Below the pieces are notes generated by a model. That model had not been told where the DNA came from. It saw nothing but the letters and a program-made list of their open reading frames with translations, and searched no databases. A stretch of 37,979 nucleotides of DNA from a virus, in the IMG/VR virus record IMGVR_UViG_3300023174_000353, positions 1 through 37,979 of that record. One strand, 5' to 3'. Both the position numbers and the translations under genes were made by a program. Positions 1 through 37,979 of this stretch are shown in pieces (position 1 is the stretch's first letter; each line of letters opens with the position of its first letter).

Positions 1-384
1 GTTGAATAGGTCTGCTGGTTTAGTGATGATGCCCTTGTCCTTTAGATAGGTCGTCCACGCCCCATTCAATTGAAGCAGGCAACGGCTACCACCATTAGGG
101 TCTTCACGGTTGAAAGCACGGTTGAATCCTTTGCTCTCTCTAAAAATCAGGTAGTCAAGGGTTCGCATCGCGTCCTCTTTCCAACCAACTTCACGTGCGA
201 GTGCCCACCACTGGGGTACTTTGGCGTCTGCTGGTATTGGCAATGGTTCTTCCCTTACTAAACGAATGTTGTCGGTTGATGATGGCGTTCCTGTCGTCGT
301 CGTCTCTGCTGGTGCTTGTGCCATCGCTACCGTTCCCCCTGCTACCCCTAAACCTATAAGTAATGCTGTAAAAATCTTTATCAT
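1..384 (-). CDS. Secreted lysozyme/transglycosylase-like protein, 5' part (cut by the window edge)
   Basis: The first 128 codons of a gene that leaves the window at base 1 in frame. Residues 1-24 form a signal peptide (MIKIF, a hydrophobic core, then AMAQA), followed by a Thr-rich linker. The domain after it has the lysozyme/SLT pattern: a helix with LDYLIFRESKGF, whose Glu is the expected catalytic acid, then GGSRCLLQLNGAW. The start is supported by AGGAGA seven bases upstream, overlapping the stop of the preceding gene. The missing C-terminus is at the other end of the window (37916-37979). The product would be exported and cleave peptidoglycan. It sits among recombination genes rather than beside the holin and endolysin, so it may be an accessory wall hydrolase. 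The fold assignment is by motif only. Confidence 0.75.
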   Translation of the reverse strand, partial: MIKIFTALLIGLGVAGGTVAMAQAPAETTTTGTPSSTDNIRLVREEPLPIPADAKVPQWWALAREVGWKEDAMRTLDYLIFRESKGFNRAFNREDPNGGSRCLLQLNGAWTTYLKDKGIITKPADLFN

Positions 385-392
385 TAGTTCTC

Positions 393-827
393 CTAATCGT
401 AGGTGGATACTGACATCAACTCCTTGACTTGCTCTGGGTATATAAGAAAGCCTTTCGCTGGGTTGTCTGAGTGTTCCGCCGCTACCAACTGTCTGAGTTG
501 AGTGACGTTATGTTTGAGGTAGCGTTTCAATCTGCGTACTTCAATTATAACGAATGCGTTGGGTGAGAACAAATAGACCCACCATTTTGCTTGTGTTACC
601 TGTATTCCGCTTGGCTTCCACCCTGTATTACGTGGGTTCTGTTCGTACTCTACGAAGATACGACCATTGCGGTATCTGTCATACTTCACCTCAAAAGAAC
701 CCTGACTTAAGTCCGAAAGAAACTGCAAAACAATTTCTTCGCCTTGATGTCCGAACTCTAAATCTTTTGTGAAGTCAAACTGTTTGATGTCGTGTGATGG
801 TACGTAACCTTCAGTACGTTCAGCCAC
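393..827 (-). CDS. PD-(D/E)XK nuclease-like phage protein
   Basis: 144 aa, read from a GTG codon that overlaps the stop of the upstream gene (TAGTG). An N-terminal helix with GEE (residues 29-31) precedes FEVKYDRY, giving an E-x-K pair at about 46-48, then IFVEYEQ and a KPSGIQVT-KWW segment. This order (acidic helix, ExK strand, iEYE, SGI-T-W) resembles small phage restriction-endonuclease-like proteins that I recall from other actinophages and cyanophages. It follows a second nuclease in the same operon, so a role in DNA repair, recombination or host DNA breakdown is likely. Catalytic activity is inferred; no biochemical family is certain. Confidence 0.55.
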   Translation of the reverse strand: MAERTEGYVPSHDIKQFDFTKDLEFGHQGEEIVLQFLSDLSQGSFEVKYDRYRNGRIFVEYEQNPRNTGWKPSGIQVTQAKWWVYLFSPNAFVIIEVRRLKRYLKHNVTQLRQLVAAEHSDNPAKGFLIYPEQVKELMSVSTYD

Positions 828-1162
828 TAGTAGCCTGCTTGCTTCAACAGTTTCACTAAGTCTTCTAAACGGACAAGCGCATACTGGTCAGCAGGGTTGC
901 CATAGTTACGGCGCTTCGCCACAACTATACCTATCTCTGCGTTCGCGTTCACTCGTTCGTTCTCAGCCTCATGCAACCAACCTGAGAAGTTGAGTGTCTT
1001 ATGGTTCTTGCATTCCCATACAAGACGTGGGTCTGTTCCAGTGATGTCGCCTTTGTCTAACGTGCCTTGTAGTGTGCGCCGTTCAACGTGAGGGTAAAAG
1101 TCTTTGAGATAGTTCACTACGAACGTCTCAAAACTAGTTCCCTTGGCTCGCTCCTTGGACAT
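827..1162 (-). CDS. Holliday junction resolvase-like PD-(D/E)XK nuclease
   Basis: 111 aa. The visible active-site pattern is that of a small PD-(D/E)XK nuclease: E12 in the first helix, DKGDI with D39, then VWECKN with E50 and K52, followed by a Trp-rich helix (FSGWLHEAENE). Small phage resolvases have this length and spacing. It would cut branched DNA made by the exonuclease and annealing protein encoded just upstream. It overlaps the RHH gene upstream by 29 bp and the next nuclease by one stop/start junction, so translation is coupled. The motif assignment is firm; the exact substrate is inferred. Confidence 0.65.
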   Translation of the reverse strand: MSKERAKGTSFETFVVNYLKDFYPHVERRTLQGTLDKGDITGTDPRLVWECKNHKTLNFSGWLHEAENERVNANAEIGIVVAKRRNYGNPADQYALVRLEDLVKLLKQAGY

Positions 1163-1328
1163 TCCTCACCTCCTGCTGTAACAGTTGGCGAAGTAAAGCG
1201 CTACGCCCTACGCCACGTTCTTTGCAGAGTTGTGTTAGCACATCGTGTTGCTGTGCGGTGATACGCAACGCAATCATTTTCACTGAACGGTCTTTGCCTG
1301 TTGGGTCTACTGTTCGTTTCGCAGCCAT
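1134..1328 (-). CDS. Ribbon-helix-helix (CopG/Arc-like) DNA-binding protein
   Basis: 64 aa from the ATG that shares its A with the preceding stop (TGATG). A basic tail is followed by a beta strand (VKMIALRIT), a helix (AQQHDVLTQLCKERG) and a second helix (GRSALLRQLLQQEV), the ribbon-helix-helix layout. Such dimers bind short palindromes and usually repress their own operon. Its place between the recombinase and resolvase genes suggests control of the recombination module, perhaps at the promoter at 2964-2993. It is one of only two recognisable transcription regulators in the window, with WhiB. Confidence 0.6.
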   Translation of the reverse strand: MAAKRTVDPTGKDRSVKMIALRITAQQHDVLTQLCKERGVGRSALLRQLLQQEVRNVQGASQGN

Positions 1329-1975
1329 CACAGTCCTGTCTTAAGAATGGTGAACGCGTCACGCAACAATGGCAACTGTGACTGGAGGATTACTCCGTCC
1401 CAATTCAGTTGTGCTTTTGATGCAACGATGGCTGGGTCTAGCCCTACCTTGTCGCATGCGTCCACGAATTGTTTTACTTGTTGTTGAGTTAGAGCCTTGT
1501 CTGCTTCTACCTCGGCGGTCACGGGTGAAACCTCAGCAGGTTTAGTCGCACGCGGATGTGCAGGCTTGCTGTTGGTCTGTGGTTTCCCCGCTACTTCTTC
1601 TGTTTCCCACTCTTGCTTGCTCCATAAACTTGTACAAATTCCGAAGCGCATGCTGGCGTTGCGTAAATAGTCGGACGCTAATTCCTTGAGCAAGTCGGGC
1701 TTTGACGCTTGGACTGAGCCGATACCTAGACGGCGTACACCATGAATGGTCATCCATCCTGCCATGTGTGCCATGCCATTGACCACACGGTATGCAGGTA
1801 ACCCGTCAGCATCAAATGCAACAGGTTCCCATGTCCACTCAGGGTCAATCTCAATCAACATCTTTGTAACTTCAGCGTGACCTACGAAGTCAAGTTGAAT
1901 GCCACCCTTGGGTAATTTGCCTACAAGTTTTGGGTCTGGTACGCCATACTTGCCGAGTACTTCTTCTAATTTCAT
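1328..1975 (-). CDS. Single-strand annealing recombinase (Rad52/Sak-like)
   Basis: 215 aa. The N-terminal two thirds contain DFVGHAEVTKMLIEIDPEW, a W-x-W strand, a conserved HMAGWMTIHG and a helix DLLKELASDYLRNASMRFG, a pattern typical of phage annealing proteins related to Rad52/Sak. A low-complexity Pro/Thr/Glu linker (about 125-155) joins a short helical C-terminus. It overlaps the exonuclease gene by 4 bp (ATGA), the usual two-gene arrangement in which the exonuclease makes 3' single strands and this protein anneals them. The family is assigned by pattern and context; an Erf- or RecT-like fold cannot be excluded. Confidence 0.6.
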   Translation of the reverse strand: MKLEEVLGKYGVPDPKLVGKLPKGGIQLDFVGHAEVTKMLIEIDPEWTWEPVAFDADGLPAYRVVNGMAHMAGWMTIHGVRRLGIGSVQASKPDLLKELASDYLRNASMRFGICTSLWSKQEWETEEVAGKPQTNSKPAHPRATKPAEVSPVTAEVEADKALTQQQVKQFVDACDKVGLDPAIVASKAQLNWDGVILQSQLPLLRDAFTILKTGL

Positions 1976-2931
1976 GCTCGTTCTCCCTTCAAGAGAAGTG
2001 TTCTATTGGTTACTTGCTTGCTGTACTTATCTGCTATTGCAGGTTCTAATGCTTTCAATGCTTTGATGTCAAGTGACTGCCACGTCTTGCCCTTCCATGT
2101 GGCGACCATTGTTCCGTTTACCGTAGCGTATTCGTTTGGTCCAATCAAATCGCATAGTTCTGCTTTCAACTGGTCCTCAATGATGCCGAGTTCTTTCAAC
2201 TCTTTCTTTACTTGTTTGAGTCGGGCGACCAAGTCAAGAGTGTCAGGTGGCAGTTCAATCGTGGTGTCCGTCGGACGTTGGTAGCGGGTCGTGATGGTTT
2301 CGTACGACCACTTGACACCCTCAGGTGTGATGCCCAAATCGCAGGATGCCAGCCACTTTCCGACTGCTTCAATGTGCTCATTCTTTTCTCCTTCTGTAAT
2401 GGTTTGTTCATGTATATAGAAACTCATGCTTGAATCAAACACACCCCAAGTCACCTGACTTACGTCAGCACAGATGGCTTGCTGGATACCTTGGATACGC
2501 CAGTAGTCGGGCAGTTCGCCTGACCATTCACGGTTCATGGTTTTGATTTCAAGTATCTTGCGTTCGTCACCATTCTCATAGAAGCCGTCAAGGGTGGCAA
2601 TCATTCGCGCACCATTCTCAGTTTCACATGCGAACATTTCTTCAGGTGTGAAGTACGGTATGCCTGTTCGGTCAATCGCCCATTTGATACAGAGTGGTTC
2701 AAGGTCGTTGCCACGGGTCATTGCCCATGTTGGTGGGATAGGTGCGGGGGGTATGTCACCTAACAGTTCTGCAGCGTACTTGTCCATCGGGACGAACGGG
2801 TGTAGCCCGTAGATTGCGGCTACTGCTGATGCTGATACTCGTTTACGTTTCTGTTCGTCCCAGAAGCGAATGTCAAGCCAGTCTTGTTCTCCGTGTGTGG
2901 GTTTGGTAATGCGATAACGCTTGATTTGCAT
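1972..2931 (-). CDS. YqaJ-type viral recombinase exonuclease
   Basis: 319 aa. A lambda-exonuclease/YqaJ fold is shown by SASAVAAIYG (33-42), RGNDLEP with E78, TLDGFY with D115, and ILEIKT giving E128-x-K130, then the YWRIQGIQQAI helix with conserved glutamines. It should degrade double-stranded DNA 5' to 3' with metal ions. The C-terminal third (about 230-319) is a helical segment plus a small strand-rich tail (NGTMVATWKGKTW). It is the first gene after the promoter at 2964-2993 and is followed by the annealing protein with a 4-bp overlap. The metal-binding residues all appear intact. Confidence 0.8.
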   Translation of the reverse strand: MQIKRYRITKPTHGEQDWLDIRFWDEQKRKRVSASAVAAIYGLHPFVPMDKYAAELLGDIPPAPIPPTWAMTRGNDLEPLCIKWAIDRTGIPYFTPEEMFACETENGARMIATLDGFYENGDERKILEIKTMNREWSGELPDYWRIQGIQQAICADVSQVTWGVFDSSMSFYIHEQTITEGEKNEHIEAVGKWLASCDLGITPEGVKWSYETITTRYQRPTDTTIELPPDTLDLVARLKQVKKELKELGIIEDQLKAELCDLIGPNEYATVNGTMVATWKGKTWQSLDIKALKALEPAIADKYSKQVTNRTLLLKGERA

Positions 2932-2963
2932 GTGCTTCCCTTTCTTGTAAGTTGATAGGTCTC

Positions 2964-2993
2964 ACCTTACAGGGAAGTAATACTGTATGTCAA
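2964..2993 (-). promoter_or_regulatory. Sigma70-type promoter for the recombination operon
   Basis: On the minus strand TTGACA (2993-2988) is followed after 18 bp by TAAGGT (2969-2964). The start would be near 2957, some 25 bases before the exonuclease ATG at 2931. It is the only clear gap in a run of overlapping genes, which supports separate, probably earlier, expression of exonuclease, annealing protein, RHH, nucleases and the genes beyond the window junction (SSB to WhiB). Confidence 0.6.
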
Positions 2994-3256
2994 GGGTTTT
3001 TTGGAAAAACTTTCATAGTCTTTACCATCGCAACAGGTATGCATAACACACCATCTACGTCATCGCTGTCTGTTTTAGATTGGTAGAGAGTTATATGGTC
3101 TGGCTTGCCACCTTGTTCAACAGACAGCATGAACCCGCAACTGTTGACCATGCACGGGTCTTGGTCAATGTCATCTATCGGTGTCCACGCTGATGTCGCG
3201 GCATGTGCGTCCATCCATGTGACCATGACCACGGGGTGACTGTGCCCTTCTTCCAT
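2990..3256 (-). CDS. Hypothetical phage protein with VTWxDAH motif
   Basis: 88 aa starting HSHPVVMVTWMDAHAATSAWTP, followed by an acidic loop, CGFML, and HITLYQSK plus PVAMVKTMKVF. I recognise this as a small protein family seen in many phages, with no known function; the mixed strand pattern suggests a compact beta-rich fold. The start lies two bases after the stop of the 49-aa gene upstream. Its last codons overlap the -35 box of the next operon's promoter, so it is the last gene of the lysis block. Confidence 0.55.
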   Translation of the reverse strand: MEEGHSHPVVMVTWMDAHAATSAWTPIDDIDQDPCMVNSCGFMLSVEQGGKPDHITLYQSKTDSDDVDGVLCIPVAMVKTMKVFPKNP

Positions 3257-3257
3257 G

Positions 3258-3407
3258 TCAAGAGTTTACTGTCTCCCTCGGGCGTGAGGTTGCGGTGAGC
3301 AGGCGGTCTAGTTCATTGAGGGCACGGAAGAACTCGTCTTCTTCGGGACGAGAAACCCTTGCTGTTACTAGGTATTTGCGGATTGTCTCTAGTGTTTGGC
3401 GAGTCAT
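3258..3407 (-). CDS. Small hypothetical helical protein (49 aa)
   Basis: An ATG at 3407 opens 49 codons ending in TGA at 3258, two bases before the next gene's ATG. The product begins MTRQTLETIRKYLVTARV and continues with EEDEFFRALNELDRLL, two amphipathic helices with a charged tail. Tight packing against the downstream gene and absence of any other frame here support it as a real gene. Function unknown. Confidence 0.5.
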   Translation of the reverse strand: MTRQTLETIRKYLVTARVSRPEEDEFFRALNELDRLLTATSRPRETVNS

Positions 3408-3447
3408 AGGACCGACCAAGATACCAGCCTTATGAATTGTCTTGCGA

Positions 3448-3666
3448 TTAGCGGGGATGGTTTTTTATATGCTCGCCTAATTGGTCAGACACTTTGTCAA
3501 TTTTGTACTCAACAGAACCTTGCTTCTTGTACACCATCTTCAGCATGCCCATTACTATCTCGTGGTCTTTGCTGTTTTCTTTTTTAAGTTTCTGTATTAA
3601 GACAGTTAGCAGACCAAAAAAACCAGTAATAACAGCAACCCCAATAGAGGCAAGCCCAGTATCCAC
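3448..3666 (-). CDS. Small membrane protein, probable holin or lysis accessory
   Basis: 72 aa from a GTG start four bases after the start of the endolysin's stop codon. One N-terminal transmembrane helix (about 5-25, GLASIGVAVITGFFGLLTVL) is followed by a Lys/Glu-rich coiled-coil-like tail. Single-span proteins of this shape occur next to endolysins in actinophages and are usually listed as holin-like. With the two-span protein at 4213-4452 and the 55-aa protein at 4449-4616 it makes three small membrane proteins around one endolysin. Which of them forms the lethal hole cannot be told from sequence. Confidence 0.5.
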   Translation of the reverse strand: MDTGLASIGVAVITGFFGLLTVLIQKLKKENSKDHEIVMGMLKMVYKKQGSVEYKIDKVSDQLGEHIKNHPR

Positions 3667-3667
3667 A

Positions 3668-4213
3668 TCAAGCGGGCTTTCCTACAAAACGAATATGCCA
3701 AGGCTCTGCGCCTTTACCGTTCTCGTCACCTAAAACTTCGTGCGAGAACCCAAACTTGGTTTCATTTGCCAGTAGCCACGTAAGAACCTTGCCGTTAGCG
3801 TTCGCGACATCAACCGCAATGCCGTAAAGATGGCGTGAGCCACGTGCTTTATCGTTCGCGGGGTCATCATATGGTGTCGCAAGCATAGCCATGCCAGCCT
3901 TCAGATACCATTTTTCATTGTTCCACGTTTTAGTTGAAGCACCAGCGATAGGTTCTTTCTGGTAACGCTGACGGAAACCTGCCTCTTGCTGTGCAATAGA
4001 GCGCAGTGTGTCACCTGCTGAGGTTGGTTTAAGTTCTATGCCGTCTGCTTTAGCCGCGACAACCATTTCTTCCCATGCTGCAGCAGCACACTTTTCCAAT
4101 TTGCCTCCACCCGTGATGGGGGCGACCATAGTTGGGGTAATCTCAGAAGGTTTCTTGCCTTTAAGATGTTCACACCAGTGGATTGGAAGGACAGTCCAGT
4201 TGGGTTTCGGCAT
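3668..4213 (-). CDS. Endolysin, M15 (VanY/D-Ala-D-Ala carboxypeptidase-like) peptidase
   Basis: 181 aa. The C-terminal half has the zinc peptidase M15 signature: SRHLYGIAVD (126-135, with H128 and D135 as ligands) and EPWHIRF (170-176, with E170 as catalytic base and H173 as third ligand). This cleaves the peptide part of peptidoglycan. The N-terminal 60 residues (ITPTMVAPITGGGKLEKCAAAAWEEMV) look like an extension of the enzyme rather than a separate wall-binding domain. No signal peptide is seen, so a holin should release it. It shares a base with the upstream holin gene stop. Assignment is strong. Confidence 0.85.
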   Translation of the reverse strand: MPKPNWTVLPIHWCEHLKGKKPSEITPTMVAPITGGGKLEKCAAAAWEEMVVAAKADGIELKPTSAGDTLRSIAQQEAGFRQRYQKEPIAGASTKTWNNEKWYLKAGMAMLATPYDDPANDKARGSRHLYGIAVDVANANGKVLTWLLANETKFGFSHEVLGDENGKGAEPWHIRFVGKPA

Positions 4214-4452
4214 TACTCAGCCTTTGGCTTTGAGCCGAATGCCTCGTTGATTTCTTCCATCGTAAGTTTGCCATCAAGTGATGCTTGTGCAAGTTTTTGA
4301 ATAACAGTGGCACATGCAGCGAAGCCAGCCAAGACAGCAGACTTCCAGATTTCCAACTCAGGGGCAATGACGGCACTACCGCCAACGATTGCTAGTGCTG
4401 AGGAGAGGAATACTGCAACGATTCTGCCTGCGATGTCTTGTGCCTTTTTCAT
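4213..4452 (-). CDS. Holin, two transmembrane segments
   Basis: 79 aa. I chose the ATG at 4452 because it overlaps the stop of the 55-aa gene (ATGA), has GAAAG upstream, and the longer in-frame reading has no hydrophobic or conserved character. Two membrane spans (about 8-28, IAGRIVAVFLSSALAIVGGS, and 36-56) are followed by SLDGKLTMEEINEAFG and a charged tail, like r1t-type phage holins. Directly precedes the endolysin, as expected for a lysis pair. A short loop separates the spans, so both termini would be cytoplasmic. Confidence 0.7.
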   Translation of the reverse strand: MKKAQDIAGRIVAVFLSSALAIVGGSAVIAPELEIWKSAVLAGFAACATVIQKLAQASLDGKLTMEEINEAFGSKPKAE

Positions 4453-4616
4453 TCCATGTCTTTCTTTGAGAGGGTAAGTATTGAGTGTACCAAAACAACA
4501 ACGCCTGTAATAAGGGTTGCCTGTCTTAAGGTAGGACCAGACAAGGTAATCAGGACCATGCCTGTACCTGCCCATGTCCATGAGTTATCAAGAATGTAAT
4601 CTAAGAATTTTCTCAT
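4449..4616 (-). CDS. 55-aa membrane protein in the lysis cassette
   Basis: An ATG at 4616 overlaps the stop of the mucin-like gene (ATGA) and the gene ends at 4449 overlapping the holin start (ATGA), so it fills the gap exactly. The product begins MRKFLDYILDNSWTWAG and carries one or two hydrophobic stretches (GTGMVLITLSG and TLITGVVVLVHSILTL) before a Lys-rich end. It may be an antiholin or second holin. The exact 4-bp junctions on both sides are the main evidence; no family recognised. Confidence 0.6.
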   Translation of the reverse strand: MRKFLDYILDNSWTWAGTGMVLITLSGPTLRQATLITGVVVLVHSILTLSKKDME

Positions 4617-6136
4617 TGCCGTCTAATTCTAGTACCTGCAGCAGCGAGGGATATCCCTGCTGTGATGGCGATGAGGGTTCGTCGTGTGCCGACTGGGATG
4701 GTTGAGCCGACAGGAACATAGGTGTCAAGGGCGTTTTTGAAGATGTCAATTTTATCTTCAAATGTATTTCGGATACTGGTTGGGGCGTCCTGAACAGCCG
4801 CGATGAGCGCCTCGGTTTGGGCATCGGACAGTTCGGCTACATCTAATGCTTCAAAGATTTGTGCAGCCTGTTCGGTGCTAACTATTGCAAGCACTTCGGG
4901 AGATGTTGCAAGCGCGGTTGCCTGCTCCTGCGATGGTTCCCCAGCCAGCAACGCTTCCACTACCTGTGCCACCTGCTCAGGGGCTAGGTTAGCCAATGCT
5001 TCTACGAGGGCTTCTGTGGTTTCTGCCTCTGCAATTAGCGAATCCACTTCCTCGTCGCTTAGAGGGGCTTCTAGGGGGGTATCCGTGGCTTCTGGCAGGG
5101 TTGTGTCTACAACTGGCTGGAATGTAGTCTCAGGGGATGGCTCAGTTGTTGTGGTTGTTTCTTCGGGAAGCGTCGTTTCTGGCGTGGCTTCCTCTACTGT
5201 CGTGCTTGTGGTGCCTGTCTCGGTTGGTTCAGGCTCTTCAGGAACGACGGTATCAACGGATTCTGGCTCAGATATTTCAGGGACGGTAACAGGTGTTGGA
5301 ACTGCTGGTTGTTCTGTTGTGGTCGTCGTTGATTCTGTTGATGTTGTTTGGGGTACGGAAGTACTGGTAGTTATTGTTTGAGGAACGGAGGTTGTAGATG
5401 TTGAAGTTGTTGTTGATGATGTTGTGGTTGTTGTCGCTGGCAGGGTGCTTGACGTTGTTGTTGTGCTTGTCGTGGTTGTTGTGGGCAGACTTGAAGGGGT
5501 CGTGGTACTGGAAGAAGAAGTACTAGTTGTTGTCTGAAGAACTGTTGTTGAGGTCGTAGAAGTAGTAGTTGTTTCTGGAACTGTCGTAGTAGTCGGGACT
5601 GTGGCAGGGACAGTCGTTTCGGGGACAGTAGTAGTAGAGGTCGTCGTCGTACTCGTGGATGTTGTTGTAGATACCCATAGAGATAGGTTACTGATTGTTA
5701 GGTTTCCAGGTTGGCAACAGGTATCAACAGAGTACTGGCGGAAAGTGAACACGTCGCCTCCGTGGACAGGAATAGATGCTGACCCGTTTTGGGTTTGCTG
5801 CCAAAAGTTACCAAGCGCTTTATACACACCGTTTATACCTATCTGAGGTGGGTCATAGTACGGTCCATCGTTTGTCTGGTATGTCCAAGTGAAATATATT
5901 GTGTCCACATTGGCAGGGATAGTGGTCTCAATCTTGACCCAATGCGCTTGACCAGAGCAACCGTTGCCATCAGGACCATGCAAGACGATGCTGTTATCTA
6001 CTACCTCTACTGAACCGCCACAGTTTTGTGACTGGCTGAACGTCCAATTACCGAGAACATCGGCTTTAGCGGGTTTAGCAAATAGTGCGAACCCGATAGC
6101 GGGAATAACTATCAGCCAACGGGAGTTGCGACCCAC
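4613..6136 (-). CDS. Exported mucin-like Thr/Ser-rich surface protein with C-terminal membrane anchor
   Basis: 507 aa, GTG start. A signal peptide (1-25, ending AKA) leads to a compact Trp/Gly/Cys-containing domain (about 27-153) that looks like a beta sandwich of the carbohydrate-binding kind. Then come about 150 residues of almost pure Thr/Ser with VPETT-type breaks, an acidic Pro/Glu linker, a helical segment with repeated EALA/EQA patterns (about 365-460), and a final transmembrane helix followed by RIRRQ. The architecture is that of a cell-surface protein of the host, not of a virion part. It lies between fibre genes and the holin with 4-bp coupling. It could act in late-stage envelope change, lysis control or binding of released particles. 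Function unknown. Confidence 0.65.
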   Translation of the reverse strand: MGRNSRWLIVIPAIGFALFAKPAKADVLGNWTFSQSQNCGGSVEVVDNSIVLHGPDGNGCSGQAHWVKIETTIPANVDTIYFTWTYQTNDGPYYDPPQIGINGVYKALGNFWQQTQNGSASIPVHGGDVFTFRQYSVDTCCQPGNLTISNLSLWVSTTTSTSTTTTSTTTVPETTVPATVPTTTTVPETTTTSTTSTTVLQTTTSTSSSSTTTPSSLPTTTTTSTTTTSSTLPATTTTTSSTTTSTSTTSVPQTITTSTSVPQTTSTESTTTTTEQPAVPTPVTVPEISEPESVDTVVPEEPEPTETGTTSTTVEEATPETTLPEETTTTTEPSPETTFQPVVDTTLPEATDTPLEAPLSDEEVDSLIAEAETTEALVEALANLAPEQVAQVVEALLAGEPSQEQATALATSPEVLAIVSTEQAAQIFEALDVAELSDAQTEALIAAVQDAPTSIRNTFEDKIDIFKNALDTYVPVGSTIPVGTRRTLIAITAGISLAAAGTRIRRQ

Positions 6137-6137
6137 A

Positions 6138-6353
6138 TTACGGCTCTACAGATGTAGGCATAATAAAATTATTTGCAACAGCGTCATAGGTATAACCAAC
6201 GCCAGCATAGTTTTTGCCTTCAACATCCAAAAATGTTTCCACCCAAGTTCCTAGATACCGCTCTGGGTTTGCTTCCATAAATTCTGCTGTTACCACAGCC
6301 ATATCAACAACAACATTGTTGTCGTCAAGTTTTGCAAAATATTGTGTGCTCAT
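6138..6353 (-). CDS. Small tail-fibre-associated protein
   Basis: 71 aa: MSTQYFAKLDDNNVVVDMAVV, then YLGTWVETF, GKNYAGVGYTYDAVANNFI. This matches a small protein family I recall from cyanophages and pelagiphages, where it follows fibre genes; the NYAGVGYTYD segment is its hallmark. The protein should be a minor virion or fibre-assembly component. It overlaps the end of the fibre gene by 4 bp, which supports co-translation with it. Confidence 0.6.
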   Translation of the reverse strand: MSTQYFAKLDDNNVVVDMAVVTAEFMEANPERYLGTWVETFLDVEGKNYAGVGYTYDAVANNFIMPTSVEP

Positions 6354-7978
6354 ACCTTAAACCTCACCATCACAAGACCGCTTCCACCTGCACCAGCAAC
6401 ACCGATTGAGTCACCACCACCATTACCCGTATTGGCTGCAGCGTTCACAGCCCCGTTGTAACTACCACCAAAACCGCCACGAGCATAAGTGGTTGCAACA
6501 TTGTTAAAACTGCTAGAAACACCAGCACCACCTGAACCAGCAGTGCCACCTGAACCAGCAGTACCAGCACCACCCATGCCACCGCCACCACCACCTGGAT
6601 ATCCGTTGGTAGGACTTGTGCTTCCTGCACCACCTGCATATCCCGTGACTGTGTTTATCTGCGCCGACCCACCAACAACAGTTGAACCAAAACCTTCACC
6701 ACCAGCACCCGATGCCCCGTACCTGCCAGCGACACCAACCGATTGAGTACCTGAACCACCTAAAGCAAAGATGCCACCACAACGGCTAGTACCAGTAGTT
6801 ACAGAGTTGACGGCACCACCTGGTCCGACTGTCACAGTTTGGTTTGCTGAGAAATATGCAGTTGTTTCAACCAACTGTCCAGCACCACCGCCACCTGAAC
6901 CGTTACCACCAAGATTTGATGAACCACCACCACCACCGACAACAAAAACGTCAAACAAACCCGATTTAGTAACTGTTAGTGTTCCATCAGTTGTGAACGT
7001 AAGAAGCGTGTAGTTTACGCCGCTAATAGTTATTGACGAACTTGTTCCACCTGTTGCTGTTCCGTAACTTACGCCACCGTAGGGAAAAAATATGGAGGCT
7101 GACGCCGACGTGAAATAAAGTGTGCCGCCTCCCCACTGCGCCAAAGCAAGAGAACCAGATGTTGTAACCGTTGCAGTACCAGCCGTAACTGTGCAAGTGC
7201 CAGTACCAATGTTGTGAATATATACAACGTCACCAGCAGCAAATAAACTTGTGTTGACCGTAATAGTTGTGTTGCTACTGCTGTTCATGACGACACGCGT
7301 ATTGCGGTCAGAGGCGACAAGTGTGTATGAAGCCGTCTTGGTTGCAACTGTTAGGTTGGCAAGTTTCGCCCCAGTAATATTTAAGTCAGCAATCTTTGCG
7401 GTAGTCACATTTGCGTCAAGAATTTTTGCTGTTTCAACGGCGTTAGCAGCCAACTTTCCAGCAGTCACGTTTGCGTCAAGAATCTTTGCGGTGGTCACAG
7501 CATCGGACGCAATACCAGCAGCAGGAATCTGCTTCCAAGCAACACCATTGGTTGCCGAAGAATCAGCGAGCAACGCATAATCGTTTGTGCCAACAGCCAA
7601 ACGGTTCAAAGCCGAACCATCAGTAGCAAGAACGTCACCCTTAGTTGTAAGCACGGAAGCAACTCGGTTGGCTTGGTCAGCATCAGTTGCGGTAAAAACT
7701 GGGTAGCAGGTTGCTCCTGCCGAATGACCTGCGGCTGTTGTGCCATCAACACCACGGGTAACGGATGAAAGCGCACCAGATGTACGTGCTCCAACTAATA
7801 CTTTTTCTTCGGTACTAAGACCTGGGTCAATCACCATGTAGAACGAACCATTAGCAGTGTTGTTCCAGTTGGTTGTATCGCCCGTGAGGGTCATTGAGGT
7901 ATCTGATGACGTTACGCTACTGGTCAGAGTGCATGCGGCTGCTGCACCTGCATATGACCTTCGTGTTGCGTATGGCAT
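6350..7978 (-). CDS. Tail fibre / receptor-binding protein with glycine-rich tip
   Basis: 542 aa. Residues about 15-100 form a beta domain ending VTRGVDGTTAAGHSAGA, shared with the adaptor-like protein at 9839-10726. Residues about 155-210 hold several ten- to twenty-residue repeats of the AVTTAKILDANVT type, typical of trimeric fibre shafts. A beta-rich middle leads to a C-terminal domain from about residue 345 very rich in Gly runs (GGGGG, GGAGS), like polyglycine-II sandwich tips of phage fibres that touch the receptor. The high Gly content also explains the CCACCA-rich plus strand. It is therefore a good candidate for the host-range determinant. Confidence 0.75.
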   Translation of the reverse strand: MPYATRRSYAGAAAACTLTSSVTSSDTSMTLTGDTTNWNNTANGSFYMVIDPGLSTEEKVLVGARTSGALSSVTRGVDGTTAAGHSAGATCYPVFTATDADQANRVASVLTTKGDVLATDGSALNRLAVGTNDYALLADSSATNGVAWKQIPAAGIASDAVTTAKILDANVTAGKLAANAVETAKILDANVTTAKIADLNITGAKLANLTVATKTASYTLVASDRNTRVVMNSSSNTTITVNTSLFAAGDVVYIHNIGTGTCTVTAGTATVTTSGSLALAQWGGGTLYFTSASASIFFPYGGVSYGTATGGTSSSITISGVNYTLLTFTTDGTLTVTKSGLFDVFVVGGGGGSSNLGGNGSGGGGAGQLVETTAYFSANQTVTVGPGGAVNSVTTGTSRCGGIFALGGSGTQSVGVAGRYGASGAGGEGFGSTVVGGSAQINTVTGYAGGAGSTSPTNGYPGGGGGGMGGAGTAGSGGTAGSGGAGVSSSFNNVATTYARGGFGGSYNGAVNAAANTGNGGGDSIGVAGAGGSGLVMVRFKV

Positions 7979-7987
7979 CTATAACTC

Positions 7988-9835
7988 CTAGTCTTGTACT
8001 GAACGCATAGTGATTATACAGGTTCCTTCAAGGTCCCAGTTGGTCTGGTATCCGTCAAGAATCTGAAACTCTAAGTCTTCTAACACTACAGAAAATGTTT
8101 CCGTGTTTTCTTGGTAGTTTACCACGCGAGGATTTGTGACCAAGTCGCGTAGGTTCTGGAGTTCTAGTTCTACGTCCTGATAGTACTCAACGTCTTTGAC
8201 ACGTAGGTGGTGGTGCATGAGTAGTGGGACTCGGAAAACTTGGCTTCGGGCTGGGCTGGCGTAGGCTCGTGCCATCCATCGGGTTAGGGTTGGTCCTGTG
8301 GTGGCGGAACCACGAGCAAGCACGAGTTTGAATTTGGCTTCAATAAACTTTGTTTGTGGTGCTGTTGCCACAGACTCTGTGGTGAGAGAATTATTATGTG
8401 CGCCCATCGTGACGTAGTCGCTGGAGTCAAGTGAGATAGACGGGGTGACTGTACCGTTTAGTGGTGTGGTTCGGATATCAAACTTGGCTACAAACTTGCG
8501 GTCTGGGATGCCCCAACGATATGTACCTGTAACAATTTCTCCAGATTCAACAAGGTTGGCTGAGTCTTCAGCAATAATTCCAATACCACTTATCCAGAAA
8601 CATCTCTTGTTATCAAAGGTTACTAGTCCGTTTACTGTGGCAGTTGAGTCATACATCAAGTCTGTTGCGTACGCGGGGGTGTTGGCTGAGGTAAGTGTGC
8701 CAAGGTCTAGACGTCCAAGACCGCCTGACACCCCGTCATAGTTAGTCCACGTAAAGTAACTAAATCGTCCTTCGCTAGTAAACTTCGTTACTTCACCCGA
8801 TGTTGGGATGATTTGTCCTGCGACAAGGTTACTATTGCTGTCAGTTGATGCGAACCGAACACCTTTGTCCGTACCAATAAGGATGAACCCGAGGTAACCA
8901 GAGATGGCGGTGACTACTTCACCTGTTGGGAGTTCAAGTGCAACAACACCAGAATCCAATGTACCATCTGCTTTGATAGTGATTTTGTAGATGAGTGATT
9001 TCTTACCTGCATATCCTGCGGCATACACAGCGTTCTGACCTGTGGCTACACCAACCCAACGGAAATCTGGGTCATCTATTAAAATTCTGTCAGTTGAAGT
9101 ACCCGCACCTGCAATCTGGCGCAAGTTTTGGTCATGTGCAGCAAACATATAACCTTTAGCAAAACCCAACATGTAGTAACTATTTGTGCCAGTAACAAAT
9201 CTTGTTCCACTAATTGTTCCTGGTGCAGCAGTAGTGTCAATTTTGCGTATGCCATCGCTAGGGAAAGCAAGATAAATATCGTTGCCATCAGTTGCCATAG
9301 CCGCACAAATTCCGCCTGGTTCACCTGTGCAATCTGTCCATGTTGGCGATGATGCGTATGGGTCAGTGGAGTATTTTATATCTGCACCAAGCGAAAAATA
9401 AACTCGCCCATCCTGTACTACAGAATGTGCGGTAGTAGCAGCAGATGATAAAGAAACTTTTGTCTTATTGAGTAGCGTTAACTGTCCCTTGGTCCAAGGG
9501 TTCACACCTTTGCTGGAAAAGAAACGGTAGTCCTGTGCTTCTGCGGTATCAGCATATTTTTGTCCAGCACCGTAATGCCACGATGTTTCACCACGACGCC
9601 ATAAACCCTGTGGGTTGATAGCGGCTTCACCTGGGCTGGTTGACTGGTCAACAGAGTCACGTACACGTGGTTCAAACCCGCGAGCAAACTGTCCCGATTT
9701 GAAATCAACAAGATATGGTCGTCCGTTGATTGCGATAGGGAAAATATCTGGGACTGAATACGATGTTCCTGTGCCAGTAAAGAATGATGGTGCAGGTCTA
9801 AAGGAGTCAGTAAACCTGTGAAGTTTGTTTGCCAC
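7988..9835 (-). CDS. Tail nozzle-like virion protein (beta-propeller-like)
   Basis: 615 aa, GTG start with AAGGAC upstream. After a short N-terminal segment (FKSGQFARGFEPRVRD, INPQGLWRRGETSWHYG) the protein consists of many short strands with repeated aromatic-Gly-Asp turns (GRVYFSLGADI, GNDIYLAFPSDGI, GYMFAAHDQN, YLGFILIGTDKGV), the look of a beta-propeller. The tail end of the protein is a separate strand-rich domain. In T7-like phages the nozzle (gp12) has such a propeller and its gene follows the adaptor, as here. The equivalence is inferred from order and shape, not sequence identity. Confidence 0.55.
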   Translation of the reverse strand: MANKLHRFTDSFRPAPSFFTGTGTSYSVPDIFPIAINGRPYLVDFKSGQFARGFEPRVRDSVDQSTSPGEAAINPQGLWRRGETSWHYGAGQKYADTAEAQDYRFFSSKGVNPWTKGQLTLLNKTKVSLSSAATTAHSVVQDGRVYFSLGADIKYSTDPYASSPTWTDCTGEPGGICAAMATDGNDIYLAFPSDGIRKIDTTAAPGTISGTRFVTGTNSYYMLGFAKGYMFAAHDQNLRQIAGAGTSTDRILIDDPDFRWVGVATGQNAVYAAGYAGKKSLIYKITIKADGTLDSGVVALELPTGEVVTAISGYLGFILIGTDKGVRFASTDSNSNLVAGQIIPTSGEVTKFTSEGRFSYFTWTNYDGVSGGLGRLDLGTLTSANTPAYATDLMYDSTATVNGLVTFDNKRCFWISGIGIIAEDSANLVESGEIVTGTYRWGIPDRKFVAKFDIRTTPLNGTVTPSISLDSSDYVTMGAHNNSLTTESVATAPQTKFIEAKFKLVLARGSATTGPTLTRWMARAYASPARSQVFRVPLLMHHHLRVKDVEYYQDVELELQNLRDLVTNPRVVNYQENTETFSVVLEDLEFQILDGYQTNWDLEGTCIITMRSVQD

Positions 9836-9838
9836 GCT

Positions 9839-10726
9839 TTAGTCCTTGGACAAAAAGGTTGGGTATCCCCTGATTAAACGTGCTGCTTCCGCTTGGATAC
9901 GGTCACGACGCAAACGCTGCAAGTTCTGAATTGAGTTACCAATAGCGCCCGATGTAACTTCTTCTCCGCGGCGAGTATCACCTTGTGATTCGGTGAAGTT
10001 GCGTTTGATTTCTCGTGGAGCCATCAGACGGATTTGTGTGCCAAGCGCAACGATGTCTAGCACGGAGTCTTGGACTCCGCATGTTGTGCCGAGGTCTGTT
10101 GCTTCAGCGGTAACAGGAACATATGGTGCTTTATATACGATGCGAAGGCGACCAGGGAATACACCTTGGTCAAAACGCAATGCGTATCCTGATGGGAAGT
10201 CGTCGGTTGGTACGTCACGGATGAGACGGACCTTTCTTGCGACAGGGTAATCATCTGTCATGTAGCGCACAGATACAGTCAGCAAGTCAATGATGCTAGT
10301 GATGCCATTAAGGTCAATCATTACATCTGAACCGTTGTAGTCAATGTCTAGTGTTTTGATTTGGAACAAACCGTTAAGCGGTGAAGACAAGTCAGACAAT
10401 TCGTCGTTGACTGCTTCTAACATTTGTGAGCGAGGGAAACGTGGGTTAACAATAATCATGTCCCCAGATGTATGGGCAGCAGCGGTAGAACCATTGAAGC
10501 CACGTTCAACAACGATGGTCTTAGTGCCGCTATCCACCGACCAGATGTACATAAGTTCGGAACCAATTTCACAAATTTGTGCAGCGCGCAATCCTTCAAG
10601 TGGGTACGTCACAGTGATGCTCGTCGCTGACGAGTTGATACTAGACGCTAGTTTGTTGCGGAGTTCTACCGTACCTGACAGTAGTTGTCGCAGCGTCCTA
10701 TCTATGACGGTTGCGGCTGTTGTCAT
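9839..10726 (-). CDS. Head-tail adaptor-like protein with inserted beta domain
   Basis: 295 aa. The helices at the start (TVIDRTLRQLLSG) and from about 96 (RSQMLEAVNDELSDL) plus the helical C-terminus (QNLQRLRRDRIQAEAARLIRG) resemble connector proteins. Between them, residues about 25-92 are a beta domain ending VERGFNGSTAAAHTSGD, clearly similar to the N-terminal domain of the fibre at 6350-7978. It lies between small basic proteins and the nozzle-like protein. An adaptor (T7 gp11-like) role is inferred from position; an alternative is a portal-side tail protein. Confidence 0.5.
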   Translation of the reverse strand: MTTAATVIDRTLRQLLSGTVELRNKLASSINSSATSITVTYPLEGLRAAQICEIGSELMYIWSVDSGTKTIVVERGFNGSTAAAHTSGDMIIVNPRFPRSQMLEAVNDELSDLSSPLNGLFQIKTLDIDYNGSDVMIDLNGITSIIDLLTVSVRYMTDDYPVARKVRLIRDVPTDDFPSGYALRFDQGVFPGRLRIVYKAPYVPVTAEATDLGTTCGVQDSVLDIVALGTQIRLMAPREIKRNFTESQGDTRRGEEVTSGAIGNSIQNLQRLRRDRIQAEAARLIRGYPTFLSKD

Positions 10727-10849
10727 TTACTTCTTTTTCTTAGGCTTCTTCATCATGGAAGATTCCTGCTTTTTCTTTGCAGGGGTTTCCATGCCTTCGT
10801 GCTTTTTCATAGCACCCTTGGACTTATACTTTTCAGACTTCATGCTCAT
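10727..10849 (-). CDS. Lysine-rich 40-aa protein
   Basis: Starts at the ATG at 10849, which has AAAGGAA six bases upstream; a longer reading overlaps the previous gene and lacks a good ribosome site. The product is nearly half Lys/Met/Ser/Glu and ends PKKKK, with no predicted fold. One of five very basic small proteins encoded in 1.3 kb. It may coat or condense DNA or bridge nucleic acid in the head, but this is a guess from charge. Confidence 0.55.
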   Translation of the reverse strand: MSMKSEKYKSKGAMKKHEGMETPAKKKQESSMMKKPKKKK

Positions 10850-10887
10850 AGGGATTCCTTTCGGTCTAGTGGAGTCTACCAGAATAC

Positions 10888-11277
10888 CTATTTTGTGATA
10901 GGTCCGCCTGTTACCCAAGCATCGCAGGTGCGGTCGCCAGCGCATTTGAAGTCAAAGATTTCGCAGAATCCAAGGTTGGCTTTGTCCACAACTTTTGCTG
11001 ATACGTTCCCTGGTTCATTCCCCAAGCCTTTTTCTATACAGGAAATCATCTTTATTGTTTGGACGAAAGCGGCACAGTTTTTGCATCGGGCAGTTTTTGC
11101 TACGTCTGATGTGGTTTTGAAGATGGCGGCTTTCTTTTTCCAGAAGTCATCGTTAGGTAGGGCTGGGTTCATTGGACCATAGTTGGCTTTGTCAATGGCT
11201 ACTTGACGATTGCGTATGTTTACGCTGATGTCTTGGGTTGCTGGTGGGCAACCGTTGATAAGTTTTTCTTCAGCCAT
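10888..11277 (-). CDS. Cysteine-rich phage protein
   Basis: 129 aa with seven cysteines: C10, a CKNC pair, then ISC, GFC, FKC and RTC, and an end CDAWVTGGPITK. I recall this family near structural genes in other environmental phages, sometimes compared with high-potential iron-sulfur proteins because of the cysteine spacing. The cysteines could bind an Fe-S cluster or zinc. The N-terminal part (QDISVNIRNRQVAIDKANYGP) is conserved-looking and polar. Role in the particle is unknown. Confidence 0.5.
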   Translation of the reverse strand: MAEEKLINGCPPATQDISVNIRNRQVAIDKANYGPMNPALPNDDFWKKKAAIFKTTSDVAKTARCKNCAAFVQTIKMISCIEKGLGNEPGNVSAKVVDKANLGFCEIFDFKCAGDRTCDAWVTGGPITK

Positions 11278-11303
11278 TGTTATTCCATTCTATAGTTAGT
11301 GGA

Positions 11304-11552
11304 TTACCACTTGACTTTGTTAGCCCAGTATGCTGCCGACATTTTGCCTTTAGCGATGTTCTTTGCGTGGCGTGCTTTGAATGCCTTATTTCGGGCTGTG
11401 CCATCTGGTGAGCCTTGAACTCCTTGTTGTCCGAACCTGATGAGTTTGACTTTGTCTCCATCTTTGGCTAGGACAGCATGAGATTTGTTGGCGTCAGGTG
11501 TTCGCTTTGGTTTGTTATAGCCAGCAAACTTCTCGCCCCTGTACTCAATCAT
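11304..11552 (-). CDS. Small basic phage protein of unknown function (GYNKPKRTP family)
   Basis: 82 aa: YRGEKFAGYNKPKRTP, then KLIRFGQQGVQGSPDG, and a C-terminal KARHAKNIAKGKMSAAYWANKVKW. I recognise this conserved family (a domain of unknown function found in many podoviruses and pelagiphages). It is strongly basic. It overlaps the 52-aa gene upstream by 4 bp and belongs to the run of basic proteins upstream of the adaptor. Function unknown. Confidence 0.65.
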   Translation of the reverse strand: MIEYRGEKFAGYNKPKRTPDANKSHAVLAKDGDKVKLIRFGQQGVQGSPDGTARNKAFKARHAKNIAKGKMSAAYWANKVKW

Positions 11553-11707
11553 TTCTTCTTCTTTACTGCAGCGTTGTCAACTAGGTTTGGGTATGGGCGT
11601 CCTGCTTTTTTTGCGCGGGCTTTAGCAGCAGCCTTTTGGCTTGGCGTTAAGGGCGTTGACTTTTTGTTTGGGTTCTTGGTTTCCCAAAACATTTTCTTGC
11701 TTGCCAT
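11549..11707 (-). CDS. Basic 52-aa protein
   Basis: Begins at the ATG at 11707, two bases after the previous stop; the longer reading runs back through the 56-aa gene and is not credible. The product (MASKKMFWETKNPNKK, then KAAAKARAKKAGRPYPNLVDN) is Lys/Ala/Arg-rich with a GRPYPNLVDN motif that I have seen in other phage small proteins. It ends KKKK. Likely co-translated with its neighbours; role unknown, possibly nucleic-acid binding. Confidence 0.6.
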   Translation of the reverse strand: MASKKMFWETKNPNKKSTPLTPSQKAAAKARAKKAGRPYPNLVDNAAVKKKK

Positions 11708-11708
11708 A

Positions 11709-11879
11709 TTACTTTTTCTTTTTAGCCTTTGTTTTTCCAGCCTCAGATAAAGCAATAGCAATAGCCTGTTTGCGGCTAGTTACAATTGGACCTTTCTTTG
11801 AGCCAGTGTGCAAAGTGCCAGCCTTATATTCGTGCATAACTTTTTGGGTTTTCTTCATGGCTTTTGTTGGCTTCTTCAT
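11709..11879 (-). CDS. DUF6496-like 56-aa protein
   Basis: Starts with an ATG sharing its A with the preceding stop (TAATG) and ends at 11709. The product contains VMHEYKAGTLHTGS and SRKQAIAIALSEAGK, the signature of a small family of unknown function common in bacteria and phages (DUF6496-like). It ends in a Lys run. The repeat of near-identical lengths and composition with its neighbours suggests a functional set. Confidence 0.65.
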   Translation of the reverse strand: MKKPTKAMKKTQKVMHEYKAGTLHTGSKKGPIVTSRKQAIAIALSEAGKTKAKKKK

Positions 11880-12055
11880 TATTTGCCTTTTACTTTCTTC
11901 AAGTTAGGGTTCTTCTTTTTTGCTGCAGCAGATGCGCCACGTGCGCCAGCAGCGAGGATTGCGCCAGCGCGTTCCATGCCGATTCCTTGTTTTTTAGCGA
12001 TTTGTTTTTGGGCGGCTGCGAAGCCCATTCCCTTTTTGACTGCTTTCTTTTTCAT
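11879..12055 (-). CDS. Basic Ala/Lys-rich 58-aa protein
   Basis: ATG at 12055 overlaps the glycosyltransferase stop (ATGA). The product starts MKKKAVKKGMGFAAAQKQIAK and has a small GIGMERAGAILAAGARGAS segment before a Lys-rich tail. About a third of residues are basic. First of the five small basic proteins. No family recognised with confidence; histone- or protamine-like DNA compaction is only a charge-based idea. Confidence 0.55.
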   Translation of the reverse strand: MKKKAVKKGMGFAAAQKQIAKKQGIGMERAGAILAAGARGASAAAKKKNPNLKKVKGK

Positions 12056-13185
12056 GATGCCTCCACTAAATATCCTGATTGGCGTAAAACGTTACGTACG
12101 TTCAACACTACATCATAAGGTATTCCTGGTTTCAGGTCTATGTGGTGGTCGCCAATGGTGGCTTTGATGGGTTTGTTTACTTGGATTGTGGTGGTTGGTT
12201 CCATTGGTATCCAGTTTGGTTTGACTTGATTGCTGGTTGGTTTGACGATTTGGAGTAGTTGGTTGGCGGCTGTGTCCCAGTTGAATGCGGATACTTCGCC
12301 CGAGTTTTTGAATGCTTGTCTGCGGTATTTATCACGGTTTTTGTAGATGGAAATGATGGCTTCGGCTAATGCTTCTGGGTTTGGTTCGTCCCAGTTGCCC
12401 ATGTTTTGCCAGATTCCTTTGGCTGTTGGGACGCTGGTGGTTGGGATGCGGTGGGTTGCTAGGTCTGAGAATTCGCGGTGACCGTGAGCATCGGAGAGGA
12501 TGGTGGGTATGCCTGCTGAGATTGCTTGGAGTGGCATGAGTCCGAAGCCTTCGCCGCGAGAGACGGATACAAAGCAGTCCATTGAACGTACTAGGTCGGC
12601 TTCGTCTTGTTCGGTCATCCATTGGTCGTGAACTACCACGTTTGGATAGTTCAGGTTCTTGGGGGCGAATAAGTATGGGGGAACAATCTTGATGTGTAGT
12701 TCTGTGTTAGGTAAACCTAACTTGTTGAATACTTCTAGTACTACGTCTAGTCCTTTGCGATACCATTCTGAGCCGCCGCACAATATCTTGTATGTGTCGG
12801 TACGCTCTACGTCTTTTGGATACCATATGTCGCGATTGACTCCAAGGGGGATAACCCTTACGTTGTCATGATGGTTTGAGAATAGTTCCCAGTTGTGCAG
12901 TGATGGAACTATAACGGTGTCAAAGATGTGCAGGTAGTCTGCGAATTCTGGTGGCAGCCAGTTCGTTTCCCACATGGTGAGTAAGGTGGGTTTTTGTCCC
13001 CGATGCCAGCCTTTGATGAGGTTAGGGCGGAGTGCGAAGACTACGTGTTCGGCGTCGTCAGTGAGTGTTACTTTTTTTGCAAGTGCTGTCTTAAGTCCTG
13101 CAACCATTTTCCCGTAGCCAACATGTTCTAAGTTGACTCCGACAAGGTTTAGGTATTTGGCAGTATCCCTGTCTCCACTTGCCAT
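12052..13185 (-). CDS. GT4-like (GT-B fold) glycosyltransferase with C-terminal extension
   Basis: 377 aa. The GT-B pattern is clear: a short N-terminal Rossmann-like half, then IPLGVNRDIWYP, ILCGGSEWYRKGLDVVLEVF (K144 expected to contact the sugar-nucleotide phosphates) and SRGEGFGLMPLQAISAGIPTI. The usual E-x7-E motif reads E212-x7-Q220, so the second Glu is replaced. After the enzyme, residues about 320-377 form a small domain with KPGIPYDVVLNVRNVLRQSGY, of a type I associate with phage virion proteins. CAGGAA precedes the ATG, which overlaps the upstream gene by 37 bp. It may glycosylate fibres, capsid or host surface polymers. Confidence 0.75.
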   Translation of the reverse strand: MASGDRDTAKYLNLVGVNLEHVGYGKMVAGLKTALAKKVTLTDDAEHVVFALRPNLIKGWHRGQKPTLLTMWETNWLPPEFADYLHIFDTVIVPSLHNWELFSNHHDNVRVIPLGVNRDIWYPKDVERTDTYKILCGGSEWYRKGLDVVLEVFNKLGLPNTELHIKIVPPYLFAPKNLNYPNVVVHDQWMTEQDEADLVRSMDCFVSVSRGEGFGLMPLQAISAGIPTILSDAHGHREFSDLATHRIPTTSVPTAKGIWQNMGNWDEPNPEALAEAIISIYKNRDKYRRQAFKNSGEVSAFNWDTAANQLLQIVKPTSNQVKPNWIPMEPTTTIQVNKPIKATIGDHHIDLKPGIPYDVVLNVRNVLRQSGYLVEAS

Positions 13186-13424
13186 GATTCCTGCGCTTTC
13201 TTTTCTACTTCAGCAGACCCGTCTATTTGCTTTGGTTGTAAACCATTGGCACGTAAACGTTTGTATGCTGGCATGTCTCGGTTCCAGTTGCGTTCTGTTG
13301 TGTTTATTTCTGCAACCCTAGCCCCTCGGCTGGTGGTCGTATTGGTTCCCATGCGAACGCCTGCTACTCGGCATCCGAAACATCCTTCAACGTTTAGGTC
13401 TGGATGTGTTTCTCTATGTTTCAT
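13149..13424 (-). CDS. Conserved actinophage protein with CxxC motif
   Basis: 91 aa: ETHPDLNVEGCFGCRVAGVRMG, then TERNWNRDMPAYKRLRANGLQPKQIDGSAEVE. I recognise this as a protein found in many mycobacteriophages and relatives, typically near structural genes and of unknown function. One CxxC pair could bind a metal with partners in another chain. It overlaps the fibre-like gene upstream by 4 bp and the glycosyltransferase downstream by 37 bp. Confidence 0.6.
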   Translation of the reverse strand: MKHRETHPDLNVEGCFGCRVAGVRMGTNTTTSRGARVAEINTTERNWNRDMPAYKRLRANGLQPKQIDGSAEVEKKAQESWQVETGILPNT

Positions 13425-13717
13425 GATATGTATGCCCCGTATCCTGCAGCCGTTAATGCTGTTGCTTCTGTTGTTGTGATGTCATTAGCATGACCACCGT
13501 AATACACTTTGCTGATGGTGGTGTAATCAGACGGTTGTCGTTCTGTGATAGTTCCTGACGTAAGCAAGAAAACATTGCGACCACGCCCAGATGGGTGAAT
13601 ATGTGTGCCAAGACGATTCGCTATGCGTTCCTCTTTAGATAAATGCACATTGTTTGTTACGTCACCAATGATGGCTGGTATAACAAAGTTGTCTGTTGGT
13701 GGGGTGAAGGTTGCCAT
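13421..13717 (-). CDS. Small tail-associated protein sharing the C-terminus of the repeat fibre
   Basis: 98 aa. Middle part GRGRNVFLLTSGTITERQPSDY; C-terminus YYGGHANDITTTEATALTAAGYGAYI, closely matching the C-terminus of the neighbouring 420-aa protein (YLGGHDNFLSDQEVTELTAAGYGSYI). The two genes join end to start at one base. The shared C-terminal module probably docks to the same virion partner. No enzyme motif seen. Confidence 0.55.
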   Translation of the reverse strand: MATFTPPTDNFVIPAIIGDVTNNVHLSKEERIANRLGTHIHPSGRGRNVFLLTSGTITERQPSDYTTISKVYYGGHANDITTTEATALTAAGYGAYIS

Positions 13718-14979
13718 CAGGTTATATAACTTCCGTATCCAGCCGCCGTTAGTTCGGTGACTTCTTGGTCTGACAAAAAGTTATCATGCCCGCCAAGATA
13801 GGTCCGAGTAATCCAATCTGGTCTGCGCGGGTCAGTAGTGGTGTAGGTTCCATCGTATAAGCGGTACAGGTTTTTGGCGCGGGGACCTTTAGGGGTGTGT
13901 GCGAACAGTGCGTCTGGCGCAGAATCATAATACTTTTGTGCATATCGCACTTTTGTTTGTGACGGCATGCGGAAAATATGGGATTTCATCCAGGACGCAA
14001 ATACGTCTGAACCTAGTCCCGTGCTTGTTCCATCCCTGAATACAATCCTTGCACCAGTTGCAGTCTGTGTTCCTGTGCCACTACCCGTCGCCGTGCGGAG
14101 GCGCGTGATGTACGCCGTTCCCGACGACGTTCCTTGACCAGAGCCTGTGCTAGTTCTAACGACAACATGGAGAGCAATGCTACTGGATGTTCCTTGTCCG
14201 CTTCCTGAAGCAGTTTTGAGTTTGGTGATGACACGACTGGCGGCTGATGAACCTGTGCCTGCTGATGCTGTTCCTGTGCGAATTGCTGTGAGTAGTTTGA
14301 CAGCGGTCTGTGTTCCTACACCTGACCCTGTTGCTGTGCGTGGGGCTATGTGTAGTCCTGTAGCGGCTTGTGTGCCTGTACCTGAACCAGTAGCGGTGCG
14401 TGGGGCTACATGAAGCCCTGTAGCGGCTTGTGTGCCTGCTCCTGACCCTGTGGCAGTGCGTGACCGTGTGATAAGTCCGATGGTGGTGGCTGTTCCTGCA
14501 CCTGAACCCGTAGCGGTTCTGAAACGTGTGACAAGACCTGTTGCCCCACCGTTAGTAGAACCGACACCTGAACCCGTGGCGGTTCGTGGGAGTATTTCTA
14601 TTGCTGCTGCGCTTTGTGAACCCGTACCTGACCCTGTGGCGGTTCGTGCGCGGATAACGGATGCTGTAGCGGTTTGTGTGCCTGTGCCTGACCCTGTTGC
14701 GGTTTGGGTGATTACTGCTGCGCCAAGATAGAAACGTCCACCAAAACGGTATGGGAAACTGAAGTCGGTTAATGCACCTAGTCGGAGTTGGGTGACTTTG
14801 GTGGCTGCGACTGCTGTGCCTATGCCTGTGCCTGTGGCATCGCGTTTTGCTTGGAGGAATCTTGTTGCTGTTTGTGTGCCTGTTCCGCTGCCTGTAGCGG
14901 TTCTTGCGATTGCTACTTGGTTGTAGGTTGCATCTGTTTGGTTGTAGGTGAAGTCAGATTGGTTATATGAGATAGGCAT
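13717..14979 (-). CDS. Repeat-built tail fibre-like protein
   Basis: 420 aa. Three YNQ(S/T)D-type short repeats at the N-terminus lead into 13-14 repeats of about 20 residues with consensus RTATGSGTGTQTATG plus a variable pentapeptide (residues about 26-327), interrupted once by an insert (FSFPYRFGGRFYLG). The last 93 residues are unique and end in the LTAAGYGSYI module shared with the next gene. Such regular Gly/Thr/Ser repeats suggest an extended beta-structured shaft. AGGT lies just before the ATG. It is the third fibre-type gene in this block. Confidence 0.6.
   Translation of the reverse strand: MPISYNQSDFTYNQTDATYNQVAIARTATGSGTGTQTATRFLQAKRDATGTGIGTAVAATKVTQLRLGALTDFSFPYRFGGRFYLGAAVITQTATGSGTGTQTATASVIRARTATGSGTGSQSAAAIEILPRTATGSGVGSTNGGATGLVTRFRTATGSGAGTATTIGLITRSRTATGSGAGTQAATGLHVAPRTATGSGTGTQAATGLHIAPRTATGSGVGTQTAVKLLTAIRTGTASAGTGSSAASRVITKLKTASGSGQGTSSSIALHVVVRTSTGSGQGTSSGTAYITRLRTATGSGTGTQTATGARIVFRDGTSTGLGSDVFASWMKSHIFRMPSQTKVRYAQKYYDSAPDALFAHTPKGPRAKNLYRLYDGTYTTTDPRRPDWITRTYLGGHDNFLSDQEVTELTAAGYGSYIT
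13999..14904 (-). repeat. Tandem ~60-bp coding repeats
   Basis: About 14 imperfect units of roughly 60 bp encode the RTATGSG repeats of the fibre-like protein. On the plus strand the recurring core is CCTGTGCCTGACCCTGT-like. The neighbouring units coding for RTATGSGAGTQAATGLHVAP and RTATGSGTGTQAATGLHIAP differ at very few positions, which points to recent duplication. Unit number could change by slippage or homologous recombination. Confidence 0.75.
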
Positions 14980-14986
14980 TTTTTAC

Positions 14987-15166
14987 CTACTCTGGTTGCC
15001 ATTCTTCTGCGGTGTTACCTTCAGCAACCCATGCTAGATACGCAGCACGCTCTACACCCGTGTTGGTTTCAACATCAGGAAAGTTAATGACACCATTTCC
15101 GATTAGCATAAAGATTTGGCGAATAGTTCCACCTAATGGGGTTTCAATATCTTTGCAGTAATACAT
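14987..15166 (-). CDS. 59-aa fibre-associated protein
   Basis: ATG at 15166 shares its A with the stop of the fibre gene upstream (TAATG); the stop is at 14987, eight bases before the repeat fibre's ATG. The product, MYYCKDIETPLGGTIRQIFM through AAYLAWVAEGNTAEEWQPE, resembles short proteins that accompany phage fibres (the AWVAEGNTAEEW ending is familiar). Probably a minor fibre or assembly factor. Confidence 0.6.
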   Translation of the reverse strand: MYYCKDIETPLGGTIRQIFMLIGNGVINFPDVETNTGVERAAYLAWVAEGNTAEEWQPE

Positions 15167-16326
15167 TACAACTCCGCACTAAACGCTAAAAATCCATTAC
15201 CGCCAATGCTAACCAAAAATGTTGCTGCGCCTTGAGTCAGGTCTGCTGCACCAATAGTACAAATAAGAGCAGCACTTTCGGTATTTGAATTATTAAAAGA
15301 TGGCAAAGCACTACACGCAGTTTGTGCTGTTTGGATTCTGACCATTTCATAGTGTGAAGCAGTTGATGAAGTGCTTACTGCGCTTGGTGCAACCCTCATT
15401 GATACAGGGAAATTAACCCTGACAATTCCTTGAGTAGTTGAATATGCTAACCCGTTAGCAATATAACTTCCTGATGTTCCAGTTTTGCAATAATACCTTT
15501 GGCATTTTGCAAGTGTTACTTGGTAGTCTTCAAACTCAAATGGTGTAGCAACAGAACCTTCCTCAACCTGAATACCAGTAATTTCAAAATAGTCAGATGC
15601 ACCAGCAGTGCCAGTAGGAATGAATCCAATTTGAACACAAAATTCTGTTACTGTTGACGCAAATGTCCCAGTTACACTAAATCTTTGCCATGATGTAGTC
15701 AATGTTGGATTAATATAAGCAACCTGCGTAGAACCAGTGTATGCTCCAGCACCTAAATTGCTTTGGTCAATCCCAGTCCCAGTAATAAGTGACATATCCA
15801 TTAGGGTCGCTCTGGATGCCCCAGAACTGGCACGAGCATAAAATGACAAAGTAACATTTTTACCAGCAAAACGAACAGAGTTAATTGTTTCTTGTGGCGA
15901 GATAAACACTGACGCTGTTGTTGCAGTTTGACCAGAAGTTCTTTGAATACGAGCGCAATACTGAAACTGCGGCAAAGTAGAACCACAAGTTTGTCGGCTG
16001 ATTGTCGTTGTAAATGCGTTGTTGTAAAACCACCAACGGTCAGGGCCAACATAACTACCACCGCCAACACCAAGAGTTCCTGAAGTTGTACCACGTTGCC
16101 AAACATTCATCGCACCATTTATAAGTACGTTTCTGCCAGCAATCAAACCAACCCTGTAATCCAAACTAGTTGTCACCGCAGAACTATTAACACCAACCTT
16201 TGCCTGCAACGCCTCAATAGCATCATTAGCGTCAGCGTGTTGACCAGCATGGTCAGGACTAGTAAGCGAACTAGCACTAGTTGGATTAGTTAGCGCATCA
16301 AGAGAAGTAGGAAAGTTAGTTGCCAC
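15166..16326 (-). CDS. Tail fibre with carbohydrate-binding-like domain
   Basis: 386 aa, GTG start. The N-terminus (SLDALTNPTSASSLTSPDHAGQHADANDAIEALQAKVG) is the common attachment segment of phage fibres. It is followed by RNVLINGAMNVWQRGT and a jelly-roll-like beta domain (about 75-260) ending FEITGIQVEEGSVATPFEFEDY, then TLAKCQRYY and a strand-rich tip. This order is typical of receptor-binding fibres whose jelly-roll binds sugars. AGGAAGG lies 12-18 bases upstream of the GTG. Confidence 0.75.
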   Translation of the reverse strand: MATNFPTSLDALTNPTSASSLTSPDHAGQHADANDAIEALQAKVGVNSSAVTTSLDYRVGLIAGRNVLINGAMNVWQRGTTSGTLGVGGGSYVGPDRWWFYNNAFTTTISRQTCGSTLPQFQYCARIQRTSGQTATTASVFISPQETINSVRFAGKNVTLSFYARASSGASRATLMDMSLITGTGIDQSNLGAGAYTGSTQVAYINPTLTTSWQRFSVTGTFASTVTEFCVQIGFIPTGTAGASDYFEITGIQVEEGSVATPFEFEDYQVTLAKCQRYYCKTGTSGSYIANGLAYSTTQGIVRVNFPVSMRVAPSAVSTSSTASHYEMVRIQTAQTACSALPSFNNSNTESAALICTIGAADLTQGAATFLVSIGGNGFLAFSAEL

Positions 16327-16340
16327 TAGGGGCTACCTTC

Positions 16341-16709
16341 CTAGTCCAGCGACAAAGTAAGCGAAGTAATCTGAAAAGTATCGCCAGCAGTCACAGCAGC
16401 AGACGAAGCCAAAGCACCAGTCCACAAACAGTTACCAGCAGTAGAAGCATCCCACAACGACCAATGCGAATATGTTTCAGTAGTAGAAACGTTCGTCCAA
16501 GTAATCGTCGCGTTAGTCGCAATAGAACCCGACGCAGCAGTAGCCCATGCAGCCGACTGGCGAGTAGCGTTTGTTGCTGCAGCAGTAGTTCCATCCTCAC
16601 CAGCATCAGCGGTATGCAACTTGACATACACAGTCGTTGGCATAGTCCACGCGGTTTTACCCGTGGTGTGTTCCAAAATCTTTAGTTCAGCATAGTTAGA
16701 AATTGACAT
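16341..16709 (-). CDS. Small virion/tail protein (LHTADxGExG family)
   Basis: 122 aa: NYAELKILEHTTGKTAW, TVYVKLHTADAGEDGT, RQSAAW, then THWSLWDA-type SHWSLWDASTAGNCLWTGAL and AGDTFQITSLTLSLD. This is a widespread phage protein family of beta-sandwich appearance, usually encoded next to tail fibres. It is the first gene after the capsid terminator. Likely a minor tail or capsid decoration component. Confidence 0.65.
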   Translation of the reverse strand: MSISNYAELKILEHTTGKTAWTMPTTVYVKLHTADAGEDGTTAAATNATRQSAAWATAASGSIATNATITWTNVSTTETYSHWSLWDASTAGNCLWTGALASSAAVTAGDTFQITSLTLSLD

Positions 16710-16745
16710 GGTAAACCTTTCGTGTCATATGACTATAGCAAAACG

Positions 16746-16786
16746 AAAGCCCCCCATCTCCCGTACTAGGGGAAACGAGGGGCTTT
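16746..16786 (-). terminator. Intrinsic terminator after the major capsid gene
   Basis: AAAGCCCC (16746-16753) pairs with GGGGCTTT (16779-16786), with an inner CCC/GGG pairing in the loop. On the minus strand it follows the capsid stop by 22 bases and is trailed by TTTCGTTTTG, so read-through is probably partial. A GTCATATGAC palindrome (16724-16733) and a TGCTATAGT extended -10-like element lie just beyond and may restart transcription for the fibre genes (weak). Confidence 0.7.
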
Positions 16787-16807
16787 TGCTTTAACTGTTG
16801 TCAGTTA

Positions 16808-17776
16808 TTAGGCGTTTGAACCAATGCTTGAGGATGACTCAATGCGGCGCAACGATGCTTCGCGGAAGCGACCATAGCCACCCAACCAGTACCAACCCAT
16901 AGGCTGCAAGCGCATGAGATAGTCGGTTACGTTGCCACGGACAATCTTCGGTACAGCACCATTGCCATCTTGTGCTGAGTAAGCCTTGGCAAGTGCCTGG
17001 CGACCCATGATGTAGGTGTCGTATACGTCAATCGTTCCAGTTGTGCTGGTTCCGTTTGATGCGTCGGTGCGGACCTTGGTACGTGGCGTTTCAATGAAAC
17101 GTACGGATTCAAACTGTCCGATTTCGCCGTTGTAGATTCCTGATGGGTCTACGTAGTTTGCTGGTGTGCGCCAGCCTGCTGCGTCGGTTGCCGAACGGAA
17201 GTCGTACGATACGTCTGGGTGAATGTAGCCGACGTAAGCACCATTGAAGGTTGCTACGTTTGCACCACGCAACTGTGCTACGACCTTACGGACGTCGCCT
17301 GCTGCGATGATGTCTTCAGCCTGAACCGTTACACGGCTTGAAGGCTTGGTTGAGCCGCCGCCACCGTAAACTACGTTGGTTCCGCCTGCGAGTACTTCAC
17401 GGACTACTTGGTCCATTGAGTCGCCTGCGTTGTAGCCGATGATGTTTGCTGCTGCTGCGTCAACATCCAAGAACGCTGTGCCACGCAACTTGGCGGTGGT
17501 CACTACTGCGTTACCGTATTCTGCGAGAGTTACGGTTACCTGGCTGTCGGACAATGCGGTTGGGGTTACGTCGGTAACTTCGTTCAACGTTGACGTTGCT
17601 GCTGCAATGTCACTGAAGATTGTGAAGGTTACGCCAGTTCCTGGCATTGCCTGCTGGGTTGGTTGTACGTCTGCTGCCTGGTCAAATAGCATTTCTGAAC
17701 GAAGGGCGAAATACGCCAAACGGTCAAACGCTACCTGGTCAACGGACAGAGACGAGGTTTGGGTTTCGCCTGCCAT
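16808..17776 (-). CDS. Major capsid protein, N4 gp56-like
   Basis: 322 aa. The pattern of an N4 gp56-family capsid is visible: an N-terminal TSSLSVDQVAFDRLAYFALRSEMLFDQAADV, then TLNEVTDVTPTALSDSQVTVTLAEYGNAVVTTAKLRG, a glycine-rich loop (NVVYGGGGST), AYVGYIHPDVSYDFR and a C-terminal beta part ending WYWLGGYGRFREASLRRIESS. It has the HK97 fold in known members. It follows the scaffold gene by 26 bases and is succeeded by a terminator, as expected for the most abundant protein. Confidence 0.85.
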   Translation of the reverse strand: MAGETQTSSLSVDQVAFDRLAYFALRSEMLFDQAADVQPTQQAMPGTGVTFTIFSDIAAATSTLNEVTDVTPTALSDSQVTVTLAEYGNAVVTTAKLRGTAFLDVDAAAANIIGYNAGDSMDQVVREVLAGGTNVVYGGGGSTKPSSRVTVQAEDIIAAGDVRKVVAQLRGANVATFNGAYVGYIHPDVSYDFRSATDAAGWRTPANYVDPSGIYNGEIGQFESVRFIETPRTKVRTDASNGTSTTGTIDVYDTYIMGRQALAKAYSAQDGNGAVPKIVRGNVTDYLMRLQPMGWYWLGGYGRFREASLRRIESSSSIGSNA

Positions 17777-17802
17777 TTTATTTTATTCCTTTGTTTTGAG
17801 GT

Positions 17803-18258
17803 TTATGGGTTTTGTAATGCTGCCCGTGCCTCTGACAAAATCTTTTCAACTTCTTGTGACGAGGTTGCGTCTTCCAACCTTCTAGCCCAGTCAACAGGTG
17901 GTTGTGCTGTTTGGCTTCCTGCCGCGATTTTTGCGGTTCGGTTCCAAGCCTGCGCTTCTTCTGTTTGTGATGGTGCTACTGGTGGACTAATCAACTGCGC
18001 CTCTACAGCAGCCTGGCGGATTGCGTCTGGGTCAAGGTCACCGTCGTAGCCTTTAACGAAGTACTTGGACGCTGGTGAAGTCAGGTCAATTCCTGCTTTC
18101 ACGAACGCAAGTTCTCGTCTGGCTGTTTCGGCTTCGGCGAGAAGTTTTTTGGCTTCCGCGTTTTCCTTTTCCAGTTGCTTCATCCTTGCTCGCAATGGGT
18201 TGCGGGTGTCGGTTTCTTCCGTCTGGTATTCGCTGTCGTAGTTGTCAAACTCTGACAT
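17803..18258 (-). CDS. Capsid scaffolding protein
   Basis: 151 aa, highly charged. Residues about 20-55 are a coiled coil (LRARMKQLEKENAEAKKLLAEAETARRELA), followed by an acidic middle, a Pro/Ala linker and a helical end (WARRLEDATSSQEVEKILSEARAALQ). Length, composition and position immediately before the capsid gene are those of phage scaffolds. AAGGAG is correctly placed upstream of the ATG. It should direct procapsid assembly and leave before DNA filling. Confidence 0.75.
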   Translation of the reverse strand: MSEFDNYDSEYQTEETDTRNPLRARMKQLEKENAEAKKLLAEAETARRELAFVKAGIDLTSPASKYFVKGYDGDLDPDAIRQAAVEAQLISPPVAPSQTEEAQAWNRTAKIAAGSQTAQPPVDWARRLEDATSSQEVEKILSEARAALQNP

Positions 18259-18280
18259 ATGGCACGCTCCTTTTTGCCCA

Positions 18281-18303
18281 CATCACATCGGAGGGATGTG
18301 ATG
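18281..18303 (-). promoter_or_regulatory. Perfect hairpin in the scaffold-capsid leader
   Basis: CATCACATC (18281-18289) and GATGTGATG (18295-18303) make a 9-bp perfect stem with a 5-base loop, 23 bases upstream of the scaffold ATG. On the transcript the loop reads CCTCC, which can pair with the GGAG of the scaffold ribosome site a few bases downstream. It could regulate translation or protect the 5' end after processing. No T-run follows, so it is not a terminator. Confidence 0.55.
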
Positions 18304-18424
18304 GCTGCTTAGTTAATTGGTCACCCCGTATGCACCATGCGAGTCGGGGGGCGCCCGCACAGGTTCCTACTGTTGTAAGTATCGTTGGTTACATTATCTT
18401 GTCGTAAGACAGAATGCAATCAGG
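18304..18424 (-). promoter_or_regulatory. Remaining leader region of the scaffold-capsid genes
   Basis: No gene is seen here. A weak promoter is possible on the minus strand: TTGCAT (18419-18414) and GATAAT (18398-18393) with a 15-bp spacer. Downstream lies a GC-rich stretch with CCCCG/CGGGG pairing and a GGGCGCCC palindrome, so the transcript leader would be structured. This is the only sizeable gap in the virion operon, placed where strong capsid expression would be wanted. Confidence 0.35.
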
Positions 18425-19453
18425 CTACTGTCCGACTGTGCCGAGTCCTGCTTGTCCGCCTGTTTCAAATGATGCTTGACGGCGGCGTCGTGTTGTTGCT
18501 ACTCGTTGTGTTGCTGCACCACTTGTGCCGAATGTTCCTGCGATGAGTTCTTCTTGGGTGAGTGCTTGTTCGCCTTTGAGTGGGCTGAGTAGTTCTTGTT
18601 GCTGGTTAATCATGCTGAAGCCTTGTTGGGCTTGTGATTCGGTGACGCCTTGCAGAGCGAGTGATTCTGCTTGGGATACGTTGAGTCCGATTCCTGCTTG
18701 CTTGCGTGATTGTGCAGCGATTTCTGCGGCTCGTGCGGAGCGCACTACGGCTTCTTTGGTTTTGTTTGGGTCAATGAAGTATGCGGCTAGTGTGCCTTCG
18801 TCTAGTCCGTAGAGGGTTTTGAGTTCGTTGACTACGGTTGGGTCAGCATTTTTTACTGCTGAGTAACCTTGTTGAACACGGTATTTGATTTCGTCTGGGC
18901 TGATGTCGTTGGCGATGAATGATTGGAAGTCTTCTGGGCTGCTGTAGAAGTCTGGTGGCATGCCTGCGGCATTAAGCGTCTGACGGTACGCTGACTCTAA
19001 TTGCAAATACTGTGTCACAGAATAGGCTGGTTTGCCTGCAGCAAGTCGTGCTTGGTTCCCAGCGAACCTTTGTTTGAATGCAGCAGATTCACGCAACTGG
19101 ATACCAATGTCATCTAACCCAGATGACCCTGTAATTCTGCGGTCTGCTAATGCTGTCTTAATATCGGAAACAAGTTGTGGGTCATTGAGACCGTAATACT
19201 TGAGTGTAGATTCCAGGATGCTGGTAGCAGTTTCTACACCTTGGTTGAAGTCTGCAAGGTTCTGTGCTTTCTGGAAATCCCACAATGATTTAGTGATTGA
19301 CTCAGTCGTTCGTGCAACATACACATCTTTAGGTGGCGTGGTTTGATTGGTCCCAGTAGTTTGACCTCTCAAAAAATTATCTTCAGGACCAGCAGGGTAC
19401 ACGCCATAAGGGTCGCCCATACGTTCTTGGATACCACCGAACATCATGCTCAT
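18425..19453 (-). CDS. Internal virion protein (hypothetical structural)
   Basis: 342 aa, mostly helical and Gln/Ala-rich. Recognisable segments are GLDEGTLAAYFIDPNKTKEAVVRSARAAEIAAQSRKQAG and GVTESQAQQGFSMINQQQELL, which I recall from phages with the same capsid type. It has no membrane span or enzyme motif. It is joined to the preceding gene by a single base and is the last of four such proteins between portal and scaffold, so an ejection or core role is likely. Confidence 0.5.
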   Translation of the reverse strand: MSMMFGGIQERMGDPYGVYPAGPEDNFLRGQTTGTNQTTPPKDVYVARTTESITKSLWDFQKAQNLADFNQGVETATSILESTLKYYGLNDPQLVSDIKTALADRRITGSSGLDDIGIQLRESAAFKQRFAGNQARLAAGKPAYSVTQYLQLESAYRQTLNAAGMPPDFYSSPEDFQSFIANDISPDEIKYRVQQGYSAVKNADPTVVNELKTLYGLDEGTLAAYFIDPNKTKEAVVRSARAAEIAAQSRKQAGIGLNVSQAESLALQGVTESQAQQGFSMINQQQELLSPLKGEQALTQEELIAGTFGTSGAATQRVATTRRRRQASFETGGQAGLGTVGQ

Positions 19454-21051
19454 CAGATAATCTTTCCGAATGCTTGTGCAATGTTAGAAGCCAATGCACG
19501 AGCCTCTGTCTTAGCGTTGTTTGTTTTTTCCCAGCCATAACGTGGGTCTGTTCGCAACATCTTTTCCCACTCACCTGTGGTCATTGCACGTTTCTTTCCT
19601 TCTTCACCGTAGGAAAGCGCAACTTCAAAGTCGCCTTGTGACATGTCAATAGTGTTTGGGTCTACTTCTAACAGTTTTGAGGCTGATGATTTATAATTTG
19701 CAGCAAGGTCTTCTAGTGTTACACCTTGGTCAATGAGACTAGATAGATGTCCGTAACGTGTTTTGGCTAGTTCACGTTGCTGGCGAGCATAGTCTGCACC
19801 TGTGATTTGACCAGTAAGTACACGTTCTACGGCGGCTGGGCTGGCATCGTTGAAGTATGACCGTGCTGTAAGTTGAATACCTAGGTAATCATTGCCTTTT
19901 TGTGCGCGGGCTACTGCTGTTGGATTTGAATATGTGCCATCTGGGTTACGGCGGAATACTTCTTCGTAGGTTTTGGCTTTGAGTGTTTCGCCTTCCCACC
20001 CGAAGTTGATGGAATCTGAAACAAACTTTGAGAAGTCTGTGTTGTCAAATCCTAGGTCACCTACAAGTTTTTTAATGTCGCGGCGTTGGCTGGAGTCTGC
20101 TAGTTCTTTGTAGAAGTCTGTTGCATCTAGTTCGTTGGCGAACCGTTGCATTCCTTCTTTTGATTCGTAGTAGTGCTGGTCTGCTGCTGTCTTAAGTAAG
20201 GCAAACAGTTGAGGATATTTAGCGCGGTCAAGTTCAAGCATCCATGCTTTTGATGGAACGTATTGGCGGAATGATGCTTCCCAATCAACTGCTGGTGTTA
20301 TTGCTTGTTTGGTTACTCTTGTTCCTTTTCCAATAGCGCTTTTTGAAACTGCAGTTGATTTTGTCTGGCTTAACTGTGGTCCAACAAGCGGTGCTGGTGG
20401 GTTGCTTACTACCATTGGGGTTTCAGTAGTGTTGCCGCTGGCATCAGTGGTGACTTTTATTTGCACACCGTTCTTAGTAACAATCTGTGTTTTGTTACCA
20501 AGTGCTGTATCAGCCGTAGTTTTTTCTGCAATGGATTGTTGCACTGCACGGTCAGCAGTTTGCACATCAGAACCAGAAACAGGTGCGCCAATACCAGGCA
20601 TTGTTTCAAGGACTATTTCTTGCTTGCTTGTATTGCCAACCTTTACAAGTTTTCCTCTTGCACCATTTTGAATAGCAGCAAGAACAGATTGAGCCTTGTC
20701 TAAGGTAGTCGTATATTGTGCAATTTTTTCTTTATCCCCGTCTTGTTTTGCTTGGCTCAAATACTGTTTAGCACTATTAACATCTTTTTGAGCCTGCGTC
20801 AATAGTGGACCACGAGCCTCTTGTTCTGCTTGTGCTTGGTCTTTCTTAGCCTGATTAGCGTTTACTTCTGATTTGTAGGCTGCATCGTAACGCACTTTGA
20901 TTTTGTCATATGCGGCTTGAGCCACGTCAACACCACGTTGGTAAATATCACGTTTCAATAACGGTGCTGTATTCAGACTATTTATTGCTGTATCTAATAC
21001 TTGTTTAGCAGCATCAAGTTGGACTTGTAATTCCTTAGTTGTATCAGCCAT
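19453..21051 (-). CDS. Large internal virion protein with N-terminal coiled coil
   Basis: 532 aa. Residues 1-130 are a long heptad-rich coiled coil (ELQVQLDAAKQVLDTAINSL and KDQAQAEQEARG regions). A Pro/Thr/Val linker (about 150-250) joins a helical C-terminal part (LELDRAKYPQLFALLKTAAD, TGQITGADYARQQRELAKTRYG). No enzyme signature. End-to-start junctions with both neighbours show coordinated expression. Likely part of the internal core released with DNA. Confidence 0.5.
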   Translation of the reverse strand: MADTTKELQVQLDAAKQVLDTAINSLNTAPLLKRDIYQRGVDVAQAAYDKIKVRYDAAYKSEVNANQAKKDQAQAEQEARGPLLTQAQKDVNSAKQYLSQAKQDGDKEKIAQYTTTLDKAQSVLAAIQNGARGKLVKVGNTSKQEIVLETMPGIGAPVSGSDVQTADRAVQQSIAEKTTADTALGNKTQIVTKNGVQIKVTTDASGNTTETPMVVSNPPAPLVGPQLSQTKSTAVSKSAIGKGTRVTKQAITPAVDWEASFRQYVPSKAWMLELDRAKYPQLFALLKTAADQHYYESKEGMQRFANELDATDFYKELADSSQRRDIKKLVGDLGFDNTDFSKFVSDSINFGWEGETLKAKTYEEVFRRNPDGTYSNPTAVARAQKGNDYLGIQLTARSYFNDASPAAVERVLTGQITGADYARQQRELAKTRYGHLSSLIDQGVTLEDLAANYKSSASKLLEVDPNTIDMSQGDFEVALSYGEEGKKRAMTTGEWEKMLRTDPRYGWEKTNNAKTEARALASNIAQAFGKII

Positions 21052-21857
21052 TATGCAAGTCCTTTAATCTTTTTATCAAGAATGTCCATCAAGTTTGCCA
21101 TGCCCATAGCCTGAGCCTCGCCACCATACTGCTGTTGTACTGCTGCCTCAGCAGCATTAGCAATAGATGGAGCCTTAACACCACCACTGCCTTCAGTGAT
21201 TTCTTTGCCTTCATAGGCTTTAACAAACTTTTCAATCTCATCAGGTGACAAGTCACGACCCAATAGTTGTCGTGTGGTGTTCTTAAATACTGCACGGATA
21301 TCTGCTTTGGCTGTGGTACGAATGACTTTGCCACTGCCAACTGCTGGGAACATGGTGAGTAGTTGGCTTTGTGCTACGTCTGCTGTTACACCTTGTGCGT
21401 TTGCGAAACGTAGAAAATCGCCCATTGCGGATAGGTCTTTACTATCAAACCCTGTGGTTGATGGTTTACTAGAACCATACAGTCCGCGTGATTTGAGAGA
21501 GTTGAGGAACGTTAAACGTTCTGCTACTGGCATTCTGGCTAGTTCGCTGTATGCCTCGTTGCTTGGGTCGTATTGTCCGCGAGCAATGTAGCCATCACCG
21601 TTTACAAGGTTCTGTCCCGTGTAACCAAATGATGATGAGCCACTTAGTTCGCGGGCGCGGGCAGAAACAATCTCATTGGTTGAGGGTTTTGGTGAAGCAA
21701 TGATATCTGCTTCATTTACAGTGATGTCTTGAGCCTTGCCCTTTGCCATGCGCTTTGGAAGTTGAACGTCAGACGCTAAACCTTTTAAGCCAGACGAAAA
21801 AGTATCTGGAGGGTTGGTGTCTGGGGCGTTAGGGTCTGGGGGGTTTGGGGCTACCAT
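21051..21857 (-). CDS. Internal virion protein (hypothetical)
   Basis: 268 aa. The first 25 residues are Pro/Asp/Asn-rich and disordered (NPPDPNAPDTNPPD). The rest is helical, with GYIARGQYDPSNEAYSELARMPVAERLTFLNSLKSRGLYG and a segment LLGRDLSPDEIEKFVKAYEG that looks like a small helical domain. No known enzyme motif. Overlaps neighbours by one base each. Assigned to the internal protein group by position. Confidence 0.45.
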   Translation of the reverse strand: MVAPNPPDPNAPDTNPPDTFSSGLKGLASDVQLPKRMAKGKAQDITVNEADIIASPKPSTNEIVSARARELSGSSSFGYTGQNLVNGDGYIARGQYDPSNEAYSELARMPVAERLTFLNSLKSRGLYGSSKPSTTGFDSKDLSAMGDFLRFANAQGVTADVAQSQLLTMFPAVGSGKVIRTTAKADIRAVFKNTTRQLLGRDLSPDEIEKFVKAYEGKEITEGSGGVKAPSIANAAEAAVQQQYGGEAQAMGMANLMDILDKKIKGLA

Positions 21858-24800
21858 TAGTCTACCTCTGCTGCAAGTTTATCTTCAAAAATTCTGGAGA
21901 ACTCTGGGGTTTGTTGAACAAGTACTTGTGCAATACTACTCAACCAGTCGCGAAGCGGTTGCGCTTTGTCTGATGCGAGTGACTTGAGGTTGTTTGAACC
22001 AGCCTTAGCGAGGGCTTTGTCGCGGGCGTTAAGGTATTGGCTTACCGCACTGGCAACATCATTGTTTTTAAGACGGTCATCTTGAACAATGTTTTTCAGT
22101 TCGCTGATGGTGTTTTCAAATTCTCCTGGGTTGAAGTCTGGTTTGACTGGGAATCCAGGGTATTTGCTATTGAGGTATACACGCCATTGGTTGAGCCAAT
22201 CTCGTTGTTCGGTGCTGAGTTTGTCGCCAAGCATGTTACGCTTTTCACGGTAGATAGACATGCCAATTCGTTTTTCTGCGCCAGCAACCATTTCTGCGGC
22301 ACTCAAACGACGACGTTCACCGCGTTGCAGTTGACGGTTGTAGGTTTCAAACGAGAAGTCGTCACCGCCTGGGGCAAAGTATCCTGCCGTTTTCTTGTAT
22401 TGGTCCATCAGTTCAGAGTTGTTGCGTGCCCATGTTCCAAAGGCTTCAGAGGTTTCTAGACCACCAGCGATGGCTTCTGTCTTATGACCGAGATACGAGA
22501 AAGCGTTTTCACCAAACTTTTTGATGAATTCTGCTACTGCGGTGTCAGGGTTTTCGGCTTGCAGGTCATAATATGCTTGTGCGATTGTGCTTGCAATAGC
22601 GTCACCGCCTTTTGCTTCTACACGGAAGTCAATTTGTGGTGATGTTGGACCTGTGAATTGGAATAGTGCACGGATTCCAGCAAGGATTTGTGCTTGACGG
22701 CGTGAGTCGGCATACATTTTTGCTACTTCGTTCGGGTCGGTCATGTCATAGTTGCCGCTTGCAACATGGTATTTGACTGTTTCGGCGTAGGTGTTGCCGT
22801 ATACAGTTGCCATGTTTGTTTCATCGGCTTTGATTGCTTCATAGCCACGACGTGCCCAACCTGGGACTAGACCTGTGACAGTTTGATTGCCGTATGGCAA
22901 TATCATTTTGCGAACAAAGTCTAACTTGGGGGTGTCTGGTAGTAGTTCACTGGCTGCGATTTGGGCTACTGGACCCACACCTGGAAGGTTGGCTACTTGG
23001 AATGCGCCTTTCATTGGAAAAGCAAGCAGTGGACCTGCCCATCCGCCGACTGGGAAGTGGAACATGCTGGTGTTGTTGAGTGGGTCGCGTCCGAACCAGC
23101 CTGCGAATGCGTTGTCTGGGTCATTGTTGTAGTTCGCTGCGTTGTATGCCAGTTGTGTTTTGCGGATGCGCGATGGGTCTTCTAGCAGGTAGTTGGTGTA
23201 TTTGCCAAGTGTTTCTCGGAATGCTGTAGCGAATGGTGCAACGATACGCAGCATGTCTTCAAGATTGCTCTTGCTATGGGCATCATAAAGGATTCGTTGT
23301 AGTTCGTGTGTAGCGAATGCGCCTGCGTGTTGTTCCAATTCAGCGACCGTTCCGTCACCAGTTGCTACGTTCCCAAATATCTTGTTATAGATTTGTTCGT
23401 TTCCAACATATTTTTCTGCGGTTACATTGCCGCGTTTGCCTACTGATTCAAGGTCTGCGTTGAGCATTTCAACATAGCGGTCTACATTTGAACGCAAGGT
23501 TGATTGTTCTGCGGCGGATAGCAAGTGAGCGTTATCTGCAACTTCTTTGTAGAATGCTTGACGCCATAGTGGTGAGCGTTCCATTTTGTGTTGTGCTGTT
23601 CCAACAAGACCATTAAAAAACCATTTGACACCCATGTCCATCATCTTGGAAATCTTGTCAAGACCTTTAGTCTTACCAGGTTCAACACGATTCGCGCGAC
23701 GAACTATTTGTGCAAGTTGACCTTGGTTGCCCTTATAATCCAAGTGTTCACGAAGCGCTCTGGTTCCTAGCAATGCTGGGTCTTTTTCACGTTTGGTAAA
23801 TGCTGCACCTGGTGCTACTGGTTGAATTTCTGCTTGTTCCATTGGGATGGTTGAGCCAGGGTTGAATGGGTCTGGAACTTCCACGGTGTCAATGCGTGTG
23901 ATGATTCCTTCTTTTACTTTTCCATCACGGGTCAATCCTATTTCTACGGTTGCTCCGACACCACGACCACGTGAGTTAGGTGCATATGTGACAGTGTCAA
24001 GTCTTGCTGTTTCTCGTGGTGCAATACGTACTTCATCTGCTGGTAAACCTGTTCGTCCACCGCCAATGTTTTCCATTAGTGGAACGCGGTCATGTCCAAC
24101 GATGAATTGTAGGTCGGCGTCTATTGCTCCTTCTTGTAGGTCGCCACGCAGAATGTTTGATACTTCTGCAGAGGCTTGACGTTCTACCCAGTTTGATAAA
24201 CGTTGTGTGTCGGTAAGGTCGCCAAGGTCGTCTAGGAATATGTGTTTGCCTGTTACTGGGTCGGCAACACGACGCCCGTTCTTGTAGTGGTCAAGTATCC
24301 ATTTACGGGCTTTAGCACCATCTGGACTGCTGAGGTATTCGTTTACTCGTGCTACGCGTTCTTCTGGTCCAAGATGCCAGTAACGGGCTAGGACGCTCAT
24401 AACTGGGTCTGTGGCAATAGCACCCATTCCATCTATGTAACCAATGGTATGTGCTGTTTGGTCGTTTCCACGGTTTACTAGACCGAAGTGTTCGTTGCGA
24501 ACTAAACTTTGATTGGCGCTGTACGGGTCTTGAATGTTTCGGTATACGTTTGAACTGGTTGATGCTGCGTGTTCAGTAAGAATGTCAGTTGAGTATTGTG
24601 TTGCAAATTCTGGTCCGATGTCTTCATATACTTTTGCTCCACCGTTTTCTGCTTCGGTGAGGGCGCCAATGAATCGGTTTCCAAGCATTGTTTGCATAAA
24701 TTGAAATGGATGCGAGAAGAACCCTTGGTATCCGCTTGCAGCGATTCGGATGTGGGAGTCAATCATGTTTCGGACAATGAAACCGCCTGTTGCTAGAACT

Positions 24801-26758
24801 GCTGGTTTCCATACTTCTTGTTGGAACTGTTCTACTGCACCTAGGACAGTGTTGACATCGCCTTCTTTGTTGCGTAAGAAGGTTTTGCCGTCAAAGCCAA
24901 ATTTTTTTAGGGCGCGATTCGTAAAAGTATTTTTTGACATTGCACGAAATTTTCTAAAATCTGGTAGCACGTGCATATCGTCAATCATTTGAACGAGCGC
25001 TGCAGCATCATTGAACTGTAAACGTTGTAGTTCTTCTGGGCTAAATTTTTCTTCAAGACGTGCTAGTTGTTCTTCTGGTAGATATTCGCGTAGCATCGCA
25101 AATGCTCCACCGTCCATTGGTTGTCCAGTGGCATCGTTGGCAAATGCTCGCATGTTAGCGATGTCTTCTTTTACTTTTTCGTATGCTGCTTTAGAAATGG
25201 ACTTGTCACCACCAACATGGTCGGTGATGGTGTCTAGAAAGCCGAGGAATAGTTCTTCTGTTTTGGTTCGGCGTGTAGCGGTGTTTGGGTCGCTCATTAC
25301 CTTCATTGCTTCAGCCATGATGTTGTCGTAAGCACCAGGGTTGGCGGTATGGATGCCCATTGCCTTCATGTATTTGCTAAGTGTGTATACCGTTTTGGTT
25401 CGGTCAATACCAGTGGTTGTTCTAATAAGCGATTCGTTTGGTATCTCTGAGAAGAATCTGCTGTTGCGAAGGTTGCGGTATAGAGGTACTTGTTCTTTGA
25501 TGTATTGACCGATGGTTGAGCCGCGTACGTCGGTAATGTTTTTTAGTCCGCGCATGTCTTCGGCAGGGATGCCCAAGGTTGACAACGAACCTAGTGTTGC
25601 TTTGACTTTTAGTGGGTCGTCAGCGTTGGCGAACATCATGGCTACTTCAGGGGTGATTGAACCCTCTGGCATGTCTTCCATGATTTTGAGTGCGGCAAGA
25701 CGGCGTTCTGTTTCTGCTGCTTCACCAGTCAAACCTTTTGTGGCGATGTTGTCTGATGCAGATTTTGCGTATCCAGCGAAACGTTCAGCAAAACGTTGTG
25801 CAGGTTTGCTCCTGTCAAACCATCTAAAGAAGTCTGAGTCGCGGAATGCTGCTGACTCTGCGCTGGTTAGTCCTGCAGCACCGCGTGCCACTTTGGCTGC
25901 TGATGCTGCTTCTGCTTTTGTGATTCCAGGGAGTACTTCTGATGTGACAATTCCACGGTCTACTAATTGTTTTGCAAGTGCTTTAGTTGCTGTCTTAGTA
26001 CCGTAAAGACCTTTGATTCCTTTTGTGCCTTCTTCTGCAAGTTCTACGGCGCTAACTGTTCTTGCTGCTTTGAGCGCTTGACCTGCATACATGGTTGGGT
26101 CTGCATAAATGTTTACAGCACCGTCAATGAAGCCTGAGAGTAGTGAGTATTCGCGTGAGCCTGGGGTGAATACGATGTCTGCTGCACCACGTCCAATGGT
26201 CCATGCGTGGTCGTTAATGGTTCCACGGAATTCGCGGGCGCGTCGTGCTTGGTTGTCTGCGGCTTCACCACCGAAAAAGAATCCTTGTCCAGCGTTTTCG
26301 CCTGACACCATTGTTCCAAGTTGTGTTGACTTGAACCATCCGTCTACACCGTTTGGGTCGTTCTTTGAGAATGCTTGTGACGCAATGTTTTGTGCAAGGT
26401 CTGGTGTGAATTGCAATGCAGCGAATGCGTAACGTGATGCTGTTTTTACTTTGTTGTAAACGTTACGTTCAAACCATGACTGGTTAGATGGTTTGTTTGG
26501 GGTATTGGTTGTGACGTATTGTTTTCCTGCAACGCTTGATATTGCGTCTGTTGCTTGTTGTGATGCGCCACCTTTTGCCATAGACAAAATGACACTGGCT
26601 GGGACCCATGGTGATTGCTTATAGATTTGTGCAACTGCTTCAGCCTGTTGCGATGTAACAGTTTTAGCAATTTTTGCTTGATTCGCTATGGTGTCCTGTG
26701 CGGACTTGTTGTTGTTTGCATTGTCTACTGAGTCAAATGGGTTAAAAAAATTGAGCAT
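21857..26758 (-). CDS. Giant internal/ejection virion protein (1633 aa)
   Basis: The largest gene in the window. The product is mainly helical, starts with a Gln/Ala-rich segment (LPFDSVD-like NPFDSVDNANNN, then AVAQIYKQSPWVPASVILSMA), and contains GFIDGAVNIYADPTMYAG, TGGFIVRNMIDSHIRIAASGYQG, RNPLNN-like GRDPLNNTSMFHFPVGGWAGPLLAFPMKGAFQVA (a weakly hydrophobic stretch) and PFATAFRETLGKYTNYLLEDP. I see no polymerase, protease or lytic motif. Size, position after the portal and amphipathic hydrophobic stretches suggest a protein that crosses the envelope with the DNA, comparable in role to T7 gp16. A tape measure is less likely because no tube protein is present. Confidence 0.5.
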   Translation of the reverse strand: MLNFFNPFDSVDNANNNKSAQDTIANQAKIAKTVTSQQAEAVAQIYKQSPWVPASVILSMAKGGASQQATDAISSVAGKQYVTTNTPNKPSNQSWFERNVYNKVKTASRYAFAALQFTPDLAQNIASQAFSKNDPNGVDGWFKSTQLGTMVSGENAGQGFFFGGEAADNQARRAREFRGTINDHAWTIGRGAADIVFTPGSREYSLLSGFIDGAVNIYADPTMYAGQALKAARTVSAVELAEEGTKGIKGLYGTKTATKALAKQLVDRGIVTSEVLPGITKAEAASAAKVARGAAGLTSAESAAFRDSDFFRWFDRSKPAQRFAERFAGYAKSASDNIATKGLTGEAAETERRLAALKIMEDMPEGSITPEVAMMFANADDPLKVKATLGSLSTLGIPAEDMRGLKNITDVRGSTIGQYIKEQVPLYRNLRNSRFFSEIPNESLIRTTTGIDRTKTVYTLSKYMKAMGIHTANPGAYDNIMAEAMKVMSDPNTATRRTKTEELFLGFLDTITDHVGGDKSISKAAYEKVKEDIANMRAFANDATGQPMDGGAFAMLREYLPEEQLARLEEKFSPEELQRLQFNDAAALVQMIDDMHVLPDFRKFRAMSKNTFTNRALKKFGFDGKTFLRNKEGDVNTVLGAVEQFQQEVWKPAVLATGGFIVRNMIDSHIRIAASGYQGFFSHPFQFMQTMLGNRFIGALTEAENGGAKVYEDIGPEFATQYSTDILTEHAASTSSNVYRNIQDPYSANQSLVRNEHFGLVNRGNDQTAHTIGYIDGMGAIATDPVMSVLARYWHLGPEERVARVNEYLSSPDGAKARKWILDHYKNGRRVADPVTGKHIFLDDLGDLTDTQRLSNWVERQASAEVSNILRGDLQEGAIDADLQFIVGHDRVPLMENIGGGRTGLPADEVRIAPRETARLDTVTYAPNSRGRGVGATVEIGLTRDGKVKEGIITRIDTVEVPDPFNPGSTIPMEQAEIQPVAPGAAFTKREKDPALLGTRALREHLDYKGNQGQLAQIVRRANRVEPGKTKGLDKISKMMDMGVKWFFNGLVGTAQHKMERSPLWRQAFYKEVADNAHLLSAAEQSTLRSNVDRYVEMLNADLESVGKRGNVTAEKYVGNEQIYNKIFGNVATGDGTVAELEQHAGAFATHELQRILYDAHSKSNLEDMLRIVAPFATAFRETLGKYTNYLLEDPSRIRKTQLAYNAANYNNDPDNAFAGWFGRDPLNNTSMFHFPVGGWAGPLLAFPMKGAFQVANLPGVGPVAQIAASELLPDTPKLDFVRKMILPYGNQTVTGLVPGWARRGYEAIKADETNMATVYGNTYAETVKYHVASGNYDMTDPNEVAKMYADSRRQAQILAGIRALFQFTGPTSPQIDFRVEAKGGDAIASTIAQAYYDLQAENPDTAVAEFIKKFGENAFSYLGHKTEAIAGGLETSEAFGTWARNNSELMDQYKKTAGYFAPGGDDFSFETYNRQLQRGERRRLSAAEMVAGAEKRIGMSIYREKRNMLGDKLSTEQRDWLNQWRVYLNSKYPGFPVKPDFNPGEFENTISELKNIVQDDRLKNNDVASAVSQYLNARDKALAKAGSNNLKSLASDKAQPLRDWLSSIAQVLVQQTPEFSRIFEDKLAAEVD

Positions 26759-27156
26759 TAGTACCCTTCACGGATGTATGAGTCCAACATGTTTGCTAAA
26801 TCTTCATTAGGGTATTGGGAGTAGAGTGCGCGTAGTTCGTCAAGGATTGGGTCGGCGTTGCGTGGTCCCATGTATTGCATTCCTTGTGGGGTTGGTCCTG
26901 GTCCGAATGGTGCGCCAGCGGTGAGTGGTTCTTGTGGGCGTTCTGTTGGACGGTTTAGTGGTCCTAGTGCGCCTGGGGCTACTCGTGGTTGTGGTGTAGC
27001 GGTTGGTGCTACGGCTGTTGGTGGGGCTGCCATTGGTACTGCGCGTTGTGCAGCAAGTTGTTTTCCTGCTTCACCATAGGTTTGTCCTGTGGCTGCTTTT
27101 GCTGGAAGTTTTGCTGTGTTGCGAAGGTCTGAACGATTTGGGTATTGCTTTGCCAT
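26758..27156 (-). CDS. Proline/alanine-rich small structural protein
   Basis: 132 aa. A low-complexity Pro/Ala/Gly region (about 35-100) is followed by a conserved-looking helix (ADPILDELRALYSQYPNEDLANMLDSYIREGY). The end of the portal protein is also Pro/Gly/Ala-rich, so both may lie in the same flexible part of the particle. It joins the portal gene and the giant gene with one-base overlaps. Function unknown. Confidence 0.5.
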   Translation of the reverse strand: MAKQYPNRSDLRNTAKLPAKAATGQTYGEAGKQLAAQRAVPMAAPPTAVAPTATPQPRVAPGALGPLNRPTERPQEPLTAGAPFGPGPTPQGMQYMGPRNADPILDELRALYSQYPNEDLANMLDSYIREGY

Positions 27157-28979
27157 TAACCTAACCTACCTGCTAGTGAGAGTACGCCTCCAGGTGTTCC
27201 TGGTTGTGCTGCTGCTCCTGCAGGTGGTCCGCCAAGTTTTGACAGTAATCCTTCTACACCGCCAGGTCCAGGTGCTGTTGGTGCTTCTGCACCCATTCCT
27301 GGCATTGCTAGTCCTGGTTGTGCTTCTGGGGAACCTGCAGGTACTGCTGTTGCTTGACGTTTCTGTGCGCGTTCGTTTGTGCGACGTACTGCTTCATAGA
27401 GTGGCACGTTTTCTACCGTGGTGAGTCGTGTCAGGTAAGCAAGGTCGTCTGGTTGGTATGGTCCGTTAGGGTCTGCGGCTTGTGTTTGGATTGAGGACAG
27501 TAACGCGGCTTCTACGGATTCTGCGGTGATGCGGTCTTTTTCCATTTCTGGGTCTGAGATGAGTGGGTCGGCTTCTCGTGCGGATTCTTTGGACATGAGT
27601 CCCGTTCCGAGGCGCTGTCCGAGTCCTACGATGAGTCCGTTGACGTCTGCACCTGATGATGGATAGTTGACGTAGTGAAAGTCTGTTTCCCAAATTTTGT
27701 TTGGAACGTAATCTATACGTCCGCTTGATTGGCGTCCTGGCATGAAAAATGATTTTGATGCGTTACCCCAATAGGCTTTTTCTATTGCGATAGCAATTTT
27801 GTCTTCTTCAAGGATGGATTGGGCGAAGATTGCTTGGGCTTCTTGTACGCGGAAGTCTACGGTTGCTGAGAGGATGGATTCGCCGCGGCGACCTGTACGG
27901 ATGTTTGTTCCTGATTCGCCACCGAACTCTGCAGGGATTGCACCTTCAAGACGTTCTTGACGTTCTAGTCGGTCTAATGCAACATCGGTTTTGTATCCTG
28001 GATTTGATTGCAACTGTTGAATGTCGCCACCTTTAACGACACCAAGTTGTCCTGTTTTGCCGTCAGCGATTTGTAGGATTTCTGGGTTTTCTCCTGGGCG
28101 TGCTACGAGGTATTCGTCGGGGAAGATGCCGCGTTCAATTGCAATTTCGGTGAGTGCTTGTAAACGTGCACGGGTGTAGTACATGCCCATGACGCCATCA
28201 AATTGTCCTTTTGGTAGGTCTAGTGTGATGCGTTGTGGGACTACTGCTAGTGGCATGCCTGTTCGGTTGGCGATGCGTTCTAGTTCTACTACTTCTAAGC
28301 CTGCTCGTTCTTCGGGTGAGAGTGTTTCGGTGTTCTCTGGTCCCATTACGCAGCAAACTATTTCGTTACTATCTACGTATTCAATGACAACATATTGGGT
28401 GTCAAAGCGAACTTTGCCCATGCGGAGTTTGCCGATGACTTTGTCACCGTAGTTGTCTATGAGCCATGATGCTGGCTTCATGTAGGTGAAGATGCAGTCG
28501 TCTGGGACTAGGTTGTCTGGGTCATCTGATGGTGCATAGTAGGTGTCTAGTGGGTTGCGGACAGTCCATTTTGGTTGCAGGGTTTTGAAGTCTGGGCGGA
28601 GCATGACTGGTGCGCTGGAGTATGCGAGTAGGTGGCGTGCGCGGCGTCGCATTTTCATGTCCATTTTGTTGTGGTCCCACATGGACAGCATTGCTTTGCG
28701 GCGAACACGTGACATTTCTTTGCTACGCTCGTTGCCTTCTTTTACTGGTGGGAAGAATGGCATTGGCATTGTTGATGCGACACGCATGGATGTTTGGTCT
28801 AAGCCTTGTACGAGTAGGTTGGCTGTTGAGGTGCGTGCGTTTCTGTCTAGTTCGTTGAGTGGTACTATGACGTCGCCGTTTGCTAGGTCGCGGACTCGTC
28901 GCATTTGTGCAAGTACTGGACCTTGTGAGTCTCTGCGCGACTTGTAAAGCGAAACAATTTGTTCAACGGTTATTGCCAC
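27156..28979 (-). CDS. Portal protein
   Basis: 607 aa, GTG start with AAAGG upstream. Position directly after the large terminase, length, and the mixture of helical N-terminus (YKSRRDSQGPVLAQMRRVRDLANGD), a middle wing domain (WTVRNPLDTYYAPSDDPD) and long stem helices (RLERQERLEGAIPAEFGG, SATVDFRVQEAQAIFAQSILEEDKIAIAIEKAY) match podoviral portals. The last 70 residues are a disordered Pro/Gly/Ala tail. It forms the DNA gate and nucleates assembly. The assignment rests on context and general pattern. Confidence 0.75.
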   Translation of the reverse strand: MAITVEQIVSLYKSRRDSQGPVLAQMRRVRDLANGDVIVPLNELDRNARTSTANLLVQGLDQTSMRVASTMPMPFFPPVKEGNERSKEMSRVRRKAMLSMWDHNKMDMKMRRRARHLLAYSSAPVMLRPDFKTLQPKWTVRNPLDTYYAPSDDPDNLVPDDCIFTYMKPASWLIDNYGDKVIGKLRMGKVRFDTQYVVIEYVDSNEIVCCVMGPENTETLSPEERAGLEVVELERIANRTGMPLAVVPQRITLDLPKGQFDGVMGMYYTRARLQALTEIAIERGIFPDEYLVARPGENPEILQIADGKTGQLGVVKGGDIQQLQSNPGYKTDVALDRLERQERLEGAIPAEFGGESGTNIRTGRRGESILSATVDFRVQEAQAIFAQSILEEDKIAIAIEKAYWGNASKSFFMPGRQSSGRIDYVPNKIWETDFHYVNYPSSGADVNGLIVGLGQRLGTGLMSKESAREADPLISDPEMEKDRITAESVEAALLSSIQTQAADPNGPYQPDDLAYLTRLTTVENVPLYEAVRRTNERAQKRQATAVPAGSPEAQPGLAMPGMGAEAPTAPGPGGVEGLLSKLGGPPAGAAAQPGTPGGVLSLAGRLG

Positions 28980-29031
28980 TAATCAACCTTTATGTTTGAG
29001 ACCTGTGTGTCTTATAGCATACACATAACTG

Positions 29032-31005
29032 TTATATCCATGATGGACGCCATTGTCTTGGTGGCTTTTTGTGTGTGGTGAGGTTCGGTGCATGGAGACA
29101 GGCGAACCATAATGCCATTGCGAGGTCTGTTCCGTTTTTTTTGTCGCGGGTCCATTTGCATAGTTCGTCTACTAGTGCGAGTGTTTTCCAGTTTCCTCGC
29201 ATTGTTGGTAGTCGGAGTGCGCCTGAACGTGCGAGTGGTGGTAGGACTGCTTCTATTCCTAGGTTTTGGTCTAGTTTGTTGCGTGATGTGGTGTGTGGGA
29301 GGATGTTTACTCCCCATTTGGCTGTCCATTTGCGGACGAAGTCGTGTTGGAGTAGGAATCTTTGGGCTGCGTTGATTTCTACGATGATGTGGGAGACGGG
29401 GTAGCCGAGGTATTGGGCGCGTTCGCACCATTCTTGGAGGATTCCTGAGAAGGTGCTGTCGGTTGTGTTGTATCCGAGGAGGTTTTCTGCGGTGAGTTTG
29501 GTTCTTTGGATGTCTATGATGTGATACAGGTTGTGTTCTGGTTGGTAGAGCATCCAGATGAGTCCCCAGAATTGGGTTGGGGATGGGTCAATGCTGATGA
29601 TGGAGATGACTGGGGCGCGTAATCCTGGTGGGATGTGCTCGGGTAGGCGTTCGTTGTCTACGCAGCCTTGGTATAGGACGCCGTCTTGTCCTAGTCCTCC
29701 AGTAATCCAGGTTCTATCAACAAGATATGTTTCGTCGGCGAGGTCTTCTTGTTGGTAGATGACGCGGAAGCGCTCATTGTTTGAAGAACGGAGATACGAG
29801 AGGTCTTTCCACGAGAGCCTTTTCGGGTCCAGTAGCGGTCCGTCAGGGTAAGCAGCCGAGTCAAGACGCCTGGACTTAGGACCAGTATCCAGGTCTTCGT
29901 AGTACGCCTTGTAAATAATATGCTTATATTTTTGTTTCTTGGTGGGTTCAGGCTTCTCAAGCACTGTGGAAGCCGTGACATCTTCGCCATCATAATCGTC
30001 CTCGTCTAGGTCGTACGTTACTTTATTAAGACAGTGGGCATAAAGGTCTCCTGAGCCGAGTCTTTGTCCGACTACAACTAAGGTTCCGCCTGGGTCTACA
30101 CGGGCTTCTGCCATTGAGTCCCAGCGTTCTAGGAGTTTGTCGCGGGCTGTGGATTCTCTAGCGTTTTCGGTGGAGGCTACGTCGTCAAAGAGGCAGAGGT
30201 CTGCACGGTGTCCGATGAACTCTGCATCTATACCGTATGCGCGGACGGTTGGTTCTTTGTTGTCTAGCCCGTTGCCGTCTAGTTGTTCTACGATGAATTC
30301 TTCTGCACGCCATAGCGCACCTTTGTCTGCGGGTTTGAAGCGTCCGTAGTCTATAGAGAGGCATCCTTGTGCGTCTTGGGCTAATCCTTTTTTGGCTAGT
30401 TCGGTGTCTGCGAGCATTGGGTTGGGGCGTTCTAGGGTTTCGCGGATTCGGCGGCTGTACATTTTGGCTAGGTTTTGGTTAGCGGAGCCGATGAGTACAC
30501 GGATGGCACGGTTCTTTACGATTGCCCATACTGCGACATCATGGAATAGGGTTGATTTTCCTGCTCCTGGTGGCACATTCAAACAGATGAATTCTTTTTC
30601 TTCGCTGTCTAGGGATTTAACGATTTCTATTGCGGCTTCTACTTGCCATGGGGAGGACACTCGTCCTAAGTAATACTCTCTGAAGAATTGGAAGTCTTCT
30701 AAACCACGTTGTGCTTCAGGTGTTAGACGGTCTAATGGTATGGCTGGTGGTAAATCGCCTGCTTCAGCCAAGTCCATTGCGGCTTCCCATTGGACGCCAC
30801 CTTGACGACGGGTATGTTTGGTGAGTTCTATTGCTGCGACATCTGCGTTTGCTTTGGCTACTTTAGATTTTTTTATCCAGTTGTAACCTGTGTTGGGGTG
30901 AACACCTGCGATGCGGCATGCGTCTAGGGTTGTGTGTCCTGAGTGGATTGCTTGCCAGAAACGTGCTTTGTCGTTTGCTGGTACTTTACGTATTCCCTGT
31001 GCCAT
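29032..31005 (-). CDS. terL: Large terminase with fused N-terminal HTH
   Basis: 657 aa from the ATG at 31005; an earlier GTG would add 38 unlikely residues. Residues about 10-50 are a helix-turn-helix (TTLDACRIAGVHPNTGYNWIKKS) of the kind usually in small terminases. The ATPase has Walker A VPPGAGKST (about 144-152), Walker B LCLFDDVA (DD at 274-275) and a VVVGQR coupling segment. The nuclease has ISIDPSPTQFWG, IIVEINAAQRF and a late TDLAMALW, giving the D, E and D metal ligands. It cuts and pumps DNA into the head. No separate small terminase gene is seen. Confidence 0.85.
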   Translation of the reverse strand: MAQGIRKVPANDKARFWQAIHSGHTTLDACRIAGVHPNTGYNWIKKSKVAKANADVAAIELTKHTRRQGGVQWEAAMDLAEAGDLPPAIPLDRLTPEAQRGLEDFQFFREYYLGRVSSPWQVEAAIEIVKSLDSEEKEFICLNVPPGAGKSTLFHDVAVWAIVKNRAIRVLIGSANQNLAKMYSRRIRETLERPNPMLADTELAKKGLAQDAQGCLSIDYGRFKPADKGALWRAEEFIVEQLDGNGLDNKEPTVRAYGIDAEFIGHRADLCLFDDVASTENARESTARDKLLERWDSMAEARVDPGGTLVVVGQRLGSGDLYAHCLNKVTYDLDEDDYDGEDVTASTVLEKPEPTKKQKYKHIIYKAYYEDLDTGPKSRRLDSAAYPDGPLLDPKRLSWKDLSYLRSSNNERFRVIYQQEDLADETYLVDRTWITGGLGQDGVLYQGCVDNERLPEHIPPGLRAPVISIISIDPSPTQFWGLIWMLYQPEHNLYHIIDIQRTKLTAENLLGYNTTDSTFSGILQEWCERAQYLGYPVSHIIVEINAAQRFLLQHDFVRKWTAKWGVNILPHTTSRNKLDQNLGIEAVLPPLARSGALRLPTMRGNWKTLALVDELCKWTRDKKNGTDLAMALWFACLHAPNLTTHKKPPRQWRPSWI

Positions 31006-31030
31006 CTGTGTTGTGCAGGTTAGCAGATGT

Positions 31031-31058
31031 TTGCAATTTGTTTTTGTGTGTGTATACT
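31031..31058 (+). promoter_or_regulatory. Promoter for the candidate ncRNA/leader transcript
   Basis: TTGCAA (31031-31036), 16 bp, TATACT (31053-31058), reading rightwards. The -10 matches consensus at five of six bases. A start near 31065 would make a transcript of about 340 nt up to the terminator at 31404. It lies just upstream of the terminase gene, which reads the other way. Confidence 0.5.
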
Positions 31059-31064
31059 TGCTGT

Positions 31065-31404
31065 CAACTTCACAAGTCGTCACTGTCGGGAGATAGCGAT
31101 GCACGCAGGGCTGTACCACGGTTGCATGTGGCGGGGCGCAAACAGGGGAACCTGGGTTGATATCTATTCTTTGAAATAGGTAAGCAGCGTGATGAACGTC
31201 ATCTCATCAAACAAAGGTGTCGGCTAGAATAGCCACGGCGACCTTCCGCGGGGGCGGGAACTGTGGGGGAGGCACTCTTATGCTGTTTTGAGAGTTGAGC
31301 CAACGGCAGGTAAACCATCTAGCGCGCCCTAGCGGGCTTGCTCGCAAAGAAGGAGAAGCAATGTTGCTAACGTCTGACACCCTCGTTCAGTGCTTCTTTT
31401 TTTT
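31065..31404 (+). ncRNA. Candidate structured noncoding RNA or long leader, about 340 nt
   Basis: No conserved protein is encoded here. The plus-strand transcript would contain many stems: CAGG-GGAA-CCTG with a GNRA-type loop (31143-31154); an 8-bp TATCTATT/AATAGGTA stem (31161-31182); GATGA/TCATC (31191-31203); AAGGT/ACCTT enclosing GGCT/AGCC (31214-31245); GGC-ACTCT/AGAGT-GCC (31271-31301); and GCCC/GGGC with outer AGC/GCT (31321-31342). It is locally GC-rich, has a promoter in front and a U8 terminator behind. I do not recognise it as tmRNA, RNase P RNA, 6S or a riboswitch class I know. An attenuated leader for the early genes is the main alternative. Confidence 0.5.
31354..31404 (+). terminator. 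Intrinsic terminator with U8 tract
   Basis: AGAAGCA (31354-31360) pairs with TGCTTCT (31391-31397), with an inner CTGA/TCAG pairing, followed by eight T (31397-31404) and another T run at 31408-31414. The 5' arm overlaps a ribosome-site-like AAGGAG and an ATG at 31361. Confidence 0.75.
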
Positions 31405-31615
31405 CCGTTTTTTTCTAACTGCAATATGCGTCGCTGTATAACACTTGCTCACAGAAAACACAACCAAACCCACACACCCACCCACACTATTTAGCACTAA
31501 ATCTAGAGCCAAATTTAAAGCCACAAATGTGTATGTCTCCCGCGAAGATATACAGATACTGGAGGAGGGAGTCGCTCGGCAGAGCCCCAGTTGCTGATAT
31601 ATCACCAACAGATGT

Positions 31616-31675
31616 AAGGACAACCTAACAATCGTAAGGCTCACCTAACATTTATTAGGCAAACCTAATCCCCTA
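31616..31675 (+). repeat. Three iteron-like 20-bp repeats
   Basis: Three units start at 31616, 31636 and 31656, exactly 20 bp apart. Each contains AGG-N4-CCTAA; the third is a perfect inverted repeat TTAGG-CAAA-CCTAA. The spacing of two helical turns puts all on one DNA face, as for iterons of an origin or cooperative operator sites. Confidence 0.6.
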
Positions 31676-31781
31676 CCCCCACCTACCTCGGCGCTTGCAA
31701 AAAGAAACGGGGCGCTTGCTGTAGTTAGCAGACAGGCTCGCCTATGTAGGTAGACAAGTTGGATACATGTGACAGTGTCTA

Positions 31782-31812
31782 GTTACCGAGTGGTAGGTTA
31801 CCGTTGGGTAAC
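31782..31812 (+). promoter_or_regulatory. Tandem GTTACC operator-like repeats
   Basis: GTTACCGAGTGGTAG (31782-31796) is followed directly by GTTACCGTTGGGTAAC (31797-31812). The second is a perfect inverted repeat GTTACC-GTTG-GGTAAC; the first has the same layout with mismatches. They lie upstream of the first LexA-type box. Binding protein unknown. Confidence 0.45.
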
Positions 31813-31823
31813 TTGTGGTTGGG

Positions 31824-31837
31824 CGAACGTTTGTTCG
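31824..31837 (+). promoter_or_regulatory. LexA/SOS box 1
   Basis: CGAACGTTTGTTCG has both CGAAC and GTTCG half-sites with the 4-bp spacing of Gram-positive LexA boxes (CGAACRNRYGTTCG), with one mismatch in the core. It lies 55 bp upstream of the -35 at 31893. Confidence 0.6.
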
Positions 31838-31892
31838 GTGGTTTTGGCTTGGTGATATATCTTTGATATTTTCGGTATATATTGGTTTTGAC

Positions 31893-31921
31893 TTGACAAG
31901 CGTCTGACGCATTGGTACGCT
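31893..31921 (+). promoter_or_regulatory. Early promoter P1
   Basis: TTGACA (31893-31898), 17 bp, TACGCT (31916-31921). The start would be near 31928, 46 bases before the first early gene. The spacer holds a perfect GCGTC-T-GACGC palindrome (31900-31910), and ACAAGCG/CGCTTGT (31896-31902 and 31918-31924) link the two boxes, so an operator is likely. Confidence 0.7.
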
Positions 31922-31966
31922 TGTAGTTGTAAGGGACAAGGGCAGAAATGCCCACTAGCAGAAAGG

Positions 31967-31980
31967 CGAACAGATGTTCG
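31967..31980 (+). promoter_or_regulatory. LexA/SOS box 2 over the first early start codon
   Basis: CGAACAGATGTTCG matches CGAACRNRYGTTCG at every position. It overlaps the ribosome site and ATG (31974) of the first early gene, about 40 bp downstream of the P1 start, where bound LexA could block elongation. Confidence 0.65.
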
Positions 31981-32111
31981 TAGACAAGGAAACAAAAAGG
32001 CTAGCCGAAACGCTTGCCGAGAAATTGCGAGAGATGGCAGGAAGTGGGGACTACTTTCAGAACGCTCAACAGTGGCTCAATGATGTAGCAGACTTGTTAG
32101 GGCAACTCTAG
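31974..32111 (+). CDS. First early gene, 45-aa protein
   Basis: ATG at 31974 with AAAGG eight bases upstream; 45 codons end at 32111. The product MFVDKETKRLAETLAEKLRE, then GDYFQNAQQWLNDVADLLGQL, is two amphipathic helices with an acidic surface. It is the promoter-proximal early gene and its start lies inside a LexA-type box. Small early proteins of this sort often bind and redirect host enzymes, but no target can be named. Confidence 0.6.
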   Translation: MFVDKETKRLAETLAEKLREMAGSGDYFQNAQQWLNDVADLLGQL

Positions 32112-32120
32112 TAGACCGAA

Positions 32121-32165
32121 ACGCCTTCGGGCGTCTGTCCGTAATGCGGACACTGACGAGGTCAG
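32121..32165 (+). promoter_or_regulatory. Three tandem hairpins between the first two early genes
   Basis: ACGCC-TTCG-GGCGT (32121-32134, UUCG tetraloop), TGTCCG-TAATG-CGGACA (32136-32152) and CTGAC-GAG-GTCAG (32153-32165) fill most of the 72-bp gap. No T-run follows, so they are not a terminator. They may stabilise, process or protect the message. Confidence 0.6.
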
Positions 32166-32183
32166 CACAACGAAAGGGAAACA

Positions 32184-32369
32184 ATGACACGCAAAGACTA
32201 CCAAAAACTAGCCACAATTTTGGGCGACATGTACCGAATGGCAAGCAAGGAAAACAAGTCAAGCATTCGGGATTATATCAACGGTGTAATTTCAGAACTA
32301 GCAAAGACTGAACCAAACTTCAATACAGCAAAGTTTGTTTACTGGCTTGATGTAGCGTCAGTCAAGTAG
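32184..32369 (+). CDS. Small early protein (MTRKDY family), 61 aa
   Basis: AAAGGG lies ahead of the ATG. The product, MTRKDYQKLATILGDMYR, YINGVISELAKTEPNFNTAKFVYWL, fits a short phage protein family with an MTRKDY start and NPxFxxxxF ending that is common in actinophages and other phages. Function unknown. The 45-aa gene before it has a similar two-helix outline. Confidence 0.6.
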   Translation: MTRKDYQKLATILGDMYRMASKENKSSIRDYINGVISELAKTEPNFNTAKFVYWLDVASVK

Positions 32370-32463
32370 CAGAGTTTCCCCGTGCGCTTATGGCGTGCCA
32401 TTCAATTGGGACACGGGACAAGGCGAAAGCCGACACACAACACAACAAAGAAAAGGGGAAAGC
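32370..32463 (+). other. Spacer with weak structure before the next early gene
   Basis: 94 bp without a gene. CCGTG (32380s) can pair with CACGG (32410s) to form a loose hairpin, and the last bases are an A-rich stretch with the AAAGGGGAAAG ribosome site for the next gene. Confidence 0.3.
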
Positions 32464-32655
32464 ATGGAAACACAAATAGACCCATTCGTTTACAGGGTAG
32501 TAAGGGTTTACAACTTACTGTCTAAGCGTGACCGATACAAAACATACGACACATACCTACAGGCTGTAAACGCTGTACAGCAATTGACCGAACAGTGTCA
32601 GGGTACGGGCTATATGTACATCATTCAATCAGAACCACGAAAGGGCAACAAGTAG
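32464..32655 (+). CDS. Small early protein, 63 aa
   Basis: I chose the ATG at 32464, which has AAAGGGGAAAGC directly before it; a longer reading starts without a ribosome site. The product METQIDPFVYRVVRVYNLLS, YKTYDTYLQAVNAVQQLTEQ, GTGYMYIIQSEPRKG looks like a single mixed alpha/beta domain. No family recognised. Confidence 0.55.
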   Translation: METQIDPFVYRVVRVYNLLSKRDRYKTYDTYLQAVNAVQQLTEQCQGTGYMYIIQSEPRKGNK

Positions 32656-32662
32656 CCCAATA

Positions 32663-32710
32663 GCCCTAGACCTACAAAGGTAGGCGCAAGCGTCAAGGCT
32701 TGACTAGGGC
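32663..32710 (+). promoter_or_regulatory. Nested inverted repeat overlapping promoter P2
   Basis: GCCCTAG (32663-32669) and CTAGGGC (32704-32710) enclose CCTAC-AAAG-GTAGG (32671-32684), CGC/GCG and the perfect palindrome GTCAAG-G-CTTGAC (32692-32704). The last overlaps the -35 box of P2. It could be both an RNA structure ending the upstream message and a DNA operator. Confidence 0.5.
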
Positions 32711-32729
32711 ACGATACAGTCACTATGCT
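32700..32729 (+). promoter_or_regulatory. Early promoter P2
   Basis: TTGACT (32700-32705), 18 bp, TATGCT (32724-32729). A start near 32736 is 35 bases upstream of the ATG at 32771. The -35 lies in the right arm of GTCAAGGCTTGAC. Confidence 0.55.
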
Positions 32730-32770
32730 GTATTACTGTTAGACACAACTACAACAAGCAAAGGGAAAAC

Positions 32771-33001
32771 ATGGAACTACAACAAGAATATGACGGACAA
32801 CTGGAAACAGTTGTAAACGCCTTCACGAAACTAGAGCGCCGTTTAGAAGACATACAGCACGCTCTAAACAATGAAGACTGCCGTCATGCTTACGAACTGG
32901 CAGACGAAATGCTAGACAAACTGGCAAGAGTCCACGACAGAATGCAAATACTAAAAAACCTAGAGCAAGCACTAATAGACGAAAAACACGAAGGGAACTA
33001 A
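32771..33001 (+). CDS. Coiled-coil early protein, 76 aa
   Basis: AAAGGGAAAAC precedes the ATG. The whole protein is helical with heptads (LETVVNAFTKLERRLEDIQHAL, ELADEMLDKLARVHDRMQILKNLEQALI), so it should form a dimer or bundle. It is acidic. First gene of the P2 transcript. No family recognised. Confidence 0.6.
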   Translation: MELQQEYDGQLETVVNAFTKLERRLEDIQHALNNEDCRHAYELADEMLDKLARVHDRMQILKNLEQALIDEKHEGN

Positions 33002-33005
33002 CAAA

Positions 33006-33293
33006 ATGGAACGGACAACAGATAGACAACTAGACCAACTGGTCAAGATGATTAGCGAAGAGTTCAGGTGGGCAGGCTTATTGCCCGATGAAACGAAGGT
33101 AATCCTAGACAAGGGTAGCAAGCAATTCGGCAGGGCTTACCGTCTCTACACGGCAGGCTATGCAGGCAACTCGGGCTACTCAGACAAGCCACTCTATCTA
33201 GGTGACGGATACCTTGGACTAACCAAGCGTGAAGCCTACCTATCCTTGCGTGCAATCCTTCGCACACTTGAAGCAGTCAGGGGGGCGAAATGA
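33006..33293 (+). CDS. Early protein of an actinophage family, 95 aa
   Basis: Starts four bases after the previous stop. The helical N-terminus (RQLDQLVKMISEEF) leads to AYRLYTAGYAGNSGYSDKPLYLGDGYLGLTKREAYLSLRAILRTLEAV. A Gly/Tyr-rich loop followed by a two-helix end is typical of small phage proteins of unknown function. Overlaps the next gene by 4 bp. Confidence 0.55.
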   Translation: MERTTDRQLDQLVKMISEEFRWAGLLPDETKVILDKGSKQFGRAYRLYTAGYAGNSGYSDKPLYLGDGYLGLTKREAYLSLRAILRTLEAVRGAK

Positions 33294-33403
33294 TAAGCGA
33301 GTTTCTTTGGACAGGGCTATGCGCTCTCATCATGGTGTCGCCTTTCATTATCGGGGCAATCGCACAACAACTAACCAACAAACAAAAGAACAGGGGCAAA
33401 TAA
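33290..33403 (+). CDS. 37-aa single-span membrane protein
   Basis: ATG at 33290 overlaps the previous stop (ATGA), with GGGGGCG upstream; the stop at 33403 shares a base with the next start (TAATG). MISEFLWTGLCALIMVSPFI continues with IGAIAQQL and a Lys-rich tail: one transmembrane helix with a cytoplasmic basic end. Possibly acts on the host membrane early in infection. The exact fit between neighbours is the evidence. Confidence 0.6.
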   Translation: MISEFLWTGLCALIMVSPFIIGAIAQQLTNKQKNRGK

Positions 33404-33537
33404 TGGAAACAACAAAGAAAAAAGACGGGGTAATGCTCGCAACATGCGGACATGAGGACAGTCTTGGATACCTAACCAGTACACCATGCGGTAAATGTGT
33501 CCGCAAGAACCACAAGAAAGCGATAGGGAAAAAATGA
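33403..33537 (+). CDS. Small zinc-finger-like protein, 44 aa
   Basis: Starts at the TAATG junction. The product MATTK-like METTKKKDGVMLATCGHEDS, then YLTSTPCGKCVRKNHKKAIG, has a Cys-Gly-His at 15-17 and Cys-x2-Cys later, the arrangement of a small zinc-binding protein family common in actinophages. Basic C-terminus. Role unknown, perhaps binding nucleic acid or a host transcription factor. Confidence 0.65.
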   Translation: METTKKKDGVMLATCGHEDSLGYLTSTPCGKCVRKNHKKAIGKK

Positions 33538-33755
33538 AAACACAAGAACAACAACTAGATTACGCTCTCGGCATAATCCAAAACAAACTTACCGAATGGG
33601 GGCTAGATGACTGGCTCGGACACCGAACACCCGAAACACTACGCCTATCAGTAGATGGGGCAATCAACCTACTAGACCTAATCAACACACTCACGAGTGA
33701 GATTGACAGGCTAGAAAAGATAATCGCATACATTGACGCAAAGGCAGGCAACTAA
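33534..33755 (+). CDS. Helical early protein, 73 aa
   Basis: ATG at 33534 overlaps the previous stop (ATGA). Heptad-rich helices (LDYALGIIQNKLTEWGLDDWL, SVDGAINLLDLINTLTSEIDRLEKIIAYIDAKA) suggest a coiled coil. The short HRTPETLRL link breaks them. Unknown function. Confidence 0.55.
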   Translation: MKTQEQQLDYALGIIQNKLTEWGLDDWLGHRTPETLRLSVDGAINLLDLINTLTSEIDRLEKIIAYIDAKAGN

Positions 33756-33952
33756 TGGCACGCACAAAACAACTAAACATAGACGCAATAATCAAAGCAT
33801 ATGAGATGGAAGCGAAACGAGCAGAACGCAACGCTAAATCTTTTAGGGGAAGCGGGGCAACACACACAAACGGCGAACCGTTAGCAGACTACTGGACACG
33901 GTACGCCTGCAAAATCAGACAACAACAACAACAAATAAAGGTAGGGGAGTAA
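33755..33952 (+). CDS. Basic early protein, 65 aa
   Basis: TAATG junctions on both sides. A basic helix (KAYEMEAKRAERNAKSFRG) leads to a polar loop with THTNGEPLADYWTRYACKIR and a Gln run (QQQQQ). Net positive, so nucleic-acid binding is possible. Not recognised. Confidence 0.5.
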   Translation: MARTKQLNIDAIIKAYEMEAKRAERNAKSFRGSGATHTNGEPLADYWTRYACKIRQQQQQIKVGE

Positions 33953-34143
33953 TGGCAACAGCACAAGAATTAGCACTAAATATCGGCAAGCGTGGACAGT
34001 TACGAGTAGCAGGGACAGCACTCACCTTTGAGGTGGAGATACTTGACGCTCGTAACAGGTACGGCAACCTTGACTACAAGGTACGCCCGACAACAGGCAA
34101 TGGTGAAGCATGGCATGAAGCGACAGGAGTTCTCATCTCGTAA
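33952..34143 (+). CDS. SH3-like small phage protein, 63 aa
   Basis: Begins at a TAATG junction and ends the P2 unit. IGKRGQLRVAGTALTFEVEILDARNRYGNLDYKVRP then GEAWHEATGVLI shows five predicted strands with a RYGNLDY turn, a known small family in actinophages with unknown role. The fold resembles SH3-like barrels. Followed directly by two LexA-type boxes. Confidence 0.6.
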   Translation: MATAQELALNIGKRGQLRVAGTALTFEVEILDARNRYGNLDYKVRPTTGNGEAWHEATGVLIS

Positions 34144-34152
34144 TATATCAGG

Positions 34153-34191
34153 CGAACATATGTTTGGCGAACAAGTGTTCGGTTCTATAAC
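34153..34191 (+). promoter_or_regulatory. LexA/SOS boxes 3 and 4 embedded in a promoter
   Basis: Box 3 CGAACATATGTTTG (34153-34166, one mismatch) and box 4 CGAACAAGTGTTCG (34168-34181, perfect CGAACRNRYGTTCG) are 15 bp apart. A promoter TTGGCG (34164-34169), 16 bp, TATAAC (34186-34191) has box 4 in its spacer and box 3 over its -35, the classic layout of a LexA-repressed promoter. Confidence 0.65.
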
Positions 34192-34234
34192 AGGTAAGGG
34201 TTAGAGGGTGTGACACATTTCACAGTGATAGTAC

Positions 34235-34263
34235 TTGACAGGGACAGTGAAGTGTGATACACT
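34235..34263 (+). promoter_or_regulatory. Early promoter P3
   Basis: TTGACA (34235-34240), 17 bp, TACACT (34258-34263). CACATTTCAC (34214-34223) and GTGAAGTGTG (34247-34256) form an inverted repeat with one mismatch around the -35, a likely operator. Expected start near 34270. Confidence 0.65.
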
Positions 34264-34299
34264 TAGTAACAAGCAACAAGAAAGGGGAGAGGGGGTGAC

Positions 34300-34440
34300 A
34301 TGAAAACAGTAGGACTAGAAGAACAAACTCGCACAGAAGCGGAGAGCGTTCTCTATCAAATTGAATGTGAAGATTACGAAACCGCATTGCAAATTGCTTA
34401 CGACTTGTGCGCGAAGTTACGCACACTGACAAGCAAGTAG
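34300..34440 (+). CDS. 46-aa early protein
   Basis: ATG at 34300 with GGAGAGGGGG upstream. The product MKTVGLEEQTRTEAESVLYQ, IECEDYETALQIAYDLCAKLRTLTS is an acidic, two-helix peptide. The only gene between P3 and the tRNA-like element. Too short for family assignment. Confidence 0.55.
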   Translation: MKTVGLEEQTRTEAESVLYQIECEDYETALQIAYDLCAKLRTLTSK

Positions 34441-34445
34441 TAGGT

Positions 34446-34490
34446 CGGGTGACTGGCAGACTTCGGGGTTCAAGTCCCCGACACCCACGA
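34446..34490 (+). other. tRNA-like minihelix, probably a tRNA(Leu) remnant
   Basis: GGGTG (34447-34451) pairs with CACCC (34482-34486) and encloses a perfect T-arm CGGGG-TTCAAGT-CCCCG (34464-34480) whose loop fits TTCRANN. The 5' side ACTGGCAGACTT resembles a tRNA(Leu) D-loop (TGGCAGAC). Anticodon arm and most of the D-arm are absent and no CCA follows (ACGA). It starts five bases after the stop of the 46-aa gene and ends 15 bases before promoter P4. It could be a decayed tRNA, a minihelix mimic, an RNA processing site or an attachment-site relic. Confidence 0.55.
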
Positions 34491-34505
34491 TAGAGAGGAC
34501 AGTCC

Positions 34506-34534
34506 TTGACATCTCGTAGTATTCGTACTACGGT
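34506..34534 (+). promoter_or_regulatory. Early promoter P4
   Basis: TTGACA (34506-34511), 17 bp, TACGGT (34529-34534). The perfect inverted repeat GTAGTA-TTCG-TACTAC (34516-34531) covers the spacer and part of the -10. Start expected near 34541, 24 bases before the next ATG. Confidence 0.65.
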
Positions 34535-34564
34535 AGAACATAACAACAACGAAGGGAAACAGCA

Positions 34565-34828
34565 ATGAAAGTAAGTAAAGCAATAGAGTACCTATCCCAC
34601 TTAGACCCTAATGAGGAAATCATTATTGACTGGTGGGACAGACATTTCAACATGATATGGGACAACGACGATAACGAAATTGAAGTACCCGTAGATGTTT
34701 GGGAGTTCGTAGTCAGGCAAGTTGGCGAACGAGAACACCTAGTGGAACAGTACAACGAAGTAATCACAGAACAAACATACAAACAATACAAAAGAACAGA
34801 ACCAACAGCAAAGGTGGTAGTCGGATGA
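34565..34828 (+). CDS. Early protein, paralogue A of the MKxSKxIE pair
   Basis: 87 aa, GAAGGGAAAC before the ATG. MKVSKAIEYLSHLDPNEEIIIDWWDR opens an acidic, Trp-rich protein ending TEPTAKVVV. It is clearly related to the product of 35004-35276 (same MK-SK-IE start, D-E-I-W-DR core and TEPxxKV end), so the two arose by duplication around the 60-aa gene between them. First gene of the P4 unit. High negative charge suggests DNA mimicry as one possibility; no family known. Confidence 0.6.
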   Translation: MKVSKAIEYLSHLDPNEEIIIDWWDRHFNMIWDNDDNEIEVPVDVWEFVVRQVGEREHLVEQYNEVITEQTYKQYKRTEPTAKVVVG

Positions 34829-35007
34829 CTAAAGAAACAATTCAAGCAGAAATAATCAGGGGCTTTGAAGACCTGAGATTTCTACTCAGCGAAGGTGTGC
34901 GACAAGGTGAACTACGCCCAATGCAAACCTTTGGAATGTTAGAACAACTAAACCAAGCCCAGTTTCTTATTGAGCAGGGCATGAAAGAAAAGGAGACAGC
35001 ACAATGA
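34825..35007 (+). CDS. Helical early protein, 60 aa
   Basis: ATG at 34825 overlaps the previous stop and its own stop overlaps the next start (ATGA both times). IQAEIIRGFEDLRFLLSEGVRQGEL and MLEQLNQAQFLIEQGMKEKE form two helices. Sits between the two paralogues. Not recognised. Confidence 0.55.
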   Translation: MTKETIQAEIIRGFEDLRFLLSEGVRQGELRPMQTFGMLEQLNQAQFLIEQGMKEKETAQ

Positions 35008-35276
35008 AAGCATCAAAGGTAATTGAATTCATGCAACGGTATCACCCTGACGAAGACCTACTCATCTCATGGATAGACCGAGAACAGTTCCCAGTTGAAG
35101 ACGAGGAGACAGGCAAGTTGGTAGTGGCAACACGCGAGGAGTGGTCAGACATTATCCAGTACTTCCAAGACATGGAGTTCATGTCCGAGTATGACGCAAA
35201 CGAGATGACTGACTACGTTGCACAAGCAAACAGAGAAGGCAAGACCGAGCCAGCAGGGAAGGTGACAGTCCAATGA
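35004..35276 (+). CDS. Early protein, paralogue B of the MKxSKxIE pair
   Basis: 90 aa. MKASKVIEFMQRYHPDEDLLISWIDREQF matches the 34565 gene in spacing and key residues; the middle (EEWSDIIQYFQDMEFMSEYDANEMTDYV) is acidic and helical, and the end is TEPAGKVTV. AGGAGA precedes the ATG. Keeping two diverged copies suggests distinct targets. Confidence 0.6.
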   Translation: MKASKVIEFMQRYHPDEDLLISWIDREQFPVEDEETGKLVVATREEWSDIIQYFQDMEFMSEYDANEMTDYVAQANREGKTEPAGKVTVQ

Positions 35277-35392
35277 TGTCAGTACTTATCGCCGTAATCT
35301 ACTTCACCGTAGGGTACAGCACACACAAACTCATCACCGTCAAGCGCAAGCAAGCAATGCGAAACCACCCAAGTTGGGGGGCAAGCAAATGA
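35273..35392 (+). CDS. 39-aa single-span membrane protein
   Basis: ATG at 35273 overlaps the previous stop; its stop overlaps the next ATG (ATGA). MMSVLIAVIYFTVGYSTHKL is a membrane helix, then a basic cytoplasmic tail (TVKRKQAMRNHPSW). Like the 37-aa protein at 33290 it is a tiny membrane peptide inside the early operon. Role unknown. Confidence 0.55.
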   Translation: MMSVLIAVIYFTVGYSTHKLITVKRKQAMRNHPSWGASK

Positions 35393-35787
35393 AAGTCTAT
35401 GACCTAACTCAAAAGATAGAACGACAACACCACTACATCGTGACTTACGACAGCAGTACAAAGACTTGGTATCACGACATTGAAAACGAAGAAGGGTTCT
35501 TCCCATACGGAACTATCTACAACGAAAGTTACGACCATTGGGAAAGCGACTATCGTGGTGACGGAGAATACATCGCAGGCACAGATGAACTTGCCAAACA
35601 ATTCACCGATGCAATGCAGGTACTCAACAGCGTACGCATGACCGAAGAACAGCAAGGTTGGATAGAAGCAAAAGCAAAACTATTGCATGACCCAATCAAC
35701 TGGCTGACCTACACACTAGGACAGCACCTCACGCAACGACAAGTAGAAGAAGTCATTGCCGAACTGACAGATGCGGTATCGGAATGA
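35389..35787 (+). CDS. Largest early protein, 132 aa, unknown
   Basis: ATG at 35389 overlaps the previous stop. The N-terminal half is strand-rich and aromatic (HHYIVTYDSSTKTWYHDIENEEGFFPYG, YDHWESDYRGDGEYIAGTDEL); the C-terminal half is helical (LAKQFTDAMQVLNSVRMTEEQQGW, QRQVEEVIAELTDAV). Acidic overall. No family recognised. Confidence 0.6.
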   Translation: MKVYDLTQKIERQHHYIVTYDSSTKTWYHDIENEEGFFPYGTIYNESYDHWESDYRGDGEYIAGTDELAKQFTDAMQVLNSVRMTEEQQGWIEAKAKLLHDPINWLTYTLGQHLTQRQVEEVIAELTDAVSE

Positions 35788-35945
35788 GAACCACGAACGA
35801 AATGCTAGATGACTGGGTAAACCATCACATCACGAACGAAGCAACAGCACGAGAGGTCGTAGAGATATTACGCCAGCGTTGGGGCTGGACAGTGCTCATC
35901 AACGACTGGTTACAGTTTCAGGAACAGGCTAATGAACCTGCGTGA
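35784..35945 (+). CDS. 53-aa acidic helical protein
   Basis: ATG at 35784 overlaps the previous stop (ATGA); the last 14 bases overlap the next gene. MRTTNEMLDDWVNHHITNEA, REVVEILRQRWGWTVLINDWLQFQEQ is helical and Trp-rich. The chain of overlaps supports it. Function unknown. Confidence 0.55.
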   Translation: MRTTNEMLDDWVNHHITNEATAREVVEILRQRWGWTVLINDWLQFQEQANEPA

Positions 35946-36192
35946 CTGGTGGTATCAACGCCGACTGCACCCACCGACCTACCCTTGGGTGGTCAAGTGT
36001 GCCAGCAAACACCCATCGTCAGACAAGTATTGGACAGGCATGCACCGTGCTTCCAGTACTAAGACAGATAACTGTTGGTCATTGTTCCCGCACCGTGCCC
36101 GAAGGTTTCAAACCGAGGCAATGGCACGATACGCGACAAGTAACTCTGAGGCATGCGAAGAACAGGCGCTGTACTACATAACCTTAGATTGA
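35932..36192 (+). CDS. Last early gene, 86 aa, unknown
   Basis: Overlaps the end of the preceding gene by 14 bp. MNLRDWWYQRRLHPPTYPWV is basic and aromatic, followed by KYWTGMHRASSTKTDNCWSLFPHRARRF and an acidic helix (SEACEEQALYYI). It ends 20 bases before the terminator stem. A second frame (35942-36181) is open but has no ribosome site. No family recognised. Confidence 0.5.
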   Translation: MNLRDWWYQRRLHPPTYPWVVKCASKHPSSDKYWTGMHRASSTKTDNCWSLFPHRARRFQTEAMARYATSNSEACEEQALYYITLD

Positions 36193-36212
36193 ACTGATAG
36201 TATTACAGTCCG

Positions 36213-36271
36213 AGTAGCCTTGCTCCCACGGTTTCCCCTTCCTGTGGTAGAGCAGGGCTACTTTTTATTTT
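36213..36271 (+). terminator. Strong terminator between the convergent units
   Basis: AGTAGCC (36213-36219) pairs with GGCTACT (36256-36262); TGCTC/GAGCA and CCAC/GTGG extend the stem, and CTTTTTATTTT follows. It ends the rightward early transcript. The WhiB stop (36258-36260, minus strand) lies in its right arm; a T-run on the other side is missing, so leftward termination is less efficient. Confidence 0.8.
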
Positions 36272-36518
36272 CACCCAAAGCATCACGCTGGCGTGGGGTC
36301 TTGCCACCGAACACCCCGTACCTGCGAATGTCATTCGTCTCCGCCTGCATGGCAAGCATCAAGCACTCACGGCGCACCGAACACAGCCCGCACACCTTCA
36401 CCGCCTCATCAAACACACCGCGATGGTTCAACCCAGCAGGTATATCAGGGAAAAATATCTTCGCGTCCATACCTTTGCATCGCGCACGGTCATACCAACC
36501 CAACTCTAACTCTCTCAC
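36258..36518 (-). CDS. WhiB-family transcriptional regulator
   Basis: 86 aa, GTG start overlapping the previous stop (GTGA). Four cysteines at C14, C43, C46 and C52 give the C...CxxC-x5-C pattern that holds a [4Fe-4S] cluster, and YGVFGG (67-72) followed by KTPRQR matches the WhiB turn and basic end that contact the host sigma factor and DNA. WhiB proteins occur only in Actinobacteria and their phages. It is the last gene of the leftward unit. It could switch phage transcription or interfere with host WhiB control. Confidence 0.85.
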   Translation of the reverse strand: MRELELGWYDRARCKGMDAKIFFPDIPAGLNHRGVFDEAVKVCGLCSVRRECLMLAMQAETNDIRRYGVFGGKTPRQRDALGENKK

Positions 36519-36763
36519 TTGCGCCCCTTAGTTTTCTTTGCTACACCTACGAATAGTTTTCTTGCCTTATGACAGAGACATTCACAGCCTTCTATCTCAA
36601 AGTCTGTCCACATGGCAACCGCTTTACTGACTGTCCCGCAATGGTCACAGATACCCATATGCCCGCACGGGTGGACACAGTTACCATTCGGGAAGTCATC
36701 AGTCGTCATCATCTTCTTCAGGTTTACCACACACGAGGGGTGTTCTCCCAATCGGAAAGTCAC
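36515..36763 (-). CDS. Cys/His-rich small protein
   Basis: 82 aa from a GTG at 36763; ATG codons at residues 18-19 with GAAGAAG before them are an equally good start. NCVHPCGHMGICDHCGTV then EIEGCECLCHKARK provides eight Cys and several His in pairs, so one or two zinc sites are likely. It overlaps WhiB by 4 bp. Not assigned to a known family; nucleic-acid or protein binding is inferred. Confidence 0.5.
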   Translation of the reverse strand: MTFRLGEHPSCVVNLKKMMTTDDFPNGNCVHPCGHMGICDHCGTVSKAVAMWTDFEIEGCECLCHKARKLFVGVAKKTKGRK

Positions 36764-36796
36764 ACGGACATGGTTTACGCTCGCCCTTCTGCACCA

Positions 36797-37114
36797 TCAG
36801 CGAACCTCACCCAAGAAATCATCTGTGCGTTTCGCGTTCACCATAGACAAGCAACCAATGTATCCTGCTGTGTCCACGACAGTATCGTGCGCCCACCTGC
36901 CTTCGCTCATTGCTGTCCTAAGACGGGACAGTTTGACTGAAACCATAAACAGGATGGCTTCTTCCACTGTCATATGGATACCTGTCAGCGCCTCAAAGAT
37001 GTCACGGGTTTGTGTGTAATCCTCTAACGGGTGAGCGTAAGCGTTGTGCCTGTCGCCTGTGATGAGATGGTGTGCTTCAAGTAGTACTTCACTGCCTTTG
37101 GTTTCGTTCGTCAT
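36797..37114 (-). CDS. DUF6378-like (MazG-type) phage protein
   Basis: 105 aa from the ATG at 37114, preceded by GGAGA at ten bases; a longer reading lacks a ribosome site. VLLEAHHLITGDRHNAYAHPLEDYTQTRDIFEAL, VEEAILFMVSVKLSRL and HDTVVDTAGYIGCLSMV match the phage DUF6378 family, whose acidic helices resemble MazG/all-alpha NTP pyrophosphatases. It may clean nucleotide pools or remain enzymatically unproven; the family label is firm. Confidence 0.7.
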   Translation of the reverse strand: MTNETKGSEVLLEAHHLITGDRHNAYAHPLEDYTQTRDIFEALTGIHMTVEEAILFMVSVKLSRLRTAMSEGRWAHDTVVDTAGYIGCLSMVNAKRTDDFLGEVR

Positions 37115-37349
37115 GGTACGGGTTTCTCCAGATAACTGCGGAACAGTTGGCTTCAACTGCTTCTCTTTGTTCATCGCTTTCATAGCAACGCATCACATAA
37201 ACGCAAGGGTCAGAGCCGTCCATGTACTCTGCGTCTTCTGTAATCGTCATAGGTATCCCGTCATGGGTTGAGCATACGGGTGGTGTAGTGAACCCTGCCC
37301 TAAGACCAATCTCTAACCATTGGTCAAAGGACAGTTTCATAATGTCCAC
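37089..37349 (-). CDS. Conserved actinophage protein (PPVCSTHDGIP family)
   Basis: 86 aa. The GTG at 37349 overlaps the SSB stop (TAGTG); an ATG at 37340 is possible. FTTPPVCSTHDGIPMT, then DGSDPCVYVMRCYES, is a motif I know from many actinophages, always of unknown function. Its Cys and His could bind a metal. It overlaps the next gene by 26 bp. Confidence 0.6.
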   Translation of the reverse strand: MDIMKLSFDQWLEIGLRAGFTTPPVCSTHDGIPMTITEDAEYMDGSDPCVYVMRCYESDEQREAVEANCSAVIWRNPYHDERNQRQ

Positions 37350-37750
37350 TAAAAACTTTCTTCTTCCAAGAACGAAGGTGCGCCGAACTTCTGTGCTACT
37401 TCTTTCATGGTTTGGTTTGTTTTGTCAGCGAACACAGCATTGAAACGCATAGTCAAACCAAGTTCGTCAGCCAAGATTTTTGTTGTCCATTTCTTCTCAC
37501 CAGTTTTTTTGTCATCGTATGAGGAGATGTCAAGTTTGCCTGTCACAATAACGCGACTGCCCTTTTCAATAGATGATGCAGCGTACTCTGCCATCTGACC
37601 GAAGACAGTGACGTTGTGCCACACGGTAACCTTCTTCTCATCTTTGCCTGATGTGGTAGCAACAGAGAATGTGCCTTGTGCCATTCCTGACGCAGAGTAT
37701 TTCAGTTCAATAGGTTTGCCAGCGTTGCCGACAATGGTGATGGTGTTCAT
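37349..37750 (-). CDS. ssb: Single-stranded DNA-binding protein
   Basis: 133 aa. The OB-fold pattern of SSB is complete: MNTITIVGNAGKPIELKYS, GMAQGTFSVATTSG, VTVWHNVTVFGQMAEYAASSIEKGSRVIVTGKLDI and KWTTKILADELGLTMRF. It ends EEESF, a short acidic tip with terminal Phe like SSB tails that recruit partners. It protects single strands during replication and recombination and works with the exonuclease and annealing protein of the same unit. Overlaps the Zn-ribbon gene by 4 bp. Confidence 0.85.
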   Translation of the reverse strand: MNTITIVGNAGKPIELKYSASGMAQGTFSVATTSGKDEKKVTVWHNVTVFGQMAEYAASSIEKGSRVIVTGKLDISSYDDKKTGEKKWTTKILADELGLTMRFNAVFADKTNQTMKEVAQKFGAPSFLEEESF

Positions 37751-37905
37751 TTGCTTTCCTCTTTCATGGGATGGATATTGTTTGTTGTGCTATTCCTATC
37801 ACGCCCAAGACAAACATGGGTTGGTGGTTCGGAAACTTTTACATGGGTAACGAGACGCATGGTGCATCTGTCGCATACCCAACTGGTTGTGTGTCTGCCC
37901 TTCAT
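37747..37905 (-). CDS. Small zinc-ribbon-like protein, 52 aa
   Basis: I chose the ATG at 37905, ten bases after the lysozyme stop; a longer reading runs into that gene. WVCDRCTMRLVTHV...PPTHVC has a CxxC and a later single Cys with His, a half zinc ribbon. It precedes SSB with an ATGA junction. Not recognised beyond this. Confidence 0.5.
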   Translation of the reverse strand: MKGRHTTSWVCDRCTMRLVTHVKVSEPPTHVCLGRDRNSTTNNIHPMKEESK

Positions 37906-37915
37906 CGTGTTTAGT

Positions 37916-37979
37916 TTATGGCTTGATAGCCCAAGGTCCCCAGCCAAAACCGTAACGGTCAATGCCGTACTGGTAGATG
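37916..37979 (-). CDS. Secreted lysozyme/transglycosylase-like protein, 3' part
   Basis: The first 20 in-frame codons from the right edge read IYQYGIDRYGFGWGPWAIKP before a TAA at 37918-37916. This is the usual end of a lysozyme/SLT domain (a helix with IYQ, then a WGPW tip). It continues the gene that leaves the window at base 1 (KPADLFN). In phase, the missing piece must be 2 bases plus a multiple of three; by family about 8-10 residues are absent. Confidence 0.75.
   Translation of the reverse strand, partial: IYQYGIDRYGFGWGPWAIKP

Follow-up and report, generated by a model that had tools for sequence, protein, structure and literature searches.

Comparative analysis points to a new class of pseudoknotted noncoding RNA in phages of probable actinobacterial hosts

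Few large RNAs encoded by phages are known, and almost none of them has an assigned function. GOLLD and ROOL are ornate examples whose function is unknown and which form RNA-only nanocages (PMC12286853), and with them the large structured phage RNA of unknown function is a kind that has precedents. For the freshwater groups of Actinobacteria, few phages have been isolated (PMC10202952). We analysed a locus in a 37,979-nt stretch of viral DNA, referred to below as the window (IMG/VR record IMGVR_UViG_3300023174_000353, positions 1 to 37,979). The original prediction, made from the letters of the window, had proposed a structured RNA of a new or divergent class at positions 31031-31404. This region of the plus strand is flanked by the start of the terminase gene, which is on the minus strand, and by a gene-poor control region. 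The features of the window to which the text refers, apart from the helices of the RNA, are the following.

29032 to ~31005, minus strand: terminase large subunit gene (phrog_38, E = 7e-61)
31031 to 31058, plus strand: putative sigma-70-type promoter TTGCAA-16-TATACT, matching the consensus at 9 of 12 positions; in relatives the form is extended, TTGCAA..TGnTAYRCT
31065 to 31404, plus strand: structured noncoding RNA, predicted transcript of ~340 nt, 191-bit covariance model match
31354 to 31404, plus strand: intrinsic terminator, stem AGAAGCA/TGCTTCT at 31354-31360/31391-31397 and U8 at 31397-31404
~31521 to 31594, plus strand: cos-like conserved DNA element, a candidate cos or pac site, 3' of the RNA and containing CTCGGCAGAGCCCCAGTTG
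36258 to 36518, minus strand: WhiB transcription factor gene (PF02467, E = 7e-14)
37349 to 37750, minus strand: SSB gene

Relatives of the RNA were collected by several routes. A search of IMG/VR with the terminase yielded 80 loci, and 69 of 82 sources contained the RNA by iterative nhmmer, most of the others having too short a stretch upstream of the terminase to show it. A search pattern derived from the best-conserved part of the RNA, GTGTCGGCTNNAAN{2,16}ACGGCNACC, gave at least 120 matches in viral contigs, with nhmmer confirming the RNA in every viral locus retained, and two narrower scans enlarged the set to at least 284 IMG/VR loci, of which at least 214 are non-redundant. The aligned sequences fall into three groups: A, which has a short P4 and includes the window, B, with a long P4, and C, with a divergent P2. 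The covariance model R1 (252 positions, 49 pairs) matched the window once, at 191 bits, and a model built from groups A and B detected all of the group C or partial loci tested, at 36-159 bits, even though group C was absent from the model; it also recovered additional outlier loci at 20-154 bits. Two contigs carry two divergent copies of the RNA each, one with copies at 399-599 and 11339-11505 (L267), 11 kb apart, and the other, the 79-kb contig IMGVR_UViG_3300032093_000074 (L252 and L273), with copies ~46 kb apart. Outside the viral contigs, the same pattern matched GTDB genomes 35 times, approximately the number that we estimate for chance, and the remainder of the RNA aligned in none of these. 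The covariance model, run with strict filters, found the RNA in none of 396 genomes from the phylum of a Gordonia genome and in none of 198 from the class of an Acidimicrobiales MAG; within these 594 actinobacterial genomes, strict filters and short candidate lists, the RNA is probably absent from host genomes. Searches by blastn returned nothing from isolate phages (four representative queries) or plasmids (one query), and no description of the RNA was found in the literature searched, which consisted mainly of open-access papers and excluded preprints. Because the window phage encodes WhiB, as does a related locus (L086), its host is probably an actinobacterium, and by the same token the RNA class is probably carried by phages of Actinobacteria, probably freshwater ones.

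Along the plus strand, TTGCAA (31031-31036), a spacer of 16 nt and TATACT (31053-31058) are followed by the RNA, a 7-bp stem and U8; the 5' end of the predicted transcript was placed from the promoter and the 3' end from the terminator. The promoter scan gave 9 of 12 matches at the RNA site, with 2.0 promoter-like sites expected in a shuffled 2-kb region. The proposal that the RNA has its own promoter at 31031-31058 was borne out by comparison, as 101 of 142 relatives carried the extended -10 form TGnTAnnnT no more than 30 nt from the start of the RNA, against 3.5 (maximum 10) after shuffling. The strong U8 terminator stood in part: its stem and U8 are present in the window, but among the 51 tails of relatives examined a U-run 3' of the core, mostly ~120 nt past it, was clear in only 30, compared with 6.4 (maximum 13) after shuffling and 25 of 51 in the antisense control. 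A clear terminator was missing from several of these relatives, several group B members among them. As had been predicted, there was no conserved open reading frame on either strand in the relatives compared, the longest frames being short and variable in position of frame and in strand. With a promoter of its own, a terminator that is clear in 30 of the 51 relatives and no conserved reading frame, the RNA gene appears to be independently transcribed.

We then considered the fold. The original prediction had pointed to at least six stable stems, and as an argument from stability this did not survive: folded alone, the window RNA reached -117.6 kcal/mol (z = -0.66), and 26 of 100 shuffled sequences did as well. 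Since the window fold is no stabler than shuffles, stable stems in one sequence prove nothing, so single-sequence stability was rejected as evidence and comparison was used instead. There the helices other than P6 were upheld by covariation among relatives. The predicted elements of the window RNA, in which "null" refers to the phylogeny-aware test described below, are as follows.

31078 to 31101, plus strand: P1, outer part 31078-31081/31098-31101, inner part 31083-31087/31092-31096, loop GGGA
31110 to 31137, plus strand: P2, 31110-31112/31135-31137 and 31116-31119/31128-31131; pairs 31118-31129 and 31117-31130 beyond the null
31143 to 31154, plus strand: P3, 4-bp stem CAGG/CCTG with GNRA tetraloop GGAA at 31147-31150
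31161 to 31182, plus strand: P4, 99.2% paired; pair 31162-31181 beyond the null
31191 to 31208, plus strand: P5, 31191-31194/31205-31208; pairs 31194-31205 and 31193-31206 beyond the null
31216 to 31243, plus strand: P6, near-invariant core GGUGUCG..CGGCnACC, 31216-31222/31236-31243
31246 to 31257, plus strand: P7, a variable hairpin, 31246-31249/31254-31257, with covariation in the phylogeny-aware test
31240 to 31261, plus strand: lone long-range pair 31240-31261, between the bulge of P6 and the strand 3' of P7
31232 to 31273, plus strand: P8 pseudoknot, GCC 31232-31234 with GGC 31271-31273, past the conserved G-run 31265-31269

Covariation was assessed for 50 proposed pairs in 53 sequences of groups A and B, aligned by sequence with MAFFT. 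In this set 91.9% of the cells were paired, compared with 74.6% after shuffling and 29-45% in controls in which the pairing was slid, and 30 of the 50 pairs showed two-sided changes. Double-change cells in P1-P7 numbered 422, against 146±10 in shuffled and 42-148 in slid controls. Since shuffling ignores kinship, we also wrote a tree-based null for this analysis, which keeps the substitutions on each branch, and simulated 30 alignments under it. Fifteen column pairs exceeded all 30 simulations. Thirteen of these are helix pairs, distributed over P1, P2, P3, P4, P5, P7 and the lone pair 31240-31261, and the other two (column pairs 93-97 and 93-104) were rejected as register artefacts of P3. Compensatory changes thus go beyond what phylogeny would yield by chance, as expected of a structured noncoding RNA. 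In P1, eight of nine pairs showed two-sided changes and pairs 31083-31096 and 31079-31100 exceeded the null; its outer part is missing from some group A members. The GNRA-type loop noted originally was confirmed in P3, whose stem was 100% paired and covaries (pairs 31144-31153 and 31145-31152 beyond the null) and whose tetraloop is GNRA in most relatives. P4, which is short in the window, is long and elaborated in group B; the loop of P5 opens with a conserved AACG, and the apical loop of P2 contains a near-invariant UUGCA (31122-31126). P6 is invariant and is therefore supported by conservation and not by covariation, and P7 was only 58.9% paired owing to indels in the alignment. The lone pair 31240-31261 was canonical in all 53 sequences (G-C in 40, U-A in 7, C-G in 5 and U-G in 1).

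Comparison also revealed two pseudoknots, P8 and a pairing of the P2 loop with a downstream strand. In P8, the triplet that directly precedes ACGGC pairs with the one that follows the G-run, with GCU/AGC, GUC/GAC and GCC/GGC exchanging among relatives; at least 3 bp could form in 117 of 148 loci, compared with 84.9 (maximum 102) when the tails were permuted, in a test that does not correct for kinship. An alternative hairpin, P6b (31223-31225/31231-31233), was rejected in favour of P8, as its 5' side is invariant while its 3' side covaries with the 3' tail. The second pseudoknot joins the P2 loop to a strand past the 5' side of P4 and was read from the alignments, without statistics. In group C, GCAUGGG/CCCAUGC exchanges with GCACAGG/CCUGUGC and with ACAAUGGG/CCCAUUGU, and in group B the counterparts are UUGCA and UGCAA; group A, which includes the window, has no downstream partner for the P2 loop. 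The UGCAAC strand of group B has a second potential partner, GUUGC in P4, so that a conformational switch in the group B RNA is possible. Taken together, the compensatory changes and the lack of coding in relatives bear out the proposal of a new or divergent structured RNA class. That this is a real, conserved structured RNA we regard as virtually certain, and the comparison demonstrates, at the level of sequence, that its fold is under selection and that at least 214 distinct loci carry homologues of it.

The gene neighbourhood of the RNA bears on how it might act. Position beside the terminase start, as originally described, holds for the phage lineage of the window, where RNA and terminase are divergently oriented in each of the 177 non-redundant loci that have a window-type terminase, among the at least 214 listed, at a distance of 46-2697 nt (170 loci measured). 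It does not hold for the RNA class overall: in 12 of the loci listed the divergent operon comprises SSB, WhiB and a terminase of an unrelated family (phrog_979/phrog_2), and 25 others are cut off or have different neighbours, some of them co-directional with the RNA. The window terminase has no close counterpart in isolate phages, the best match over most of its length having 25.6% identity. Residues 13-53 at its N-terminus match phrog_4102, a family of terminase small subunits, and the N-terminus also has a weak match to an HTH domain, so the gene (29032-31005) is possibly a TerS-TerL fusion. The conserved DNA element 3' of the RNA has the consensus ..AAAAGAGTGA..TAATACATATATA..CCTCGGCAGACCCCCAGTTG and was present in 120 of 132 loci with a window-type terminase and in none of 8 with an unrelated terminase. 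The presence of this element thus goes with the type of terminase, as would be expected of a cos site, and that of the RNA does not; contig ends, however, do not cluster at this candidate cos site. Several other observations were made around the locus. In L110, L121 and L155, GGTTCGACTCC-like stretches resembling tRNA 3' ends lie directly upstream of the RNA promoter, on the terminase side. Four loci (L290, 2064-2528; L301, 1650-2177; L241, 154-630; L239, 4081-4491) have, beside the RNA, a protein family that resembles helicase loaders and matches nothing in Pfam, downstream of the RNA in three distant phages and upstream in one; this family was considered as a partner of the RNA and rejected, being not constant elsewhere and without a Pfam name. 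A probable type II hammerhead ribozyme lies at 32114-32171 on the plus strand, upstream of a small gene at 32184, with a complete core (CGAAAC..GUC..CUGACGA) and closed stems I and III. It scored 29.5 bits against RF02276 (E = 0.038 over the whole window), short of the gathering score of 37, and is shared by L003 and L007. Hammerhead-like regex matches occurred ~0.9-1.5 kb downstream of the RNA in ~10 loci, with 11 unfiltered matches antisense in the same loci, so that the regex alone proves nothing.

With the RNA at the head of the terminase operon and the cos-like element just downstream, it could be imagined as a component of the packaging motor comparable to the phi29 pRNA. We consider this improbable: the RNA also accompanies unrelated terminases, there without the cos-like element, it is found in other neighbourhoods and in two copies on some contigs, and the Rfam model of the phi29 pRNA does not match it. 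The same proximity might instead mean that expression of the divergent late operon is timed in cis, either by the act of transcribing the RNA or by an overlap between the RNA and the promoter region of the terminase, as the gap between core and terminase is only 46-74 nt in many loci and divergent promoters there must overlap or interfere. Yet the gap extends to 2.7 kb elsewhere, with inserted genes and tRNA-like stretches and with the RNA intact, interference needs no conserved pseudoknotted fold, and some members stand in co-directional gene runs, making cis control unlikely. Nor does a constant co-directional gene, as a cis leader or riboswitch would have, lie downstream: the terminator and the cos-like element follow the RNA, and the downstream genes differ. 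Scarcely credible is a DNA-level element, such as a replication origin or packaging signal, that merely resembles an RNA. A conserved DNA element does lie nearby in the control region, but the compensatory changes preserve pairing on one strand, the promoter and U-tract flank the region in phase, and the RNA fold persists where the DNA element is missing. Because the fold is kept when terminase, neighbours and orientation change, and no neighbour is constant, action in trans is favoured, and the same persistence argues against a leader, against a packaging RNA for one terminase and against a DNA element. We infer that the RNA very probably acts in trans. In the main lineage, its near-fixed place ahead of the terminase might nonetheless reflect a link to packaging or late-gene control.

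What the RNA does in trans is less clearly indicated. Its invariant residues are concentrated in one pseudoknotted domain and a GNRA hairpin, as in catalytic RNAs, and the P6/P8 core might accordingly cleave itself or process another RNA; no ribozyme family in Rfam matched over the RNA, however, there is no indication of a cleavage site, and binding of a protein or ligand explains the invariance equally well, so we think catalysis doubtful. Assembly into RNA-only homo-oligomers has its precedent in the GOLLD and ROOL nanocages, and the self-complementary UGCA within the near-invariant UUGCA of the P2 loop would allow copies to kiss. Against this, the P2 loop has an intramolecular partner downstream in groups B and C and the RNA is at most about half as large as ROOL; taken by itself, such assembly seems rather unlikely. 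As no phage gene is constantly adjacent, the partner is likelier to be a host component or copies of the RNA itself than one cognate neighbour protein. In the reading that we prefer, host RNA polymerase would transcribe the gene during infection, the RNA would work in trans as a folded molecule, and the invariant P6/P7/P8 pseudoknot core would serve as a scaffold or decoy, binding a conserved host target or self-assembling in the manner of GOLLD and ROOL. That the locus is a gene standing on its own, whose product is a trans-acting noncoding RNA of ~340 nt with several pseudoknots, of a new class and with such a scaffold or decoy mechanism, strikes us as evenly balanced. We more tentatively suggest a host-takeover RNA, that is, a new class of large phage RNA whose pseudoknotted core, kept across unrelated packaging modules, would target a conserved actinobacterial component (ribosome, RNA polymerase or RNA-decay machinery) or form an RNA-only particle. 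The mechanism itself, by analogy the binding of a host component by the folded RNA, or its self-assembly, in the course of infection, is put forward more cautiously still. If host takeover is the correct reading, such an RNA would operate in a widespread group of uncultured viruses, whose hosts appear to be Actinobacteria, freshwater groups probably among them. The class is clean, compact and well aligned, with three structural subgroups and many members, and that it persists while terminase, packaging site and gene order are exchanged is a direct clue to action in trans. Since the ~250-nt core fits SHAPE and cryo-EM, the role of large phage RNAs becomes testable.

Rfam 15 was searched by cmscan with permissive filters, using the window and six divergent loci, and no family matched over the RNA at E ≤ 1, including the models for GOLLD, ROOL, OLE, raiA, 6S, RNase P and pRNA. 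The original statement that it matches no familiar RNA class was sustained in that search, and by this comparison the RNA constitutes a putative new class that shares neither sequence nor fold with any Rfam 15 family. Like the candidate RNAs described from metagenomes (PMC2864571, PMC8040213), it was recognised by covariation in uncultured sequences, ahead of any assigned function, but it does not match those members included in Rfam 15. It resembles the phi29 pRNA as a small structured RNA encoded at the genome end concerned with packaging, in this case next to a terminase and a cos-like element; it differs in that its terminase belongs to the TerL family phrog_38 and in being kept with unrelated terminases. 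With ROOL it shares carriage by phages, a complex fold, several pseudoknots and the lack of a known partner (PMC12286853), whereas it is about half the size and the hosts differ, being those of WhiB phages of Actinobacteria. With GOLLD it shares the character of a large structured phage RNA encoded by an independent gene, and GOLLD has lake-derived members (PMC12286853); GOLLD, in contrast, often exceeds 800 nt and has different helices, and the RNA described here is not as a rule near tRNA islands. From promoter to terminator the latter spans ~340 nt, below the ~600 nt or more by which RNAs of the GOLLD and ROOL type are recognised. As their Rfam models do not match an RNA so far known from sequence, GOLLD and ROOL would be not its relatives but its closest analogues in behaviour.
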